Under the pieces are notes generated by a model, which saw only the letters and a program-made list of their open reading frames with translations, did not search any database and had not been told where the DNA came from. This document shows positions 1 to 64,000 of a stretch of DNA of 64,000 nt, in pieces. The stretch's first letter is position 1; each line of letters begins with the position of its first letter. The DNA lies in the NCBI RefSeq assembly GCF_013340305.1, contig NZ_BLVP01000002.1, positions 62,001-126,000 on the forward strand, in the 5' to 3' direction. A program made the translations under genes and the position numbers. This stretch comes from Desulfovibrio psychrotolerans (GTDB taxonomy: Bacteria; Desulfobacterota; Desulfovibrionia; Desulfovibrionales; Desulfovibrionaceae).

Positions 1-189
1 TGCATGAATCGTGAAGGGGAAATGGACGGTAATTCCAATGCCCTTCACGCGATTCACAGCCTTCACACTGAAAATAGCCAATCCGAGAATAAAAAAACGC
101 ATCCCGACAGTCCCAGCCCCGCCAATATTCAGGAAGGCAGAGATTGGCATTACGCTGAAGACGGTACAAAACGGGTGGCGATCATATGA
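1..189 (+). CDS. 3' end of an unrecognised protein (partial or short)
   Basis: The frame is open from the left edge of the window and stops at 187-189. The visible 61-62 residues are polar and low in hydrophobics (HAIHSLHTENSQ, then SENKKTHPDS, ending GTKRVAII), which looks like a C-terminal tail rather than a whole domain. Its stop overlaps the start of the next gene (ATGA at 186-189), so the two are probably translationally coupled. I cannot tell whether the ATG at position 4 is the true start or an internal Met of a longer protein beginning outside the window. No function can be assigned; the context of small element-type genes before a restriction operon suggests mobile-element DNA. Confidence 0.5.
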   Translation, partial: CMNREGEMDGNSNALHAIHSLHTENSQSENKKTHPDSPSPANIQEGRDWHYAEDGTKRVAII

Positions 190-545
190 CCATGCTCGCA
201 GACCTCGAAGACCGTGGATGCCACCTCTTTCTTGATGACACAGGGCAAATGCACTTGGAGGCTTCCGCGTCCGTCTCTCCTGAAGTGTGGGACGGGGTCG
301 TCTTCTTCGTGCGCCAGAACAGGCAAGCGATCCTCGCAGAGTTGCAAAAGAGTTCGGGCGAGAATGATTGGGTGGGGCTTGGCATTATGCTGCCCCACCC
401 AAGCCCAAGGGGGGGTATCTGTGAGCCTGCGGAACTGGTCCGGCATGTATCCGGGAGATACTGCTTGCAGCGCATAGACGGAGTCTTGCTAACTGTTCCC
501 CAACAGTGGGCAATAGAGCGTGCGGCGGATTCCCATCCAGGTTGA
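186..545 (+). CDS. Small protein with TubC-N docking-like N-terminus
   Basis: The first ~55 residues (MLADLEDRGCHLFLDDTG, then SPEVWDGVVFFVRQNRQAIL) match the layout of TubC N-terminal docking domains: a leading helix with L-x-x-L-x-x-RG, a beta hairpin of the form xLxLDxxG, then a helix with R-x-x-K/R-xx-ILAEL. The remaining ~60 residues include CEPAELVRHVSGRYC and AIERAAD. Known TubC-N domains mediate protein-protein docking in peptide/polyketide synthetases, but standalone copies are common next to replication genes of integrative elements and phages, where the role is unknown. Start overlaps the preceding stop by 4 bases. The assignment rests on pattern resemblance only; the existence of a gene is more certain than the domain name. 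Confidence 0.55.
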   Translation: MTMLADLEDRGCHLFLDDTGQMHLEASASVSPEVWDGVVFFVRQNRQAILAELQKSSGENDWVGLGIMLPHPSPRGGICEPAELVRHVSGRYCLQRIDGVLLTVPQQWAIERAADSHPG

Positions 546-581
546 GCTTAGTGGATTAGTAATTCAAATCCTTACGTTTTT

Positions 582-609
582 TTGACACCGAAAGCGCGTG
601 TAATATTTT
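582..609 (+). promoter_or_regulatory. Sigma-70-type promoter upstream of leader RNA and hsdM
   Basis: A perfect -35 TTGACA (582-587) is followed after 16 bp by TATTTT (604-609). Initiation near 616 would produce a leader of roughly 145 nt before hsdM, containing two hairpins and a U-tract. It is the only good promoter seen ahead of the restriction operon. Confidence 0.55.
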
Positions 610-615
610 GATATT

Positions 616-694
616 ATTATGTTTATGTATGCAAAGTGTGACGATTGGTTATGGTCGCACTACCCATTGGCTGCTTTCAATGCAGCCTTTTTTT
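616..694 (+). ncRNA. Candidate small RNA or attenuator leader of the hsd operon
   Basis: Starting just after the promoter, the sequence folds into two hairpins. Hairpin 1 pairs 635-642 (AGTGTGAC) with 654-661 (GTCGCACT), 8 bp with one G-U. Hairpin 2 pairs 669-674 (GGCTGC) with 682-687 (GCAGCC) and is followed by seven T (688-694), i.e. an intrinsic terminator. The product would be a ~79-nt RNA ending 65 bp before hsdM. It may be an independent sRNA, or a leader through which the polymerase must read to express the restriction genes. Confidence 0.4.
669..694 (+). terminator. Intrinsic terminator between promoter and hsdM
   Basis: GGCTGC/GCAGCC stem with a 7-nt loop and a T7 tract. Its position between the promoter at 582-609 and the hsdM start at 760 makes it a possible attenuator. 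Confidence 0.6.
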
Positions 695-759
695 GTCTAT
701 ACATCCAGAGGTTCCATATTCACCATCATATACGCAACACAACCGGATACTTGAACACC

Positions 760-2253
760 ATGACGACACACGCCGTACTGACACAGCAGCAGCTTGAGCG
801 CCATCTCTGGGGCGCAGCAGATATCCTCCGTGGCAAGATCGACAGCTCGGACTACAAGCACTACATCTTCGGGCTTCTCTTCTTCAAACGTCTCTCCGAT
901 GTGTGGGAGGAAGAGTACGAACAGCGCATGAAGGAGTTCGGCGACCACGAAATGGCAGCCGACCCTGACGAGCACCGCTTCCACATCCCTGCGGGGAGCT
1001 TTTGGGGGGATGTGCGCAAGGTTGCCACCAACATCGGGGAAGAATTGAATAAGTCCTTCCATGCCATTGAAGATGCCAACCAGCGACTGCTGGGTGTGTT
1101 TCAGGACGTGGACTTCAACAACAAGGAACGCTTCCCCGATGCCACGCTGGAGAGGCTGCTCCAGCATTTCGATAGGTTCCGCTTACGCCGTTGCGATGTC
1201 ACGGCGGATATGCTCGGTAATGCCTACGAATATCTTATCGCCCAGTTCGCGGATGATGCGGGTAAGAAGGGTGGCGAGTTCTACACCCCCAAGCAGGTAG
1301 TGAAGCTCATTGTGGAGGTTCTGGAGCCTGAACCCAACATGAGCATCTACGACCCCACCTGTGGCTCCGGCGGTATGCTGCTGGAAGCCTTCCATTATAT
1401 TGAACGCAAGGGCGGCAATGCCAAGTCGTTGCGTATGTTCGGGCAGGAAATGAACCTGAACACATGGGCCATCTGCAAGATGAATCTGTTCCTGCATGAT
1501 AAGGATGATGGCGACATCAAGCGCGGTGATACCCTGCGCGACCCCAAGCATCTGGTGGGCGAAAGCAGGTCGCTGATGACCTTTGACCGCGTTATCGCCA
1601 ACCCGCCCTTCTCGCTGAAGGAATGGGGGAACGAGATATGGTCCAAGGGTGACCCCTTCCAGCGCGACAAGTACGGCTGCCCGCCCAAGTCCTACGGCGA
1701 CCTTGCCTTTGTGCAGCACATGGTAGCCAGCCTGAACGAGAACGGGCGCATGGGCGTGGTGCTGCCCCATGGCATTCTGTTCCGCAGCGGTGCGGAAGGG
1801 ACGATACGCGAAGGCCTGTTGCGGGATGATCTGGTAGAGGCCGTTATCGGGCTTGCCAACAACCTCTTCTACGGTACGGGCATCCCCGCCTGTGTGCTGG
1901 TGCTGAACCGGAACAAGCCGCAGGAGCGTAAGGGCAAGGTGCTCATTGTAAACGGCGAGAAGGAATTCAAGGAAGGCAAGAACCAGAACTCACTGAGTGA
2001 TGAGAACGTGCAGCGCATGGTTGGGGCTTTTAAGGCGTTCGCGGATGAAGAGATGTTCGCCCGTGTGGTGGAGCTGGATGAGATTGCGGGGAATGATTGG
2101 AACCTGAACATTGCACGGTATGTGGATACCAACCCTCCGGCAGAGAAGATTGATACGGCGGCGGAGCTGCGGAAGCTGAAGGAACTGACGGCGAAGCGTG
2201 ATGCAGCGGAAGCGGTGATGATGCGGTATCTGGAGGAGTTGGGGTATGAGTAG
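760..2253 (+). CDS. hsdM: Type I restriction-modification system, DNA methyltransferase (M) subunit
   Basis: N6-adenine methyltransferase subunit, acting in M2S1 (methylase) or R2M2S1 (nuclease) complexes. The 497-aa product has the HsdM_N helical domain at ~10-150, then GGEFYTPKQVVKLIVEVL at the start of the catalytic domain, SAM-binding motif I (DPTCGSGGMLLEA, ~198-210) and catalytic motif IV NPPF (~280). The ATG at 760 begins MTTHAVLTQQQLERHLWGAA as in the family; an in-frame TTG at 751 is an alternative, and neither has a strong Shine-Dalgarno. The 3' end overlaps hsdS by 8 bp. Length and motifs are intact, so it is likely active. Confidence 0.95.
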   Translation: MTTHAVLTQQQLERHLWGAADILRGKIDSSDYKHYIFGLLFFKRLSDVWEEEYEQRMKEFGDHEMAADPDEHRFHIPAGSFWGDVRKVATNIGEELNKSFHAIEDANQRLLGVFQDVDFNNKERFPDATLERLLQHFDRFRLRRCDVTADMLGNAYEYLIAQFADDAGKKGGEFYTPKQVVKLIVEVLEPEPNMSIYDPTCGSGGMLLEAFHYIERKGGNAKSLRMFGQEMNLNTWAICKMNLFLHDKDDGDIKRGDTLRDPKHLVGESRSLMTFDRVIANPPFSLKEWGNEIWSKGDPFQRDKYGCPPKSYGDLAFVQHMVASLNENGRMGVVLPHGILFRSGAEGTIREGLLRDDLVEAVIGLANNLFYGTGIPACVLVLNRNKPQERKGKVLIVNGEKEFKEGKNQNSLSDENVQRMVGAFKAFADEEMFARVVELDEIAGNDWNLNIARYVDTNPPAEKIDTAAELRKLKELTAKRDAAEAVMMRYLEELGYE

Positions 2254-3418
2254 GGTGCCGGATGGGTGGAGTGAAGGGGTTGTTTCGGATTTTATAGATG
2301 TGAATCCGAGGCGTTCTATTCCAAAGGACATGATCGTACCCTTTGTCGAGATGGCGGCTGTTGAGCCGGAGTCACCTTCCATTTGTTTCTTGTCTGAGCG
2401 GTTGGCTTCGTCCTCAGGGGCCAAATTTAGGGACGGGGATACGTTGTTCGCGCGTATTACTCCCTGTGCTGAGAACGGCAAGGGGGCCTACGTTCAGGGC
2501 GTAGGGGACTATGCTCAGGGGTCAACAGAATTCATTGTGCTGGCTCCCAAACGGGGAGTTGATGGTAAGTATACATATTACCTATCAAAGTCTGCTGCTG
2601 TTCATGGATATGCTATTGCCAAAATGGAAGGCACCTCTGGAAGGCAGCGCGTTCCTAACAGGGTCTTTGACGAAATTAGTGTGGCTCTCCCCCCCCTCCC
2701 AGAACAAAAGAAAATCGCCGCCATCCTCAGCAGCGTGGATGATGCCATTGCCGCTACACAGGCCGCCATAGACCAGACCCGCAAGGTCAAGGAAGGCTTG
2801 CTGCAAGACCTGATTATTCAAGACTCATGTGCGAGGAGTGTTTTGTTGGACGAAGTGGCAACTCGGAAGACAGGGCATACCCCAAAGAAGCAACATGATG
2901 AGTACTGGAATGGAGGAGTGAAATGGATATCTCTTCAGGATTCGAAAAATCTAGACAAGGTCTATATTTCAGAGACTGCTGTAGAGATAAGCGATGCGGG
3001 GCTGGCAAATTCATCTGCTGTTCTGCTGCCAGAGAACACGGTTGTTCTGTCGCGTGATGCTGGTGTTGGTAAAAGCGCAATCATGAATGAGCCAATGGCA
3101 GTAAGTCAGCACTTCGTTGCATGGATATGTGGTGATAGGCTGGATTATCACTATCTTTACTATTGGTTGCAGAAGATGAAACCAGTGTTTGAAAGTGTTG
3201 CGATGGGGAGTACTATCAAAACCATCGGCATGCCATTTTTTAAGAAGATGAAAATTTCTTTGCCTTCGATGTCTAAACAGGTCGAGGCTGCAAGGCTGTT
3301 GTTGGCTACTGATATGGCTATTGCAAAACACGAAGGAATAATTTTGAAATTACGAGATGTTAAGCGTGGCCTCATGCAAGACCTTCTCTCCGGCTCTGTC
3401 CGCGTCACAACGCCATAG
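2246..3418 (+). CDS. hsdS: Type I restriction-modification system, specificity (S) subunit
   Basis: Determines the bipartite DNA target of the HsdMRS complex. The 390-aa protein has two target-recognition domains (~1-150 and ~200-345), separated by the conserved helical spacer LPPLPEQKKIAAILSSVDDA...IDQTRKVKEGLLQDLI (~150-190), and closes with a second spacer-like helix (VKRGLMQDLLSGSVRV). The recognition domains are visibly AT-richer than the flanking hsdM and hsdR, typical of TRD shuffling by horizontal exchange. ATG at 2246 overlaps hsdM by 8 bp. Target sequence cannot be predicted by eye. Confidence 0.93.
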   Translation: MSRVPDGWSEGVVSDFIDVNPRRSIPKDMIVPFVEMAAVEPESPSICFLSERLASSSGAKFRDGDTLFARITPCAENGKGAYVQGVGDYAQGSTEFIVLAPKRGVDGKYTYYLSKSAAVHGYAIAKMEGTSGRQRVPNRVFDEISVALPPLPEQKKIAAILSSVDDAIAATQAAIDQTRKVKEGLLQDLIIQDSCARSVLLDEVATRKTGHTPKKQHDEYWNGGVKWISLQDSKNLDKVYISETAVEISDAGLANSSAVLLPENTVVLSRDAGVGKSAIMNEPMAVSQHFVAWICGDRLDYHYLYYWLQKMKPVFESVAMGSTIKTIGMPFFKKMKISLPSMSKQVEAARLLLATDMAIAKHEGIILKLRDVKRGLMQDLLSGSVRVTTP

Positions 3419-3433
3419 CCAACAGGGGGCGCT

Positions 3434-6400
3434 ATGTTGTCTGGTCCTGAAGATTGGTTTGCCGAATCACCGTGCCTGAACTTCCTCCAGCAGCTCGGCT
3501 ACACATGGTTGAAGCCGGAGCAGAATGAGGCGGCACGCGATGGCCTGAATCAGGTGCTGCTGCGGGATGACCTGCTGGCGGCCCTGCAACGCATTAACGG
3601 CATATCGCTTCAGGATGCCAAGGCCGTGTACAGCGACCTGTTGAACCTGCATGACAACGAGACATGGTTGGCAGTGCAGCGCGGCAATTACAGCCGCACG
3701 GTTGAAGGGGAGAGCAAGAAAAAGACGGTGCGCTGCATCGACTTTCTCAATCCTGCCAACAACACCTTCACCGTCACCAACCAGCTCACGGTTCAGGCCC
3801 AGCATACCCGCAGACCGGACATCGTGGTCTATGTGAACGGCATCCCCCTTGTTGTCATAGAGGCAAAAAGCCCCGTCTCCTACAAGGACAAAGCCTCTCA
3901 GGCCTACGAACAGATTCGGCAGTATCAGGAACAGATTCCCCGCCTTTTCTACTCCAACGCCTTCAACATCATTACGGACGGGCAGTTCCTGCTCTACGGT
4001 GCTACCGGAGCCAAGGCGGACTACTGGGGCAAGTGGAAGGACCCGTGGCCCCGCAAGCGTGAGGAGTTCGAAACGGACTTCGAATGCGGCTTGTACAGTC
4101 TGCTGGAGCCTTCCAGACTGCTGGACCTCATTGCCCACTTCATCGTGTTTGAAACACGGGAAGGCACGGTAGTGAAGAAGATGTGTCGCTACCAGCAGTT
4201 CCGTGCCGTGAACCGCATTGTGCAGCGCGTGGTAGAGGGCAAGCATCGCAAGGGGCTTGTGTGGCACACGCAGGGCAGCGGCAAGTCGCTCACCATGGTC
4301 ATGGCGGCGCTCAAGCTGAAAACGCACCTCACCCTGCAAAGCCCAGAACTGGAAAGCCCCAACCTGCTGGTGCTCACGGACCGCATTGACCTTGATGACC
4401 AGATAGCCGCCACCTTCATTGCCTGTGGTCTCCCCAATCCCACCCAGATCAAGACCCTTGGCGACCTGCGGAGCGCGGTACACAGGGAGACGGTGGGCAT
4501 GACGCTGCTTTCCACCATCTTTAAGTTCGAAGGTTCCGAGCGCCCTGTGCCCAACAGTGCCAACTGGATTCTGCTGATAGACGAATGCCACCGCACACAG
4601 GAAAAGGACCTTGGAGCCTACCTGCGTAAAACCCTGCCGGAGGCGCGGTTCTTCGGGTTTACCGGAACGCCTGTCAAGAAGACCGATGTTGATACCTACG
4701 CCAACTTCAGCCCCGCAGGGGAGGCGTATCTGGACAAGTACGGGATAGACGATGCCGTGGCGGATGGGGCCACCGTGCCCATCAACTACACCTCCCGCCG
4801 TACCGATTGGCAGGTGGACCCTGAGCGGCTGGACATTCTGTTCGACCAGTGGTTCGCCAAGGAGCCGGAGGAGACCATAGCCCGCATCAAGGCGCAGGGC
4901 GTGACCATGGCGGATATTGTACGCCATCCCCGCCGCATTGAGCTGATTGCCTATGACATGTGGACGCACTTTTGCGCCTACGCCAAGCCGGATGGATTCA
5001 AGGGGCAGGTGGTAGCCATAGACCGCACGGCGGTCATTCTCTACAAGCGGGCCTTCAATGACCTCATTGCCAAAGAGCTGGTAGCGCAGGGCATGGACCC
5101 TGCCGAGGCGGAACGGGAGGTGGATAGCTATACCGAGTGCGTCTACTCCTCCAGTCAGGACGATGCCAAGCCGTCTGATGACCTGTGGACGGATGGCATA
5201 CGTGAAGACCTGCGCCGCTACGCCCTGCCGCGTGGCACCCGCACGGAGACCAACGTCAAGGACGACTTCAAGGCGGCGGACCGGCCCCCCTACCTGCTCA
5301 TCGTGTGCAGCAAGCTGCTGACAGGATTCGATGCACCGCGTGAGAGCGTGATGTATCTGGATAATCCGCTCAAGGAACACAACCTGCTTCAGGCCATTGC
5401 CCGCACCAACCGTGTATGCGGCCCGCAGAAACAGAACGGGCTGATTGTGGACTACATCGGCGTGACCAAGAACCTTACTGCCGCACTGGAGTCTTACCGC
5501 ACGGAAGATGTGCAGAACGCAATGCGTGATGTGGAGGCCCTGCGTCAGGCCCTGCGGGCTGCCCATGCGGAAATCAGGGACATCATCAAGCAGTACCGCA
5601 AGGGCGGCTCCAAAAAGGATGCACTGCGCAGCGAGTTTCTGGCCCTCATTCAGGCACTGGGCACGGAGGACGCATGGTTTACGTTCAGCCGCAAGGCGCG
5701 GGCGTTCATCAAGGCCTATGAGGTGCTCAGTCCCGACCCTGAAGTCCTTAAGTACAGCGAGGACATGAAGTGGGTAGCCATGTTCCTGCCCTATGCCACC
5801 CGCCATTTCGAACAGCGGGAAGATGCCAGCCTCAAGGACTACAGCGCCAAGATACGCGAGATGCTGGAGCGCCATCTGGAGGTCACGGGCATCTCCACGG
5901 TTATCAAGCTGCGTACCCTGACCGACCCTGACTACTGGGAAGACTTTGACCAGCAGGACAAGACCAAGGAAGACTTGCAGGAGGCGGCCATACGCAAGGC
6001 CACGGAGCTGCGGCGGGAACTGGTGGAACGTGTGACCGAGAACCCCTTGCAGTTCGGCCCATTCTCCGAACGTGTGCTGGCAATTATCGAGCGGATGCGT
6101 AAGGGACAGGCCGACTTTGCGGAGGAGCTGAAGCGGCTGGAGCAGCTTGCCAAGGAACTGATGGAGGAGACCACACCCAAGGGGCCGCTGGATGTGCGTG
6201 CCCATGGGGTCTACAAGATTCTGGAAGCCTTCTCGGCAAATTTCGGTGCAGTGGGTGGTAGTGACGGCACGGGCAACGGCGGAGAGTCCGGTGCTGCGTC
6301 CGGTGGCATAAACGGCGGCCTGAACCATCTACAGGAACTTGCCAAGTCTATAGACGCCCTGTACGCCTCTGACGAATCCGCTCCCCCCGGCTGGCACACC

Positions 6401-6535
6401 ATGGAACAGGTCAAAAAGGACCTGCGGCAGTCCGTGCGGCGTATCGTGGTGGATGGCGGTCTCAAGCAGTTCTGGAAAGACATTCCCCCCAAAGTGGAAG
6501 AGTACGCCCTTCAGAAATACGTGAAGCTGTGTTGA
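3434..6535 (+). CDS. hsdR: Type I restriction-modification system, restriction/translocase (R) subunit
   Basis: ATP-dependent DNA translocase and endonuclease. The 1033-aa protein has an N-terminal PD-(D/E)xK nuclease (RRPDIVVYVNGIPLVVIEAKSP, ~126-147), Walker A HTQGSGKSLTM (~277-287), DECH box LIDECHRTQ (~381-389), motif III FGFTGTP, and RecA2 motifs near LLTGFDAPRESVMYLDNPL and QAIARTNRV. A glycine/serine-rich segment near ~935-965 (GSDGTGNGGESGAASGG) looks like a linker to the C-terminal helical region that binds HsdM. Start ATG at 3434 follows AGGGGG. No frameshift seen. Confidence 0.96.
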   Translation: MLSGPEDWFAESPCLNFLQQLGYTWLKPEQNEAARDGLNQVLLRDDLLAALQRINGISLQDAKAVYSDLLNLHDNETWLAVQRGNYSRTVEGESKKKTVRCIDFLNPANNTFTVTNQLTVQAQHTRRPDIVVYVNGIPLVVIEAKSPVSYKDKASQAYEQIRQYQEQIPRLFYSNAFNIITDGQFLLYGATGAKADYWGKWKDPWPRKREEFETDFECGLYSLLEPSRLLDLIAHFIVFETREGTVVKKMCRYQQFRAVNRIVQRVVEGKHRKGLVWHTQGSGKSLTMVMAALKLKTHLTLQSPELESPNLLVLTDRIDLDDQIAATFIACGLPNPTQIKTLGDLRSAVHRETVGMTLLSTIFKFEGSERPVPNSANWILLIDECHRTQEKDLGAYLRKTLPEARFFGFTGTPVKKTDVDTYANFSPAGEAYLDKYGIDDAVADGATVPINYTSRRTDWQVDPERLDILFDQWFAKEPEETIARIKAQGVTMADIVRHPRRIELIAYDMWTHFCAYAKPDGFKGQVVAIDRTAVILYKRAFNDLIAKELVAQGMDPAEAEREVDSYTECVYSSSQDDAKPSDDLWTDGIREDLRRYALPRGTRTETNVKDDFKAADRPPYLLIVCSKLLTGFDAPRESVMYLDNPLKEHNLLQAIARTNRVCGPQKQNGLIVDYIGVTKNLTAALESYRTEDVQNAMRDVEALRQALRAAHAEIRDIIKQYRKGGSKKDALRSEFLALIQALGTEDAWFTFSRKARAFIKAYEVLSPDPEVLKYSEDMKWVAMFLPYATRHFEQREDASLKDYSAKIREMLERHLEVTGISTVIKLRTLTDPDYWEDFDQQDKTKEDLQEAAIRKATELRRELVERVTENPLQFGPFSERVLAIIERMRKGQADFAEELKRLEQLAKELMEETTPKGPLDVRAHGVYKILEAFSANFGAVGGSDGTGNGGESGAASGGINGGLNHLQELAKSIDALYASDESAPPGWHTMEQVKKDLRQSVRRIVVDGGLKQFWKDIPPKVEEYALQKYVKLC

Positions 6536-6544
6536 GGTGGTGTT

Positions 6545-7078
6545 ATGCGATTTGATAAAACTAGAAATGATATTATTTTAGGGTCGCTTGGAGATATTCG
6601 CAGGAGGACTATGGCACATAAGATAGAACTTGGTAACGCCATAGTACATGCCTGTGACGTGACGTTGAGTCATGGCCCATTTGCGCTGAATGGTTTGTAT
6701 AGAATGGTGCGCCGTGGTGACTTTTCTTACTTTAGATTTAACGAAGATTCTTTTGTTAAATTTGTTGTTGATAACTATCCGATAGTTTTTTCGAGAGATT
6801 TTGGAGCGTTTTCGCCGATTCCATGCTGCGCGGGGATGAGGTCTTCGCGCAGGTACTCTGGGCAAGGTGTTGTTGATGAGATTGTTTGTATATATGATTC
6901 TCTGTCAGATGCGGACATAGAAAGGTTGTATAATGTCGCTGCGAGAGGGCATTATGAATTTCAAAGTGTGATGAAGTCTTTGAAGTTATATGACGAAGAG
7001 TATGGCCGTTTGGGCGTTCCTCAAGATCCAAATTACCATAAAAAGAACTACAGGCTGAAAAATAGGCGTAGGCCATAA
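6545..7078 (+). CDS. Unrecognised AT-rich protein in the hsd operon
   Basis: 177-aa protein lying 9 bp after hsdR and directly abutting the metallopeptidase gene, so it is an operon member. ATG at 6545 follows GAGGTGG. It is rich in aromatic and basic residues (RRGDFSYFRFNEDSFVKFVVDN, ending HKKNYRLKNRRRP) with no signal peptide or membrane segment. Codon use is strikingly AT-rich compared with hsdR and the following gene, indicating recent acquisition. I recognise no domain. Accessory genes between hsdR and a YgjP protease sometimes encode anti-restriction control or additional defence effectors, but nothing in the sequence proves either. Confidence 0.75.
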   Translation: MRFDKTRNDIILGSLGDIRRRTMAHKIELGNAIVHACDVTLSHGPFALNGLYRMVRRGDFSYFRFNEDSFVKFVVDNYPIVFSRDFGAFSPIPCCAGMRSSRRYSGQGVVDEIVCIYDSLSDADIERLYNVAARGHYEFQSVMKSLKLYDEEYGRLGVPQDPNYHKKNYRLKNRRRP

Positions 7079-7810
7079 GTGCCAAATGTATTGTTAGTCG
7101 GCTCTACAGCCATCTCCTACTCTGTCAGCCGCAGTGAGGTATCATCCAAGCGGCGCATCATCGTCACGCCCGATACCGTGGAGGTCATCATCCCCAGTGG
7201 TGCGGATGAAGCCTCTGCCCATGCCTTCATTCATGCCCGCAGACGGTGGGTGTATGAAAAGCGGGAAGAGCTGCTCCGGCTGGGTGGTCTTGATGGTCCG
7301 TGGCCCGGTCGGTTTGTCTCCGGTGCCAAGGTCATGTTCCGTGGCAGACGCATGAAGCTGCATGTGGCCCGCAGTGACAGGGAGCGGGGGGTACGCTACA
7401 GCAACGGCTTTTACGTCCATGTTCCGCCCTACGTGAAGGAAGGACTGGAAGAGAGCTATGCAAAGAAGGCCCTGACGGCATGGCTCAAGGAGCGGGTGCG
7501 GGACGATGCGCGGGAGTTTGCCGCACGATATGGCAGAAAGATTGATCTGGCCCCCAAGGACATCCGTGTGAAGGACCAGAAGCACCTGTGGGGGAGCTGC
7601 GGCAAGGACGGCATTATCAACCTGAACTGGCGGCTGGTGTTCGCCCCCAAGCCTGTCCTTGAATACGCCGTGGTCCATGAGCTGTGCCATCTGCGCCACC
7701 GCAATCACGATGCGTCTTTCTGGTCTCTGCTACGCTCCCTGCTGCCCGACTACCCAGAGCGCAAGGCATGGCTGGAGAAGAATGAGAAACACGTGGGAGC
7801 GGACGGGTAG
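7079..7810 (+). CDS. YgjP-like (DUF45) zinc metallopeptidase
   Basis: 243-aa DUF45/WLM-type metal-dependent hydrolase. The zinc motif VVHELCHLRHRNHDASFW (~198-215) gives HExxH plus a downstream third ligand, and the upstream WGSCGKDGIINLNWRLVFAP is the family's other signature. Members are cytoplasmic minigluzincins frequently encoded with type I restriction genes; a role in HsdR proteolysis or restriction alleviation is speculation. The GTG at 7079 is immediately after the previous stop (TAAGTG), implying coupled translation. Ends 11 bp before the convergent mcrC. Confidence 0.85.
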   Translation: MPNVLLVGSTAISYSVSRSEVSSKRRIIVTPDTVEVIIPSGADEASAHAFIHARRRWVYEKREELLRLGGLDGPWPGRFVSGAKVMFRGRRMKLHVARSDRERGVRYSNGFYVHVPPYVKEGLEESYAKKALTAWLKERVRDDAREFAARYGRKIDLAPKDIRVKDQKHLWGSCGKDGIINLNWRLVFAPKPVLEYAVVHELCHLRHRNHDASFWSLLRSLLPDYPERKAWLEKNEKHVGADG

Positions 7811-7821
7811 GGCTTGTCGGC

Positions 7822-9063
7822 CTACCTGCACAATAAAAATGTCTCCAATGAAAATGGAATGATATGAAGCGTCAGTGCCTTTCCTCGGAGATCAAATTGA
7901 AATTGCATTGAAGACAAGAGTCCATACGCCCCTATCTGGGGGTAAATAATGTATGCAGCACAGGTATCCAGTACTTGCATGTAGGAGAATAGCTGGTACT
8001 GGTCGGCATTGTTCGGCTTGCCCTCCTGAGGCAATTTCCACTTCGCATCGGCAACGATAGGTGTGCCTCCATCATGAAAGACATAGTCAGGTCGTGGCCT
8101 GCCAAGTTTTTTGAACCATGGTAGGCTTTTTTGTGGAGCCAGATTGGATACGGCACTATCCTCGCTAAGGCATCTCTCAACTGTTTTCTCAAATAGGTTC
8201 GCCATGTTGAATAGGATTGCCGTGGTAGCCTCTCCGCCTGTTTTCGGTATGGGGGGGGAGAGGAGGATGTACCGGGCGGTTCTCAGGGCATCAGCATAGT
8301 AGCGCATATGCCTATCGTTGCGGCATTGGTCAAAGTGTCGTTTTTCAGGGAAGGGGATGGTCGATATGTCGTCCATTAGGGGCAAGAGCTGCGAGGCAAG
8401 CTTCTTGTTTTGGCTGTCCTTTGATATGCGATATGCCTTTTGCACGGCAGTGGTGAGAAGTCTGTTTTCGATGCAGTCCGCGCAATACTCGTCATAACGG
8501 CAATAGTGCCTGTGACTCGTTGTCGGGTTTTTTCTCACATGGCGTGGGAAATGGATTCGTCCTCTCAGGGTGGTAAGGTTCATTTCCGTGGAGACGTAAT
8601 CCTTCCTTAGACCTCTTCGCGTCAGCTCCTGGGCTTCTCTAAGAAAGGAGTGAATGAAGACTTCCAGCAGGGAATAGTCCCCCGTCTGCAGCTTGGCTGA
8701 AGCGGATTGTCGGTATGAAATGAGTCCTGCCTTTTGCAGCATCTGGAGTAGTAAGTTTCTGGCTTTTTCCTGCTGAATTGTCGTTGCGTTTTCGATGTCC
8801 AACTCTTTGAATATCTTGGGGAGGATTTCGATAACGGTCCCGTCGGAAGTTTGAACAACGCCGACATAGCGCCACGAAACAAGCCTGTTGCCTCTCAGAG
8901 GAGTAAAAATATATTTGTCTTCATTGTCGATGGCTTCGTCAGCACCATGGACGTATACCGCCTGAGAGACAAGCTCTACCAACTCCTTTTGGGCTGCATG
9001 GCTAATGCTCCCGGTCGGAAAGGGTGTGCTCTCGAATACCGTGAGCCGGTGTCTATGCATCAT
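7822..9063 (-). CDS. mcrC: McrC-like nuclease subunit of a modification-dependent restriction system
   Basis: 413-aa McrC-family protein supplying the nuclease for the McrB GTPase motor. N-terminal beta-rich region starts LTVFESTPFPTG; the C-terminal PD-(D/E)xK nuclease is visible as RPRPDYVFHDGGTPIVADAKWKL (~330-352), with D and D-A-K as catalytic residues. Start at 9063 (or 9060) overlaps the mcrB stop; a GAAGG lies upstream of the paired ATGs. The gene is convergent with the type I operon, ending 11 bp from it. Confidence 0.9.
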   Translation of the reverse strand: MMHRHRLTVFESTPFPTGSISHAAQKELVELVSQAVYVHGADEAIDNEDKYIFTPLRGNRLVSWRYVGVVQTSDGTVIEILPKIFKELDIENATTIQQEKARNLLLQMLQKAGLISYRQSASAKLQTGDYSLLEVFIHSFLREAQELTRRGLRKDYVSTEMNLTTLRGRIHFPRHVRKNPTTSHRHYCRYDEYCADCIENRLLTTAVQKAYRISKDSQNKKLASQLLPLMDDISTIPFPEKRHFDQCRNDRHMRYYADALRTARYILLSPPIPKTGGEATTAILFNMANLFEKTVERCLSEDSAVSNLAPQKSLPWFKKLGRPRPDYVFHDGGTPIVADAKWKLPQEGKPNNADQYQLFSYMQVLDTCAAYIIYPQIGAYGLLSSMQFQFDLRGKALTLHIIPFSLETFLLCR

Positions 9064-11416
9064 CCTCGCCTTCGTTTTGGATGAAGCCATACTCTTCGGC
9101 GATGGCTTGAAGCAGTTCCTGTTGCTTCAGTCGCTTGATTCGGAATACTTCCCTATTTGTATAGCGGTCAGGAATGGTGGTTAGGCGCTCTTTTACAACG
9201 ATTTTGTTTCCGAGAATTTTCTGGATTTGTTCGTAGTCATCGAAAAAATATTCCTGAAGCTGGGGCAGGATTTTGTTCATTATGACTCGGAAAAAACTCT
9301 CCCCGTCGGAAATAGGATCGTCGTCCTGCATGAAGTAGGCATGCCCCAGCATGTGTTCCCGGCCCAAAAGAGATTCCATGCGTTCGTTCATGCGTTCCAG
9401 CAGGACTGTGAGGTCGACGGTGCCTATTGTTTGATTCCTAAGAGCATCCGGCCTGGGCGGCATCTCAATGAAATGGAATCTGCGCCGGAGGGCCGTGTCC
9501 AAGTGGGTAAGAGAGCGATCTGCGGTGTTCATTGTTCCGATTATGAATAGATTGTCTGGGACGGAAAATGGGTCCCCGGAAGGGAGGGTGATAGTTTCAC
9601 CCCTTTTGTCGTCTTCAATAAGGGTTATGAGTTCACCAAATATCTTGGCGACATTTCCTCGGTTGATTTCATCGATCTTCAAAACATAATTTTTTGGCTT
9701 TTTATTACGTCTGGCTCCAAGGACGTTGACTAGCTCGTCTTCCTTGATGCTTTTGTTGATGCTGTAAATGGTGCGCTGGCTGACGCCTCGTTTGAGTAGT
9801 ATTTCTGATGGAATTGTGTTTGTATTGTCGTGCCAAACCCACTGTACTGTTCTTGTATGCGTGTATGCGTCGCTGAATCCGTATATGCCTGGCAGGTCGT
9901 TGTTATACTCATAGTTGCCTAGAACTTGTCCTATTGCTCTGATCCCGCCAAAATTTCCTTTGCTTACTAATATGATGTCCCCTTTTTTCATCTCTACTGT
10001 AAACTGACGCATCATTGCAACGATATGCTTATTTTCTACGCCAAGATCAGCTAGCTTTTTTTCTAATTCTTGAGAACTGGAAATGAAATTGCTTAAATCA
10101 GCATCAACAAATCCAAATAAGGCAATTCCCTCTTGCATGCACGTTTCAAAAACAAGGTTTCCGTCAATTGTCGAAGTGTCGCCGAGAGACATCTTCCATT
10201 TGTTCACGCCGTTAATTGTTATTCCAGAGTCAAGCTGTATGGAATCAGCTTTTGCCCGGCTGGAAATTTCTTTCAACGCACCTGGTTTGTTGGTGTAGCG
10301 AAGTTGACCGCTGTCATCATCAAGGACTGGGCATATGCCTTCGATGAAATCTTCGTAGCTATATGAAGGATGGAAAGTAACGAATTTGACTTGCTCACTC
10401 GGTAGGTCTTTCAGAAGGCTGAGTTCTTCAATTTCTCCATGCTGCAACGAGTAGGTTTTGCCGGTGCCGGGGGGGCCGTAGAGGATAATGTTTCTAGGCG
10501 TTTTTGGCATTGAGTAGTCGTCGCTTGTTGCTTGGGGGTCGGTGTAGTGAGACCAAATCCGACGTCCCAGTTCGAAGACGTCGACATCGGGGTTTTCGTT
10601 AATGACACGCTGGTGCAATTCGGACATGGATGAGCGGCTTTTCTCTCCTAAATAGGACTGCAAAGCTTCCATTTTGAAAATGTTGACAACTCTAATTGTA
10701 TTGCGTGGTTGATATAAAAATGCGATTTTCCATTTGAAAACATTCCAAAATGGGATTGTTTCGATTTCATGCAGCTGATCACTTTGTACGTAGCCAATGA
10801 TCTTTAAAATACTTTTTTTAACATTATTGAAAGCTTCTTCGGCAGAATTTCCGAGTATAGTCATCCATGCGTCTGTGTCTGTGTATGTGTATCCAGACTT
10901 ACTTTCTTTTGTATCCGTTGCTTTTCTCGAAAAAACGCCGAACTTAAATGATGATCCACCCAAAATGCTTCCTAAATCTTCAGTTTTAGACTCAATCCAA
11001 TAACAGAATGTATCTTGTGAGCCTGCCTTGGAGTATTGCTCGTATGACATATCTTTAAGGCGATCCATAGGCCATTCTTTCAGGAAGTCATCCCAAAGTT
11101 GGTATTGTGTGGTATAAATTTGATCGGAGAAGTGATGATTGAAAAGTTCTTTTGCCTTAATCTCGGACTGCGGGTTGCTTTTATTAATGAAACAATCTTT
11201 AAGTGCCTGGGCTTGCCAGTTATTCTTAATGATTTTGTTAAAAACGCTGGCTTTGGTTTGGGCGGAACTCTCACTCACGTTTCTGTTGTCAACTGTGGCG
11301 TTGGCAATGATGTCTGCAGCAGTTACCTTGCCTTTGTTGATGAATGTCTCAAACGCGTGGACAAATTCTGCTTTTCCGATTGACTGGAGGAGGCCGGCTG
11401 GAAGGTATATGCTCAT
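9053..11416 (-). CDS. mcrB: McrB-like GTPase with EVE/PUA-like insert
   Basis: 787-aa motor/recognition subunit of an McrBC-type system that cleaves modified DNA. N-terminal ~1-300 is an MrcB_N-like region (FCYWIESKTEDLGSILGG, IAFLYQPRNTIRVVNIF). The AAA+ core has Walker A GPPGTGKT (315-322), Walker B LKIDEINR (579-586) and the McrB signature GTMNTADRSL (627-636) with ALRRRF arginine finger. Between Walker A and B, residues ~430-555 form an extra domain with KKGDIILVSKGNFGGIRAIG and GFSDAY, resembling EVE/PUA-like modified-base readers. Start ATG 11416 follows GAGGGACC. Body of the gene is AT-richer than the genome, as for acquired defence genes. Confidence 0.92.
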   Translation of the reverse strand: MSIYLPAGLLQSIGKAEFVHAFETFINKGKVTAADIIANATVDNRNVSESSAQTKASVFNKIIKNNWQAQALKDCFINKSNPQSEIKAKELFNHHFSDQIYTTQYQLWDDFLKEWPMDRLKDMSYEQYSKAGSQDTFCYWIESKTEDLGSILGGSSFKFGVFSRKATDTKESKSGYTYTDTDAWMTILGNSAEEAFNNVKKSILKIIGYVQSDQLHEIETIPFWNVFKWKIAFLYQPRNTIRVVNIFKMEALQSYLGEKSRSSMSELHQRVINENPDVDVFELGRRIWSHYTDPQATSDDYSMPKTPRNIILYGPPGTGKTYSLQHGEIEELSLLKDLPSEQVKFVTFHPSYSYEDFIEGICPVLDDDSGQLRYTNKPGALKEISSRAKADSIQLDSGITINGVNKWKMSLGDTSTIDGNLVFETCMQEGIALFGFVDADLSNFISSSQELEKKLADLGVENKHIVAMMRQFTVEMKKGDIILVSKGNFGGIRAIGQVLGNYEYNNDLPGIYGFSDAYTHTRTVQWVWHDNTNTIPSEILLKRGVSQRTIYSINKSIKEDELVNVLGARRNKKPKNYVLKIDEINRGNVAKIFGELITLIEDDKRGETITLPSGDPFSVPDNLFIIGTMNTADRSLTHLDTALRRRFHFIEMPPRPDALRNQTIGTVDLTVLLERMNERMESLLGREHMLGHAYFMQDDDPISDGESFFRVIMNKILPQLQEYFFDDYEQIQKILGNKIVVKERLTTIPDRYTNREVFRIKRLKQQELLQAIAEEYGFIQNEGEDDA

Positions 11417-12114
11417 GGTGGTCCCTCGGTGTTGTGGGGCTGGAGTGAACTGATATGTGACTGTGTGTATCGTCGCGATAGCGCGTCGATCAATATCTGT
11501 ATATGCTTATAGTCATAAAACCAAGGAATAATGATTGGTTTGGCTGCTCAATCGTTTTGCCTGTGTCCGTTGTTGCATGTGCCAGCAGGTAGGTCTGACG
11601 GTGTCGGCCAACGGGGCGTTGTCCTTGACTTGCTTCCGTTCCAGAAGATTAGTTGTTCGATCGTGGTGTGCGGTCATTTTGCGACTGCGACATTGGTCTT
11701 GGACTGTCCCAAACACGATGGTACGAAAAATGTTGGAAAAGTGAGTAGCTTTGTGAGTAAGTTTAAGTTTATTATGTAAAAAGCCAAGTTATACCAGTTT
11801 GTTGTAATGTCTATTTGAAGATCACCCCTTCCGCCATTTTGCATATATGTGTCTTGGATGACATGTCAGTTCAGGCTTGTACGGCAGCTGGGCTACCTTG
11901 GGACACCTTGGTGGTACGCAGTGCGCGGTGCAAGCCTGTGTTATTTTATGGGGGCGCGTTGGCTGCTTTGGTGCATGGGGGCAGTTGCTGGATATTCATG
12001 GGGTGCGGCAGAGATGTTTTAAAACATCGGTGGGATAGTGTTGTTGTTCAGGCTGGAGTGCGAGGCGGCTACCTGCTCTGATGTGATGTTTACTTGTTTT
12101 ATTGCAAGTAGGTG
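11417..12114 (+). other. ~700 bp with no convincing gene
   Basis: Upstream of mcrB and before the RRM gene. Only short open frames with implausible composition are present. Reverse-strand text around 11530-11710 has coding-like fragments but no recognisable protein; it may be decayed mobile DNA. Confidence 0.6.
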
Positions 12115-12143
12115 TTGACGGATTGCCTGTGGTGGATTAAATT
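12115..12143 (+). promoter_or_regulatory. Promoter of the first RRM gene
   Basis: TTGACG (12115-12120), 17-bp spacer, TAAATT (12138-12143). Predicted start near 12150 gives a ~80-nt 5' UTR, similar to the paralogous RRM gene at 14509-14772. Confidence 0.5.
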
Positions 12144-12228
12144 ATATAGTTCGTTTTGAAGAGACGCACTTGTGTGCGTGCGCGAGTTTCCCGAAGTTTG
12201 TCGGGGGTATTTAAGTTTGGAGTTTTTT

Positions 12229-12492
12229 TTGAATAAGCATATTTATGTTGGAAACCTGTCTTGGGAATGTACGAATGAAGATCTTCACGTTCTTTTTTAT
12301 AACTATGGGGCCGTTGTCTCTGCTCATGTAGTTAAGGATAGTGAGAATGGTCATTCCCGCGGGTTTGGTTTTGTTGAAATGGGTCCCACGGGTTCTTCAG
12401 ACGCCATTAGCTCCCTGAATGGCACTGAGTATCAGGGGCGTAGTATTAAAGTGAATGAATCGCAGCCCCGTGGGTTTGATCTTCGCTACTAA
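12229..12492 (+). CDS. RRM-domain RNA-binding protein (TTG start)
   Basis: A single RNA recognition motif protein of 87 aa. RNP-2 is HIYVGNLSW (near residue 4) and RNP-1 is SRGFGFVEM (~43-51); the tail is short (ESQPRGFDLRY). I chose the TTG at 12229 because GGAG lies 6 bp upstream and because this yields exactly the length and N-terminus (M-x-K-x-IYVGNLSW) of its paralogue at 14509-14772. Bacterial RRM proteins of this type bind RNA in the cytoplasm and are often cold- or stress-inducible. This copy is more divergent and AT-richer than the paralogue. Confidence 0.88.
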   Translation: MNKHIYVGNLSWECTNEDLHVLFYNYGAVVSAHVVKDSENGHSRGFGFVEMGPTGSSDAISSLNGTEYQGRSIKVNESQPRGFDLRY

Positions 12493-12513
12493 GCGGATAT
12501 GACTTACGATTCG

Positions 12514-12541
12514 AAAGCCCGCCTCACGGTGGGCTTTTTTT
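12514..12541 (+). terminator. Terminator of the first RRM gene
   Basis: AAAGCCCGCC / TCAC / GGTGGGCTTTTTTT, 22 bp after the stop. It shares its stem-loop style with the terminators at 14142-14166 and 14456-14486. Confidence 0.85.
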
Positions 12542-12626
12542 ATTGATTCCGTGCTGGCCCGGCAATTTCTGTGCGGACTTGTTCTGTGGGGCCGCTTGTG
12601 TGTATGGGCGTGTTTGGTGGGGGGGT

Positions 12627-13013
12627 ATGGGGAATTTGGTTATCACCGTGTGCGGCGATTCATCGGAGATCATCACCGGGAACAAGTCCATGACCGCACA
12701 GAATTTGGGGTGGGAGTTCGGCTGCTCCATGCGGTTCGGCTCCGGCACGGTGAGCCTGCTTCACCTGATGCTGGATGTTCGGGTGGGGTGTGCGCGCGAT
12801 GCCCTGTACGTGCTGCGGACCATACGCACCAAGGCGGGGATGTTCCAAAGCCCGATCAGAGTGAAGAAGTGTACGGGCACGCGGAGGCGGTTGGAGAGGA
12901 TAGGGGGAAGTTCGAGGGGGTTAGTGGGTGAGAATCAATTAATTGTGATGTTTGCAGTATCGCACGAAACGCCTATTGTAACCTTCTCTCCATCATGGAA
13001 TGCGTTGTCATAG
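12627..13013 (+). CDS. Possible phage-derived relic, unrecognised
   Basis: Frame opening MGNLVITVCGDSSEIITGNK and continuing to SPIRVKKCTGTRRRL. Up to ~12880 the codons are strongly G/C-ending, as in true genes of this genome; beyond ~12900 the bias disappears and the frame runs into the AT-rich end of the convergent gene, overlapping it by 79 bp. This looks like the 5' part of a gene whose 3' end was replaced or decayed. I do not recognise the family; a phage structural origin is a guess from the island context. There is a GGGGGG run but no clean Shine-Dalgarno before the ATG. Confidence 0.35.
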   Translation: MGNLVITVCGDSSEIITGNKSMTAQNLGWEFGCSMRFGSGTVSLLHLMLDVRVGCARDALYVLRTIRTKAGMFQSPIRVKKCTGTRRRLERIGGSSRGLVGENQLIVMFAVSHETPIVTFSPSWNALS

Positions 13014-14062
13014 AGAAAAGAACTATTTATATTTATATTATTTCCGTATGTGTGAAGTTTGCAATCGTTGATGCTGCTATCAGCTATTGCAGATGAGAAG
13101 AAAAAATGTAAATGTGAGTTGCATGCTGATGTGTCATATATACTTGATCTTGATTGATCGCTGAAAAATATAGATGAATTTGAAATCTCAGAATTGCTTA
13201 TGATTTGTGATGTTTTTAAATTGGATAGAGCAAGGTGAGTGTGTGACGTTTTTATATTAGATAGATGTGCAGACTCTCCATTTAGAGTGATAACACAGTT
13301 CGTTGCTGACAAGCCAGTAATTGTAGATATCATGTTGTTTATAAATATTTTGGTGTTATTGAATGTTCCGAAGTCTATTTTGAATTTGTTCGCGTCAAAA
13401 TTTAACGCTTTAAAATAGTAAACTTGTACGCAAGAAATGTCATGGATGTAATCAATGTTATTCTGGTTTGAAAGTATGAGCTTTAGTGCTGCGCTGACGT
13501 CTTCTCTCATTGTTTTTGTGCATCCGGTGCAGGTCTTTAGGTCAGATTTGTCACATTTGTGTTTGAAAAAGCTCTTGCAGCTTGTTTTTTGAGGCATTGA
13601 ATTGTCAGTCGGTGGCGTTCGTATGAACGCGCACAGCGTATCGAGAACCCGAATCTTGTCGCTCTCGCTCGAATCTTCGTAAATACGCCACAGCGAATGT
13701 ATAGCCCCAATTCTCACGGAGAGGTTGGGGCTTCCTAATTGCTCTGTAGCCTTTATGAAGCGGTCGGTGACAAGGCCCTGTTCGGCTATGTGGGTCTGCT
13801 TGCCAAGGCATATGGAGCGCCACCAGGCGAACGCGAGACCGAGCAGGCCAGCTGCGCCAATGAGTATGGCCTTGATGATTTCAAAGTTCGCTATGGGGGT
13901 GTCTGTTGTGCTGCCGTTCGCGCGCAGGAAGGATGCAAGCCCATTCCAGCAAAAAGCGATTGCGTGGCCGACCAGGGGCAGGGCTGGGAGTGCTATACTG
14001 GCAACGCAAATGCCGGCAAACTGAAGTAGCGTGGGGGGCTTGTAGCTGAAATCGAACTTCAT
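12935..14062 (-). CDS. Two-helix membrane protein with Cys-rich linker and beta-helix-like tail
   Basis: 375-aa protein starting at the ATG at 14062, 6 bp after GGGAG; the frame continues upstream only through a terminator and transposase debris. Two membrane helices (~10-35, LLQFAGICVASIALPAL; ~60-85, IIKAILIGAAGLLGLAFAW) precede a segment typical of membrane-anchored pentapeptide-repeat proteins (QGLVTDRFIKATEQLGSPNL, then IGAIHSLWRIYEDS). A Cys motif follows (CKSFFKHKCDKSDLKTCTGC), then a ~160-residue Ser/Asn/His-rich tail that looks like a degenerate right-handed beta-helix. The 3' half is very AT-rich while the 5' half matches the genome, so the gene is a mosaic. Function unknown; location beside restriction systems suggests, but does not prove, a defence or surface role. 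Confidence 0.75.
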   Translation of the reverse strand: MKFDFSYKPPTLLQFAGICVASIALPALPLVGHAIAFCWNGLASFLRANGSTTDTPIANFEIIKAILIGAAGLLGLAFAWWRSICLGKQTHIAEQGLVTDRFIKATEQLGSPNLSVRIGAIHSLWRIYEDSSESDKIRVLDTLCAFIRTPPTDNSMPQKTSCKSFFKHKCDKSDLKTCTGCTKTMREDVSAALKLILSNQNNIDYIHDISCVQVYYFKALNFDANKFKIDFGTFNNTKIFINNMISTITGLSATNCVITLNGESAHLSNIKTSHTHLALSNLKTSQIISNSEISNSSIFFSDQSRSSIYDTSACNSHLHFFFSSAIADSSINDCKLHTYGNNININSSFLYDNAFHDGEKVTIGVSCDTANITIN

Positions 14063-14141
14063 GGTTGGCTCCCGATGGTATGGGGTTACCACTATAGCAT
14101 CCGGAAAGAATTGGAAAGGGTGTTGGGTGTTAGGGGGGTAG

Positions 14142-14166
14142 AAAAAGCCCCGCCGTGAGGCGGGGG
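14142..14166 (-). terminator. Intrinsic terminator (minus strand)
   Basis: CCCCGCC / TCAC / GGCGGGGC followed by T5 on the minus strand. It lies between the transposase remnant and the membrane-protein gene and would stop transcription from upstream. Confidence 0.7.
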
Positions 14167-14222
14167 TGTTTATTTGTTGCTCGTGTGAAGTGCCATAAGA
14201 AAAACGGACAATGGCTGAGAGG

Positions 14223-14392
14223 TTACGCCGCCTGTTTTTGGTTGGCCTGATAAAACAGTCGTTCGAATGCCTCCGGGCTTTGGTAGCTAAGAAAGGCATG
14301 TATCCTTTCCGATTATAAAACGCTTCTAGATGCAGGAAGGCGTCTTGTCGTGTGCTTTGGTCGGAGATTTTTTTATGCGCTTTTCCCATCAC
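14223..14392 (-). pseudogene. 3' remnant of an IS3-family transposase (OrfB), frameshifted
   Basis: Minus-strand translation gives RQDAFLHLEAFYNRK and then, after a one-base frame change near 14308, IHAFLSYQSPEAFERLFYQ followed by ANQKQAA and stop at 14223-14225. This matches the C-terminus of IS3-type integrases (…FYNR-x-R-x-H-x-x-L-x-Y-x-SPEAF). Only the last ~50 residues persist, with no DDE residues and no intact inverted repeats noticed. The upstream end at ~14392 is approximate. Confidence 0.65.
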
Positions 14393-14455
14393 ATTCGGGA
14401 TAGGCGGATGGCCAATCTGACTGCTTTTGCCGCAACCCCTCCTGTAGGCGGTTTT

Positions 14456-14486
14456 AAAAAAAAGCCCCCGCGTGAGCGGGGGCTTT
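14456..14486 (-). terminator. Terminator of the second RRM gene
   Basis: On the minus strand: AAAGCCCCCGC / TCAC / GCGGGGGCTTTTTTTT, 23 bp after the RRM stop. Confidence 0.88.
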
Positions 14487-14508
14487 GTTTTGGCAAGTCG
14501 TTCAGTGC

Positions 14509-14772
14509 TTAGTAGCGGGGACGGCTTTCGCGGGGCTGGGCTTCGTTGACCTTGAGGCCACGGCCGCCGACGTCCTTACCGTTCAGGGACTGAATGGCCT
14601 TTGCGGCACCGGCGTCGTCCATTTCTACAAAGCCGAAGCCACGCGAACGACCGGTTTCACGGTCTTCGATGACGCGGGCGGAAATGATTTCGCCGAATTC
14701 GGAAAAGAGGTTGCGAAGGTCAGAATCAGTAACGGACCAGGACAAGTTGCCGACATAAATGTTCTTAGACAA
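14509..14772 (-). CDS. RRM-domain RNA-binding protein
   Basis: 87-aa single-RRM protein: RNP-2 NIYVGNLSW (~4-12), RNP-1 SRGFGFVEM (~43-51), tail EAQPRESRPRY. It is the GC-rich, typical member of the pair with 12229-12492, of identical length and both ending in -RY. A good promoter lies 90-120 bp upstream and the 5' UTR (~83 nt) ends with AAGGAG-like sequence; long structured 5' UTRs are common in cold-inducible genes. Likely a cytoplasmic RNA-binding protein; target unknown. Confidence 0.93.
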   Translation of the reverse strand: MSKNIYVGNLSWSVTDSDLRNLFSEFGEIISARVIEDRETGRSRGFGFVEMDDAGAAKAIQSLNGKDVGGRGLKVNEAQPRESRPRY

Positions 14773-14862
14773 GGAAGTAACTCCGGAAATAATAAGGAGA
14801 AAAGCGCGCGGCCAAAAAAGAAACAGCTCAAAAAAGGTCGCATTGCTCTCGAAAGTCTGTGT

Positions 14863-14890
14863 AATATACGTCGTTCTGAAAACAAGTCAA
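14863..14890 (-). promoter_or_regulatory. Promoter of the second RRM gene
   Basis: Minus strand TTGACT (14885-14890), 16-bp spacer, TATATT (14863-14868). Start predicted near 14855. Confidence 0.65.
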
Positions 14891-15405
14891 TAAGTAATTT
14901 TTAAAAAACATTTTTTTATGCGGGAAGTGGTGGGTTTATGCGCACGGGAAATAACAATGATGAACATTGCCTGATGGATGCAATTGCAGAAAGGTGTATC
15001 TTGCGGAACGTGGTGAGGGTATGGTGTTTGGGTTTTCCGCCGTCTTGAACGCAGGGCGTTTGCCGGTGGTGCAGTTGCCAACGGGCCTGAACAGCAGTAT
15101 ATATTGGTGGAATACGTCCGGGGAGCGGACATGTATGGTTCTGGGCGGCAGCATGGGGCTTGCGGCTGCCTGTGGAAACGGCGGGGGGCGGCGGGTTGCC
15201 CGGATGGGGGAACCTGCTGTTGGATGTGTTTATGTTGCAGACTGTTCGATAATGACGAGCTGCGGGGATGCGGGGCACCTTACGCCCCTGTTTTGCGCAG
15301 GCGGGCGGATAGGCGTGTGCGGTGTTCTGGGCATGGCGCAGCCGTATGGACGCGTGTCATTTTGAAAGGATTGCTCACGAAGGCCGCAAGGCAAAGGTTG
15401 TGGTG
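14891..15405 (+). other. ~500 bp without a convincing gene
   Basis: Divergent region between the second RRM gene and the cyclase gene. Open frames up to ~130 codons exist on the plus strand (from 14967) but have no recognisable content; I treat the stretch as non-coding, probably holding the cyclase promoter. Confidence 0.5.
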
Positions 15406-17022
15406 ATGAAGAGAAAGGGGATTCACGCCTACGTCCGGTTCTACTCCATACTGCTGGTGGCACTGCCTTTATTAGTTATTCTGGGTGTGTCGATGTTCTT
15501 TTTTCGCGGACTGGTGCTTGAGAGGGAAGTGAGCCGGTTGCGCGAGCATGTTCAGTATCAGGAGCGCTATGTCAGCGACTGGTTGCAGCAGTTTCAGCGG
15601 GGGGTGGAGTTTGTTGCCGGAAGTTATGTGGTGAGGGCTGGAGACGAGGGCGAAACCCAAGACATTTTTGTTCGCTATCTCGGCGGACATAAGGATGTTG
15701 CCGCTGCCGTGCGGATTAGTGCGACAGGGTATACGGTTGTGGACAGTTCATCCCCTGTAGGTTTGTTGCTGGCTGACAGGGAGTATTTTAATGCCGCCCG
15801 GCAGGGCAAGGCATGGATTTCTGATGTGCTCATAGGGCGTTCTTCCGGCAAGCCCATTATGATTTTTTCTCACCCGGTGAGCGACCTGAGCGGCGCATTT
15901 GACGGGTGCGTGTTCTTTTCTGTGCGGATGGCAACGGTGCAGGCGTTTCTGAATACCATTTCCGGCTCTGACACAGGGGAAAGCTACCTTCTGGGTGCCG
16001 ATGGGGTGATGCTTACGGAATCGCACCATCTTGACGAATTGCGCCGGAGCGGATTTGACAAGGAAACTGCCGTGAAGAATCTGACTGTGCGCAGTGCCCT
16101 GTTTGATGCAGCCCGTGAGGGGGTGGTGCTCGGGGAGCCCTACAAGGCGTATCACGGGCGCACTGTGGTGGGGGCGTATACGTGGGTAAATGACGGACGT
16201 TGGCTGCTTGTCACCGAAGTGCCGCTGGATGCCGTGTTGGGTGGGTTTTACCGGTTTTTGTGGATGGTGGGCGGTATAAGTGCCGTGTGTCTGGCGTTGA
16301 TAACGCCGCTGCTTATGCGGTTTACGCGGTCTATTGAACAGCCCTTGTATTCTATTGTCGATTTTTCACGGAGTATGGCGAGGGGCGAGTATGACAGGGA
16401 GTGCTGTCTGCCGGAACTGGACCGCGCGCCCGCCGAGATTGCTGAGTTGTATGAATCGTTCTGCGAGATGAACGCAAAGGTTGTGTCCACCATTGAGGAG
16501 CTGGAGCGGGTGGCAATTACCGACCAGCTGACGGGGGTGTATAACCGCAGACACCTGATGTCTGCCGGGGAGAAGCTGGTGGACGTGTGCAGGCGTGGCG
16601 GCGCGCCCTGCGGCTGCCTGATGCTTGACGTGGACCACTTTAAACGCGTGAATGACAGCTACGGTCATGCTGTGGGCGATATGGTGCTGACGACCATTGC
16701 CGATACCCTGCAAAAGAGTGTGCGGGGGTCTGATATTGTGGCCCGGTACGGCGGCGAGGAGTTTGCCATTGTGGCACCCAACGCGGACCGGGAAGAGGCT
16801 GCGAGGCTGGCGGAACGCATACGCGCGGCTGTGGAGGGGATGTCGTTCAACGCAGACGGGGTGCGGTTTGTCTGCACGGTCAGCGTGGGGGTGAGTGATA
16901 TAGGAGCCCTGAGCACCGTGGGGGCGACACTGCTGGAAAGCGCGCTGAACTGCGCGGACGTGGCCCTGTATAAGGCCAAGGATGCGGGACGGAACAGGGT
17001 GGTGTGCCTGTATGACTGCTGA
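15406..17022 (+). CDS. Membrane diguanylate cyclase with periplasmic Cache domain
   Basis: 538-aa inner-membrane GGDEF protein making c-di-GMP from GTP. TM1 (~12-34, FYSILLVALPLLVILGVSM), a periplasmic dCache-like sensor (~40-280; AAVRISATGYTVVDSSS, DREYFNAARQGKAWISDVLIG), TM2 (~285-310), HAMP-like segment, then GGDEF (~375-535) with intact active site GGEEF and an RxxD (RGSD) five residues upstream, the product-inhibition I-site. DHFKRVNDSYGHAVGD supplies Mg/GTP contacts. The ATG at 15406 (MKRKGIHAYVRFY) is preferred because positive charges precede TM1. Monocistronic; a terminator follows at 17363-17397. Confidence 0.92.
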   Translation: MKRKGIHAYVRFYSILLVALPLLVILGVSMFFFRGLVLEREVSRLREHVQYQERYVSDWLQQFQRGVEFVAGSYVVRAGDEGETQDIFVRYLGGHKDVAAAVRISATGYTVVDSSSPVGLLLADREYFNAARQGKAWISDVLIGRSSGKPIMIFSHPVSDLSGAFDGCVFFSVRMATVQAFLNTISGSDTGESYLLGADGVMLTESHHLDELRRSGFDKETAVKNLTVRSALFDAAREGVVLGEPYKAYHGRTVVGAYTWVNDGRWLLVTEVPLDAVLGGFYRFLWMVGGISAVCLALITPLLMRFTRSIEQPLYSIVDFSRSMARGEYDRECCLPELDRAPAEIAELYESFCEMNAKVVSTIEELERVAITDQLTGVYNRRHLMSAGEKLVDVCRRGGAPCGCLMLDVDHFKRVNDSYGHAVGDMVLTTIADTLQKSVRGSDIVARYGGEEFAIVAPNADREEAARLAERIRAAVEGMSFNADGVRFVCTVSVGVSDIGALSTVGATLLESALNCADVALYKAKDAGRNRVVCLYDC

Positions 17023-17362
17023 AAAATTGTGTCAGCGGATAACAAGGGGAGCTGCCGCGCTGCTGCGAAATGCCCGGGCAGCGTACACAGCCCGGTAGAT
17101 ACTTGGGGTGCCGGCCTGAACAGGTCTTGCATCTTGCAGCGCAGATTTTTTGAACGGTGCGCGGAGAAGAGACGCTGCAGACAGTCCGTCATACAGGCGG
17201 CGGACTGCCGTGTGGCCGCAGGAGACACATTTCTACTGGTGGGGCACTGCATAGCGTCTGTTCGGGGTGCGGTAACGATAGTGAGGGGAGATTGAGCAAA
17301 AGACCGCAATAGTCTTTTGATAAGGCGACGTGATACTCTATTTTTATCTTGACTGCTTAAAC

Positions 17363-17397
17363 AATCCGTCCGGTTAAACTGGACGGATTATTTTTTT
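17363..17397 (+). terminator. Strong intrinsic terminator
   Basis: AATCCGTCCGG / TTAAA / CTGGACGGATT then A-T7. It is 340 bp after the cyclase stop; the intervening 17023-17362 holds no recognisable gene, so an unidentified small RNA ending here is possible. Confidence 0.85.
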
Positions 17398-17525
17398 CGC
17401 GCTAGTGCGGGTCTGTTGCAAAAGGAAGACACGCCGATAAGAGCAATGCGGAATGGGGGAGGCGTGGCCGGAGGACGGGAATGGGTGTTCCCGAAACGCT
17501 GTATCTCCAACGGGTGAGGGGTTGT

Positions 17526-18008
17526 ATGCGCAAGGGGTGTTTACGGAGGGTGCGGGCGTGCCGGGGTGTGCCGCTGTGTGCCGTGCTGCTGGTTTTTGTG
17601 GTTATGGCTGCCGCAGAGGCGCAAACCCGGGAGTACGCCGGGTCCAAGGCGTGCGCGGAATGTCATCAGGGGGAATACGAGCGGTTTGCCAAGTATTCCA
17701 AGAAGTCGCATTCGTGGAAGAGTGTGAGTGTTATGGCATCGGACCTTAAGCCGCACGAGCTTGAGGGGTGCTATGAATGCCATACCACCGGCTACGGAAA
17801 GGGCGGGTTTGTGAATTATGAAACCACGCCGCATCTGGCGGACGTGGGCTGTGAAACCTGCCACGGGCCGGGGGCTGAGCATGCCCAAACCGGCGACCCC
17901 GAGAGCATAATCAGAAGGCCCGAACTTGCCACGTGCGAGAGCTGCCATAACGCCAGCCGGGTGGGAGCCTTTAAATTCAAGCCGCTGATCCACAGCGGTG
18001 CCCACTAG
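17526..18008 (+). CDS. Tetraheme c-type cytochrome (cytochrome c554-like), periplasmic
   Basis: 160-aa secreted protein with four CxxCH heme sites: CAECH, CYECH, CETCH and CESCH, in a cytochrome c554-type arrangement (SKACAECHQGEYERF, CYECHTTGYGKGGFVNYE, GCETCHGPGAEHA). The start at 17526 gives a signal peptide (MRKGCLRRVRACRG, hydrophobic core VPLCAVLLVFVVMAAA, cleavage after AEA). It sits 9 bp before a chemoreceptor that itself carries a CxxCH, so co-expression is expected. Probable electron carrier or redox partner/sensor accessory; no dedicated oxidoreductase is adjacent. Confidence 0.9.
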   Translation: MRKGCLRRVRACRGVPLCAVLLVFVVMAAAEAQTREYAGSKACAECHQGEYERFAKYSKKSHSWKSVSVMASDLKPHELEGCYECHTTGYGKGGFVNYETTPHLADVGCETCHGPGAEHAQTGDPESIIRRPELATCESCHNASRVGAFKFKPLIHSGAH

Positions 18009-18017
18009 GAGCGTGCC

Positions 18018-20045
18018 ATGCCTGCCTTTATACGCAATTCGCTCGGGGCACGTTCCACGCTGCTTGTTTCTGCCATATCCGTTGTGGTCTTTGTGGCGTT
18101 GGTTGGGGTGAGCAGCTACATGCAGCGCGTGACCATGCTGGAGGAACTGGACAAGTCCATGACCAAGGCATCTGAACTGGTGCAGCTTTCTGTGGAGAAG
18201 CCCATGGTGGTGGGCGACGACAAAGGCACGCGCGAGCAGTTTGCCTTTTTGTCCGGCAAGTATGCGGATATGACGGTCTATCTGACCAACTACAAGGGCA
18301 ATATTACTTACAGCACCAACACCACTGCGGAACGCAAAGATCTTTCTGCCGTGGTGCCCGATGCCGCTTTTTCCGAACTTACGGCGCGCGCGCTGCGTGA
18401 GGATGTGCATGCCAGCGATATTATGGAAAAGTCCGGCGGCACTTTTTTTGTGCGGGTGACAAGCATTTCCAACGCGCCTTCCTGCTACCACTGTCACGGC
18501 AGTTCCGAGCCGATACTCGGTGAGCTTGTGGTGGTGCAGGATATATCGCCCACCATTGCCGCCATAAACCTGCAGTTGTATGAAAATATTGCCATATCCG
18601 TGGTCGGGCTGCTGACGCTTATAGGAGCGGTGCTGTTTTTCATCCGCCGGTCCATTGTGGCGCCTGTGCGCCATATCGCGCTGGCGAGCGAGCAGATAAG
18701 CAAGGGCAACCTGAACGCTGACCTTGTGCTGAACAGCACGGACGAACTGGGCAGTCTTTCGCGCAACCTTGGCGAGATGGTGGCGAAGCTGAAAACCGAA
18801 CTGGGCTTTTCCAAGGGGATTCTGAACGGTATGACCACCCCCGCCGTGGTGGTGGACACGGAGTGCCGCATATCGTTCACCAATTCCGCCATGCTCAGGC
18901 TTACGGGACAGGATGAGCCTGCATCGCGCTATGTGGGGCAGGTGCTGGGCAGCTTTATGTTCGGCGATGAGCGGCGGCAGACGGTTTCGCACAAGGTGCT
19001 GGCGGAACGGCGGGAATATGTGGCCGTGGAGACCGTGTTCACCAACCGCAAGGGGCGGGAAGTGAACATGCTGGTGGATTCCACGCCCATCTATGACCTG
19101 GACGGGAACCTTATCGGCGCCTTTACCCTGTGCAACGACATGACCGAGATACGCAGGCAGCAGGCACTGGTGGAGACGCAGAACGAGACCATAACCCGTG
19201 CCGCCCATGCGGCGGGACGTGTGTCTGAGCAGGTGTCTTCTGCTTCTGAGGAGCTTTCGGCCCAGATACAGCAGTCCAGTGCGGGTGCTATGGAGCAGCG
19301 CAGGCTTACGGGGGATTCCGCAGCCGCCATGACCCAGATGAACGCCTCTGTGCTGGAGGTGGCCCAGAACGCCTCGCTGGCGGCCGAATCTGCCGGAGAC
19401 GCGCAGCAGCAGGCGGCGGAAGGTGCCCGTGTGGTGGGGCTGGCCGTGGAAAAGATTAATACCGTGGCGGAACAGGCCGGAATGCTTAAGCGCGAAATGG
19501 GTGAGCTGGGCAAGCAGGCGCAGGGCATAGGGCAGATTATCACCGTGATTGAGGATATTGCCGACCAGACCAACCTGCTGGCGCTGAATGCGGCCATTGA
19601 GGCTGCCCGCGCGGGCGACGCCGGGCGCGGATTTGCCGTGGTGGCGGACGAGGTGCGCAAGCTGGCGGAAAAGACCATGGCCGCCACGCGCGAGGTGGTT
19701 GCATCTGTAAACTCCATACGCGAATGCGCGCGCACAAACGCGGCGGCAACGGACAAGGCGGTGCAACTGGTGGCGGAATCTACCGAGCTTGCCAGCCGTT
19801 CCGGGCAGGTGTTGCAGACCATTGTGGGCATGGTGGAAACCACGGCTGATCAGGTGCGGGCCATTGCCACCGCAAGTGAGGAACAGTCCGCCGCCAGCGA
19901 GCAGATAAGCAAGTCGGTGGAGGAGATAAACGCCATTTCCACGGAAACGGCGCAGGCCATGATGGAATCGGCACAGGCTGTTTCTGACCTTGCCCGTCTG
20001 GCGCAGGAGCTGAACACCATTATCGAGGACATGCGGGGCAGCTAG
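18018..20045 (+). CDS. Heme-binding methyl-accepting chemotaxis protein (DcrA-like design)
   Basis: 675-aa chemoreceptor. TM1 (~14-36), a periplasmic sensor (~37-190) with a c-type heme motif CYHCH near residue 156 ([11 protein letters not shown]), TM2 (~191-213), HAMP, a PAS domain (~270-380; [20 protein letters not shown]) and a full signalling domain with the conserved hairpin tip ([18 protein letters not shown], ~512-530). The heme site is the key observation: Desulfovibrio DcrA is a known heme-c chemoreceptor for oxygen/redox, and this protein has the same logic although identity to DcrA cannot be judged here. No CheB/CheR pentapeptide is seen at the C-terminus. Follows the tetraheme cytochrome gene by 9 bp. 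Confidence 0.94.
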
Positions 20046-20078
20046 CCGCCTGCCCCTGTACGCTGCGGACAGCAATTA

Positions 20079-20103
20079 AAAAGCCGGAACGCGGGTTCCG
20101 GCT
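20079..20103 (+). terminator. Hairpin after the chemoreceptor gene (copy 1)
   Basis: AGCCGGAA / CGCGGG / TTCCGGCT. The same 23-bp sequence recurs at 20260-20288, where it is followed by T7; here the T-tract is lacking on the plus strand, but AATTAAAAA on the other side allows minus-strand termination. Confidence 0.6.
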
Positions 20104-20175
20104 CAGATAGTTGGCAGACCGTGTCTTTTCGAAAAACAGGTTTCCGTAAAGCCGAGTATGAAGTCAAAAACGGAT

Positions 20176-20225
20176 GCACCTCGCTTATGCGGGGTGCAGG
20201 GGGCTCAGCTCCCTGCCCGCCGGAG
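20176..20225 (+). repeat. REP-like double hairpin
   Basis: Two adjoining hairpins: GCACCTCGC/GCGGGGTGC (20176-20197) and GCAGGGGGC/GCTCCCTGC (20196-20216), followed by CCGCCGGAGGC. This layout resembles GC-rich intergenic repeat elements scattered in Desulfovibrio-type genomes; copy number elsewhere is not visible here. Confidence 0.5.
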
Positions 20226-20259
20226 GCGAAAAAACTCAAAACTCTTTGTCATCATGCTG

Positions 20260-20288
20260 AAGCCGGAACGCGGGTTCCGGCTTTTTTT
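20260..20288 (+). terminator. Terminator hairpin (copy 2)
   Basis: AGCCGGAACGCGGGTTCCGGCT followed by T7. It repeats the 20079-20103 hairpin almost exactly, so the two flank the REP-like element. Confidence 0.75.
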
Positions 20289-20308
20289 GTGTCATCGGGC
20301 GGGCAGGG

Positions 20309-20734
20309 TTATGCCGTGCCCGAATGGAATCCTGCGGTTCCATGCCGGGGGGCGAAGGTAAAGGCCGGATGCCCGGATGCAGGGGCTCTTCTGGACGGAG
20401 CAAGGGGTCTGGTGCGGAAGGCATCGTCCCTTCTGGCAGCGCGGTTCAGCAGGGCTTCTGCGATCATGGAGGGGCCGTTGCAGTCGCGCACCAGATATTC
20501 GCGTACCGCCTCTGCCGAGGAAAAGCAGATGGCACCGTGCAGTTTGCGGCGGTGGGGGTAGTTTACATGGAACGTGGAGGCCAGAATGTATTTGCCCACG
20601 CTGGTCTTATACAGGCTGAGCTCCCACCAGTTCGGGGTGACGCCCATCCATTCCCTATCATCCAGCGTGACCAGAAGTTCACCGGAAAACGCCAATTCTT
20701 CCTTGCCGTTGCGCTTGACAGTGTATTCACTCAT
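20309..20734 (-). CDS. Small protein of unknown function
   Basis: 141-aa cytoplasmic protein. The ATG at 20734 follows a textbook GGGAGG (spacing ~5); the frame continues upstream only antisense to tgt, so that extension is rejected. The N-terminal ~90 residues look like a folded domain (MSEYTVKRNGKEELAFSGEL, GKYILASTFHVNYPHRRKLH, SAEAVREYLVRDC); the C-terminus is low-complexity (Arg/Ala/Pro). I do not recognise the family. It is transcribed divergently from tgt. Confidence 0.75.
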   Translation of the reverse strand: MSEYTVKRNGKEELAFSGELLVTLDDREWMGVTPNWWELSLYKTSVGKYILASTFHVNYPHRRKLHGAICFSSAEAVREYLVRDCNGPSMIAEALLNRAARRDDAFRTRPLAPSRRAPASGHPAFTFAPRHGTAGFHSGTA

Positions 20735-20875
20735 ATGTGCCTCCCGGTAGGTTGAGGTGCAAGGCCGATGTATCTGAAGCTGTCGTATTTCTCCCGTAAA
20801 CGAGAGTGATGGTTCTAGTTTTAGTGTACTGCATTTTTTTGTCGCTTTGGGCAAGGATATTTTCATTTGCAATGA

Positions 20876-22752
<1,877 letters not shown>

Positions 22753-22968
22753 CTGGCTTGGGATACGGCGATATGCTGCGATGCCGTGAACCGCTCATTA
22801 TCTGCGCCGTGCTTTGGCGCAGATGTTCCGGGGCAGGTTCACCTTACGCCTGTCGCCCTTGCCCACGGGCCTGCGATACGGAACATTCCATACGACAGGC
22901 AGGCCCGGACAACGCCGGCACGCCTGTGGCTTTCCGGCCTGTTCGTAACCCGAATGCCGGAGGCCGCC

Positions 22969-25131
22969 ATGAACGATATATCCTCTGTTGCCCCCAACGC
23001 GCTTGCGCGCGAGAAAAGCCCCTATCTTCTGCAACACGCCCATAACCCCGTGGACTGGCATCCGTGGGGAGAGGACGCCTTTGCCCTTGCCCGACGGAGG
23101 GACAGGCCGGTGTTTCTTTCCATAGGCTATTCCACCTGCCACTGGTGCCACGTGATGGCTCATGAATCCTTTGAGGATGCCGAGGTGGCGGCGCTGATGA
23201 ATGAGGCGTTTGTGAACATAAAGGTGGACCGGGAAGAACGCCCGGACATAGACGCCGTGTACATGAACGCCTGCCATATGCTGACCGGAAGGGGCGGCTG
23301 GCCGCTGACCATTATCATGACTCCGGACAGGGCGCCTTTTTTCGCGGGCACCTATCTGCCCCGTGCATCGCGGCAGGGGCGCATGGGGATGCTGGACCTT
23401 GTGCCGCGCGTGCGCGACCTGTGGATGAACAGCCGGGATGACGTGCTTGCTTCTGCGGCGAGTATTCTGGGCCATATGCGTTCCGGGGCGGGGCATGCCG
23501 GTTCCGGTGCGTCGGGTTCTGATGCTTCCGGTTCCCGCGCTGCGCGCCCTGACGCATCCGCTGTGCGGCAGGCCGCTGAAGCGCTTGCGGGGCGGTTTGA
23601 CACTGCGAACGGCGGGTTTGGAGAGGCGCCCAAATTTCCTTCGCCGCACAATCTTCTGCTTCTGCTGCGCCGCGCGTGGACGCTGCGCCGGGAGAAGGGG
23701 ACGGAGGCGGGGGCACCGCTGCTTGCCATGGTGAGCAAGACGCTGGAGGCCATGCGCATGGGCGGGCTGTATGACCATGTGGGGTACGGATTTCATCGCT
23801 ACTCCACCGATGCCCGCTGGTTGCTGCCCCACTTTGAGAAGATGCTGTATGACCAGGCCATGCTGGCGTGGGCCTATACGGAGGGCTGGCAGGCCACGGG
23901 AAACGACTTGTTCCGGCGCACGGCGGAGGAGGTGTTTGCCTACGTGCTGCGTGACATGACGGACGGGGGCGGGGGGTTCCGCTCCGCCGAGGACGCGGAC
24001 AGCCTGACGGACCGGGGAGAGCATGAGGAGGGGTGGTTCTACACCTTTACGCTGGAAGAGGTGCGTGCCGGGCTGCCTGATGATCTGGCAGAACTGGCCG
24101 TGCGGGTGTTCGGGCTGCGGGACGGGGGGAATTTTGCCGAAGAGGCCACGGGAAGGGCCACGGGGCGCAACATTGTGCATCGTACCCGTTCTGTAGCGGA
24201 CTGGGCGGCAACGCTGGGATGCACGGCGGAGGAGCTGGCTGTGCGGCTTGAGGCGGTGCGGGCCCATTTGTACGCCCTGCGGGAAAAGCGTGCCCGGCCC
24301 CATGTGGACGATAAGGTGCTTACGGACTGGAACGGGCTGATGATAGGGGCGCTGGCCCGTGGCGCACGCGCCTTTGATGCGCCGCAGTACGCTGAGGCGG
24401 CATCGCGCGCGGCGTTGTTTGTGCTGGGCCGGTTGCGGACGGAAGAGGGCGGTCTGCTGCACCGTTACAGGGACGGCGAGGCGGGCATTGCTGGCATGCT
24501 GGACGATTACGCCTTTTTCATCCACGGGCTTATTGAGCTGTATCAGGCCACGCACGAACCGCGCTGGCTGGCGGAGGCCCTGCGGCTTCAGGAACGGCAG
24601 GAGGCGGTGTTCGCAGACCGGGAAGGCGGGTATTATCTTGCCGCCGCGGATGCCGACCCGTTGCCTGTGCGGAGTATGGAGGCTGTGGACGGGGCGTTGC
24701 CATCCGGCAATTCCATGAGCCTGCTGAATCTGCTGCGTCTTGCGCGGCTGCTGGGCAGGCCGGATATGGACGAGCGTGCGGACATGCTGGCGCAGGCTTT
24801 TGCGCAGCAGGTGCGGCATATGCCTTCTGCCTTTGCCATGTTTTTGTGCGGGGTGGATGGCATGGAAGGGGGCGGGCGCGCCGTGGTGGTGACCGGGCAG
24901 CCCGACACACCACGTACCGAGGCGATGCTGCGGGCTGTGGATGCTCCCTTTGCGCCGGACCTGACTTTGCATTTTCGCAATGCCGACGACCCGGAAGCGC
25001 TTGCGCAGGTGGTGCCCTTTACGCGGTATCTTGAGCCGGTGGACGGCGTTGCCACTGCCTACCTGTGCGAGAACTACGCCTGTTCCCGGCCTGTGACCGA
25101 TGTGGCAGCGCTTGCGGAGCGGCTGCGCTGA
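22969..25131 (+). CDS. DUF255 thioredoxin-like protein (YyaL/SSP411 family)
   Basis: 720-aa cytoplasmic protein. N-terminal DUF255 thioredoxin-like domain (~5-165): [40 protein letters not shown] with CxxC (CHWC), [26 protein letters not shown]. The rest is an alpha/alpha toroid similar to N-acylglucosamine epimerase/cellobiose epimerase folds ([53 protein letters not shown]). Biochemical role is unknown. ATG at 22969 is 6 bp after GGAGG; an upstream extension to 22786 is rejected. Confidence 0.93.
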
Positions 25132-25255
25132 GACGGAAACAGGCAGCATTTGAAGAGGTTGCAGCGGGATTCACCGTGCGCACAGTTTTCTTGTTGCCTT
25201 TTCCCGCCCGGACAGGTAGAGGGGGTGTGCCTCAACATATGGATCTCGAATGACG

Positions 25256-25437
25256 GCGGCAGGAGAGACCTTCGCCCGCGCAAGCGGGGCGGAAGGCGCC
25301 GAAGATGTAACTCTTTCAGGCGAAAGGACTGCTGTACGGACGAGCCTCTGGAGAGTCTCCCCTTCCCAGTGGGGAGCACCGAAGGAGCAAGCCGCATCCC
25401 AGTTAGCGGTGAAACTCTCAGGTAAAAGGACAGAGTG
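25256..25437 (+). promoter_or_regulatory. Tandem glycine riboswitch
   Basis: Two adjoining glycine aptamers. Aptamer 1 (~25256-25335): GGAGAG, GGCGCCGAAG, AACTCTTTCAGGC, GAAAGGACTGCTG. Aptamer 2 (~25344-25437): CTCTGGAGAG, GAGCACCGAAGGAGCAA, GAAACTCTCAGGTAAAAGGA, CAGAG closing P1 with CTCTG. The conserved cores are intact in both. Such switches normally turn on glycine cleavage (gcv) or glycine exporter genes. Here no such gene follows: the plus strand has no recognisable frame before the convergent gene that ends at 25762. Confidence 0.92.
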
Positions 25438-25704
25438 GACCATAAAGGCGCTATTGCGCCCGAAATCCAACCTTTTCCTGCCTTTGTGTGCTCCGGAAGG
25501 AGACTTTTCGCGCGGTGTGAGCCGCGGCTCATCCCCCCCTGTCTGCCCTTTCCTGCTCCGTTGTTCGATGATCCTGGCCCCGGTAGTGCTGCGGGCGAGG
25601 CGGAAAAGGCATGTCATCCGCGCTGTGCGCGGTTACATACACGGGGGAGCCGCCGCCATGGGCGGAAACGCTCCTCCTCCTGAGTGGTTTGTTGTTGTGG
25701 TTGC
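25438..25704 (+). other. Riboswitch 3' region with no recognisable target gene
   Basis: Short open frames exist (for example 25611 onwards, starting MSSALCAVTYTGEPPPWAET with a hydrophobic stretch) but none resembles gcvT/H/P or a glycine/alanine transporter. A small hairpin GGCGC/GCGCC (25448-25459) and a GGAAGGAG (25495-25502) with no good start codon are present. This may be a decayed gene start. Confidence 0.5.
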
Positions 25705-25737
25705 GACGGGCCGGGAGGTTATGCCTTCCGGCCCGTC
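25705..25737. terminator. Convergent hairpin, probable bidirectional stop
   Basis: GACGGGCCGGGAGG / TTATG / CCTTCCGGCCCGTC, a 14-bp stem with one mismatch, 24 bp after the minus-strand gene's end. It lacks a U-tract on either strand, so termination efficiency is doubtful. Confidence 0.5.
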
Positions 25738-25761
25738 CGCTTTATGCCGCCGTGCGACGGG

Positions 25762-26550
25762 CTATTCGAATATCTTTTTCAGGCCGGAACCGGCCTTGTC
25801 CAGCACGTTGCCCTGCCCGTCCTTCAGGAGGGGGGCTGCCGCACCCTTGGCGGCGTCCTGCATCTGCTTGAGGGAATCTTGCAGCGCACCGGAAACCGCC
25901 ACGTTCATCTGTCCGCTCAGGGTGTCCAGAATCTGCTGCACGGCCTCGGCAGGGGTTGCGCCGCCGGACTCTTCACCAATGTTTGTCAGGTGGATATCCG
26001 GCAGGGTGAGGGTGAGCCCCTGCCCGCCCAGAGCGGTGAGGGCCATGTTTGCCTTGGCACCGGTGATGCGTAGGTCTTTGATGATGACCTTTTTGGCTGG
26101 CTGGGTCTGTGCGGAACCGGGGGTGGCGTTTTGAGAAGTGCTTTCTTCGCCGCCCACAGTCTGGCGCACGTTGTTGAGCAGGGCGGTGAAGTTGTCTGTT
26201 TTGCCGGATTGCTCATAGGTGAGTTCCGGTTCTTCGATGAGCACCCGTTCTATGATGACGACGTCCTTGGTGACCGTGGAGGTATCCAGCTTCACTTCCA
26301 CAACGCGCAGCTTCATGGTCTGGGGAGCGGCGAAGCCCCGGGGGCTGCCCACTATGAGGCGTTCCAACCTGCCGGAACCGGAGAGGAACGAGACATCCGC
26401 CCTGCGCAGGCTCACCTCTGTGAGCAGCACCTTGGGGCCGACGGTGTTTACCGCCCGGACGATGATGGGGTTTATGGACATGACGGTGGCGATGACGAGG
26501 CCCGCCAGAATGACACCGAGCACGCTCACGAGGATGAGCATTTTTTTCAT
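25762..26550 (-). CDS. AsmA-like membrane-anchored periplasmic protein
   Basis: 262 aa with an N-terminal hydrophobic segment (MKKMLILVSVLGVILAGLVI). The body shows the repeating beta-strand style of AsmA/DUF748 proteins (VLLTEVSLRRADVSFLSGSG, LRVVEVKLDTSTVTKDVVII, VIIKDLRITGAKANMAL), then a Gln/Ala-rich amphipathic tail. AsmA-type proteins are linked to outer-membrane lipid and protein homeostasis; the function of short forms is unknown. ATG 26550 follows GGAGAACTCAC. Monocistronic. Confidence 0.8.
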   Translation of the reverse strand: MKKMLILVSVLGVILAGLVIATVMSINPIIVRAVNTVGPKVLLTEVSLRRADVSFLSGSGRLERLIVGSPRGFAAPQTMKLRVVEVKLDTSTVTKDVVIIERVLIEEPELTYEQSGKTDNFTALLNNVRQTVGGEESTSQNATPGSAQTQPAKKVIIKDLRITGAKANMALTALGGQGLTLTLPDIHLTNIGEESGGATPAEAVQQILDTLSGQMNVAVSGALQDSLKQMQDAAKGAAAPLLKDGQGNVLDKAGSGLKKIFE

Positions 26551-26642
26551 GTGAGTTCTCCTGTCTCTTGAAGGAACAGACTGCCCGGATACTATGCCTG
26601 CGCGCGGTGGTTGGGCAAGGTGAAAGGTGTTACGGGACAGTT

Positions 26643-26662
26643 AAAAAAGCGCTGTGTGCGCT
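26643..26662 (-). terminator. Weak intrinsic terminator
   Basis: Minus strand AGCGC / ACACA / GCGCT then T5; short 5-bp stem, ~125 nt after the end of the BPL_N gene. Confidence 0.4.
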
Positions 26663-26787
26663 GCTGCGTCAGGTTGGGATAGTGGGCGTGTGTCTGCGCA
26701 TGATCATGTGAACGGAGCCTGAACACTTTTTGCGGTCTGCGTGTTGCCCTTTCTGAACGTTTTTCATGCGAAGATGGTTTAAGGCGG

Positions 26788-28146
26788 TTACGGTTTCTCG
26801 CCGCTATACTGGGGAGATGCGCCCGGCAGCAGCAGGTACATGACCGTATCTATGGTATCCAGCAGTTCCAGATACAGGCCGCCGCTGGCCATGGGCGGGC
26901 CGAACAGGGCGGCGCGCTGGTTTTTGAGCGACGCGTGGGAGACTGTTTCCGGGAAGGTTTTGGAGAGGGTCATGGCGAGACGCTCTGCAAGTAGATAGCC
27001 GCGCACGCCTTCATGGAACAGGCGGAGCTTGGTCAGGAAGGCATCGGATACGCTGTTCCAGTAGTCCAGTGCCGCTTTGGTGGGCGGGGTGGATACGACG
27101 GAGCAGATGGCGCAGTAGAGGTTGTTCAGGTTGGCTCCGGGGATGCCCGCGCGCCAGCCGATGAGCCATGCGTTGCGCTGGAAGAACAGGCAGTGGTTTT
27201 TGCCTATGGTGACGATGTCTTCGAAAATGGCGCGGGCCTCGGCAAGGGCGGGGTCGGTCCATACCATGGGGGCTTGGGATGGGTTCCACGGCGGCACCGT
27301 GTGCGTGGGGGAGGTGAGCCCCTGCGGGCAGAAGGCGTTTTTGCTCAGCACGCTGATGATGTGGGCCAGCCAGCGGTTGGCTTCCGGGGAATCCGGCGTT
27401 TCCAGATGCGTGTAACTGAGCACATAGCGGCCGCTGCCCATTGCGCCGGAGAGCACGCAGGGCTGCCCGGTGAGGAAGGTGGGGCGCAGCTTGATATCAT
27501 AGAGATCTTCCCACGCATTGAAGGTGCCGGGAGGCAACGTGCCCAGAGGCAGGTCGGCCACCCAGAAATCTTCGCCGGGGTCTGCGTAGCTGGCGAGCAC
27601 CTGCACATCTGTGCCTGTTTCCGGCGCGAAACGGGCGGGCCACCAGATGGGGACCAGCGGCGACGGGCCGAGGTCCGGAGGGATGAGGTCTGACCCTGTG
27701 GCGGGCGTGGTATCCGGTACGGAAGCCGTTTCCTGTTGCGCGGCCTGCGGTGAAGCATGGAGGGTGGCATGGATGTGCCCGCTCACGAAATGCTGCATGC
27801 GGTCCGTGAACTTGGCGCGGCCCCACGGGCACAGGCACAGGCCGTCCGCACTGCTGAGGCCCAGCCCCGCACCGCCGCAGAATCCTAGATAGCTGCCGCC
27901 CTCACGAACGTATTCGCGTATGGCGCGGATGCCCTCTACCCCCAGAGCCTCCGACTTCTGCCGCGCGTTGCCGCCTGGCACAAGCAGAAGCGCGGGGCGC
28001 GATTCCGGCGTCTTGCCAGAAAGCAGCCCGTGGGCTATTTCTTGCCCCCGCACGATGCGGTAGGGCAGTTGCATGGCCTCTATGGCCCGCCAGACCAGCA
28101 GGCCCCAGATGTGGGATTCGTCCCATAATATGTAGATGCTTGACAT
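26788..28146 (-). CDS. BPL_N-domain (glutamine-amidotransferase-like) protein
   Basis: 452 aa from ATG 28146. The N-terminal ~230 residues form a class I glutamine-amidotransferase-like fold of the biotin-protein-ligase N-terminal (BPL_N) type: IYILWDESHIWGLLVWRAIE, LLLVPGGNARQK and the nucleophile-elbow-like GGSYLGFCGGAGLGL with Cys near residue 99. The C-terminal half (FEDIVTIGKNHCLFFQRNAW, YLELLDTIDTVMYLLLPG) is helical and unrecognised. No biotin ligase catalytic domain is present. Function unknown; it may cleave or bind a small amide. No strong Shine-Dalgarno is visible, so the start is a best guess. The upstream frame runs through an 11-bp repeat array and is rejected. Confidence 0.78.
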   Translation of the reverse strand: MSSIYILWDESHIWGLLVWRAIEAMQLPYRIVRGQEIAHGLLSGKTPESRPALLLVPGGNARQKSEALGVEGIRAIREYVREGGSYLGFCGGAGLGLSSADGLCLCPWGRAKFTDRMQHFVSGHIHATLHASPQAAQQETASVPDTTPATGSDLIPPDLGPSPLVPIWWPARFAPETGTDVQVLASYADPGEDFWVADLPLGTLPPGTFNAWEDLYDIKLRPTFLTGQPCVLSGAMGSGRYVLSYTHLETPDSPEANRWLAHIISVLSKNAFCPQGLTSPTHTVPPWNPSQAPMVWTDPALAEARAIFEDIVTIGKNHCLFFQRNAWLIGWRAGIPGANLNNLYCAICSVVSTPPTKAALDYWNSVSDAFLTKLRLFHEGVRGYLLAERLAMTLSKTFPETVSHASLKNQRAALFGPPMASGGLYLELLDTIDTVMYLLLPGASPQYSGEKP

Positions 28147-28350
28147 TGTTATACCGCTCAGTAGTGTGTCCGTCTGGCGAATCCGGGCGCGCTGTGCTAT
28201 CGCACTTGTGCGGGCGGCGGGTGCGACGGGCGTTGCCTGTTTTTTTGCCGCAGGGTGCCGATGTGTGCAACGGTTGCTGCGGCGGTGCGCCGGGTCGTTT
28301 TTCCGGATGACGCAACGGGCGCGGGCAATGCATCGGCGTAACTTTTCAGT

Positions 28351-28427
28351 GGAACCCGGCCGGAATCCGGCTGGAAACCGGATGGAACCTTTTCGGAATT
28401 TGTCCGGAACCTGTCCGGAACCCGGCA
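28351..28427. repeat. 11-bp tandem array, seven units
   Basis: GGAA occurs at 28351, 28362, 28373, 28384, 28395, 28406 and 28417, a perfect 11-bp period. Units read GGAAcccggcc, GGAAtccggct, GGAAaccggat, GGAAccttttc, GGAAtttgtcc, GGAAcctgtcc. The array lies between divergent genes, ~100 bp upstream of valS. Confidence 0.9.
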
Positions 28428-28524
28428 TCCTAGCAATCGATGCCGTTTAACGCAAACCGAAACGTGCCCCACAGGTGTACCTGCCGGGGCAACGCATAGC
28501 AATACCACGTTTTTGGAGAAACTC

Positions 28525-31176
28525 ATGTCGGAAAACGCGCTCCCCAAGGGATACGAGCCTCAGGATGTTGAAAGCAGGTGGCGCAGCCACTGGGAAGAGA
28601 ACAAGGTGTTCACACCCGACCCGCAGGCAGATGGGGAACCCTTTTCCATTGTCATTCCGCCGCCCAACGTGACCGGTGCTCTGCACATGGGGCATGCCCT
28701 GAACCTGACCTTGCAGGACATTCTCTGCCGTTACCAGCGGCAGCGGGGCAAAAATGTGCTGTGGGTGCCCGGCACCGACCATGCGGGTATTGCCACGCAG
28801 AACGTGGTGGAACGCCAGCTTGCCAAGGAAGGCAAGGGACGCCACGATCTCGGGCGCGAGAAGTTCATAGAGCGCGTATGGGAATGGCGCGAGGACTACG
28901 GCAACCGTATTCTCAATCAGGTGCGCAAGATGGGCGCCTCTGTGGACTGGACGCGCGAACGCTTTACCATGGACGAAGGGCTTTCCCGCGCGGTGCGCAA
29001 GGTGTTTGTGGAGCTGTATCGTCAGGGGCTCATCTACAAGGGCGACTACATCATCAACTGGTGCCCGCGCTGCCATACCGCGCTTGCCGATGACGAAGTG
29101 GACCACAGCCCGGAGAAGGGCGCCCTGCACTACATCAAGTATCCGCTGGAAGACGGTTCCGGCTACCTGACCGTGGCGACTACCCGGCCCGAAACCATGC
29201 TGGCGGATACGGCGGTGGCCGTGAATCCTGAAGACGAACGGTTTGCGCACCTTATCGGCCAGCATGTTGTTCTGCCGCTGGTGAACCGCAAGCTGCGTAT
29301 CATCGGCGACAAGTATGTGGAGGTGGAGTTCGGCACCGGCTGCCTGAAGGTGACCCCCGCCCATGACCACAACGACTGGGAACTGGGCCGCAAGCACGGG
29401 CTGGAAATCATTAATATTCTTAATGACGACGGGACGCTCAACGAGCTTGCAGGTGCCAACTACGCAGGGCTGACCTGCCCTGAGGCGCGGGTGAAGGTGC
29501 TTGCCGCGTTGCGGGAGGGAGGGTTCCTTGACCGCATAGAGGAGCACGACCACAACGTTGGGCATTGCTACCGCTGCAAGACCGTGGTGGAGCCGTATGT
29601 TTCCACTCAGTGGTTCGTGGCCATGACCCGTCTTGCGCCGCGCGCCAAGGCCGCGGTGCCGGAACTGACCCAGATTTTTCCCGAAACGTGGATAAAGACC
29701 TACAACCACTGGCTGGATAACATCCGCGACTGGTGCATATCGCGCCAGATATGGTGGGGACACCGGATTCCCGCATGGACCTGCGCCGACTGCGGCGAGT
29801 TGATTGTGGATAATGAGGCTCCCGAAGCCTGCTCCTGCGGCAGCACACGGCTTACGCAGGACGAGGACGTGCTGGATACGTGGTTCTCATCGGCCCTGTG
29901 GCCTTTTTCCACCATGGGCTGGCCTGAAAAGACGCAGGAGCTTGCCCGCTATTATCCCACCTCTGTGCTGGTGACGGGGTTTGACATCCTGTTCTTCTGG
30001 GTGGCGCGCATGATGATGATGGGGCTGCAGTTCATGGACGAGGTGCCCTTCAAGCATGTGTATATCCACGCTCTTGTGCGGGACGAGCACGGCAAGAAGA
30101 TGTCCAAGTCTACGGGCAACGTCATTGATCCTGTGGAGATGATTGACAAGTACGGGTGCGACTCCCTGCGCTTTACCCTTACGTCCTTTGCCGCCATGGG
30201 GCGTGATATCAAGCTTTCTGAAGCGCGTATTGAAGGCTACCGCCATTTCTGCAACAAGATTTGGAACGCGGCCCGTTTTGCCCTGATGAACCTGCCGGAA
30301 ACCGCGCCGGAGCCGGTGGACCTGAGCAAGGTTGCCCTGCACCACAAGTGGATTCTTTCGCGGCTTGAGGGGCTGAAGCAGAGCACCGCCGCTGCCACGG
30401 AAGGCTACCAGTTCAACGAGGTGGCCCAGAACCATTATAAGTTCATATGGAACGAGTTTTGTGACTGGTATCTGGAATTAATAAAGCCGGATATGCGCGC
30501 AGGCGGCGAACGGGAAAAGGAAGCCCGCTTTGTGCTCTGGACCGTATTGCAGGAAATGATGGTGCTGCTGCATCCGGTGATGCCGTTTATAACGGCTGAG
30601 GTATGGGCGGTGCTGCCGGGGATTGAAAACCGCGATATTGCGACCATGCCTTTCCCCGCGATGCGCCCGGAGTGCGCGGACGCTTCTGCCGAAGCCTCCA
30701 TGGAGATGGTGCAGAACGTTATTGTGGCTGTGCGCACCATAAAGGCGGAGTTGAACATTTCGCCTTCCGCCAGAATGGACATGCTTATCCGTACCGCTTC
30801 TGACGAAGCGGCCAGACTGTTTGACGCCAACACGGAGCTGATGCAGTTTCTTGCGCGCATCGGCAGCGTGACACTGGGAGGGGATGTGCAGGCTCCCAAG
30901 GCTTCTGCCTCTGCTGTGGTGGCGGGCAATGAAATCATTTTGCCCCTTTCCGGCCATGTGAACTTTGAAGATGAAGTGGCGCGTCTGGAGAAGGAAATAG
31001 GCAAGGTGGAGAAGGATTTGAAGCAGGTTACCGGTAAGTTGCGCAATGAGAGCTTTGTTGCCAAGGCACCTGCTGAGATTGTGCAGAAAGAAAAGGACCG
31101 TGCTACGGAACTGGAAGCGACCATGGAGACGCTGCTCAAGTTGCAGAAGCGGTTCCGTGATGCCATGGACGCGTAA
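28525..31176 (+). CDS. valS: Valyl-tRNA synthetase
   Basis: 883-aa class Ia synthetase charging tRNA-Val. HIGH-type motif PPPNVTGALHMGHAL (~45-60), CP1 editing domain (VATTRPETMLADTAVAVNP), KMSKSTGNVIDPVEM (~525-539), anticodon-binding helices and the family's C-terminal coiled coil (EVARLEKEIGKVEKDLKQV, ~815-880). The ATG at 28525 follows GGAGAAACTC and is preferred over the ATG at 28513. Length is normal. Confidence 0.97.
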   Translation: MSENALPKGYEPQDVESRWRSHWEENKVFTPDPQADGEPFSIVIPPPNVTGALHMGHALNLTLQDILCRYQRQRGKNVLWVPGTDHAGIATQNVVERQLAKEGKGRHDLGREKFIERVWEWREDYGNRILNQVRKMGASVDWTRERFTMDEGLSRAVRKVFVELYRQGLIYKGDYIINWCPRCHTALADDEVDHSPEKGALHYIKYPLEDGSGYLTVATTRPETMLADTAVAVNPEDERFAHLIGQHVVLPLVNRKLRIIGDKYVEVEFGTGCLKVTPAHDHNDWELGRKHGLEIINILNDDGTLNELAGANYAGLTCPEARVKVLAALREGGFLDRIEEHDHNVGHCYRCKTVVEPYVSTQWFVAMTRLAPRAKAAVPELTQIFPETWIKTYNHWLDNIRDWCISRQIWWGHRIPAWTCADCGELIVDNEAPEACSCGSTRLTQDEDVLDTWFSSALWPFSTMGWPEKTQELARYYPTSVLVTGFDILFFWVARMMMMGLQFMDEVPFKHVYIHALVRDEHGKKMSKSTGNVIDPVEMIDKYGCDSLRFTLTSFAAMGRDIKLSEARIEGYRHFCNKIWNAARFALMNLPETAPEPVDLSKVALHHKWILSRLEGLKQSTAAATEGYQFNEVAQNHYKFIWNEFCDWYLELIKPDMRAGGEREKEARFVLWTVLQEMMVLLHPVMPFITAEVWAVLPGIENRDIATMPFPAMRPECADASAEASMEMVQNVIVAVRTIKAELNISPSARMDMLIRTASDEAARLFDANTELMQFLARIGSVTLGGDVQAPKASASAVVAGNEIILPLSGHVNFEDEVARLEKEIGKVEKDLKQVTGKLRNESFVAKAPAEIVQKEKDRATELEATMETLLKLQKRFRDAMDA

Positions 31177-31191
31177 GGATATGCTGAGACG

Positions 31192-31221
31192 ACAGGCGGC
31201 CTGCTGATGCGGGCCGCCTGT
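31192..31221 (+). terminator. Hairpin after valS
   Basis: ACAGGCGGCC / ~10-nt loop / GGCCGCCTGT, 15 bp after the stop. No U-tract, so a weak or Rho-assisted terminator. Confidence 0.55.
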
Positions 31222-31316
31222 GTATTATGATGTGGCGCGGTTTTTACTGATGTGGCCCGATGTGATTTGAGGCCTGCAATTGCAATCTGCCCCGTTGCCT
31301 GTCCGGAGTTACTGTT

Positions 31317-31826
31317 ATGCACGACACCGCTGCGCCGGAACGTTCCGGCCCTGAGAAGGCCCCTTGTGTGAATGCCGCGCCTGTGGCTCCGCGCCATCTG
31401 GTGGCCCCCTGCGGGCTGGACTGTTCCCGGTGTGTCTCCTGCTCGGAAGGGCGTGTTGTGGGGCTTGCGCGGGAGCTTATGGGTCTGCTGGGTGAGAACT
31501 TTCATGCCTATGCGGCGCGGTTGCAGTCCATAAACCCCGCGCTGGCGGAGTATGCTCAGTTCCGGCTGGTGCTGGAATCGTTTGCGCAGGACCGCTGCGG
31601 CGGATGCCGTTCCGGCACGCGGGTGTGCCTGCCAAGCTGCAATGTTATGGCCTGTACAACGGCGCGGGGTGTGGAATTCTGCTTCCAATGCGAGGCATAC
31701 CCCTGTACCAATACGGGGTTGCCGGAGCCGGTGCTCGTCAAGTGGCGCAGGCAGAATGACCGTATGCGCGAGGCGGGCATAGAAGTGTATTTGAAGGAGT
31801 TGGCGGAGACGCCGAGGTATCCGTAG
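31317..31826 (+). CDS. Cys-rich DUF3795-like protein
   Basis: 169 aa with many cysteines: LVAPCGLDCSRCVSC (~36-50), CGGCRSG and CLPSCNVMACTT, and FCFQCEAYPC (~118-127), the DUF3795 pattern expected to bind metal or Fe-S. The first ~30 residues are disordered (Pro/Ala). GGAG precedes the ATG at suitable distance. Function of the family is unknown; members are frequent in anaerobes. The two-gene ATPase module begins 46 bp downstream. Confidence 0.8.
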   Translation: MHDTAAPERSGPEKAPCVNAAPVAPRHLVAPCGLDCSRCVSCSEGRVVGLARELMGLLGENFHAYAARLQSINPALAEYAQFRLVLESFAQDRCGGCRSGTRVCLPSCNVMACTTARGVEFCFQCEAYPCTNTGLPEPVLVKWRRQNDRMREAGIEVYLKELAETPRYP

Positions 31827-31872
31827 GTTTGTTGGCAGCGTTTTTCAGGTTCGTAGCCCTAGGAGGTTCTGC

Positions 31873-32892
31873 ATGGAGCTTCAGATAAAAAAATGGGGAG
31901 TGCTTCGCGACTCCACCATCCCCCTGCCGGGACTTACAGTCATTACGGGGTATAATGCTACGGGCAAGAGCACGGTGGGGAAGCTGTTGCTGGCTTTAGT
32001 TAACTGTACGATTTTTCACTCAAACGATTACAAACCCGGCCAGTTCGGGGAGCGTAACATTTTTCCTCTTTTAGATAATATTTTGGGGCAGGCTGACGAG
32101 GGGGCAAACACTTTCCTCAAGACAAATGGGCCAGATTTTGAACTTAGTAGAATAGCAAATAGGTATAGTATTCCTAAAACTTATATCAACAGCGAATCAG
32201 AGATACCAATCAAAGCAGCATTCTTGATTGAGACACCATTCGTTGCGCATCTATCTCGTCTATTTCAGCAAGTACAAAGCTATGCAAGTCGTGATATTTC
32301 TGGATTAAGGATAGAATATCCCTTCGCAATGAATGACGTGTATGTGAAATTGATTTCTAAACGTCAAAATATCACTGAGATACAAGAGCGTATCGCGCAA
32401 GATTTGTACAAAGCTTGCCGTGGACATATCGACTTAACAGCATCACCACCTGTTTTTATTGAAAGTACGTCTGATGGCGAAAGAAAAATTGACATTAAAA
32501 ATACAGCATCAGGACAACTTGGGCTTTCTATTTTAGGTAAGCTTCTTGAAAATGGTTGGGTAGCGAGTGACGCCATATCCATTTTTGATGAACCGGAAAG
32601 CCACATGCACCCGCACTGGCAACTCATCTACGCCGACCTGCTGGTCCGCTGCGTAGAGGAACTGGGCGCAACAATCGTTGTGACCACCCACACGCCCTAT
32701 ATGCTGCAAGCCTTGAAGGTCTTTTCCGACCAACGGATAAAGGACAAGGCTGCCTTCTGCCTTGCGGAGCGCAAGGGCGACCATGCGCAGATTACCGTGG
32801 ATGATTCGCCTGATCTGGACCGGATTTTGCCCTTGATGACCGACCCCATGGAGCGCATTCAACTGCTCAAGGTGTGGGATGATGAATCCTGA
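31873..32892 (+). CDS. ABC/OLD-type AAA ATPase, first gene of a two-gene module
   Basis: 339 aa. Walker A GYNATGKST (26-34), ABC signature TASGQLG (211-217), Walker B AISIFDEPESHMHP (233-246) and H-loop THTPYM (272-277) are intact; there is no TOPRIM domain after the ATPase and no long SMC coiled coil, so it is a compact AAA_15/AAA_21-type ATPase. An AGGAGG precedes the ATG. The middle (~32000-32570) is strongly AT-rich while both ends are GC-rich, as if a core ATPase was recombined. It overlaps the partner gene by 14 bp. Similar ATPases are the sensor/motor of defence systems such as Septu, PARIS and Gabija; which, if any, this belongs to cannot be decided here. Confidence 0.88.
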   Translation: MELQIKKWGVLRDSTIPLPGLTVITGYNATGKSTVGKLLLALVNCTIFHSNDYKPGQFGERNIFPLLDNILGQADEGANTFLKTNGPDFELSRIANRYSIPKTYINSESEIPIKAAFLIETPFVAHLSRLFQQVQSYASRDISGLRIEYPFAMNDVYVKLISKRQNITEIQERIAQDLYKACRGHIDLTASPPVFIESTSDGERKIDIKNTASGQLGLSILGKLLENGWVASDAISIFDEPESHMHPHWQLIYADLLVRCVEELGATIVVTTHTPYMLQALKVFSDQRIKDKAAFCLAERKGDHAQITVDDSPDLDRILPLMTDPMERIQLLKVWDDES

Positions 32893-33547
32893 TGCGCTGC
32901 TTGATGCGGCGGTTGCCTGCGGTCTGGCCGATGTGCGGCGACTGGGTGAGCTTGCGCATTCGTGCTGCCCGCAGTCTTCCGTTGCTGTGGTGGATTTTGA
33001 CGCCGTGAAGGACAAGGTGTTTGCAGGGGTTAACGATAAGCCGAAATCCTGTGACGCGGTGCTTGCAGCGCAGGGCGCTATGACCTTTGTTGAGATGAAA
33101 AGCATTTTGCGCACATGGGAGTATACCCTGCGGTTGTATAAACGAAAATTGAAGGATTCCGGATACAAAAAGCAGGATATTCTTGCCGGGCCTCTGCCGG
33201 AGGAATTGCGTGCATGGCGGCTGAATGCTCTGCTGAAGCATGTGCGGGAAGAGTTCGCCCTGCCGGGAAAGTACTACTGCTCGTGTGAAGTTCTGGATAC
33301 GCTGGCAGCCCGGATGGGGATGGCAGCGGAATGGAAGTCTGGAAAGCGAAACGATGAGTTTGTTTTCGTGCACGACTTGAGCACCGCCGATAAAAATGCT
33401 GTGGTTATTTCTCACTCACTGTATTTTTTGTTCAAAAGAATTTTCAAAGATGTGCGTAAGAAGACGGCTTCTCAGGTGTGGAAGATAAGCCCCTTAATGC
33501 TTTCCTGCACCGAATTTGAAACGAAGTACACACCGGCCAAAGCGTAG
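32879..33547 (+). CDS. Putative nuclease-like partner of the ABC ATPase
   Basis: 222 aa (first ATG at 32879, alternative 32882), coupled to the ATPase by a 14-bp overlap. A possible PD-(D/E)xK signature is visible: D59 in SCDAVLAAQ, then E72-x-K74 in MTFVEMKS, with predicted strand-turn-strand spacing, followed by a basic helix (YTLRLYKRKLKDSGYKKQ). No signal peptide or membrane helix. The family is not one I recognise. By analogy to other ATPase-plus-effector pairs it may be the nuclease effector; the catalytic reading rests on three residues and spacing only. Confidence 0.78.
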   Translation: MMNPDALLDAAVACGLADVRRLGELAHSCCPQSSVAVVDFDAVKDKVFAGVNDKPKSCDAVLAAQGAMTFVEMKSILRTWEYTLRLYKRKLKDSGYKKQDILAGPLPEELRAWRLNALLKHVREEFALPGKYYCSCEVLDTLAARMGMAAEWKSGKRNDEFVFVHDLSTADKNAVVISHSLYFLFKRIFKDVRKKTASQVWKISPLMLSCTEFETKYTPAKA

Positions 33548-33569
33548 CCGGTCGCAATACGGAGGAGCG

Positions 33570-35075
33570 ATGAAGGTTTATCTGATAGGAGCCGGACCGG
33601 GTGATCCCGGACTGCTGACCATAAAGGCCCGCGATGTGCTGAGCGAGGCGGATGTTATTGTCTATGACTATCTGGCCAACAGCGATTTTCTGGATTTTGC
33701 AAAGCCCGGCGCGGAGATTATCTACGTGGGCAAGAAGGGCGGCGACCATACCCTGTCGCAGGAAGGCATAAACGCCCTTATTGTGGAGAAGGCCAAGGAA
33801 GGCAAGACCGTGGCGCGGCTGAAAGGCGGCGACCCCTACATGTTCGGGCGCGGCGGCGAAGAGGCGGAAGAGCTTCTGGACGCGGGAGTGCCTTTTGAGG
33901 AGATTCCCGGCATTACCTCGGCCATTGCCGGTCCCGCCTATGCGGGCATTCCGCTTACCCACCGCGATTACGCCTCTTCCGTGGCCTTTATCACCGGGCA
34001 CGAGAACCCGGACAAGCCGGATTCTGCGCACAACTGGGAAGCCCTTGCCAAGGGCACGTCCACACTGGTGTTCTTTATGGGCATGAAGAACCTGCCCCAT
34101 ATTTCCGAGCAGCTCATCAAGCATGGCATGGCCCCGAACACCCCCGCTGCGCTGGTGCACTGGGGCACCACCACAAAACACCGCTCCATGGCATCGACCA
34201 TTGAGAAGCTGCCTGTGGAGGGTCCGGCACAGGGTTTTACCTCGCCTTCGCTTATTGTGGTGGGCGGCGTGGTGAACCTGCGCGAGCGGTTGAACTGGTT
34301 TGAGCAACTGCCCCTGCTGGGCAAGGGCGTGGTGGTGACCCGCGCGCGCGAACAGGCAAGCGGCATGGCGGCGCAACTGCGCAAGCTGGGAGCCAACGTG
34401 GTGCAGTTTCCCACCATTGAGATTACGCCGCTGGCCGATTACACGGCCGTGCATGACGCCATACGCCGTATTGCCGAATACGAATGGCTGATTTTTACCT
34501 CTGTGAACGGGGTGAAGCACTTCTGGCTGCAGATGGCTCACCTTGGGCTGGACACCCGTGCGCTGGGCAGGGCCAAGGTGGCGGCCATAGGGCCTGCCAC
34601 GGCGGATATTCTGCGTGAGAAGGGTGTGGAGCCTGACTTTATTCCGGAGAAGTACGTGGCGGAAGGCGTGGTCAAGGGGTTGCTTGAGCGCGGCATGAAC
34701 GGCTGCAAGGTGCTTCTGCCCCGTGCGCTGGAAGCCCGCGAGGTATTGCCCGAAGAACTGCGCAAGGCCGGAGCCGTGGTGGATATTCTGCCCGTGTACG
34801 AAACCGTTCCCGCAGGCGAGAAGCGCGACACCGTGCTGAAGATGCTGGAAGCGGGAGAGTTGCACTGTGTGACCTTTGGCTCCTCTTCCACCGTGGATAA
34901 CTTTTTCGCGCTGGTGGAGCCGGATATCATCAAAAAGCACAGGGCGACCGTGAAGCTGGCGAGCATTGGCCCCATTACCGCCAAGACGCTGGAAAGCTAC
35001 GGCTTTACTCCGGACATACAGCCGGAAGACTACACCATTCCCGCGCTGGTGGCGGAACTGGAAAAGCATCTGTAG
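33570..35075 (+). CDS. cobA-hemD: Fused uroporphyrinogen-III C-methyltransferase / uroporphyrinogen-III synthase
   Basis: 501 aa. N-terminal ~1-245 is SUMT (CobA): YLIGAGPGDPGLLTIKARD, LKGGDPYMFGRGGEEAEEL, GITSAIAGPAYAGIPLTHR. C-terminal ~250-501 is HemD: VVVTRAREQASGMAAQLRKL, WLIFTSVNGVKHFW, VAAIGPATADILREKG, LHCVTFGSSSTVDNF, ASIGPITAKTLESYGF. One polypeptide thus closes the tetrapyrrole ring and makes precorrin-2 for siroheme/cobalamin, a fusion known in Desulfovibrio. ATG 33570 follows GGAGG. A terminator follows. Confidence 0.95.
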   Translation: MKVYLIGAGPGDPGLLTIKARDVLSEADVIVYDYLANSDFLDFAKPGAEIIYVGKKGGDHTLSQEGINALIVEKAKEGKTVARLKGGDPYMFGRGGEEAEELLDAGVPFEEIPGITSAIAGPAYAGIPLTHRDYASSVAFITGHENPDKPDSAHNWEALAKGTSTLVFFMGMKNLPHISEQLIKHGMAPNTPAALVHWGTTTKHRSMASTIEKLPVEGPAQGFTSPSLIVVGGVVNLRERLNWFEQLPLLGKGVVVTRAREQASGMAAQLRKLGANVVQFPTIEITPLADYTAVHDAIRRIAEYEWLIFTSVNGVKHFWLQMAHLGLDTRALGRAKVAAIGPATADILREKGVEPDFIPEKYVAEGVVKGLLERGMNGCKVLLPRALEAREVLPEELRKAGAVVDILPVYETVPAGEKRDTVLKMLEAGELHCVTFGSSSTVDNFFALVEPDIIKKHRATVKLASIGPITAKTLESYGFTPDIQPEDYTIPALVAELEKHL

Positions 35076-35114
35076 AAATCCGGCGCACAGAGCCTGTGCG
35101 CGGACGGACGTTTC

Positions 35115-35150
35115 CGGCGGGGTAGGGTGCATCCTGCCCCGCCGTTTTTT
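35115..35150 (+). terminator. Terminator of cobA-hemD
   Basis: CGGCGGGG / ~14-nt loop / CCCCGCCG followed by T6. It lies between cobA-hemD and purN, so purN has its own promoter or depends on read-through. Confidence 0.8.
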
Positions 35151-35174
35151 CAACTTGGTTTCGGGAGGCGGAAC

Positions 35175-35861
35175 ATGGCATTACGTGTGGCGGTGCTGGC
35201 TTCGGGCAACGGGTCCAACCTGCAATCCATACTGGACAAGGCGGCTGCGGGCGTTCTGGATGTGGACGTGCGCCTTGTGCTGTGCAACAGGCCCGACGCG
35301 TATGCCCTGCAACGGGCCGCGCAGGCGGGGGTGCCGCATCTGTGCCTGCCCCACGGGGATTTTCCGGACAGGGAGAGTTTTGATGCCGCCATGGTGGCCG
35401 CCATACGGGAAGCGGGGGCGGACGCGGTGGTGCTGGCGGGCTACATGCGGCTGCTCACGCCGCTGTTTCTGAACGCCTTTGCCGGAAGGGTGGTGAATAT
35501 TCATCCCGCCGTTCTGCCTGCTTTTCCGGGAGTGCGCGGGGCTGCGGACGCCCATGCCTACGGCGTGAAGATTACAGGCTGCACCGTGCATTTTGTGGAA
35601 GAGAAGATGGACCATGGTCCGGTTATTATTCAGGCTGCCGTGCCGCTGAACCCGGAGGAGGATGTGGAGGCGCTGAAAGAGCGCATTCATGCCATGGAGC
35701 ACCGGATATACCCGCAGGCCCTGCAATGGCTGGCACAGGGGCGGCTTGTGTCTGCCGGGCGCACGGTGCGTCTTGCGCCGCCTGCTTGCGGCGAAGCACC
35801 GGCGCGTGCCGCAGACCGGGGAGACTGGCTGGTGTGGCCGCCGCTGGAAGCAGGGTTCTGA
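35175..35861 (+). CDS. purN: Phosphoribosylglycinamide formyltransferase
   Basis: 228-aa GAR transformylase of purine synthesis. ASGNGSNLQSILD (~9-21), the catalytic NIHPAVLPAFPG (~108-119; Asn and His) and GCTVHFVEEKMDHGPVI (~134-150; catalytic Asp) are intact. The final ~25 residues (CGEAPARAADRGDWLVWPPL) extend past the usual ~200-aa end. ATG 35175 follows GGGAGG. Ends 27 bp from the convergent kinase gene. Confidence 0.94.
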   Translation: MALRVAVLASGNGSNLQSILDKAAAGVLDVDVRLVLCNRPDAYALQRAAQAGVPHLCLPHGDFPDRESFDAAMVAAIREAGADAVVLAGYMRLLTPLFLNAFAGRVVNIHPAVLPAFPGVRGAADAHAYGVKITGCTVHFVEEKMDHGPVIIQAAVPLNPEEDVEALKERIHAMEHRIYPQALQWLAQGRLVSAGRTVRLAPPACGEAPARAADRGDWLVWPPLEAGF

Positions 35862-35888
35862 GAACAGCGTATTTTCTTTGCGGAGCAG

Positions 35889-38126
35889 TTATTCCTGCAG
35901 GGCGCAGGCGGTGATGTTCGTAGGGTCGTTGGGCAGGCGGATGGTGAACCGGGTGCCGAATCCCTGCGTGGAGGCCACGTCGAAGCTGCCGTTGTGGTTC
36001 TCTTTGATGATGAAATAGGAGACGGAAAGCCCCAATCCCGTGCCCACGCCTATCTCCTTGGTGGTGAAGAAGGGTTCGAACACGCGCTTGCGGACCGATT
36101 CGCTCATGCCGGGGCCGTTGTCTTCCACGTCTATGCGGATGCATTGCGATTCCTGCCGTGTGCGGATGGTGATGCACGGGCCGCCCTGATCATAGGATTT
36201 GCCCTGCATGGCCTGCGCCGCGTTGCGCAGCAGATTCAGGATAACCTGTTCTATCTCGCTGGCAGAGCAGATGATTTCCCGCAGGTTGGGGTCGTAATCC
36301 CGGATGATGGCGATGGAGCGGAAGTCGTAGCGTTTTTTCAGGTCGTAGTCGTTGGCGGCCAGTTCTACCGTGCGGTCCAGAGATTTGTGCATGTCCACCG
36401 TGGAGCGGCGAGATTCGCTGCTTCTGGAAAAGTCGAGCATGTTCGCCACGATGCTTGCGGCGCGGGTGCCTGATTCGCGGATGCCTTCCAGAAAGACCAG
36501 AATCTGTCGTTCCTTAAGATAGGCGCGGATGCATTCCAGCGGGCAGCCCACCTTTTCCGCTGCCGTGCGGTTGGCGGGTAGGTCTTCCGACAGCCTGCGC
36601 TCTATGTTCTGCGCACCCTGCAGAATGGCCCCCAGCGGGTTGTTTATCTCGTGCGCCATGCCCGCAGCGAGTCCGCCCACGGACATCATCTTTTCCGTCT
36701 GCACCATCATTTCTTCCATACGCACGCGGCGGGTCACGTCGTCCACACGCAGCACCACGCCCTGCATGCCGTTGCTGGCGAGGGGATAGATGAGCACATC
36801 GTGGTATTGCACCATGTCGCCGTCGTTGGCGGCCTGTTTTTCCAGCAGCTTGGGGCTGCGTTCATCCTGCGCACGCATGATGTCTTCCAGATAGCCGGAC
36901 AGTGGGGGATAGACCTGCGTGATGAGGCGTCCGCGCGCCTCTTCTTCGCGGAGTCCCATCCATTCTTCGGCAGCCTGATTCATGTGCGTGACCTGATAGG
37001 ATTCGTTCAGCCCGATGATGATGGAGGGCATGGAGTCGATGATATTCTTGATGTACAGGCGGGTTTTTTTGAGGTCTGTTTCGCGGTTCTGCAGTTGCCT
37101 GACCATGTGGGTGAAGGTGCTGCGGAGCGATGCCAGTTCCTCAAAGGTGTCTGTGCGGTTCTCGTCTATGGAGAAATCGCCCCCGGCAAGGCGGCGCATG
37201 GAGGCGGTGAGTTCCGAGAAGGGGCGCAGGATGTTGCGGCGCATTTCTGCCCCCACCAGAACGGCGAAGACCGTGTAAAGCACGAGCAGGAAGAAGATGA
37301 ACCATGAGAGGGAGCGCATGGTTTCTGCATAGACAGCCGATGAGGGGGTAGTGAAGATGAGTACCCACTGGATGGACGGAATGGAGGTGGCGGATGCGAG
37401 ATATGACTGCCCGTGCAGATGGATGAAGATGCTTTCGCCGCCTATGCTGCCGGGACCGTAAAAGGGCAGGTTGCCTATGTTCTCCTGCTGCTGCATGACG
37501 CGTTTTTCCGGATGCGCCATGACCGTGCCCCACGCGTCTGTGAGGATGACGGTTTCGCCCTTGGAGGGCTGGAGCCCCGCTATGTGCAACTGTATGTCGT
37601 TAAGCTTGAGTGCGCCCACGAGGAGTCTACCGTCACTCATTTTATGGGCGAGGTGCACCACCATGCCCTTGCCGTCTTCCAGCGGGACCGGGCGTCCCTG
37701 CATCATGTTTTTGCCTTCCAGCATCTGGAGGGGGATGGCGAAATCTACATTGGAACGTCCGGTGGGAACGCTGGCGACAATGATGCGCTCTGCGTCTATG
37801 AGCAGCAGGCGGGAGAACCGCGGGTTTGCCTCCCACGCGCGCCGCAGGGACTGGGTGGACTGCTCCTGTGTTGCTCCGGGCAGCATTTCCAGTTCAAACC
37901 CCGTGTGGTGCAGTGTGGTCAGGGCACCTTCCACGTAGTTTTCCACGTATTTTGCCAGCGTGGCGGATATGGCCTCACTGCGTTTTTCGAATTCGCTCCG
38001 GGCGATGAAAAAAAAGAATGAACCGAGCACGGCCACCGAGATGACGCACAACAGGGTGCCCCACAGGAGCAGCCTGCTGCTTGTCAGCTGGACGAGGGAG
38101 GGGAGTTGTGCGCGGGATTCCTTCAT
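35889..38126 (-). CDS. Membrane sensor histidine kinase (Cache-HAMP-PAS-HisKA-HATPase)
   Basis: 745 aa. TM1 (~19-42, LLLWGTLLCVISVAVLGSF), periplasmic Cache-type sensor (~45-280), TM2 (~283-305, LSWFIFFLLVLYTVFAVLVG), HAMP, PAS (~360-475; INIIDSMPSIII region NIIDSMPSIIIGLNES), H-box GLAAGMAHEINNPLG (phospho-His ~490) and HATPase with N box (NLLRNAAQAM), DNGPGMS and GVGTGLGLSVSYFII. Start overlaps the upstream binding-protein gene (38123-38126), so the pair forms an operon. No response regulator is adjacent. Close in design to the kinase at 40176-42086. Confidence 0.93.
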   Translation of the reverse strand: MKESRAQLPSLVQLTSSRLLLWGTLLCVISVAVLGSFFFFIARSEFEKRSEAISATLAKYVENYVEGALTTLHHTGFELEMLPGATQEQSTQSLRRAWEANPRFSRLLLIDAERIIVASVPTGRSNVDFAIPLQMLEGKNMMQGRPVPLEDGKGMVVHLAHKMSDGRLLVGALKLNDIQLHIAGLQPSKGETVILTDAWGTVMAHPEKRVMQQQENIGNLPFYGPGSIGGESIFIHLHGQSYLASATSIPSIQWVLIFTTPSSAVYAETMRSLSWFIFFLLVLYTVFAVLVGAEMRRNILRPFSELTASMRRLAGGDFSIDENRTDTFEELASLRSTFTHMVRQLQNRETDLKKTRLYIKNIIDSMPSIIIGLNESYQVTHMNQAAEEWMGLREEEARGRLITQVYPPLSGYLEDIMRAQDERSPKLLEKQAANDGDMVQYHDVLIYPLASNGMQGVVLRVDDVTRRVRMEEMMVQTEKMMSVGGLAAGMAHEINNPLGAILQGAQNIERRLSEDLPANRTAAEKVGCPLECIRAYLKERQILVFLEGIRESGTRAASIVANMLDFSRSSESRRSTVDMHKSLDRTVELAANDYDLKKRYDFRSIAIIRDYDPNLREIICSASEIEQVILNLLRNAAQAMQGKSYDQGGPCITIRTRQESQCIRIDVEDNGPGMSESVRKRVFEPFFTTKEIGVGTGLGLSVSYFIIKENHNGSFDVASTQGFGTRFTIRLPNDPTNITACALQE

Positions 38127-39256
38127 TGGGCACTCGTCATGCTGCCGTTGCGGATGGTCAGGATGAGGGGGGGGCGCTGCACGTCGCCGTAGGGGTCTAT
38201 CTCAAATTCGCTGATGATGCCGTTTTGCCTGCCCAGCGAGGTGAGCGCCTCCATGAGGCCCTGCCGCTTGCCGCCTGTCTTTTGCAGGGCGGCTGCAAGG
38301 GCCTGCATGGCCTCATAGCCGTAGGCGGCGGCGAAATTGGGTTCCCAGCCGAAACGCTGCTTGTATTGCTCGCGGAAGCGGACGTATTCCGGCCGCTGGC
38401 TGTTGGGGTCGTAGCTGATGCTGGCGGTGAGGCCTTCTATGTGTCTGCCTGCGCCGGAAACAAGGTCTGAGGTGTAGGCCCATGGGGAGCTGTACAGCGG
38501 CAGGTGGATTCCTGCCTGATACAGCGACTGGGCAAGGCTGGCCGTATCGCGTGCGGATAAGGCCATGAACAGGGAGTCCGGCCCGGAGGCGCGGATGGCG
38601 TGGAGCACGTTGTCCCACTCCGCCATGCGGCTGGAGACAATGGTGACGGTGGCGGCTATTTCTCCGCCGTGGCTGCGGAACCGTTCTGCATAGGCGTTGC
38701 TGAAGGTTTCTGTATAGGCACGGTTGTCCGTATCGTAGACGATGAAGACACGCCGGACATTGTGCTGCTGTACGGCATAGTCGGCGAGGCTGATCGCCCA
38801 GTCGTCGCTCTGGGAGATGACGCGGAAGAAGTTGTCGCGGATGCCGGAGAGCAGGTGCGTGCTGGTGGTGGGGGAAACCAGCGGCAGGTCGGTGCCCTTG
38901 AGCGCGGCTGTTGCTGCCATGGATTGCTGGCTGGTCATGTGGCCGATGATGGCGACCACGTTTTCCTGCATGAGTTCCGCATTGGCAGCCACGGCGTCTG
39001 CTTCTGTTTCGCCGTCGTGACGGACGATGAGGTCTATCTGCCGTCCGCCGATGCCGCCCGCCGCATTGATGTGCTCCACGCACAACTGTACCCCGTAGCG
39101 ACCGTGGATGCCGAGGTCTGAGTATTTGCCTTCCAGCGGGCCGGAGAAGCCGACACGGATGGGGTCTGTGTTTCCGCATCCGGCCAGAACGGAGTACAGA
39201 AGCACGATTCCCAGCGCACCCAGAACGCGTATCGGCAGGGGGGGCGCGTGTCGCAT
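38123..39256 (-). CDS. Periplasmic-binding-protein-like lipoprotein (Peripla_BP_6)
   Basis: 377 aa from ATG 39256 (GAGGTGG upstream; a GTG at 39265 is possible). Signal peptide with lipobox (LYSVLAGCGN; Cys becomes lipidated). The rest is a type I periplasmic binding protein similar to branched-chain amino-acid receptors: IRVGFSGPLEGKYSDLGIHG, INAAGGIGGRQIDLI, VVAIIGHMTSQQSMAA, LVSPTTSTHLL, NFAAAYGYEAMQALAAAL. No permease genes follow; instead it is fused in operon with a sensor kinase, so it probably presents a ligand to that kinase rather than feeding transport. Confidence 0.9.
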   Translation of the reverse strand: MRHAPPLPIRVLGALGIVLLYSVLAGCGNTDPIRVGFSGPLEGKYSDLGIHGRYGVQLCVEHINAAGGIGGRQIDLIVRHDGETEADAVAANAELMQENVVAIIGHMTSQQSMAATAALKGTDLPLVSPTTSTHLLSGIRDNFFRVISQSDDWAISLADYAVQQHNVRRVFIVYDTDNRAYTETFSNAYAERFRSHGGEIAATVTIVSSRMAEWDNVLHAIRASGPDSLFMALSARDTASLAQSLYQAGIHLPLYSSPWAYTSDLVSGAGRHIEGLTASISYDPNSQRPEYVRFREQYKQRFGWEPNFAAAYGYEAMQALAAALQKTGGKRQGLMEALTSLGRQNGIISEFEIDPYGDVQRPPLILTIRNGSMTSAQ

Positions 39257-39457
39257 GGGGACCACCTCGTTTCCGTTTCAGGGTTTCGCAAGCCGTTAAA
39301 ACAGTATACTATGCGAATAGTACGACAGGACTGCGAGGAGTGCAAAACAATTTCCTCTTTATGCGAGTGCCGCTTACGTGCAAACGGGTAGTGCTGAGGC
39401 GGGGGCGTGCATGCGCAACGCTCTGCCAAGTGTACAACGCTCTGACCGGAGAGGACC

Positions 39458-40027
39458 ATGACATTTGCGTTTGCTGTTTCACCCGAAGAGAGACGGTATA
39501 TACTGGACCTGGTGCGCTGGAGTATTCTGCGTGCGCTGGCGGACGAAGGGGAGGGCGGGCCGCCCGCTGAACATGAGGTTCCCCCGCCGCCCACCCCCTT
39601 GCTGCGAGAGCATTTGGGGGCCTTTGTCACCCTGAAGAAGCATGGCGCGTTGCGGGGGTGCATCGGGTATGTGGTGGGTGACGGGCCGCTGTATCTGACG
39701 ATTGCGCGCATGGCCCATGCGGCCGCCTTTGAAGACCCGCGGTTCATGCCTGTGACACGGGAAGAGTATGGGGCGCTGGAGGTGGAGGTTTCCGTGCTTG
39801 GCCCGGTGACGCCATGCCCTGAGCCGGAACAGGTATGCGTGGGGCGGCACGGCCTTATTGTGCGGCGGGGGGGGCAGTCCGGTCTGCTGCTGCCGCAGGT
39901 GCCAGTGGAATGGGGGTGGGACAGGGATACTTTTCTGGAACAGACCTGCCGCAAGGCGGGATTGCCCGCCGGCGCGTGGCGCGACCCGGAGACGGAGTTG
40001 TATTGGTTTGAGGCCGTTGTTTTTTAA
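39458..40027 (+). CDS. amrA: AmmeMemoRadiSam system protein A (AMMECR1 domain)
   Basis: 189-aa AMMECR1-fold protein. Diagnostic LRGCIGYV (~67-74) with the conserved Cys, and GLIVRRGGQSGLLLPQVPVEWGW (~133-155), DTFLEQTCRKAGLP. In many anaerobes and archaea it is encoded with a Memo-like protein B and a radical SAM protein; neither is adjacent here. Function unresolved (possible redox/modification role). GGAGAGG precedes the ATG. Confidence 0.9.
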   Translation: MTFAFAVSPEERRYILDLVRWSILRALADEGEGGPPAEHEVPPPPTPLLREHLGAFVTLKKHGALRGCIGYVVGDGPLYLTIARMAHAAAFEDPRFMPVTREEYGALEVEVSVLGPVTPCPEPEQVCVGRHGLIVRRGGQSGLLLPQVPVEWGWDRDTFLEQTCRKAGLPAGAWRDPETELYWFEAVVF

Positions 40028-40175
40028 CAGGTCGGGACGGTGCTCCCGGCGGGGTAGAGGTACATATGCGGACAGGGCATGGAGGCAGGATTCTACCACG
40101 CTGCAGGCTTGTTGCCCATCCGGGACGGATGGGCGGGGGAGTTTTGGGATTTTTTGAACGAAGCAGGAGCCTGTG

Positions 40176-42086
40176 ATGAGGAAGAGCACACCCGGCCAGC
40201 GATTTTCCATAACCCGGACGGCACTGAAGAGTACGCTTGTGTATGCCGTGTTCGGCGTGTTGTGGATTCGTTTCTCGGTTTTGTTTCTGGCCTCTTTTAT
40301 TGATGATCCCGGCGTCATGATGAGGGTTCAGACCTACAAGGGGTGGTTCTTTATTGTCGTTACGGCCATGCTGCTCTTTGTGCTGGTGCGTCGGAATCTT
40401 TCGGCACAGCGGGCATTTGAACAGTCGCTGCGGGTAAGCCGCATGCAGTTGCAGGGGTTGTTTCAGGTGGCCGATACGGTGGCATTTCTGCTGAGCAGGC
40501 GGTTGGGGGGAAAGATTGTCATTGAGGAGGCAAGTCCCGGTGCCGTGCGTCTGTTCGGGCTGGACGCGGGGGCTGTTGCGGCGGGCGGTCTGGAGGCGGT
40601 GGGCCTGCCTGCGGGACTGTTCACGCCCACGGTGTCCGTGGCCGGAAGCATGGGTGGCGTGAGTGAGATGGTGCATACCGCACCGGACGGCACGGTGCGG
40701 CATTTGCTGGTGAGCGTGGTAATGTTTGCTTCTGCGGAGGATGATGCGGCTGCTTTGGCGGCTGCAGAGCAGGACGGGATTGCTGCGGAGACGGAGCCGG
40801 AAGCGGGCAGGGAAGGGACCATGTTCCTCACCGTGGCACTGGACGTGAGCGAACGCAGGCGGGCGGAACAGGCATTGCTGCAGGCCACCGGGTTTATCCG
40901 CAACATCACGGACACCATGCCCTCTGTGCTGATAGGCGTGGACGCAGCGTTGCGCGTGACGCACTGGAATGCCGCCGCCCGTATGGAGACCGGTATTGCC
41001 GAGGCGGATGCGCTGGGGGAACCTGTGGCGGAGGTTTTTCCCCTGTTACAGGGACATTCGGCCGAGATAGCCGAGAGTCTGCTGGAGCGGAGAACCATAA
41101 CGCTCACCATGCGGCATGCGACGCCGGGAGCGCGTGAGGCCGCCGGGAAGGGCGGTGGCGCGACCTATGTCGTGCGTTGCCATGAGGTGCAGGTTTTTCC
41201 GCTTGGCGGTGTGGCGGCAGGCGCCAGAGAGGAGGGTGAGCGTGGGGCGGTGATACGCGTGGACGATGTTTCTGAGCGGACCCGTATGCAGGAACTGCTG
41301 GTGCAGACGGAAAAGATGATGTCTGTGGGCGGGCTTGCGGCGGGCATGGCGCACGAGATTAACAATCCGCTCGGAGGCGTGTTGCAGGGGGTGCAGAATA
41401 TCCGCCGCAGACTCTCGGCCGATTTGCCCGTCAATCAGGAGGTGGCAGAGGAGACCGGGTGCGACCTTGTTGCCACCGGCCGGTATCTGGAGAAGCGCGG
41501 CGTATGGCATATGCTGGACGGGGTGTTTGAGTCCGGCAAGAGGGCTGCGGAGATCGTGTCGAGCATGCTGGAATTTTCGCGTACCAGTGACCTTTCGCAC
41601 AGCGGGGTGGACCTGCACCTTCTGCTGGACAAGGCGCTGGACCTTGCCGGAAAGGACTATGATCTTGAACGGCGTTACGATTTCAGGAATATCCGCATTG
41701 TGCGGGAGTATGACCCGGATATGCCGCCGGTTTTGTGTTCGCGTATAGGCATAGAGCAGGTGCTGCTCAACCTGCTGCGCAACGCGGCGCAGGCCATGGG
41801 GGGGTATGACGGCGGGCCTGACTGGAAGCCCTGCATTACCCTGCGCACCTACATGAAGTCCGGCTACGCCTATATTGAGGTGCAGGACAACGGTCCCGGC
41901 ATGAACGAGGACCAGCGCAGGCGAGCCTTTGAGCCGTTTTTTACCACCAAGCCCGTGGGCGAGGGAACCGGGCTTGGGCTTTCCGTCTCGTATTACATTA
42001 TCACCAGCAGCCACAGCGGACAGTTTGAACTGCGCACGGAACCGGACAAGGGCGCGCTGTTCCGCATAAAGCTTCCGGTGCTGTGA
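40176..42086 (+). CDS. Membrane sensor histidine kinase with PAS domains
   Basis: 636 aa from ATG 40176 (AGGAG 7 bp upstream). Two membrane segments (~18-42 and ~55-75) with a short periplasmic loop, so no large extracellular sensor. Two PAS-like regions (~90-220, and ~245-375: RNITDTMPSVLIGVDAALRV), then H-box GLAAGMAHEINNPLGG (His ~394) and HATPase (NLLRNAAQAMGGYDGG, DNGPGMNEDQRRRAFEPFFTT, GEGTGLGLSVSYYII). The kinase core shares the same long spacer between H-box helices as the kinase at 35889-38126. No regulator adjacent. Confidence 0.92.
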   Translation: MRKSTPGQRFSITRTALKSTLVYAVFGVLWIRFSVLFLASFIDDPGVMMRVQTYKGWFFIVVTAMLLFVLVRRNLSAQRAFEQSLRVSRMQLQGLFQVADTVAFLLSRRLGGKIVIEEASPGAVRLFGLDAGAVAAGGLEAVGLPAGLFTPTVSVAGSMGGVSEMVHTAPDGTVRHLLVSVVMFASAEDDAAALAAAEQDGIAAETEPEAGREGTMFLTVALDVSERRRAEQALLQATGFIRNITDTMPSVLIGVDAALRVTHWNAAARMETGIAEADALGEPVAEVFPLLQGHSAEIAESLLERRTITLTMRHATPGAREAAGKGGGATYVVRCHEVQVFPLGGVAAGAREEGERGAVIRVDDVSERTRMQELLVQTEKMMSVGGLAAGMAHEINNPLGGVLQGVQNIRRRLSADLPVNQEVAEETGCDLVATGRYLEKRGVWHMLDGVFESGKRAAEIVSSMLEFSRTSDLSHSGVDLHLLLDKALDLAGKDYDLERRYDFRNIRIVREYDPDMPPVLCSRIGIEQVLLNLLRNAAQAMGGYDGGPDWKPCITLRTYMKSGYAYIEVQDNGPGMNEDQRRRAFEPFFTTKPVGEGTGLGLSVSYYIITSSHSGQFELRTEPDKGALFRIKLPVL

Positions 42087-42087
42087 G

Positions 42088-42122
42088 GGCAGGCACGCGC
42101 TTTGGGGGGCCGCATGCCTGCC
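42088..42122. terminator. Hairpin between convergent genes
   Basis: GGCAGGC (42088-42094) pairs with GCCTGCC (42116-42122), 21-nt loop, between the kinase stop and the phnE stop. No U-tract. Confidence 0.4.
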
Positions 42123-42128
42123 GATTAC

Positions 42129-42935
42129 TCAGAGAATGCGTTTGCGGATGAAGGTTGTCGCGATTTCCATACATACCACCACGGCGAAGATGCACAGGAG
42201 AATCAGGGAAACCTGATTCCAGCGGAACAGGTTTATGGCCGTATCCAGCGCCATGCCGATGCCGCCCGCTCCGACCAGCCCTATGACGGCTGATTCCCGC
42301 ACGTTTATATCCCACCGGAACAGGCTGGTGCCCCAGAAGGCCGGGGCCACCTGCGGCCAGTACGCCTTGAGGATGACGCTGGGCCACGGCGCTCCCGCAG
42401 CGCGCAGGGCTTCTACGGGGCCTTTGTGGCATTCTTCCAGCGCTTCACCCATGAGCTTGCCGCAGAAACCGATGGAGCGGAAGCCGATGGCCACGCTGCC
42501 AGCCAGCGCGCCGGGGCCGAAGACGGCCACGAAGAGGATGGCCCAGACCAGCGTGTTTACCGAGCGGGAGGTTACGAGAATGAGCCGGGCGAACCAGTTA
42601 AGCACCGGATAGGGCGTGATGTTGTTTGCGGCAAGCAGGGCCACGGGCAGGGAAAGAGCCAGCGCGATAATGGTTCCCATGCCCGCGATATGCATGGTTT
42701 CCACCAGCGCGGTATGCACGCCGCTGAAGTAGTGCGAGGTGTCCGGCGGCCACATGCGGGTGAGCATGTCTGCCATCTGCGTGGGGGCATCGAACAGGAA
42801 TTCCGGCACCACCTGCACCGTGCGGAACGATATGGCAAGCGCGATGCCCGCCGCAAGGAGCAGCGAGAAGCGGGCCAGACGGCGCAGGGGGGAAAAGCGC
42901 TGCCATGTGCGTGGCGTGCGGGGGTGATTAGTCAT
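42129..42935 (-). CDS. phnE: Phosphonate-type ABC transporter permease (distal)
   Basis: 268-aa inner-membrane permease, PhnE family. About six helices; the permease EAA-type loop is AIGFRSIGFCGKLMGEALEE...GPVEALRAAGAPW, and the C-terminal SAVIGLVGAGGIGMALDTAI matches PhnE. Its first codons overlap the proximal permease gene (8 bp). Two PhnE-like permeases in one operon are common for phosphonate/phosphite importers and likely form a heterodimer. Confidence 0.92.
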   Translation of the reverse strand: MTNHPRTPRTWQRFSPLRRLARFSLLLAAGIALAISFRTVQVVPEFLFDAPTQMADMLTRMWPPDTSHYFSGVHTALVETMHIAGMGTIIALALSLPVALLAANNITPYPVLNWFARLILVTSRSVNTLVWAILFVAVFGPGALAGSVAIGFRSIGFCGKLMGEALEECHKGPVEALRAAGAPWPSVILKAYWPQVAPAFWGTSLFRWDINVRESAVIGLVGAGGIGMALDTAINLFRWNQVSLILLCIFAVVVCMEIATTFIRKRIL

Positions 42936-43710
42936 TGAACACCGCCTTTACCACCGATGCCAGATACTCGCCCAGCATGACCAGCGCGATGATGGAGATC
43001 AGGATGGCAGCCAGAAAGTCGTAATCGAACCGCTGGAACGCCGCGAAAAGGGTGCCGCCGATGCCGCCCGCTCCCACGATGCCCACCATGGTGGAATTGC
43101 GGATGTTGGCATCGAACTGGTAGGTGGCGAAACCGATGAAGCGGTTCAGCACCTGCGGGAGAACGGCAAAAATGATGACGCTGAGGAAGGGAGCCCCGGC
43201 TGCCCGGCAGGCTTCTACGGGTTTGAGCGATATTTCTTCCACCGCCTCTGCGAACAGCTTGCCGATGAAGCCGATGGAGGCCACGACAAGGGTGAGGATG
43301 CCTGCCAGCGGTCCGAATCCCACCGCCTTGACGAACAGAATGGCGAAAATGACGGGGTGGAAGGAGCGGCTGACGGCAATGACCGCACGGGCGGGCCATG
43401 TTGCCCATGCCGGCATGAGGTTGCGGGCGCAGACCAGCCCGAAGGGCAGCGAGAGCGCAATGCCTGCCCCGGAGGCGATAATGGCAATTTGCAGGGTTTC
43501 CGCAAGATTGTTTACCAGTAAACGCCAGCGGGTGAACTCCGGCGGGAACATGCTGCCCAGAAACATCGCGCCGTTGTGCAGGCCCGAGACAAAGCGCGCC
43601 CATGTGAAGTCCATGGACCATGCCGCATAGACGCAATAGACTGCCAGCAGCGACCATCCGGCGCGGGCAGCCCAGTTGGGGCGGAACGCGGCGCGTTGTG
43701 TACCGCTCAT
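42928..43710 (-). CDS. phnE: Phosphonate-type ABC transporter permease (proximal)
   Basis: 260 aa. Helices include [20 protein letters not shown]; conserved loop [21 protein letters not shown], then [10 protein letters not shown] and [20 protein letters not shown] as in PhnE. Start overlaps phnC by 4 bp; it is followed with overlap by the second permease. Order is phnD-phnC-phnE-phnE. Confidence 0.92.
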
Positions 43711-44501
43711 GACAGCCAGTCCTCTCCGCCGTAGATGTGCTTGAGGTGCTCATCGGTGAGGTCGGCGGGGGGACCGTCAAAGACGATGCTGCCATGCGAC
43801 ATGCCGATGACCCTGTCCGCGAAGCGTTTGGCAAGAACAACGTCGTGGATGTTGATGAGCAGGGGGATGCTGCGTGCCTTGGAAAAGTCGTTCAGCAGGG
43901 TCATTATTTCCACGGATGTTTTGGGGTCCAGCGAAGAGGTGGGTTCGTCTGCCATAAGGAGGCAGGGGTTCTGCATGACCGCACGCGCTATGCCCACCCG
44001 CTGTCTTTGCCCGCCGGAAAGGGCGTCTGCACGGACCGTGGCAAAGTCGGTGAGGCCCACCATATCGATAAGCTCGAACGCCCGGTCCACATGCTCCTGT
44101 CTGAACTTGCGCAGCCACGCACGCCATACGGGCGTTATGCCCAGTACGCCGCACAGCACGTTTTCGATGACGGTGAGGCGTTCCACCAGATTGAATTCCT
44201 GAAACACCATGCCGATGCCGTGCCTTGCCAGACGCAGTTGCCTGCCGGACAGCCGGGTCATGTCCTGCCCTGCAACGGTTATGCTGCCGCCGCTGGGTTC
44301 TATGAGCCGGTTTATGCAGCGCAGCATGGTGCTTTTGCCCGTGCCGGAAGGGCCTATGATGGCTACGGTGGCGCAGCCCTGCACGGAGAAGGAGATGTCC
44401 TTCAGTACCGGTTTGCCCGGTACGTATTCCTTAACCAGACGGGTCACGGTAAGGGAGCGGGGCTCCGTTGCCCCGCTCCCGGCGATATGAGGTGATGTCA
44501 C
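43707..44501 (-). CDS. phnC: Phosphonate-type ABC transporter ATP-binding protein
   Basis: 264-aa ATPase: Walker [10 protein letters not shown] (~52-60), Q-loop [13 protein letters not shown], signature [14 protein letters not shown] (~158-171), Walker [15 protein letters not shown]-loop INIHDVVLA. The sequence around [17 protein letters not shown] is typical of PhnC. It energises the two PhnE permeases. 18 bp downstream of phnD. Confidence 0.94.
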
Positions 44502-44519
44502 GTTGCTCTCTTGGACTGC

Positions 44520-45530
44520 TTACTGCTTGGCTTTTTTGGCCGCGTCTTCCTGCTCTTTGGCGATCATGGCCTTGAGCCCTTCTTCGTTGTAGCTGGTGCC
44601 GGTGCCTTCTGCTATTTCGCGCACAACAGCCCAATCTGCCTTGTAGGTGATGGGGTAGAAGCGGTCGGCATCGTCAAATGCCTTTTTCATGCCGTCCGTA
44701 AAGCGGTAGGTGTGGAAGGCGCCCACGATTTTTTCCACAAGGTCGGGGCAAAGCTGGCTGGAATAGCCGAAAGAAGAGGTGGGGAAGCCGGCACTGGCGT
44801 AAATGGTGCGCAGTTCGCCTTCTTTGACGCGGCCCGCACGCACCATGCGTTCGTATACGTCGGAGGCAACGGGGGCGGCGTCATAGTCGCCATGGGCAAC
44901 GCCCAGAATGGACTGGTCATGCTTGCCGGAATACACCACGGTGTAATCCTGGTCCGGAGTGATGCCCCTCGGGGGGAAGAGGACGCGCGGGGCAAGGTTG
45001 CCGGAGTTGGAGGAGGCGGAGGTGTGGGCTACTTTTTTGCCCTTGAGATCGGCCATGGTCTGGATGGGGCTGTCTTTCTTCACCACGACGAGCAGCTGGT
45101 AGCCCTGAAAACGGTCTGCATCGCCCTTGACGGCAATGGGAACGAAGCCCGCGAGGTTGACGGCAAAGCCCGTGGGGCCCGTGGAGAATCCGGCCACGTG
45201 CAGACGGCCGGAACGCATGGCCTCGACCTGCGCGGAGTTGGAGTGGACGGTGTAGTACACTACGTCCTTGCCGGTGGCACGTTTCAGATGGGCCTGAAAG
45301 TCTGCGAAGACGTCCTGATAGACGGCGGGGTCTTCTACGGGGGTGTAGGTGAAGACCAGCGTGGAGGGGTCTTTGCACATGCCTGCGGGGGCGAGGTCGG
45401 CCACCATGTCCATGTCGTTGTCGCAGTACATGGGGTCAAGCAGGCCGCGATTCTGACAATCAGCGGCAAGCGCGGGAACGGCAACCGCAAGGATGAACAG
45501 GGTTGCCAGCAGAGAAAGAAGACGTCTCAT
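44520..45530 (-). CDS. phnD: Phosphonate-type periplasmic binding protein
   Basis: 336 aa with signal peptide (MRRLLSLLATLFILAVAVPALA). PhnD-family fold: LVFTYTPVEDPAVYQDVFAD, YYTVHSNSAQVEAMRSGRLH, the ligand-site GFSTGPTGFAVN, KVAHTSASSNSGNL and SGKHDQSILGVAHGDYDAAPV. Two N-terminal cysteines (residues 25 and 36) may form a disulphide. Substrate could be a phosphonate or phosphite; no C-P lyase genes or phosphite dehydrogenase occur in the window. First gene of the operon, with an 11-bp phased array ~130-180 bp upstream. Confidence 0.92.
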   Translation of the reverse strand: MRRLLSLLATLFILAVAVPALAADCQNRGLLDPMYCDNDMDMVADLAPAGMCKDPSTLVFTYTPVEDPAVYQDVFADFQAHLKRATGKDVVYYTVHSNSAQVEAMRSGRLHVAGFSTGPTGFAVNLAGFVPIAVKGDADRFQGYQLLVVVKKDSPIQTMADLKGKKVAHTSASSNSGNLAPRVLFPPRGITPDQDYTVVYSGKHDQSILGVAHGDYDAAPVASDVYERMVRAGRVKEGELRTIYASAGFPTSSFGYSSQLCPDLVEKIVGAFHTYRFTDGMKKAFDDADRFYPITYKADWAVVREIAEGTGTSYNEEGLKAMIAKEQEDAAKKAKQ

Positions 45531-45655
45531 GTAGTATACTCCTCATTGTAATGTAGAACGCAGGATACCAACGGAACGCTCGAAACGGGATGCTCCTGAC
45601 GTGCAGCATTCAGGGCGTACCACTTTCGTACTTACGCCGGATCATGTTGCACGTA

Positions 45656-45714
45656 TGCCGCACCTGTACCGAATTTTGGCCGAATTTTGGCCGTAGTGTG
45701 ACCATGCTTTGGCC
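45656..45714 (-). promoter_or_regulatory. 11-bp phased repeat array upstream of phnD (candidate Pho box)
   Basis: On the minus strand, six units in 11-bp register: TGGCCAAAGCA, TGGTCACACTA, CGGCCAAAATT (twice, identical), CGGTACAGGTG, CGGCATACGTG. PhoB binds direct repeats of period 11 (CTGTCA-type half sites), so a multi-unit Pho box is plausible beside a phosphonate operon. Confidence 0.5.
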
Positions 45715-45760
45715 ATAGCTGTTTCGATGCACGCGCAGCATGCGGGTGCGGTGCGGATTA

Positions 45761-45777
45761 CCTTTATACAATAAAGG
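45761..45777. other. Short perfect palindrome
   Basis: CCTTTAT-ACA-ATAAAGG. It sits in the otherwise gene-free 45531-45916 stretch; could be an operator or a chance element. Confidence 0.3.
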
Positions 45778-45916
45778 AGATGTTCTGCCCTGACCGTGAC
45801 CGTTGCATGACAAAGCGGTGACGATGCGGGCAGAAGGAGATGCGTTATGCGGGGTGGGGCGGCCCGTTGTGGGCTGTTTTGATTATGTCGCGACGGGGGG
45901 CGGGAGCGGGGAGCAG

Positions 45917-46996
45917 TTATGGCGCAGGATGCAGATTTACGCCGCAGGAGCAGGTGCCGCAGTACCTGTCCGGGTATTCGCCTGCCAGAATCCTGCGGCG
46001 GATGGCGACAATGGTTTCGTTATTCCACAGGTCCATGACGGTTGCGTAGTCGGAAACGTAGCCCAGCGAGTGCATGTTGCCCAGCACCACGGCGTTGCAG
46101 GCGTGGGGGATGAGGTTTTCATCGTAGCGGTTTTTGTCTGCGCCCGCCACGGGCCATATCTGGAGCTTCTGCCAGAACACATCGCACCTGCCGGAAGGAT
46201 CGTCATGCGGTTTGGGCAGGGTGACGGTGATGCCGTGGCGTTCGCCTGCCGCGCGCATGGCATGGAGGCATTGGGTGATGTGGGTGTCTGAAGTGTGGTA
46301 AGTGTTTTCCAGTGATGTGAATTTGTTGAACATATGGGGGAACAGTCCGACAATGTTCAGTTGCATGGTGATGCCGTGGGCGGCGAGCGTGTCTATGATG
46401 CCCGGCAGGGCGGTGTAATTGCTGCGGGAGAGGATGCAGGAGCCGATGATGGGGATGCCGTGTGCCGAAAACAGGCGCAGGGTGGAGAGAAGGTCCGGGA
46501 GCGAACTGCCTTTTTTGATGTCCGCGAAGCGGGTGGCATCGCCCGCGTGGAGGTCTGTGACGATGTGGGAGATAGCGTTTTTACGCTCGATGATCTTTTC
46601 CAGATAGTTGCCCCGGCGCATGACGGCGGGGTGGAAATTGGACTGGAACGATGCCTTGCCGTAGCGCGCGATGACGTGATCAATCATGTCCATGATGCCG
46701 TTGTGCAGGAAGGGTTCGCCCGTGGCGCAGATGTGTATGCGGGGCACGCGTCCGGCATGGAAGAAATCGACCTGCTGGCGGAACCGTTCCACGGGCATGG
46801 TGTACGGCAGGTTGTAGACCTTGGATTTTCCGCCGCGGGCATCGCGGGAGTGGTATGAGCAGAACACGCAGCGGTTATTGCACCGGTTGATGATGCCGAT
46901 GGTGACCCAGCGGGGCGGGTAGCTGACGATGTCCCGGACGAGGCGTTCTGCCCCGTAGCGTTCTGCATCGTGCCGCATATGTTCCTGTGTGTTCAT
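45917..46996 (-). CDS. Radical SAM protein with SPASM-like C-terminus
   Basis: 359 aa from ATG 46996 (CAGGAA upstream). The SAM [4Fe-4S] motif is CNNRCVFC (CxxxCxxC, within IGIINRCNNRCVFCSYHSRD), with a GGE-like ATGEPFLHNG. Later cysteines (HACNAVVLGNM, then DRYCGTCSCGVN at the C-terminus) are arranged like the auxiliary cluster of SPASM/twitch proteins. Such enzymes modify peptides or sugars by radical chemistry. It is the last gene of the minus-strand cluster, 142 bp after the FkbM methyltransferase. Substrate unknown; no precursor peptide gene was found. Confidence 0.88.
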   Translation of the reverse strand: MNTQEHMRHDAERYGAERLVRDIVSYPPRWVTIGIINRCNNRCVFCSYHSRDARGGKSKVYNLPYTMPVERFRQQVDFFHAGRVPRIHICATGEPFLHNGIMDMIDHVIARYGKASFQSNFHPAVMRRGNYLEKIIERKNAISHIVTDLHAGDATRFADIKKGSSLPDLLSTLRLFSAHGIPIIGSCILSRSNYTALPGIIDTLAAHGITMQLNIVGLFPHMFNKFTSLENTYHTSDTHITQCLHAMRAAGERHGITVTLPKPHDDPSGRCDVFWQKLQIWPVAGADKNRYDENLIPHACNAVVLGNMHSLGYVSDYATVMDLWNNETIVAIRRRILAGEYPDRYCGTCSCGVNLHPAP

Positions 46997-47138
46997 GACG
47001 TTCCTGAAAGCTGTGCGCTCTCTTGGAAAGGGGGGCGCATTGTTTGTGTTGGGCTTTGTTCCGTTGCCGTTGGGCATTTTCCGGCGGCGTGCGGACAATG
47101 ACGTTTTCAATCGCCTGTTCTGCCCTTGCTACTCCCGG

Positions 47139-48338
47139 CTATGCCGGGGCGGCGTAGAGCACGGTTTCCCATTCGTTGACGTAGTGGTGGCCGAGATGCA
47201 GGCGGTAGCCCAACCCCAGAGAGTGCAGGTAAGCCGGTATGGCATGGAAATCTTCCGGGCTGTGATAGAGGCAGACGGCCAGTCGCGGACGGAAACGGCG
47301 CAGGGTTTCTTCCGCGCCGCGCAGGGCGTTCAGTTCTGCGCCTTCAATATCCATCTTGATGAAATCCACCCGGGGGAGCGCGTGTTCGTGCACCAGACGG
47401 TCGATGGTGGTGGTGACGATTTTTAAGGTCGCGCGGCTGGACTGGTCTATGCGTGACCCGCCGCCCCCGGCGATGAAGGAGAGGGTTTGGTCCGCGCTGT
47501 GCCAGACGCCGCGTTCCACAAGGGTGATCCTTTGGGCCGGAAGAGGGTTCAGGCGCATGTTTTCGTGGAAGACCCGCAGGAACAGCGGGTATGGTTCGAG
47601 GCAGACGACCCTGCCGGTTTCGCCTGCGGCATGGGCGAATTGCAGGGAGATGTCGCCGAAGGCTGCGCCGCAGTCCAGCACGATGTCGCCTTTGCGGACG
47701 GCGATGTTCTGGGGGGTGCCGAGCCACTCGTAGGAGGGGGCCGTGAGGCGGCGGAAGACCTCTTCGCCTATGGTGTAGACGCGCGCGGGGACGCCCGCCC
47801 GATGGAGATCGAACAGGGAAAATTCGTCCGTTACCCATTTGGCGCGCACAGGGTCGGCAATGCCGGGGTCTGTCTCATGGGGGCAGCGGGTCTGCTCCAG
47901 CAGGCGGGTGCGCTGGGATATGTTGTCCGCCGCGTGGTAGGGCAGCTTAACCCGTCGGTGGCCCAGCACGGCATAGGCGGCCAGCGTGACCAGCAGGTCG
48001 CGGGAGGCTTCGTCTGCCAGCAGGGAGTGCAGGAGCGATTTGGTGGCAATCTGCTGCGCGAAGGCGAGGCCGTGGCGGGCCATGAGGGAATGGGCGGGCA
48101 GGGCCGGTTCCGCTTCCAGCGCCTTTATGTCTTCCTGCTGTGCCGCCGGGTCGCCCAACTGGTAGTATCGCTGGTGATTGTCTTCGTGGCGGGTATGCAG
48201 CGAGGCGAGAAGCCGTTCGACAAGCGAGGCGGCAAAGGCGGCGGCCTGTTCCGGTTGTTCTGGTTGTTCCGGCTGTTCCGGAAGGTCCGGAAGGTCCGGA
48301 AGGGATGTGCGGGTGCTGGTATCGGGTATATGGGTCAT
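47139..48338 (-). CDS. FkbM-family SAM methyltransferase
   Basis: 399 aa. The C-terminal ~230 residues are an FkbM methyltransferase: KGDIVLDCGAAFGDISLQFA (~210-229; SAM-binding), VVCLEPYPLFLRVFHENM, VDFIKMDIEGAELNALRGAE (~323-342). The N-terminal ~170 residues are helical and unrecognised, beginning with a repetitive Pro/Glu/Gln linker (LPDLPDLPEQPEQPEQPEQ) encoded by 9-bp repeats. FkbM enzymes O-methylate sugars or natural products. Start overlaps the upstream gene by 4 bp. Confidence 0.9.
   Translation of the reverse strand: MTHIPDTSTRTSLPDLPDLPEQPEQPEQPEQAAAFAASLVERLLASLHTRHEDNHQRYYQLGDPAAQQEDIKALEAEPALPAHSLMARHGLAFAQQIATKSLLHSLLADEASRDLLVTLAAYAVLGHRRVKLPYHAADNISQRTRLLEQTRCPHETDPGIADPVRAKWVTDEFSLFDLHRAGVPARVYTIGEEVFRRLTAPSYEWLGTPQNIAVRKGDIVLDCGAAFGDISLQFAHAAGETGRVVCLEPYPLFLRVFHENMRLNPLPAQRITLVERGVWHSADQTLSFIAGGGGSRIDQSSRATLKIVTTTIDRLVHEHALPRVDFIKMDIEGAELNALRGAEETLRRFRPRLAVCLYHSPEDFHAIPAYLHSLGLGYRLHLGHHYVNEWETVLYAAPA
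48244..48306. repeat. 9-bp tandem repeats inside the FkbM gene
   Basis: About seven 9-bp units: (G)GTTGTTCC-type four times, then GGAAGGTCC-type three times. They encode PEQ and PDL triplets, so unit gain or loss would stay in frame. Confidence 0.8.
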
Positions 48339-49225
48339 GACGCGGCCACCTTTGCAGGTTCAAGGGAGTTAAGCCCCTGCCGGAAGGAACGTGCGGCATC
48401 GGGACCCCAGTGGTGTTCCACATAATCGCCGAAGCGTTGCAGGGTGGGCGCATCCAGGAAGGGCCATGCCTGAGGCTCCCACGGGAAGCGGAACAGGATG
48501 CCGAGCAGGTTTTCCAGCGTTTCCCGCGGCGGGGTGACAAGGCGCAGGGAGCCGATGTTCGGGTAGGGAAATTCGCCCACTACGGCCTTTTGCGCCGCCG
48601 GGAGGTGGTAGAACACGGAATGGGGGCCCTTGTCGTGCACCTTTGCCGCGCCGCCCCGGTGGTGGAGGTTTATGTCGTGATAGACGATGATGGCGTTGGG
48701 GGCAAGGAAGGGCAGGGCGAGGATGGTATCCAGCGTGGCCCACGGGTGCGTGTGGTTGGCATCTACGAAGAGCATGTCTATGGGGCAGCACTGCGTGAGG
48801 GTTTTCAGATCGAAGCCGGATGTGTTCAGGTGCAGGGAATAACCCTGAGGGTGCCGGGGGAACACTTCGTCTACGATGAAGCCCGGTGTGCGGGAGGGAT
48901 CGAAGTAGCAGTGATCCAGATATTCGATGGCGGTGAGGCGCCTGTCGCTGGTTCCTGTGCCCGCTGTGCCCGATATGCCCGATATGTCTGGCAAGTCCAG
49001 CATGTTCAGCGCGCAGAGCATGTACGCGGTGGAAACGCCCGCCGCAGTGCCCAGTTCCACAATGTGGCGGGGACGTTCGTCCAGCACGCGGTTGAGCAGG
49101 AATTCTGCCTCTGTGCGGCTTATCTGGCCGTAGTTGGCACCATGGGGGATGATCTGGCCGTGGATGCGATCCAGCAGGGCAGTGATGCGGTGGTAGTGGT
49201 GCTGCCTGTGGAAGGGTTCAGTCAT
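48335..49225 (-). CDS. Class I SAM methyltransferase (cephalosporin-hydroxylase/TylF-like)
   Basis: 296 aa from ATG 49225 (GAGGAA, spacing 3-4). SAM-binding motif HIVELGTAAGVSTAYMLCAL (~57-76); later IDMLFVDANHTHPWATLDTI and IIVYHDINLHHRGG resemble CmcI/TylF-type methyltransferases acting on sugars or small molecules. A short GIS-GIS-GTA-GTG stretch (~83-95) is encoded by imperfect 9-bp repeats. 77 bp after asnB and overlapping the FkbM gene. Confidence 0.85.
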   Translation of the reverse strand: MTEPFHRQHHYHRITALLDRIHGQIIPHGANYGQISRTEAEFLLNRVLDERPRHIVELGTAAGVSTAYMLCALNMLDLPDISGISGTAGTGTSDRRLTAIEYLDHCYFDPSRTPGFIVDEVFPRHPQGYSLHLNTSGFDLKTLTQCCPIDMLFVDANHTHPWATLDTILALPFLAPNAIIVYHDINLHHRGGAAKVHDKGPHSVFYHLPAAQKAVVGEFPYPNIGSLRLVTPPRETLENLLGILFRFPWEPQAWPFLDAPTLQRFGDYVEHHWGPDAARSFRQGLNSLEPAKVAAS

Positions 49226-49302
49226 GGGTTCCTCGCGGGCGGGGGCATTATTTTCCATGGGCAAAGGACATGCAGAAATCCGGCCAGACGGCGTGGGCGC
49301 TC

Positions 49303-51054
49303 TCATTGCGCGTGCCATTCCGCGTGTTCCAGCCACGCGGCAAGAACCAGCAGCAGCCAGCATTTTTGCCCGTTGCCGGAGGCATGGCGGTCGATCTGTT
49401 CATCGGGCAGCAGGGTGCGGATGCGCCGGTTGCGGTCCTTCAGGTAGTATTCGCGCAGGAGCTGCATGCCGGGGTGGGCAAGCCATTGGCCTGTGCTGGT
49501 ACCGAAGCCCTGTTTGCCCCGGTGCCGGATCGCTTCCGGCCATGCATCGGCAAAGGCCTGTCGCAGCAGCAGTTTGTGCGTTGTGCCGTCGGTTTTGTAC
49601 TGCCACGGCAGGGCGATGAGAAATTCGGCCAGATCGGTATCCAGAAAGGGGGCGCGCAGTTCCAGCCCGTGGGCCATGGCGGCGCGGTCGGTCTTTTTGA
49701 GGATGTCTGCGGGCAGAAAGGTGGCGAGGTCGAACCGCAGGGCATCGTCCACGGAGTTTGCCGCAAAGGGCAGGCGGGGGCGGACCATTGGCGGCAGGCC
49801 CATGGCCTCGATTTCCGCAGGGGAGAAATGGGCTATGTCGTTCCAGTGCCGCTCTGCCGCAGGACTCCAGCCGTGGCAGGGGGCGTCTGCGGCGGGCGGG
49901 GACACGAGATGCGCGTACCAGTAGTCGTATCCGGCCAGCAGTTCATCGCCGCCGTCGCCGCTGAGGGCCACCTTCACCCGTTCACTGACCCGGCGGCAGA
50001 GCTGGTAGGTGGGCAGGGCGGAGGAATCTGCGAAGGGTTCGTCATAGACGCGGCACAGCATGTTCAGCATGTCGGAAAAGTCGGGCTTGCCCGTCGCATC
50101 TGTGAGTTCCGTATGCTCCAGTCCGTAGGCGGCAGCCGCGGCACGGGCGTAGGGGCGTTCGTCCCTCGGGCCGGTGAAGCCGAACGAGAAGGAGCGCAGC
50201 GGCATTTCGCGCGAGGCCAGTGCCGCGATGGTGGTGGAATCCAGCCCGCCGGAAAGGAGCAGGCCCACTTCCACATCTGCCACAAGGCACCGACGCACGG
50301 CCTGCGTCATAAGCCTGCGGAATTCTTCCACGGCCTCCAGCGGGGAGGGCGGTGCCGCCATGGGAGCGGGCGGCTGCCAGTAGGGCAGGACGCGGGTTGT
50401 GCCGTTGCTTGCCGGTTCACCGTTTCCGGCAGGTTGGTGAATGAGGGCGTGGCCCGGCGGCAGGGAGTGCACGTTTTCGTAGATGGTCATGCCTTCCGGC
50501 ACGTAGCGCAGCGTGAGATAGGCGGACAGGGCGGTGCGGCTGATGACCGGGCGGATGAGTCCGGAACGCAGGATGGCCTTGAGCTCGGAGGCGAACACGA
50601 AGGTGCCGTCCGGTCCGTGGGCGTAGTAGAGGGGCTTTTCGCCGAACCGGTCACGGGCGCCGAGCAGGCGTTGCCTGTGGTCGTCCCACAGGGCGAAGGC
50701 GAACATGCCGGGAAGATGCCTGACGCACTGCGTGCCGTGGAGGGCGTAGAGCGCGGGGATGAGTTCCGTGTCCGAGGCGGAGCGGAAGGTGACCGGGAGC
50801 CGTGCCCGCAGTTCCTTGTAGCCGTAGAGTTCGCCGTTGAAGACAACGGACAGGGTTCCGTCGTTGCTGGCGAAGGGCTGGTCGCCTGTGGCGTGGTCCA
50901 CAATGCTCAGGCGGGTGTGGCCGAGGGCGCAGCGGGAAAAGAACTGACGGCCCTGCGCATCCGGCCCCCTGTGGCGCAGCGCCCCGCACATGGCCTCAAG
51001 GGCCGGGGCGAACCGTGCGGCAGTATGCCCCGCAATGCCTGCTATGCCGCACAT
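49303..51054 (-). CDS. asnB: Asparagine synthase (glutamine-hydrolysing)
   Basis: 583 aa. Ntn-hydrolase glutaminase with N-terminal Cys (MCGIAGIAG), RHRGPDAQG, VFNGELYGYKEL and SDTELIPAL; synthetase domain with PP-loop LLLSGGLDSTTIAAL (~245-259) and DGGDELLAGYDYW. In clusters with glycosyltransferases and methyltransferases such proteins often amidate surface-polysaccharide sugars or, in RiPP pathways, form macrolactams, rather than supply free asparagine. Context here favours a dedicated modification role, but this is inference. Confidence 0.93.
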   Translation of the reverse strand: MCGIAGIAGHTAARFAPALEAMCGALRHRGPDAQGRQFFSRCALGHTRLSIVDHATGDQPFASNDGTLSVVFNGELYGYKELRARLPVTFRSASDTELIPALYALHGTQCVRHLPGMFAFALWDDHRQRLLGARDRFGEKPLYYAHGPDGTFVFASELKAILRSGLIRPVISRTALSAYLTLRYVPEGMTIYENVHSLPPGHALIHQPAGNGEPASNGTTRVLPYWQPPAPMAAPPSPLEAVEEFRRLMTQAVRRCLVADVEVGLLLSGGLDSTTIAALASREMPLRSFSFGFTGPRDERPYARAAAAAYGLEHTELTDATGKPDFSDMLNMLCRVYDEPFADSSALPTYQLCRRVSERVKVALSGDGGDELLAGYDYWYAHLVSPPAADAPCHGWSPAAERHWNDIAHFSPAEIEAMGLPPMVRPRLPFAANSVDDALRFDLATFLPADILKKTDRAAMAHGLELRAPFLDTDLAEFLIALPWQYKTDGTTHKLLLRQAFADAWPEAIRHRGKQGFGTSTGQWLAHPGMQLLREYYLKDRNRRIRTLLPDEQIDRHASGNGQKCWLLLVLAAWLEHAEWHAQ

Positions 51055-51093
51055 GGGGTGCTCCTTTGCGCTGCGCAGGAGTGTGGACGTGGG

Positions 51094-52266
<1,173 letters not shown>

Positions 52267-53301
52267 TTATTGCCGCGGTCTGCCGTCAAAATGTTGCTGC
52301 AGGCTTTCTGACTGCGCGGCGATGATACCGGAGGTAAATCCCATGCCGGGTCGGCACACGCCCATGCTCTGGGGGAGGTGTTCGGTCAGGTGGTCCAGCA
52401 GGGCGCGGACGCCGGGAAGCATACCCTTAGTGGGGGGCAGCAGTGCATGCACGGTTTTTCTGGGGCCGACCCAGTCGGGAAGAACGCGGCACAGCCAGCC
52501 GTTTGCGTAGGCATCGTGCAGGAAGGCGACAGGAAGCATGGCGAGTCCTGCGGAGCGCAGTGCCGCATGGTACTGGGCGCGCATGTCCGAGCACAGGAAC
52601 CGGGGCTGCACAGGCACCCGGACCGCGCTGCCCCCGGATGCGGGGCTGAGGGTCCAGTAGTGCCCCGTATGCGTCTCTTCCGGCTGACCGTGCAGGCTGC
52701 ACGTGCGGGCGTCATCGGCGCAGTTGGCGATGACGGGATAGCGCGAAACGTCTTCAAGGGTGTGGGGTTCTCCGAACCTTTGCAGCAGGTCGGGGCTTGT
52801 CACCGGAACCAGCTCTTCTTCAGCTATCCTTTTGACAATCAGGTCGGGCGGCAGGTTCCGGACGGGATGGGTGGTGATAACCACGTCCATATCTTCCCTG
52901 ACGGGATGGATGTCTCTGTCTGTGGCGATAAGCTCCACACGCACCTGAGGGTATCTGTCCATGAATTCCACAAGCACCGTTGTAAGGTAGTACTGGGCGA
53001 TAAGCTCATGGCAGCTTATGCGGATGAGGCCGGTGGGTTCTTCCTTCAGCGCCAGAATGGATTCCACTGCCGCCGAGGCACTGCGGACGGTTTTGCGGCA
53101 GTGGGCATAGAAGGTTTTTCCGGCAGAGGTCAGTGTGAGATGGTGCGGGCTTCTGTGAAAGAGCGCCACCCCGAGATGCTTTTCCAGCTTTGCGATACGT
53201 CTGCTCAGGGTGGATTTGGGGATTCCGGTGCGCCGCTCCGCCTGACTGAAGCCGTTATGCTCCGCGATGAGCGTGAAGTAGTAGAAATCATTGTAGTCCA
53301 T
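52267..53301 (-). CDS. LysR-family transcriptional regulator
   Basis: 344 aa from ATG 53301 (ACAGGA upstream). Winged helix at the N-terminus: NDFYYFTLIAEHNGFSQAER, GIPKSTLSRRIAKLEKHLGV, LFHRSPHHLTLTSAG; effector domain RISCHELIAQYYLTTVLVEF, DVVITTHPVRNLPPDLIVKR. Divergent from nikA, with inverted TTGATT repeats between them, so it likely controls the nickel operon and itself. C-terminus is ~30 aa longer than typical. Confidence 0.92.
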   Translation of the reverse strand: MDYNDFYYFTLIAEHNGFSQAERRTGIPKSTLSRRIAKLEKHLGVALFHRSPHHLTLTSAGKTFYAHCRKTVRSASAAVESILALKEEPTGLIRISCHELIAQYYLTTVLVEFMDRYPQVRVELIATDRDIHPVREDMDVVITTHPVRNLPPDLIVKRIAEEELVPVTSPDLLQRFGEPHTLEDVSRYPVIANCADDARTCSLHGQPEETHTGHYWTLSPASGGSAVRVPVQPRFLCSDMRAQYHAALRSAGLAMLPVAFLHDAYANGWLCRVLPDWVGPRKTVHALLPPTKGMLPGVRALLDHLTEHLPQSMGVCRPGMGFTSGIIAAQSESLQQHFDGRPRQ

Positions 53302-53383
53302 GGTCCTGTTCCATTTTTGCAACGTTCCGTTGCAGGCATGCGGGTTGTCAGGTTTTGAAAATGGGAATAAACGACTCCTTTGC

Positions 53384-53428
53384 GTTGATAATAAAAATCA
53401 ACTTCAAAATCAAGCGGGACGTTTGATT
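53384..53428. promoter_or_regulatory. Paired inverted repeats in the lysR-nikA intergenic region
   Basis: GTTGAT-N7-ATCAAC (53384-53402) followed by AATCAA-N9-TTGATT (53408-53428). The two dyads lie on one face spacing of ~25 bp, and fit T-N11-A style LysR operators; they do not resemble the NikR GTGTTAY site. Confidence 0.45.
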
Positions 53429-53468
53429 CAAGGCCCCGTTGAGAGGGTTTTCAGCAAAGGAGTTTGTT

Positions 53469-55049
53469 ATGTTTTCTCGTTTCAGCAGGTTGGCGATGGT
53501 TTTGGCTTTGACGTGGCTTGTTGCCGCTTCAGGGGCTGTGGCGCACGCGACGCAGGCAGAGGCAGACCGCGAACTCGTATTTGTGAACTTTCGCGATATA
53601 CGAAACCTTAATCCGCATCTCTATTCCGGGGAACTGTTCGCGCAGAACCTGATCTTTGAATCGCTGGTGCGCAATGTGGAAGGCGGCGTGGAGCCGTGGC
53701 TGGCGGAGTCTTGGGATGTTTCCGCCGATGGCAGGGTGTATACGTTTTCCCTGCGCCGGGATGTTACGTTTTCTGACGGTGAGCCCTTTAACGCGCATGC
53801 CGCCAAGATGAACTTTGACGCCATTATCGAGAATACCGAACGGCATACATGGCTTGAAATGATACGCCTCATGGACTCCGTGACTGCCGTGGATGACTAT
53901 ACCCTGCGGATTGCCCTTAAGGAGCCGTATTTTCCCATGCTCACCGAGCTTGCGGTGACGCGTCCCTTCCGCTTCATATCGCCCAAAAGCATGATAAACG
54001 GCGGCACCAGGGACGGGGTTTCCAGCTATGCGGGCACCGGGCCTTATGTTCTTGCAGACAATAAGGTTGACGAGGTTGCCACCTTTGTCCGCAACGAGCG
54101 GTACTGGGGGGACAAGCCCGCCATTAAGACCATACGCGCCCGCGTGATACCGGATAATCAGGCCCGCGCCATGGCGCTGAAAAAAGGCGAGATTGACGTG
54201 ATTTACGGGACGAACCTTATTGACGCGGAGACGCTAGCTCATTTCAGCCAGACCCCCGGATTTGATGTGCAGCTTTCCAAGCCCTTGAGCACACGGAATC
54301 TTGTGGTGAATACCACGAGGCCCGGCGTTGACGAGAAGAATGTGCGCAAGGCGTTGCAGCACCTGACCAACCGTGAGGCCATATCCGTGGGTCTGTTTAA
54401 CGGGTATGAAAGTGCGGCTGATTTTCTCTTTGCCCCCAACGTGCCCTATTGCGATGTGCCGCTGAAGCCCTATGACCTTGATGTGGAAAAGGCCAAGGCC
54501 CTGCTGGATGAAGCGGGCTGGAAGCTTGCTGCCGGGAAGGGCGTGCGGGAGAAGGACGGCAGGCAGCTTATCCTTAAAATATACTATAACAGCGACAGTG
54601 TGACGGAAAAGAATATCTCCGAGTTCATGCAGGCGGAGTTTCGCAAGGCCGGTGTGGGGCTTGAGCTCTTTGGCGAAGAAGAGCAGGCCTACCGTGACCG
54701 CATGAAGGCGGGGGATTTTGATATTGTGCACAACATTTCGTGGGGCACGCCGTATGATCCGCAGTCGTTCATCGGCAGCATGGTGCGGACCGTGTACGGT
54801 GACTACGCCGCGCAACTGGGGCTGCCGCAGAAGAAGCAGATTGACCAGACCGTGCACGACATTCTTGTGAGCGTTGATGAGGAAAAGCGCAGGGAAATGT
54901 TCTCCTGGCTGCTGACCACGCTGCATGACGAAGCTGTGTACATTCCTCTGACCTATCAGAGAAACCGGGCCGTGTTCACCAAGGACCTGAAGGGAGTTAC
55001 GTTTAATCCCTCGCAGTTTGAAGTGCCGCTTGAGAAGATGTCCTTTTAG
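53469..55049 (+). CDS. nikA: NikA-like periplasmic nickel-binding protein
   Basis: 526 aa with signal peptide (RLAMVLALTWLVAASGAVAHA). Extended similarity to E. coli NikA by recall: LNPHLYSGELFAQNLIFESL, PWLAESWDVSADGRVYTFSL, RHTWLEMIRLMDSV, RPFRFISPKSM, VRNERYWGDKPAIKTI, ADFLFAPNVPYC, WGTPYDPQSFI, LHDEAVYIPLTYQ. It captures nickel (possibly chelated) for the NikBCDE importer, supplying NiFe hydrogenases. AAAGGAG precedes the ATG. Peptide or other-metal specificity is not excluded. Confidence 0.88.
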   Translation: MFSRFSRLAMVLALTWLVAASGAVAHATQAEADRELVFVNFRDIRNLNPHLYSGELFAQNLIFESLVRNVEGGVEPWLAESWDVSADGRVYTFSLRRDVTFSDGEPFNAHAAKMNFDAIIENTERHTWLEMIRLMDSVTAVDDYTLRIALKEPYFPMLTELAVTRPFRFISPKSMINGGTRDGVSSYAGTGPYVLADNKVDEVATFVRNERYWGDKPAIKTIRARVIPDNQARAMALKKGEIDVIYGTNLIDAETLAHFSQTPGFDVQLSKPLSTRNLVVNTTRPGVDEKNVRKALQHLTNREAISVGLFNGYESAADFLFAPNVPYCDVPLKPYDLDVEKAKALLDEAGWKLAAGKGVREKDGRQLILKIYYNSDSVTEKNISEFMQAEFRKAGVGLELFGEEEQAYRDRMKAGDFDIVHNISWGTPYDPQSFIGSMVRTVYGDYAAQLGLPQKKQIDQTVHDILVSVDEEKRREMFSWLLTTLHDEAVYIPLTYQRNRAVFTKDLKGVTFNPSQFEVPLEKMSF

Positions 55050-55060
55050 GTTTGCGCGGC

Positions 55061-55996
55061 ATGAGACGGTATATCATTCGACGTGTTCTTGCCTCGGTGC
55101 CGATGCTTGTCGGGGTAACGTTTCTGGCGTTTGTCCTTATATCCATTATCCCGGCGGACCCGGCGGAAGTGGCTCTGCGTGTCAATGAGATTATCCCTAC
55201 TCCAGAGCTTATCGAGGTCCAGCGCAAGGCGCTGGGCCTCGACAGGCCCTTTCTGGAACGGTACGCGGTGTGGCTGTATAAAGCGGTGCAGCTTGATCTG
55301 GGATTCTCGTACACCAACCACCACAGGGCAGTGGCAGAGGAGATTGCCAGATGCCTGCCCGCAACCCTGACCCTTGCGGCGGCCTCATTGTTGTTTACGC
55401 TTATCATAAGCCTGCCGCTGGCGGTGCTGAGCGCTGTGTGGCGGGGCAGCATTTTTGATACCGTGGTGCGCGCTGTGGTGTTTTTCGGCACGGCCATGCC
55501 CAACTACTGGGCGGCGTTTATCCTTATATGGGTTTTCGGGATCCATTTCGACCTGCTGCCCACAGGCGGCAAGGCGGGGTGGCAGTCGTACCTGCTGCCG
55601 GCGTTCACGCTGTCGCTGACGTATATTTCCACCTATGTGCGGCTGGTGCGCAGCACCATGCTCCAGACCATGCAGGAGGCGTTTGTGCTGTATGCACGGG
55701 CGCGGGGGCTTTCGCGCCGCAGGATTATTCTGCGGCATGTGTTCAAGAATTCGTTGCAGTCCAGCATTACGGCGCTGGGGATGAGTATTCCCCAGCTCAT
55801 TGCAGGCACCGTGGTGGTGGAGAGCATCTTCGCATGGCCCGGCATTGGCAGGCTGTGCATATCGGCCATCTTCAACCGGGATTACCCCATTATTCAGGCC
55901 TATGTTTTGATGATGGGAGTGCTGTTCATTATGTTCAATCTTATCGTGGACATAATCAATGCGTGGATTGACCCCAGACAGCGGGCGGAGGGCTAG
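55061..55996 (+). CDS. nikB: NikB-like ABC permease
   Basis: 311 aa, six helices, starting at ATG 55061 (11 bp after nikA). GSTYTNHHRAVAEEIARCLP-type N-terminal loop (FSYTNHHRAVAEEIARCLPA), FFGTAMPNYWAAFILIWVFG, LPTGGKAGWQSYLLPAFTLS, ARARGLSRRRIILRHVFKNS (ATPase-coupling loop) and VVVESIFAWPGIGRL are the DppB/NikB hallmarks. Forms a heterodimer with NikC. Confidence 0.92.
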   Translation: MRRYIIRRVLASVPMLVGVTFLAFVLISIIPADPAEVALRVNEIIPTPELIEVQRKALGLDRPFLERYAVWLYKAVQLDLGFSYTNHHRAVAEEIARCLPATLTLAAASLLFTLIISLPLAVLSAVWRGSIFDTVVRAVVFFGTAMPNYWAAFILIWVFGIHFDLLPTGGKAGWQSYLLPAFTLSLTYISTYVRLVRSTMLQTMQEAFVLYARARGLSRRRIILRHVFKNSLQSSITALGMSIPQLIAGTVVVESIFAWPGIGRLCISAIFNRDYPIIQAYVLMMGVLFIMFNLIVDIINAWIDPRQRAEG

Positions 55997-56815
55997 ATGT
56001 GGCGTAGGCTTATGAGGGACAGGGTGGCCGTGGCGTGCCTGGGCATCATCGGCGCGACACTGCTGCTGGGGATCTTCGCGCCGCTTGTTGCCCCCAACGA
56101 CCCGCTGGAGGCCAATATCATGGCCAAGTTCAGGGGGATGTCGTGGGACTACCCGCTGGGAACGGACCAGCAGGGCAGGTGCGTGCTTTCCCGCCTTATT
56201 TACGGAGTGCGGCCCACCATTCTGCTTTCGCTGCTGACGATGGGGGGCACCATTGCCCTGGGCGGTTTTTTGGGAGTGGTGTCCGGGTATTTTCGCGGCG
56301 CAGTGGATGAGATCATCATGCGTGCCTGCGATGTGATGCTCTCGTTTCCCAGTCAGGTAATGATTCTTGCCGTTGTGGGCATGCTGGGGGTGGGCATTGA
56401 AAATGTGATTATTGCCAACATACTCATCAAGTGGGCGTGGTACGCGCGGATGATACGCGGTTCCGTGCTTCAGCACAGCGAGAAAGGGTTTGTGATCTTT
56501 TCACGCACAACGGGAGCGGGAACCGGGTTCATACTGTGGCGGCATATTGTGCCTTCTGTGCTGCCGGAGATTATTGTGCTTGCATCGCTGGATGCCGGGT
56601 GGGTTATCATCAATATTTCCACCCTCTCCTTTCTGGGGCTTGGTGTACAGGCTCCCGCACCGGAATGGGGTGCCATGCTGAACGAGGCGCGCCACGTTAT
56701 GGTTTCATACCCGCAGCAGATGCTGGCCCCCGGCTTGGCGGTGCTGACCTTGGTGGCATGTTTTAACCTGCTGGGCGACAGCCTGCGCGGTGCGCTTGAA
56801 GTGCGGGGAAGATAA
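55997..56815 (+). CDS. nikC: NikC-like ABC permease
   Basis: 272 aa. YPLGTDQQGRCVLSRLIYGV is the DppC/NikC N-terminal signature; TTGAGTGFILWRHIVPSVLP forms the coupling loop; INISTLSFLGLGVQAPAPEW is characteristic. ATG at 55997 directly follows the nikB stop (TAG ATG). Confidence 0.93.
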   Translation: MWRRLMRDRVAVACLGIIGATLLLGIFAPLVAPNDPLEANIMAKFRGMSWDYPLGTDQQGRCVLSRLIYGVRPTILLSLLTMGGTIALGGFLGVVSGYFRGAVDEIIMRACDVMLSFPSQVMILAVVGMLGVGIENVIIANILIKWAWYARMIRGSVLQHSEKGFVIFSRTTGAGTGFILWRHIVPSVLPEIIVLASLDAGWVIINISTLSFLGLGVQAPAPEWGAMLNEARHVMVSYPQQMLAPGLAVLTLVACFNLLGDSLRGALEVRGR

Positions 56816-56817
56816 GC

Positions 56818-57756
56818 ATGAGCAAGACGACAAGCATGAGCACGATAATTGGGCCGGAAGACGCCAGCCCGGGGGCGGTGCTGCGTGACGATGGCGCGGC
56901 ACTGCTGACTGTGGATGAGCTTTGCGTGGACTATGTGGGCGGCAGAGTGCCGCAGAAGCTGATTGAGGGGATATCTTTTCCGCTGCGGCAGGGGGAATGC
57001 CTGGGCATTCTGGGAGAGAGCGGCAGCGGCAAGAGCATTACATGCAAAGCGCTGATGGGACTGCTGGACAACGACTTTTTGGTGCGGGGGGCTGTGCGTC
57101 TGAAGGGAGAGGGATTGCCGCTTCAGGACGAGCGGGTCATGCGGCCCAAACGCGGCAGGCAGATAGCCATTATCATGCAAAATCCGCTTTCTGCCTTCAA
57201 TCCCCTTTTCACCATAGGCGAGCAGCTGGAGGAAACGTTCCGGACCCATCTGGGCGGTTCGGTGCGGGCGGGAGTTCTGGCGGCGGATACGCTGGACCGC
57301 ATGCTCATAAAGGAGCCGCAGCGGGTGTTGCGTTGTTTTCCGTACCAGTTGAGCGGGGGCATGCTCCAGCGTGTGATGATAGGGCTGACCTTGGCCCTTC
57401 AGCCTGCGTTGATCCTTGCTGACGAGCCGACAACGGCTCTGGACAGCGTGACGCAGCATGAGGTGATGCGGGAATTTGTGCGCCTGCGTCAGCAGAGCAA
57501 CGGTGCCATGATTTTTGTTTCGCATGATCTCGGTGCCCTGCGGATGGTGGCTGATGCCGTGCTGGTTATGTGTCAGGGCAGGGCTGTGGAATATGGTCCC
57601 GCAGAGACTGTTTTTAACAATCCCCGCCATGAGCACACCCGGTATCTTATTGAGACGCGCAGGGAGCTTACCGGACGCTTTGCGAGGCTTGTGGGCGCGG
57701 CGGGTGCGGGACATGCTTTGGCCTGTGTGAGTGAGGATGCCCATGTTGCAGGTTGA
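56818..57756 (+). CDS. nikD: NikD-like ABC ATPase
   Basis: 312 aa. Walker A GESGSGKSITCKALMG (~64-79), IAIIMQNPLSAFNPLFTI (Q-loop, close to NikD), SGGMLQRVMIGLTLA signature, LILADEPTTALD Walker B. N-terminal ~30 residues and C-terminal ~30 extend beyond typical NikD. Overlaps nikE. Confidence 0.93.
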   Translation: MSKTTSMSTIIGPEDASPGAVLRDDGAALLTVDELCVDYVGGRVPQKLIEGISFPLRQGECLGILGESGSGKSITCKALMGLLDNDFLVRGAVRLKGEGLPLQDERVMRPKRGRQIAIIMQNPLSAFNPLFTIGEQLEETFRTHLGGSVRAGVLAADTLDRMLIKEPQRVLRCFPYQLSGGMLQRVMIGLTLALQPALILADEPTTALDSVTQHEVMREFVRLRQQSNGAMIFVSHDLGALRMVADAVLVMCQGRAVEYGPAETVFNNPRHEHTRYLIETRRELTGRFARLVGAAGAGHALACVSEDAHVAG

Positions 57757-58543
57757 GAATATCCATTTGAGCTTCAGGCAGAGGGATGGCCTGTTTTCCC
57801 GTTCCCGCAAGCAGGTGCTCAAGGGGGTCTCCCTTTCTATGGAAAACGGGGAGTGCCTTGGGCTTATAGGTGAAAGCGGCAGCGGCAAGAGCACGCTGGG
57901 CAGGGTTATTACCGGAACAGCACGGCCGGACCGGGGAACTGTGCGGCTTATGGAGCAGGATATTTACGCCGGAACCGGGTTTGCAAAAAGCACCGGGCTG
58001 GGTGGTAGGGTAAGTATTGTATTCCAGGACTACAACGCCTCGGTGAATCCGTACTTCTCTGTCAGGGACATTCTGGAAGAGCCGCTGCGGGGGCTTGGAG
58101 GCGGTTCCGTGGAAGAGATTCCGGCTCTTGCCGGGAGAGGAAACAGGCGGACGGCCTATCTGGAGCAGTTGCTGGAGCAGGTGCGGTTGCCTGCTTCCTA
58201 TCTTGCACGGCAGCCGCACGAACTGAGCGGGGGCGAGTTACAGCGCGTGTGCATAGCGCGTGCACTGGCGGCACGGCCACCGCTGATACTGCTGGACGAG
58301 GCGGTCAGCTCGCTTGATGTTTCCGTGCAGTATCAGGTGTTGCAGTTGCTCAAGGCGCTTAAGGAGGAGCGGAACCTCTCGTATCTTTTTATCTCCCATG
58401 ATCTTACTGCGGTGACCTACCTGTGTGACAGGATACTCTTTTTTAATGACGGGGCCATTGTTGAACAGGTGGACGACCTTGAAGAGCTGCCCCGCGTGCG
58501 CAGCGGCTACGCGCGGCAATTGCTGGAGGCTGTTCTGGTCTGA
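57743..58543 (+). CDS. nikE: NikE-like ABC ATPase
   Basis: 266 aa from the ATG at 57743 (GAGG 6 bp upstream; GTG 57731 is an alternative). Walker A GESGSGKSTLGRVITG, SIVFQDYNASVNPYFSVRDI (NikE-like Q-loop), ELSGGELQRVCIARALA, LILLDEAVSSLDVSVQ, which has the NikE-type DEAVSxLD rather than DEPxSALD. Overlaps nikD by 14 bp. Confidence 0.92.
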   Translation: MLQVENIHLSFRQRDGLFSRSRKQVLKGVSLSMENGECLGLIGESGSGKSTLGRVITGTARPDRGTVRLMEQDIYAGTGFAKSTGLGGRVSIVFQDYNASVNPYFSVRDILEEPLRGLGGGSVEEIPALAGRGNRRTAYLEQLLEQVRLPASYLARQPHELSGGELQRVCIARALAARPPLILLDEAVSSLDVSVQYQVLQLLKALKEERNLSYLFISHDLTAVTYLCDRILFFNDGAIVEQVDDLEELPRVRSGYARQLLEAVLV

Positions 58544-58716
58544 CGGCACTGTTGTGGTGCGGGACTCTGTTTCTTAACTGCACCGTGCAGTCGATGCGTG
58601 TTTGCTTGTGGGCGTATCTGCCCGGACTACTTATTCATCTGGTATGAAAACCCTTGAACTGCCGGAGGCCGCGGTTGGAAGCGGTTCATTCCGTGCGCCC
58701 GATGTATGGAGCCATC

Positions 58717-60012
58717 ATGACACACAGGGAATATATGGGAATTGCCGTTCCCTTTGTTATTGCCACCATTACCACGCCGCTGCTCGGTGCGGTGGATACC
58801 GCCGTGATGGGGCGGCTTCCCGACCCTGCGTATATCGGAGGGGTTGCGGTGGGCGTGGTTATTCTGAACACCATGTACTGGTTGCTCGGTTTTTTGCGTG
58901 TGAGCACCACAGGATTTTCATCGCAGGCGCACGGGGCAGGAGACATTGGGCTGGGAATGTGGGCGCTGGTACGGCCCCTTGGCATTGCCTTGTGCATAGG
59001 TTGCGCGTTCATTCTTCTGCAACAGCCTGTACTGCACGCCGCCCTGCTTTTCCTGGACCCTGCCCCCGATGCGCGGGCACATGCGGAAGCATACTTTACC
59101 ATTGTGATATGGGGTGCTCCGTGTGTGCTGATGAATTATGTGCTGCTTGGCTGGCTGATGGGGCAGATGCGGCTTAGGGCATCGCTTTTTTTGCAGGTGA
59201 GCACCAACGCCGTTAACATTGTCCTGTCGATATGGTTCGTCATGGGGCTTTCGTGGGGAGTGGAAGGCGTTGCGGCAAGCACGCTCATCGCGCAGGGGGC
59301 GGGAGTGGGACTGGGCTTTTATCTGGTGGCGCGGTATGCGCGCTTTTCATGGCGAAGCATTGTGTGGCGGGATTTCTTTGACTCCGAGGCCATGCGGAAG
59401 ATAGTTTCGGTGAACCGAGACCTTGTTATCCGTACCATCTGTCTGCTTGCAGTCACAAACATGTTTGTGGCCAAGGGGGGAAGCTTCGGTAAGGAGATAT
59501 TGGCCGGAAACGCGGTATTGTTGCAGATTCAGTATCTTATGGCGTATTTTTTTGACGGGCTTGCAAATGCCTCCAGCGTGGTGGCGGGCAGGGCTTCGGG
59601 AGCGGAAGACAGGGTGCTTCTGCGCAGGGCTGTTTCGCTTTCTGCCCAGTGGTGCCTGTTTGGGACACTGCTTGTCTCTTGTGCCTATCTGGCTACGTAT
59701 GACATGGTGTTCCGGCTGTTTACCTCCATTCCGGAGGTACTGGCATTTGGCAGTGAGTTCGGGCTGTGGATGGTTGTTTTTCCCGTATGCGGCAGTGTGG
59801 GGCTTGTGTTTTACGGCCTGTTCTCAGGTGCAACGCTCACGGCCCCCATCCGCAACTCCATGCTTTTTTCACTTGCCGCGTATAGCTTAGCGCAGTACGG
59901 GCTGACGCCGGTTTTGGGCAACCATGGCCTGATACTGGCGTTTCTTGTCTTCAGCCTGAGCAGGTCGCTCTTTCTGCTGCCTTATCTTCCCCGGCTGCTG
60001 CGCAGCGTGTAG
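58717..60012 (+). CDS. MATE-family efflux transporter (DinF-like)
   Basis: 431 aa, ~12 helices. MATE hallmarks: MGIAVPFVIATITTPLLGAVDTAVMGRL at the N-terminus (given in parts: VPFVIATITTPLLG, VDTAVMGRL), then FFDGLANASSVVAGRASGAE in the second half, equivalent to the family's repeat. ATG 58717 follows GGAG. It lies 170 bp after nikE; it may export a drug or a metallophore-like compound, but nothing here identifies its substrate. A strong terminator follows. Confidence 0.9.
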   Translation: MTHREYMGIAVPFVIATITTPLLGAVDTAVMGRLPDPAYIGGVAVGVVILNTMYWLLGFLRVSTTGFSSQAHGAGDIGLGMWALVRPLGIALCIGCAFILLQQPVLHAALLFLDPAPDARAHAEAYFTIVIWGAPCVLMNYVLLGWLMGQMRLRASLFLQVSTNAVNIVLSIWFVMGLSWGVEGVAASTLIAQGAGVGLGFYLVARYARFSWRSIVWRDFFDSEAMRKIVSVNRDLVIRTICLLAVTNMFVAKGGSFGKEILAGNAVLLQIQYLMAYFFDGLANASSVVAGRASGAEDRVLLRRAVSLSAQWCLFGTLLVSCAYLATYDMVFRLFTSIPEVLAFGSEFGLWMVVFPVCGSVGLVFYGLFSGATLTAPIRNSMLFSLAAYSLAQYGLTPVLGNHGLILAFLVFSLSRSLFLLPYLPRLLRSV

Positions 60013-60033
60013 CCGGAAGGCCGTGTGGCGGAA

Positions 60034-60075
60034 ACACAAAACGGGTTATGTCGTGTGACATAACCCGTTTTGTGT
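60034..60075. terminator. Perfect 19-bp bidirectional terminator hairpin
   Basis: 60034-60052 pairs perfectly with 60057-60075 across a GTGT loop (ACACAAAACGGGTTATGTC). It sits between the MATE gene (plus) and the tRNA genes (minus) and can end both. Confidence 0.88.
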
Positions 60076-60080
60076 TTCTG

Positions 60081-60158
60081 TGGCGTCCCCAAGGGGATTT
60101 GAACCCCTGTCGCCTGCGTGAAAGGCAGGTGTCCTGGGCCAGGCTAGACGATGGGGAC
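60081..60158 (-). tRNA. tRNA-Glu (UUC)
   Basis: Minus strand: acceptor GTCCCCA/TGGGGAC, discriminator G, CCA encoded (60081-60083). Anticodon stem CCTGC/GCAGG around CTTTCAC gives anticodon TTC. T-arm AGGGG-TTCAAAT-CCCCT. 75 nt plus CCA. Confidence 0.96.
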
Positions 60159-60164
60159 GCTTGA

Positions 60165-60239
60165 TGGCTGGGCTGCAAGGACTTGAACCTTGATTGACGG
60201 AGTCAGAATCCGGTGTCCTGCCAATTGAACGACAGCCCA
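60165..60239 (-). tRNA. tRNA-Gln (CUG)
   Basis: Minus strand: acceptor TGGGCTG/CAGCCCA, discriminator G, encoded CCA (60165-60167). Anticodon loop TTCTGAC gives CTG. T-arm contains GGTTCAAGTCC. Upstream of tRNA-Glu, in the same transcript. Confidence 0.96.
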
Positions 60240-60253
60240 GTGTGCGAGGGAAG

Positions 60254-60282
60254 TAACTAAAGAAACTCGCTCTCCTTGTCAA
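60254..60282 (-). promoter_or_regulatory. Promoter of the tRNA-Gln/tRNA-Glu unit
   Basis: Minus strand TTGACA (60277-60282), 17-bp spacer, TAGTTA (60254-60259). Its -35 box overlaps the base of the hairpin 60281-60312. Confidence 0.7.
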
Positions 60283-60316
60283 CGGATTTTCATGAAAAGT
60301 GGAAAATCCGTTTTTT
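60281..60316 (+). terminator. Hairpin at the tRNA promoter
   Basis: AACGGATTTTC / ~10-nt loop / GAAAATCCGTT followed by T on the plus strand (311-316 in last digits). As a plus-strand terminator it would stop antisense transcription into tupC; on the minus strand it lies after tupC without a U-tract. Confidence 0.55.
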
Positions 60317-60376
60317 GCAGTGCAAGCGGCGGCCTGTGTGCGCCCGGTGATACGGGAGGCCAAGCTGATGCGCTGT

Positions 60377-61048
60377 TCATTCCACCGGTTGCAGGCGGCC
60401 CTGCCTGACCGTGCGGATGGTATCTGCAACGGAGGCGAGCCATTCCCTGTCGTGCGAAACGACGACCAGTGTGGTTCCGCTGGTATTGCGGATGTGCAGG
60501 GTGGCTTCGCGGATGCGGTCTGTGGATTCTTCGTCCAGTGACGAGGTGGGTTCATCCAGCAGCAGCGCGCGGGGAGACAGGGCGATGCGCGCCGCCAGTG
60601 CCACCCGCTGGGCTTCTCCGCCGGAGAGTTCGAACCACTGGCGTTTGCAGAATTCCGCAGGCGCAAGTCCCACGGTTTCCAGCGCGGAGGCCACGCGTGC
60701 GGCGATGTTTTGTTCTTTGCGTACCTTGAGGCCGTAGGCCACGTTTTCTTCCACACTGCGTTGGAGCAGGTAGGGTTCCTGCGTGAGCAGCGTGGCCTTG
60801 CGGCGCAATGTGGTGATCTGGCCCGAGGAAAGGCCGCGCGGGTCTACGTCTGTGCCCGCGAAATGGATGCTGCCCGCATGGGGTGGTTCCAGAAAGGCCA
60901 GAAGCCGCATGAGCGTGGACTTGCCGCCGCCGTTGGGGCCGACGATGCCGACGATGCTGCCCGTTTCTATGACGAAGCTATCCACGGTAAGCACGGGGCG
61001 TCCGTTATACTGCTGGCGGATGTTGTGCAGGGTGTAAAGCGCGTTCAT
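60377..61048 (-). CDS. tupC: Tungstate ABC transporter ATP-binding protein
   Basis: 223 aa starting at ATG 61048, overlapping tupB by 4 bp. Walker A GPNGGGKST (~37-45; note N and G variants), LSSGQITTLRRKATLLTQEP (Q-loop), ELSGGEAQRVALAARIAL signature, [15 protein letters not shown]-loop SHDREWL. The upstream open frame antisense/in another frame to tupB is rejected. Short, single-domain ATPase as in TupC. Confidence 0.92.
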   Translation of the reverse strand: MNALYTLHNIRQQYNGRPVLTVDSFVIETGSIVGIVGPNGGGKSTLMRLLAFLEPPHAGSIHFAGTDVDPRGLSSGQITTLRRKATLLTQEPYLLQRSVEENVAYGLKVRKEQNIAARVASALETVGLAPAEFCKRQWFELSGGEAQRVALAARIALSPRALLLDEPTSSLDEESTDRIREATLHIRNTSGTTLVVVSHDREWLASVADTIRTVRQGRLQPVE

Positions 61049-61740
61049 CTGCCTGCCCTCCGGCGCAGCCCGGATACGGAGATGTTCACGCCGAAGGCGA
61101 CGACCATGAGCACCATGCCCAGAGCCACGCCCATGGCGAACTGGCCCTTGCCTGTTTCCAGCGCGATGGCGGTGGTGATGGTACGGGTGTGCCATTTGAT
61201 GTTGCCGCCCACCATCATGGCGATGCCCACTTCTGAAACGATGCGCCCGTATGCGGCGACCGTGGCGAGCATGACGTGGTAGCGGACCTCCCACAGGGTG
61301 GCGGCAAGCTGCTGCGCTTTGTCCGCCCCCAGCGTGAGCAGAGTGAACTGGAGGCGTTTGTCGGCGTTTTCCACGGCGTTGGCCACCATGGCAATGACCA
61401 CGGGCAGCCCGAGCAGCACCTGCCCGAGAGCGATTCCCTGCAGGGTGAACAGCAGGCCCATATCGCCCAGCGGGCCGTTGCGGGAGATGAGCCCGTAGAC
61501 GATGAGCCCTATGACCACGGTGGGGAAGGAAAGCAGGGTGTCTACCACCAGCCGGACAGCGCGTTTGCCGGGAAACGTGCAGTAGCCCAGCAGAAAGCCC
61601 AGCGGCGCGCCCATGAGCACGGTAAGCAGGATGGCCAGCGTGGAAACGTATACAGTGGCGTATACGGCGGACCATGTTTCCTCATTCCCGCTCAGCAGCA
61701 GGTGGAATGCCGTGATGAAACCGTCCAGTATGAAGTCCAT
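61045..61740 (-). CDS. tupB: Tungstate ABC transporter permease
   Basis: 231 aa from ATG 61740 (GGGGAG upstream). Five to six helices; FPTVVIGLIVYGLISRNGPL, LGQVLLGLPVVIAMVANAVE, EVRYHVMLATVAAYGRIVSE and VGIAMMVGGNIKWHTRTIT, the last being distinctive of TupB/WtpB-type permeases. Confidence 0.92.
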   Translation of the reverse strand: MDFILDGFITAFHLLLSGNEETWSAVYATVYVSTLAILLTVLMGAPLGFLLGYCTFPGKRAVRLVVDTLLSFPTVVIGLIVYGLISRNGPLGDMGLLFTLQGIALGQVLLGLPVVIAMVANAVENADKRLQFTLLTLGADKAQQLAATLWEVRYHVMLATVAAYGRIVSEVGIAMMVGGNIKWHTRTITTAIALETGKGQFAMGVALGMVLMVVAFGVNISVSGLRRRAGR

Positions 61741-61836
61741 TATCTCCCCGTCAGGTATGAAAAAGGGCGGCACCGGGTCCGCCCTGCAATACGTGGAAGT
61801 GCGCCGCGATGCAAGACATGGCGGCGGAGTTGCGTT

Positions 61837-62658
61837 CTACTTCCCGGCGTTGGGCACGAACAGGGGCTTGCCCATGAGGGAGAACTCGCCGATGAGCTTC
61901 TGGGTGGCGGGAGAGGCCATCCATTCGATGTACTTCATGGCGAGGTCGTACTTGGCGTTGGGGCACTTTTCCGGATTTACCGCAATACCGCTGTACTGGT
62001 TGAAGAGGGCGCCGTCGCCTTCCACCAGAATGACCATGGGCGGATTGCCGTTGTGGGACGCCTCATACTTGATGAAGGTGCCGCGGTCCGTGAGGGTGTA
62101 GGCACCCTTTTCGCTCGCCACGTTGATGGTGGGCAGCATGCCCTGCCCTGTCTGGATGTACCATGCTTCCTTTTCCGGGACAGCCATGCCTGCTTCCTTC
62201 CACAGGCCCAGTTCCTTCTTGTGCGTGCCGGAATCGTCGCCGCGCGAGCAGAAGGGGGTGGAGGTCTGCGCGAACTTGGCCAGTGCATCACGCACGGAAA
62301 GGCCCTTTACCTGCGCCGGATCGGCGGCGGGGCCCACAATGACGAAGTCGTTGTACATGAGCTGAACGCGGTTAACGCCGTGACCGGCCTCCACAAAGGC
62401 TTTTTCCGCACCCGGAGCGTGCACGAGCAGGACGTCCACATCGCAGTTTTTGCCAAGCTCAAGTGCCTTGCCCGTTCCCACGCCTGTCCAGCGCAGGTCT
62501 ATGCCTGTATCGGCGGCAAAGGCGGGTTGCAGGACGTCCAGAAGGCCGGTGTCGTCGGTGCTGGTGGTGGTGGCCATCATCAGGACGGGGTTTTCCGCCC
62601 GCGCCGCGCCGGGCAGGGCCAGAGCAACGAGCAGCAGCATAAGCAGGAATCGGTGCAT
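61837..62658 (-). CDS. tupA: Tungstate-binding periplasmic protein
   Basis: 273 aa with signal peptide (FLLMLLLVALALPGAARA). TupA hallmark MATTTSTDDTGLLDVL (~28-43; oxyanion site TTTSTxDTGLL), VDVLLVHAPGAEKAFVEAG, FCSRGDDSGTHKKELGLWKEA. Tungstate is needed for W-dependent formate dehydrogenases and aldehyde oxidoreductases of sulfate reducers. 96 bp before tupB. A promoter lies at 62689-62718. Confidence 0.94.
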   Translation of the reverse strand: MHRFLLMLLLVALALPGAARAENPVLMMATTTSTDDTGLLDVLQPAFAADTGIDLRWTGVGTGKALELGKNCDVDVLLVHAPGAEKAFVEAGHGVNRVQLMYNDFVIVGPAADPAQVKGLSVRDALAKFAQTSTPFCSRGDDSGTHKKELGLWKEAGMAVPEKEAWYIQTGQGMLPTINVASEKGAYTLTDRGTFIKYEASHNGNPPMVILVEGDGALFNQYSGIAVNPEKCPNAKYDLAMKYIEWMASPATQKLIGEFSLMGKPLFVPNAGK

Positions 62659-62688
62659 GAGTCTCTCCGTTTTGGTTATTTATGGTAA

Positions 62689-62718
62689 TTTATAGCAAGT
62701 CTGTACCGTGATTTGCAA
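62689..62718 (-). promoter_or_regulatory. Promoter of tupABC
   Basis: Minus strand TTGCAA (62713-62718), 18-bp spacer, TATAAA (62689-62694). A TTATTTATGG/TAATTTATAG duplication just downstream could serve a repressor. Confidence 0.55.
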
Positions 62719-62945
62719 GCTACATAACGAATATGAACTTGTCTACCGTGTTTACCCTGCTTATGGTTTGGCACTTTGCGCCTGATTTTTTTTAGTATGT
62801 TAAACAAGGTGTTACGCTCAAGGGAGTGAGAGGGGTTTGGTTTTTGTTTGGGGAGGCTTACAGAAACGAACCAAAAGATACGAAGATAAACAGGGGGCTT
62901 CTTCGCTATGGGGCTGGCGCTTGGATTATGCCGTACGGCGTGAGC

Positions 62946-63088
62946 AATGACGTAAGGAAATGGCATTGGGTAATGACGTAAGGAAATGGCATTGGGTAAT
63001 GACGTAAGGAAATGGCATAGGGTAATGACGTAAGGAAATCACGCTGGGAAATGGCGTCAGGTAATGACATTGAGTAATGACGTCGGGC
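62946..63088. repeat. 13-bp tandem array, eleven units (26-bp superunit)
   Basis: AATGACGTAAGGA and AATGGCATTGGGT alternate, three times nearly perfectly, followed by five degenerating 13-bp units beginning AAT. No unit boundary is broken over 143 bp. It lies in the gene-free stretch between tupA and the universal stress gene. Confidence 0.92.
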
Positions 63089-63152
63089 CTTTGCAAGGAC
63101 GCAGGCGTTTGGGCGGGGAGGCGGCAGAGGGCAGGATGGGCCGGGAGCAGGC

Positions 63153-63223
63153 AAAAAAATAGAGCGATTCGTATGATTCAAGGCGGAATTGGGGGGCAAT
63201 CCTCAAACTTGTACGAATCGCTC
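63153..63223 (-). terminator. Long-loop terminator (minus strand)
   Basis: Perfect 12-bp inverted repeat GAGCGATTCGTA (63162-63173 versus 63212-63223) with a 38-nt loop, followed on the minus strand by T7 (63153-63159). It could end the universal-stress transcript ~255 nt after its stop. Confidence 0.6.
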
Positions 63224-63370
63224 AATTTCTACCGGCACAGGCCGGAAATAGGGCGTATATGTGTTGTTGAGAGTCCGGACCATGAAGAAATATGGTGGAC
63301 ACCTCCGCAACAAAGTAAAGATAACACCGACAGGGTCGTTTGGCAAGAGGTGCGGGGCGAAAAGCAACTG

Positions 63371-63460
63371 CCGGTTGCTGCCCGTAGCTGTTCGTTGCTG
63401 CCCGTTACGGTCTGTTACTGCCTGTTGCAGCCTGTTGTTGCCTGTTATTGTCTGTTACCG
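63371..63460. repeat. 10-bp tandem array, nine units
   Basis: Units of the type (c/t)C(t/c)GTTGCTG repeat in exact 10-bp register: CCGGTTGCTG, CCCGTAGCTG, TTCGTTGCTG, CCCGTTACGG, TCTGTTACTG, CCTGTTGCAG, CCTGTTGTTG, CCTGTTATTG, TCTGTTACCG. Located just beyond the end of the universal stress gene. Confidence 0.85.
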
Positions 63461-63479
63461 GGAGTGCAGTTAGTGCCTG

Positions 63480-64000
63480 TCAGCGGCTTACCCAGAGAGA
63501 GAATTTATTCACGCTTTCGTGCAGGCCGAGGCTTACGGACGACTTGAACAGACACTGGAGCAGGGATTCCGGCAAGTCCTGCCTGCGGCCCACCGCCACG
63601 ACAGCGTATTCTCCTTCATCCGCCAGACGCAGGATGGTCCGGGTCTTGTCATCGGCGTCCATGATCAGGGTGCTGATGCGCGACTCTTCCACACCGTTTT
63701 CGCGGATGCGCACGATGGCCTCTTCCAGCGCGGACTCCGGCGTTATGCCGCCTTCCCGGAGGTGCAGGACGGTCACCCGGTGGCGGGGTTCGTGCGCCAT
63801 CATGAACCCCACATGGTCTGCCACATTGGCGCAGGAAGAGGAGCCGTCTGTGCAGAGCAGGATGTTGCTGCGTTCCGGTGCGGGCTGGTTGCAGACCCAG
63901 ACGGGAAAATCGCCGCCTTCCCACAACAGGCCGCGGCTTACGCTGGTGGTGAAGACGCGCTCCAGACAGTCCAGATAGCGGCGGCCCACCACCACGGCAT
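63480..64000 (-). CDS. Tandem universal stress protein (5' part outside window)
   Basis: C-terminal ~173 residues of a two-domain Usp. The first visible part (VVVGRRYLDCLERVF, then VSRGLLWEGGDFPVWVC) is the ATP-binding G-x2-G-type tail of domain 1; NILLCTDGSSSCANVADHVG begins domain 2, ending VAVGRRQDLPESLLQC, then LHESVNKFSLWVSR. Cytoplasmic stress/nucleotide-binding protein; start not in window. Confidence 0.85.
   Translation of the reverse strand, partial: AVVVGRRYLDCLERVFTTSVSRGLLWEGGDFPVWVCNQPAPERSNILLCTDGSSSCANVADHVGFMMAHEPRHRVTVLHLREGGITPESALEEAIVRIRENGVEESRISTLIMDADDKTRTILRLADEGEYAVVAVGRRQDLPESLLQCLFKSSVSLGLHESVNKFSLWVSR

Follow-up and report, generated by a model that had tools for sequence, protein, structure and literature searches.

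Riboswitches are regarded as elements that act in cis, so that one lacking a gene is easily dismissed as a mis-annotation or as decay. The Listeria RNA AspocR is a neighbour of pocR on the opposite strand. It is antisense to pocR and is controlled by a B12 riboswitch (PMC8079631). Among the SAM riboswitch RNAs SreA and SreB, also of Listeria, SreA, the terminated leader of an operon in cis to it, pairs with a distant mRNA, its target being an unrelated virulence regulator (Loh 2009, via PMC8079631 and PMC7266159). In Rli55 and EutX, transcription of a non-coding effector module farther downstream depends on a B12 riboswitch, and the ANTAR motifs of this effector serve to trap the EutV protein (Mellin 2014, DebRoy 2014; PMC8079631, PMC7266159). 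The authors who report on the SAM-II riboswitch sRNAs of Sinorhizobium do not decide whether these function in trans (PMC9373788). The glycine riboswitches acting in cis on gcvT/gcvH and AlsT have the same aptamers and belong to the same pathway as the locus described here (PMC13104608), with the regulated gene normally next on the same transcript. A computational survey of non-coding RNAs in Oleidesulfovibrio alaskensis G20 gives one glycine riboswitch, assigned to alsT (PMC11124144).

The locus we describe in Desulfovibrio psychrotolerans is a glycine riboswitch without such a gene, followed by a GU-rich stretch, TGGTTTGTTGTTGTGGTTGCG, that is complementary to the leaders of glycine-cleavage genes. 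Unlike SreA it has no gene in cis, its seed module stands apart farther downstream, and its candidate targets belong to the metabolism of its own ligand. These targets are unlinked, whereas AspocR acts on pocR, although AspocR is, and the RNA proposed here would be, a non-coding antisense RNA controlled by a riboswitch. The proposed layout resembles that of Rli55/EutX, the proposed effector being an antisense seed against mRNAs rather than a protein trap. A further likeness is to GcvB of Escherichia coli and Salmonella, whose R1 seed in E. coli, TGTTGTGTTGTTGTGTTTGCAA (MG1655 record), shares GTTGTTGTG, then one base, then TTGC with the GU stretch. GcvB uses R1 against CA-rich sites that lie within ribosome binding sites or next to them, and ACA motifs there are translation enhancers (PMC3879156). 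It has in common with our proposal a link to glycine, a GU-rich seed and CA-rich sites near ribosome binding sites. GcvB however is switched on by the GcvA protein, has no aptamer and regulates genes of amino-acid uptake and metabolism, while the leaders matched by the module in our locus are those of gcvH and gcvT. The Rfam family of GcvB was not among the three matches obtained at E values up to 1 in a scan of 25150-25780. Among the titles and openings of abstracts listed from the open-licence literature, we found no description of a glycine riboswitch acting through a trans sRNA, nor of a ligand-gated antisense sRNA directed at its ligand's own pathway without a cis gene.

The window, that is the whole 64,000 nt stretch of DNA that was analysed, belongs to genome G000, and its coordinates are those of contig C2 minus 62000. 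An earlier note on this sequence had described two glycine aptamers with intact cores, beginning at 25256 and followed by no glycine-cleavage or transporter gene and then by a convergent gene. The covariance-model check confirms both aptamers, each above the cut-off of the Rfam Glycine model RF00504 and adjacent in a tandem arrangement with one probable platform, so that the whole riboswitch spans 25250-25443; the riboswitch is real, and its start lies 6 nt before the one claimed (Table 1). A scan of the whole window at gathering thresholds reports the second aptamer alone, the first coming from a separate RF00504 search. The tandem model RF03166 spans both (25246-25437, in the scan of 25150-25780) at 68.8 bits, below the cut-off of 110 for membership in the glycine-GGAnGA variant. 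These two, the orphan pair, are the only glycine-aptamer matches found in the entire genome (3.79 Mb in 47 contigs). The TTGC part of a promoter-like sequence upstream is common to all ten genomes of the genus in alignment, and a consensus promoter scan found no promoter at this place.

Table 1 Features of the orphan glycine riboswitch locus, in window coordinates
Feature	Position	Strand	Basis and remarks
Promoter-like TTGCCT - 17 nt - TAGAGG, upstream of riboswitch	25194-25222	+	Alignment; weak match to consensus; inferred
Glycine aptamer 1 of tandem	25250-25341 (G000:C2:87250-87341)	+	RF00504, 48.6 bits (cut-off 32)
Glycine aptamer 2 of tandem	25338-25443	+	RF00504, 64.9 bits (cut-off 32)
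Probable expression platform	25428-25481	+	Predicted folds, 10/10 genomes
Hairpin CCGCGC-TGT-GCGCGG before GU module	25618-25632	+	Alignments; G000 fold
GU-rich candidate seed	25685-25705	+	Identical in 10/10 genomes; complementary to gcvH and gcvT leaders
Strong 3' hairpin, likely terminator	25703-25743	+	Folds; stem 25703-25740, then TTT
Convergent neighbour, 262 aa	25762-26550	-	DUF748 match below family cut-off; not a target

The earlier note also holds as to what follows. No glycine-cleavage or transporter gene was seen in 25443-25761, a stretch that is not empty since it carries the GU-rich module, and on the same strand the window holds no gene between the riboswitch and the convergent neighbour at 25762. 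The position in cis before a regulated gene that marks RF00504 members was found neither in the window nor in a form common to the genus. The tandem aptamers, predicted to be intact, are thus confirmed to stand without a cis target gene in the window.

We looked for glycine aptamers in the window's own genome and 58 relatives and found them in 15 of the 59, including all ten genomes of the genus, each of which has the orphan riboswitch. In each of the nine other members of the genus there are two such loci: one precedes an AlsT-type symporter, and the other is the counterpart of the orphan in the window. G000, unlike all nine, has no AlsT-linked glycine riboswitch, and its single AlsT-family gene lies on contig C7. 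The genus has two clades, which differ in the neighbours of the orphan: clade A (G000, G003, G005, G006), in which the riboswitch stands next to a DUF748-like gene of the opposite strand, and clade B (G001, G002, G004, G007-G009), in which it comes after tgt and before an ORF of about 132 aa on the same strand, a DUF748-like homologue beside it being found in none of the six. The orphan loci of all ten genomes align over both aptamers (in G003 a stricter search gave the second only). Within clades the riboswitch is 94-96% identical, and between clades the mean identity runs from 45% over the 60 nt before the riboswitch to 75% over the riboswitch itself, 28% over the linker, 73% over the GU module and 22% over the 100 nt after it. 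Elsewhere in the family, a member of another genus (G011:C41:3000-13000) has a tandem glycine riboswitch seemingly without a clear gene after it, where a terminator-like hairpin and a T run follow within about 40 nt. In G028 and G020 the glycine aptamers precede an ORF, which we take to resemble GrdX of glycine-reductase operons.

The GU stretch is invariant at all 21 bases in the alignment of the ten genomes, and in each of them the module is linked to the riboswitch, 192-291 nt downstream of the second aptamer. At up to two mismatches, a search of 348 genomes of the order returned the ten of the genus and one other, G040 (two mismatches), for which the aptamer search gave no glycine aptamer. 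A 19-base core of the stretch occurs in 12 stretches of a collection of named genomes, of which the three from Halodesulfovibrio all come with the riboswitch and the nine from unrelated organisms all lack a glycine riboswitch at gathering score. The hairpin that precedes the module in the window is replaced in clade B by one of other sequence (ATCGC..GCGAT) and is absent from the RNAalifold consensus. The stem of the 3' hairpin shows three compensatory pairs between the clades in the RNAalifold analysis, each of which may represent a single event. Its T residues number three in G000, a short tail, and more in most of clade B; a consensus terminator scan of the window did not list the hairpin. 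The candidate seed is predicted to be unpaired with probabilities of 0.19-0.47, near the mean of the RNA, and shows no unusual openness; an RNAalifold fold that pairs part of it with the upstream hairpin region, largely through G-U pairs, was not adopted.

A search of the ten genomes with a CA-rich leader pattern gave 261 matches, and gcvH of both clades was among 35 loci read from the matches listed, none of which came from G001, G002, G006 or G008. As gcvH was picked by reading such matches, the test of its leaders is post hoc. In all ten genomes a CA-rich site complementary to the seed lies directly upstream of the gcvH Shine-Dalgarno sequence, with a longest perfect Watson-Crick run of 8-14 nt: 14 nt in G003 and G006, 11 in G000, 10 in five clade-B genomes, 9 in G001 and 8 in G005, where the run extends to 14 with one G-U pair. 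Background leaders, sampled with mechanical gene calls from 400 kb each of G000 (342), G006 (303) and G004 (336), have a longest run of 9 and none reaches that of gcvH. Outgroup gcvH leaders give runs of 0-7 nt (20 scored; gcvH is present in 27 of 29 outgroup genomes). The second gcvH copies (MSEL...) of G001 and G003-G006 have runs of 4-7 nt and a leader without the CA-rich site. Over whole genomes the pattern CACAACAACA..GGAG..ATG had 10 matches in the ten genomes, seven of them gcvH and three singletons, compared with one for the reversed pattern; the 10-mer misses the gcvH leaders in three genomes, G000, G001 and G005. The gcvH sites are predicted to be unpaired with probabilities of 0.98-1.0 in all ten genomes. 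In G000 the gene heads the operon gcvH-gcvPA-gcvPB-lpd, in which the genes for two subunits of the P-protein come next and the last gene, for a pyridine-nucleotide oxidoreductase, is taken as lpd by its position.

Taken genome by genome the match is of uneven strength. Out of 2000 shuffles of the seed, one equalled the gcvH run in G003 and one in G006, 50 did so in G000, 66-120 in the clade-B genomes and 372 in G005. Judged by duplex energy, background leaders equal or surpass gcvH in 1 of 342 cases in G000, 3 of 303 in G006 and 73 of 336 in G004; interaction energies are noisy, and gcvH of G004 is unremarkable by them.

Leaders of gcvT were scored after gcvH with the same seed, leader window and measure, leaving out an eleventh PF01571 match (an 888-aa frame in G007, run 6). 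All ten have perfect runs of 9-13 nt upstream of the Shine-Dalgarno sequence, beginning at -36 to -46 relative to the chosen start, with sites such as CGCAACCACAAC in G000 and CAACCACAACAAC in G009. The gcvT run was reached by none of the 342 background leaders in G000 and by one each of the 303 in G006 and the 336 in G004. In G000 gcvT lies on the same contig as gcvH, about 164 kb away. The mean run over the 20 gcvH and gcvT leaders is 10.2 nt, a value attained by 4 mononucleotide-shuffled and 5 dinucleotide-shuffled seeds out of 5000 each, and shuffled seeds doing as well numbered 7 and 29 of 5000, respectively, for the gcvH leaders alone and 14 and 65 of 5000 for the gcvT leaders alone. At the sensitivity of the aptamer search no glycine riboswitch was found beside gcvH or gcvT in the ten genomes. 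The suggestion in the earlier note that the RNA may act in trans thus gains support from the complementarity, in every genome of the genus, of the GU stretch to both sets of leaders.

Other candidate targets were set aside. In a scored subset of the amino-acid-transporter genes, of which the genomes hold more, the 30 leaders of amino-acid-binding proteins, considered as GcvB-like targets, had runs of at most 7 nt, and a further 15 amino-acid ABC-transporter leaders showed no consistent site by eye. Leaders of the AlsT family (21, with mechanically chosen starts) had runs of at most 6 nt. Genome-wide counts in the ten genomes gave no excess of the complement CCACAACAACAAA at one mismatch (142 against 177 for the reversed sequence) and no clear excess of CAACCACAACAACA at two (1014 against 921); the gcvT site at G009:C3:669436 was already among the one-mismatch matches. 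As the GU-rich seed pairs widely, duplex energies and runs tolerant of G-U pairs do not discriminate and were dropped as measures, with G-U-tolerant runs of at least 11 common in the background (44 of 342 leaders in G000). An amino-acid-binding-protein gene in G003 and G005 (G005:C1:2141812-2141833) has ACAACAAAAGGAG directly before its start and could be a minor further target; its orthologue candidates in G006 and G000 read differently.

Regulation by glycine would be exerted just after the second aptamer, where the closing strand GGACAGAG (25428-25435) can instead pair with downstream sequence in the predicted folds of all ten genomes. With the second aptamer included, this downstream pairing has a probability of 0.59-1.0 in nine genomes and 0.19 in G000, and the closing helix itself has a probability of 0.0 in all ten folds predicted without ligand. 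Judged by eye, G001 alone has a clear U tract downstream of the alternative hairpin, the run of U being shorter in the rest of clade B and slight in clade A. Between riboswitch and module, four of the six clade-B genomes carry another terminator-like hairpin, which is followed by a long T run, also as judged by eye. This linker hairpin reads GGCACCGC..GCGGGC followed by the T run, before the GU module. AlsT glycine riboswitches are expected to be OFF switches. Their platforms also fold into an alternative hairpin after the second aptamer (the G007 row, which had caught the first aptamer, being excluded from the comparison), so that they offer no contrast on the direction of switching. We have a slight preference for an ON switch, in which glycine would close the aptamer and prevent termination, because the closing strand is shared between the second aptamer and the alternative hairpin.

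We consider it probable, on the strength of conservation and complementarity, that the locus encodes a riboswitch-gated antisense sRNA acting in trans on glycine-cleavage mRNAs: an orphan riboswitch that has been kept, and that leads into a segment matching gcv leaders, probably controls the gcv genes by base-pairing. The transcript would start roughly 20 nt upstream of the aptamers and meet its glycine-controlled switch point directly after the second, and where it is not stopped there, transcription would run on into the 3' module made up of the GU-rich seed and the terminator-like hairpin. The full-length RNA, or a processed 3' piece of it, would then pair through the seed with the CA-rich sites that directly precede the Shine-Dalgarno sequences of gcvH, and with it the gcvH-gcvPA-gcvPB-lpd operon in G000, and of gcvT. 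Both the union of riboswitch and module in one transcript and the pairing itself are inferred from sequence. With one sensor and sites at both targets, two unlinked glycine-cleavage units could be coordinated. By analogy with GcvB, repression of translation would be the most likely effect of a seed that covers an ACA-rich enhancer, a view that we hold weakly. Glycine usually induces the cleavage system, and an OFF switch combined with repression would give this usual response. Under an ON switch with repression, also weakly held, abundant glycine would turn the cleavage system down. This would be fitting where that system works in the direction of glycine synthesis, as is reported for Desulfovibrio desulfuricans in work cited in PMC12827605.

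Three other accounts start from the riboswitch and its neighbourhood. According to the earlier note a target gene might have been deleted or have decayed, and the absence from G000 of the AlsT-linked riboswitch present in nine relatives suggests that losses may occur; yet both aptamers score above the cut-off, identity within clades is high, and riboswitch and module are kept in an orphan state in all ten genomes, across two clades with different neighbours, so that we reject decay as exceedingly unlikely. The comparison with relatives that the note proposed, looking for a symporter or gcv gene at the same place, found no downstream gene common to the ten genomes, on which ground we also reject a cis target. 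A candidate would be the 132-aa ORF of the six clade-B genomes, which has the orientation of the riboswitch and lies some 250 nt beyond the 3' hairpin, but in clade A the place is taken by the DUF748-like gene in the opposite orientation, the 3' hairpin stands in between in all ten genomes, and the ORF was not recognised on inspection as a glycine gene; ordinary control of a neighbour in cis is very improbable. The note's other proposal, an unannotated small protein, finds some backing in the four clade-A genomes, each of which has an ORF preceded by a Shine-Dalgarno sequence that crosses the GU stretch, the frame being the same in all four (..WFVVVVATGR..). Its start codon and start position vary among the four, however, and no such ORF is common to both clades, four of the six clade-B genomes having none of at least 10 codons and the other two having unrelated ones of 14 and 17 codons, while the GU stretch is invariant at every base, wobble positions included. 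We judge a small protein very unlikely, disfavouring it less firmly for clade A because of these frames.

The remaining two accept the GU module as functional or its match as fortuitous. The module could be an sRNA gene with its own promoter acting on gcvH and gcvT, next to a riboswitch that gates something else or itself. Such an arrangement would fit the terminator-like hairpin that separates the two in four clade-B genomes, and a hairpin or palindrome with ACATA or ATA before the module in both clades could be an operator and a -10 element. Against it, riboswitch and module stay linked at 192-291 nt in all ten genomes despite differing flanking genes, no other gene for the riboswitch was seen at the locus, no conserved -35/-10 pair was found before the module by eye, and the matched leaders belong to glycine-cleavage genes, which are common riboswitch targets; we regard two separate genes as rather unlikely. 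It is improbable, too, that the CA-rich gcv leaders are simply translation enhancers whose match to the GU stretch is coincidental, the stretch binding for example a protein or another RNA. CA-rich leaders do match many GU-rich shuffles moderately well, and ACA motifs alone enhance translation in Salmonella (PMC3879156), but over the 20 leaders the exact seed outdoes nearly all of its shuffles, perfect matches reach 14 nt in two genomes and 13 and 12 nt in two others, and the site is missing from the 20 outgroup gcvH leaders.

Trans-acting riboswitch RNAs are already known, and what would set a riboswitch-gated antisense sRNA of the kind proposed apart from them is the union of a ligand gate, an antisense seed, targets in the ligand's own pathway and the absence of a cis gene. 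If it is true, a riboswitch without a gene can work on its own as an antisense regulator, gated by its ligand, that coordinates unlinked transcripts of one pathway. Other orphans could then be examined by a simple rule, which is to look behind the riboswitch for an invariant seed that leads into a hairpin and to look for complements of that seed at the leaders of the pathway. We give even weight for and against to the broader view that a single non-coding gene here combines aptamer, switch point and antisense seed, controls the pathway of its ligand wholly in trans, and is the protein-free counterpart of the enterobacterial GcvA-GcvB circuit, a closely similar GU-rich seed having been reached independently. 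It would then be a case of convergence, with GcvB-like seeds serving two unrelated glycine circuits, one in which glycine is read by a protein and one in which it is read by an aptamer.
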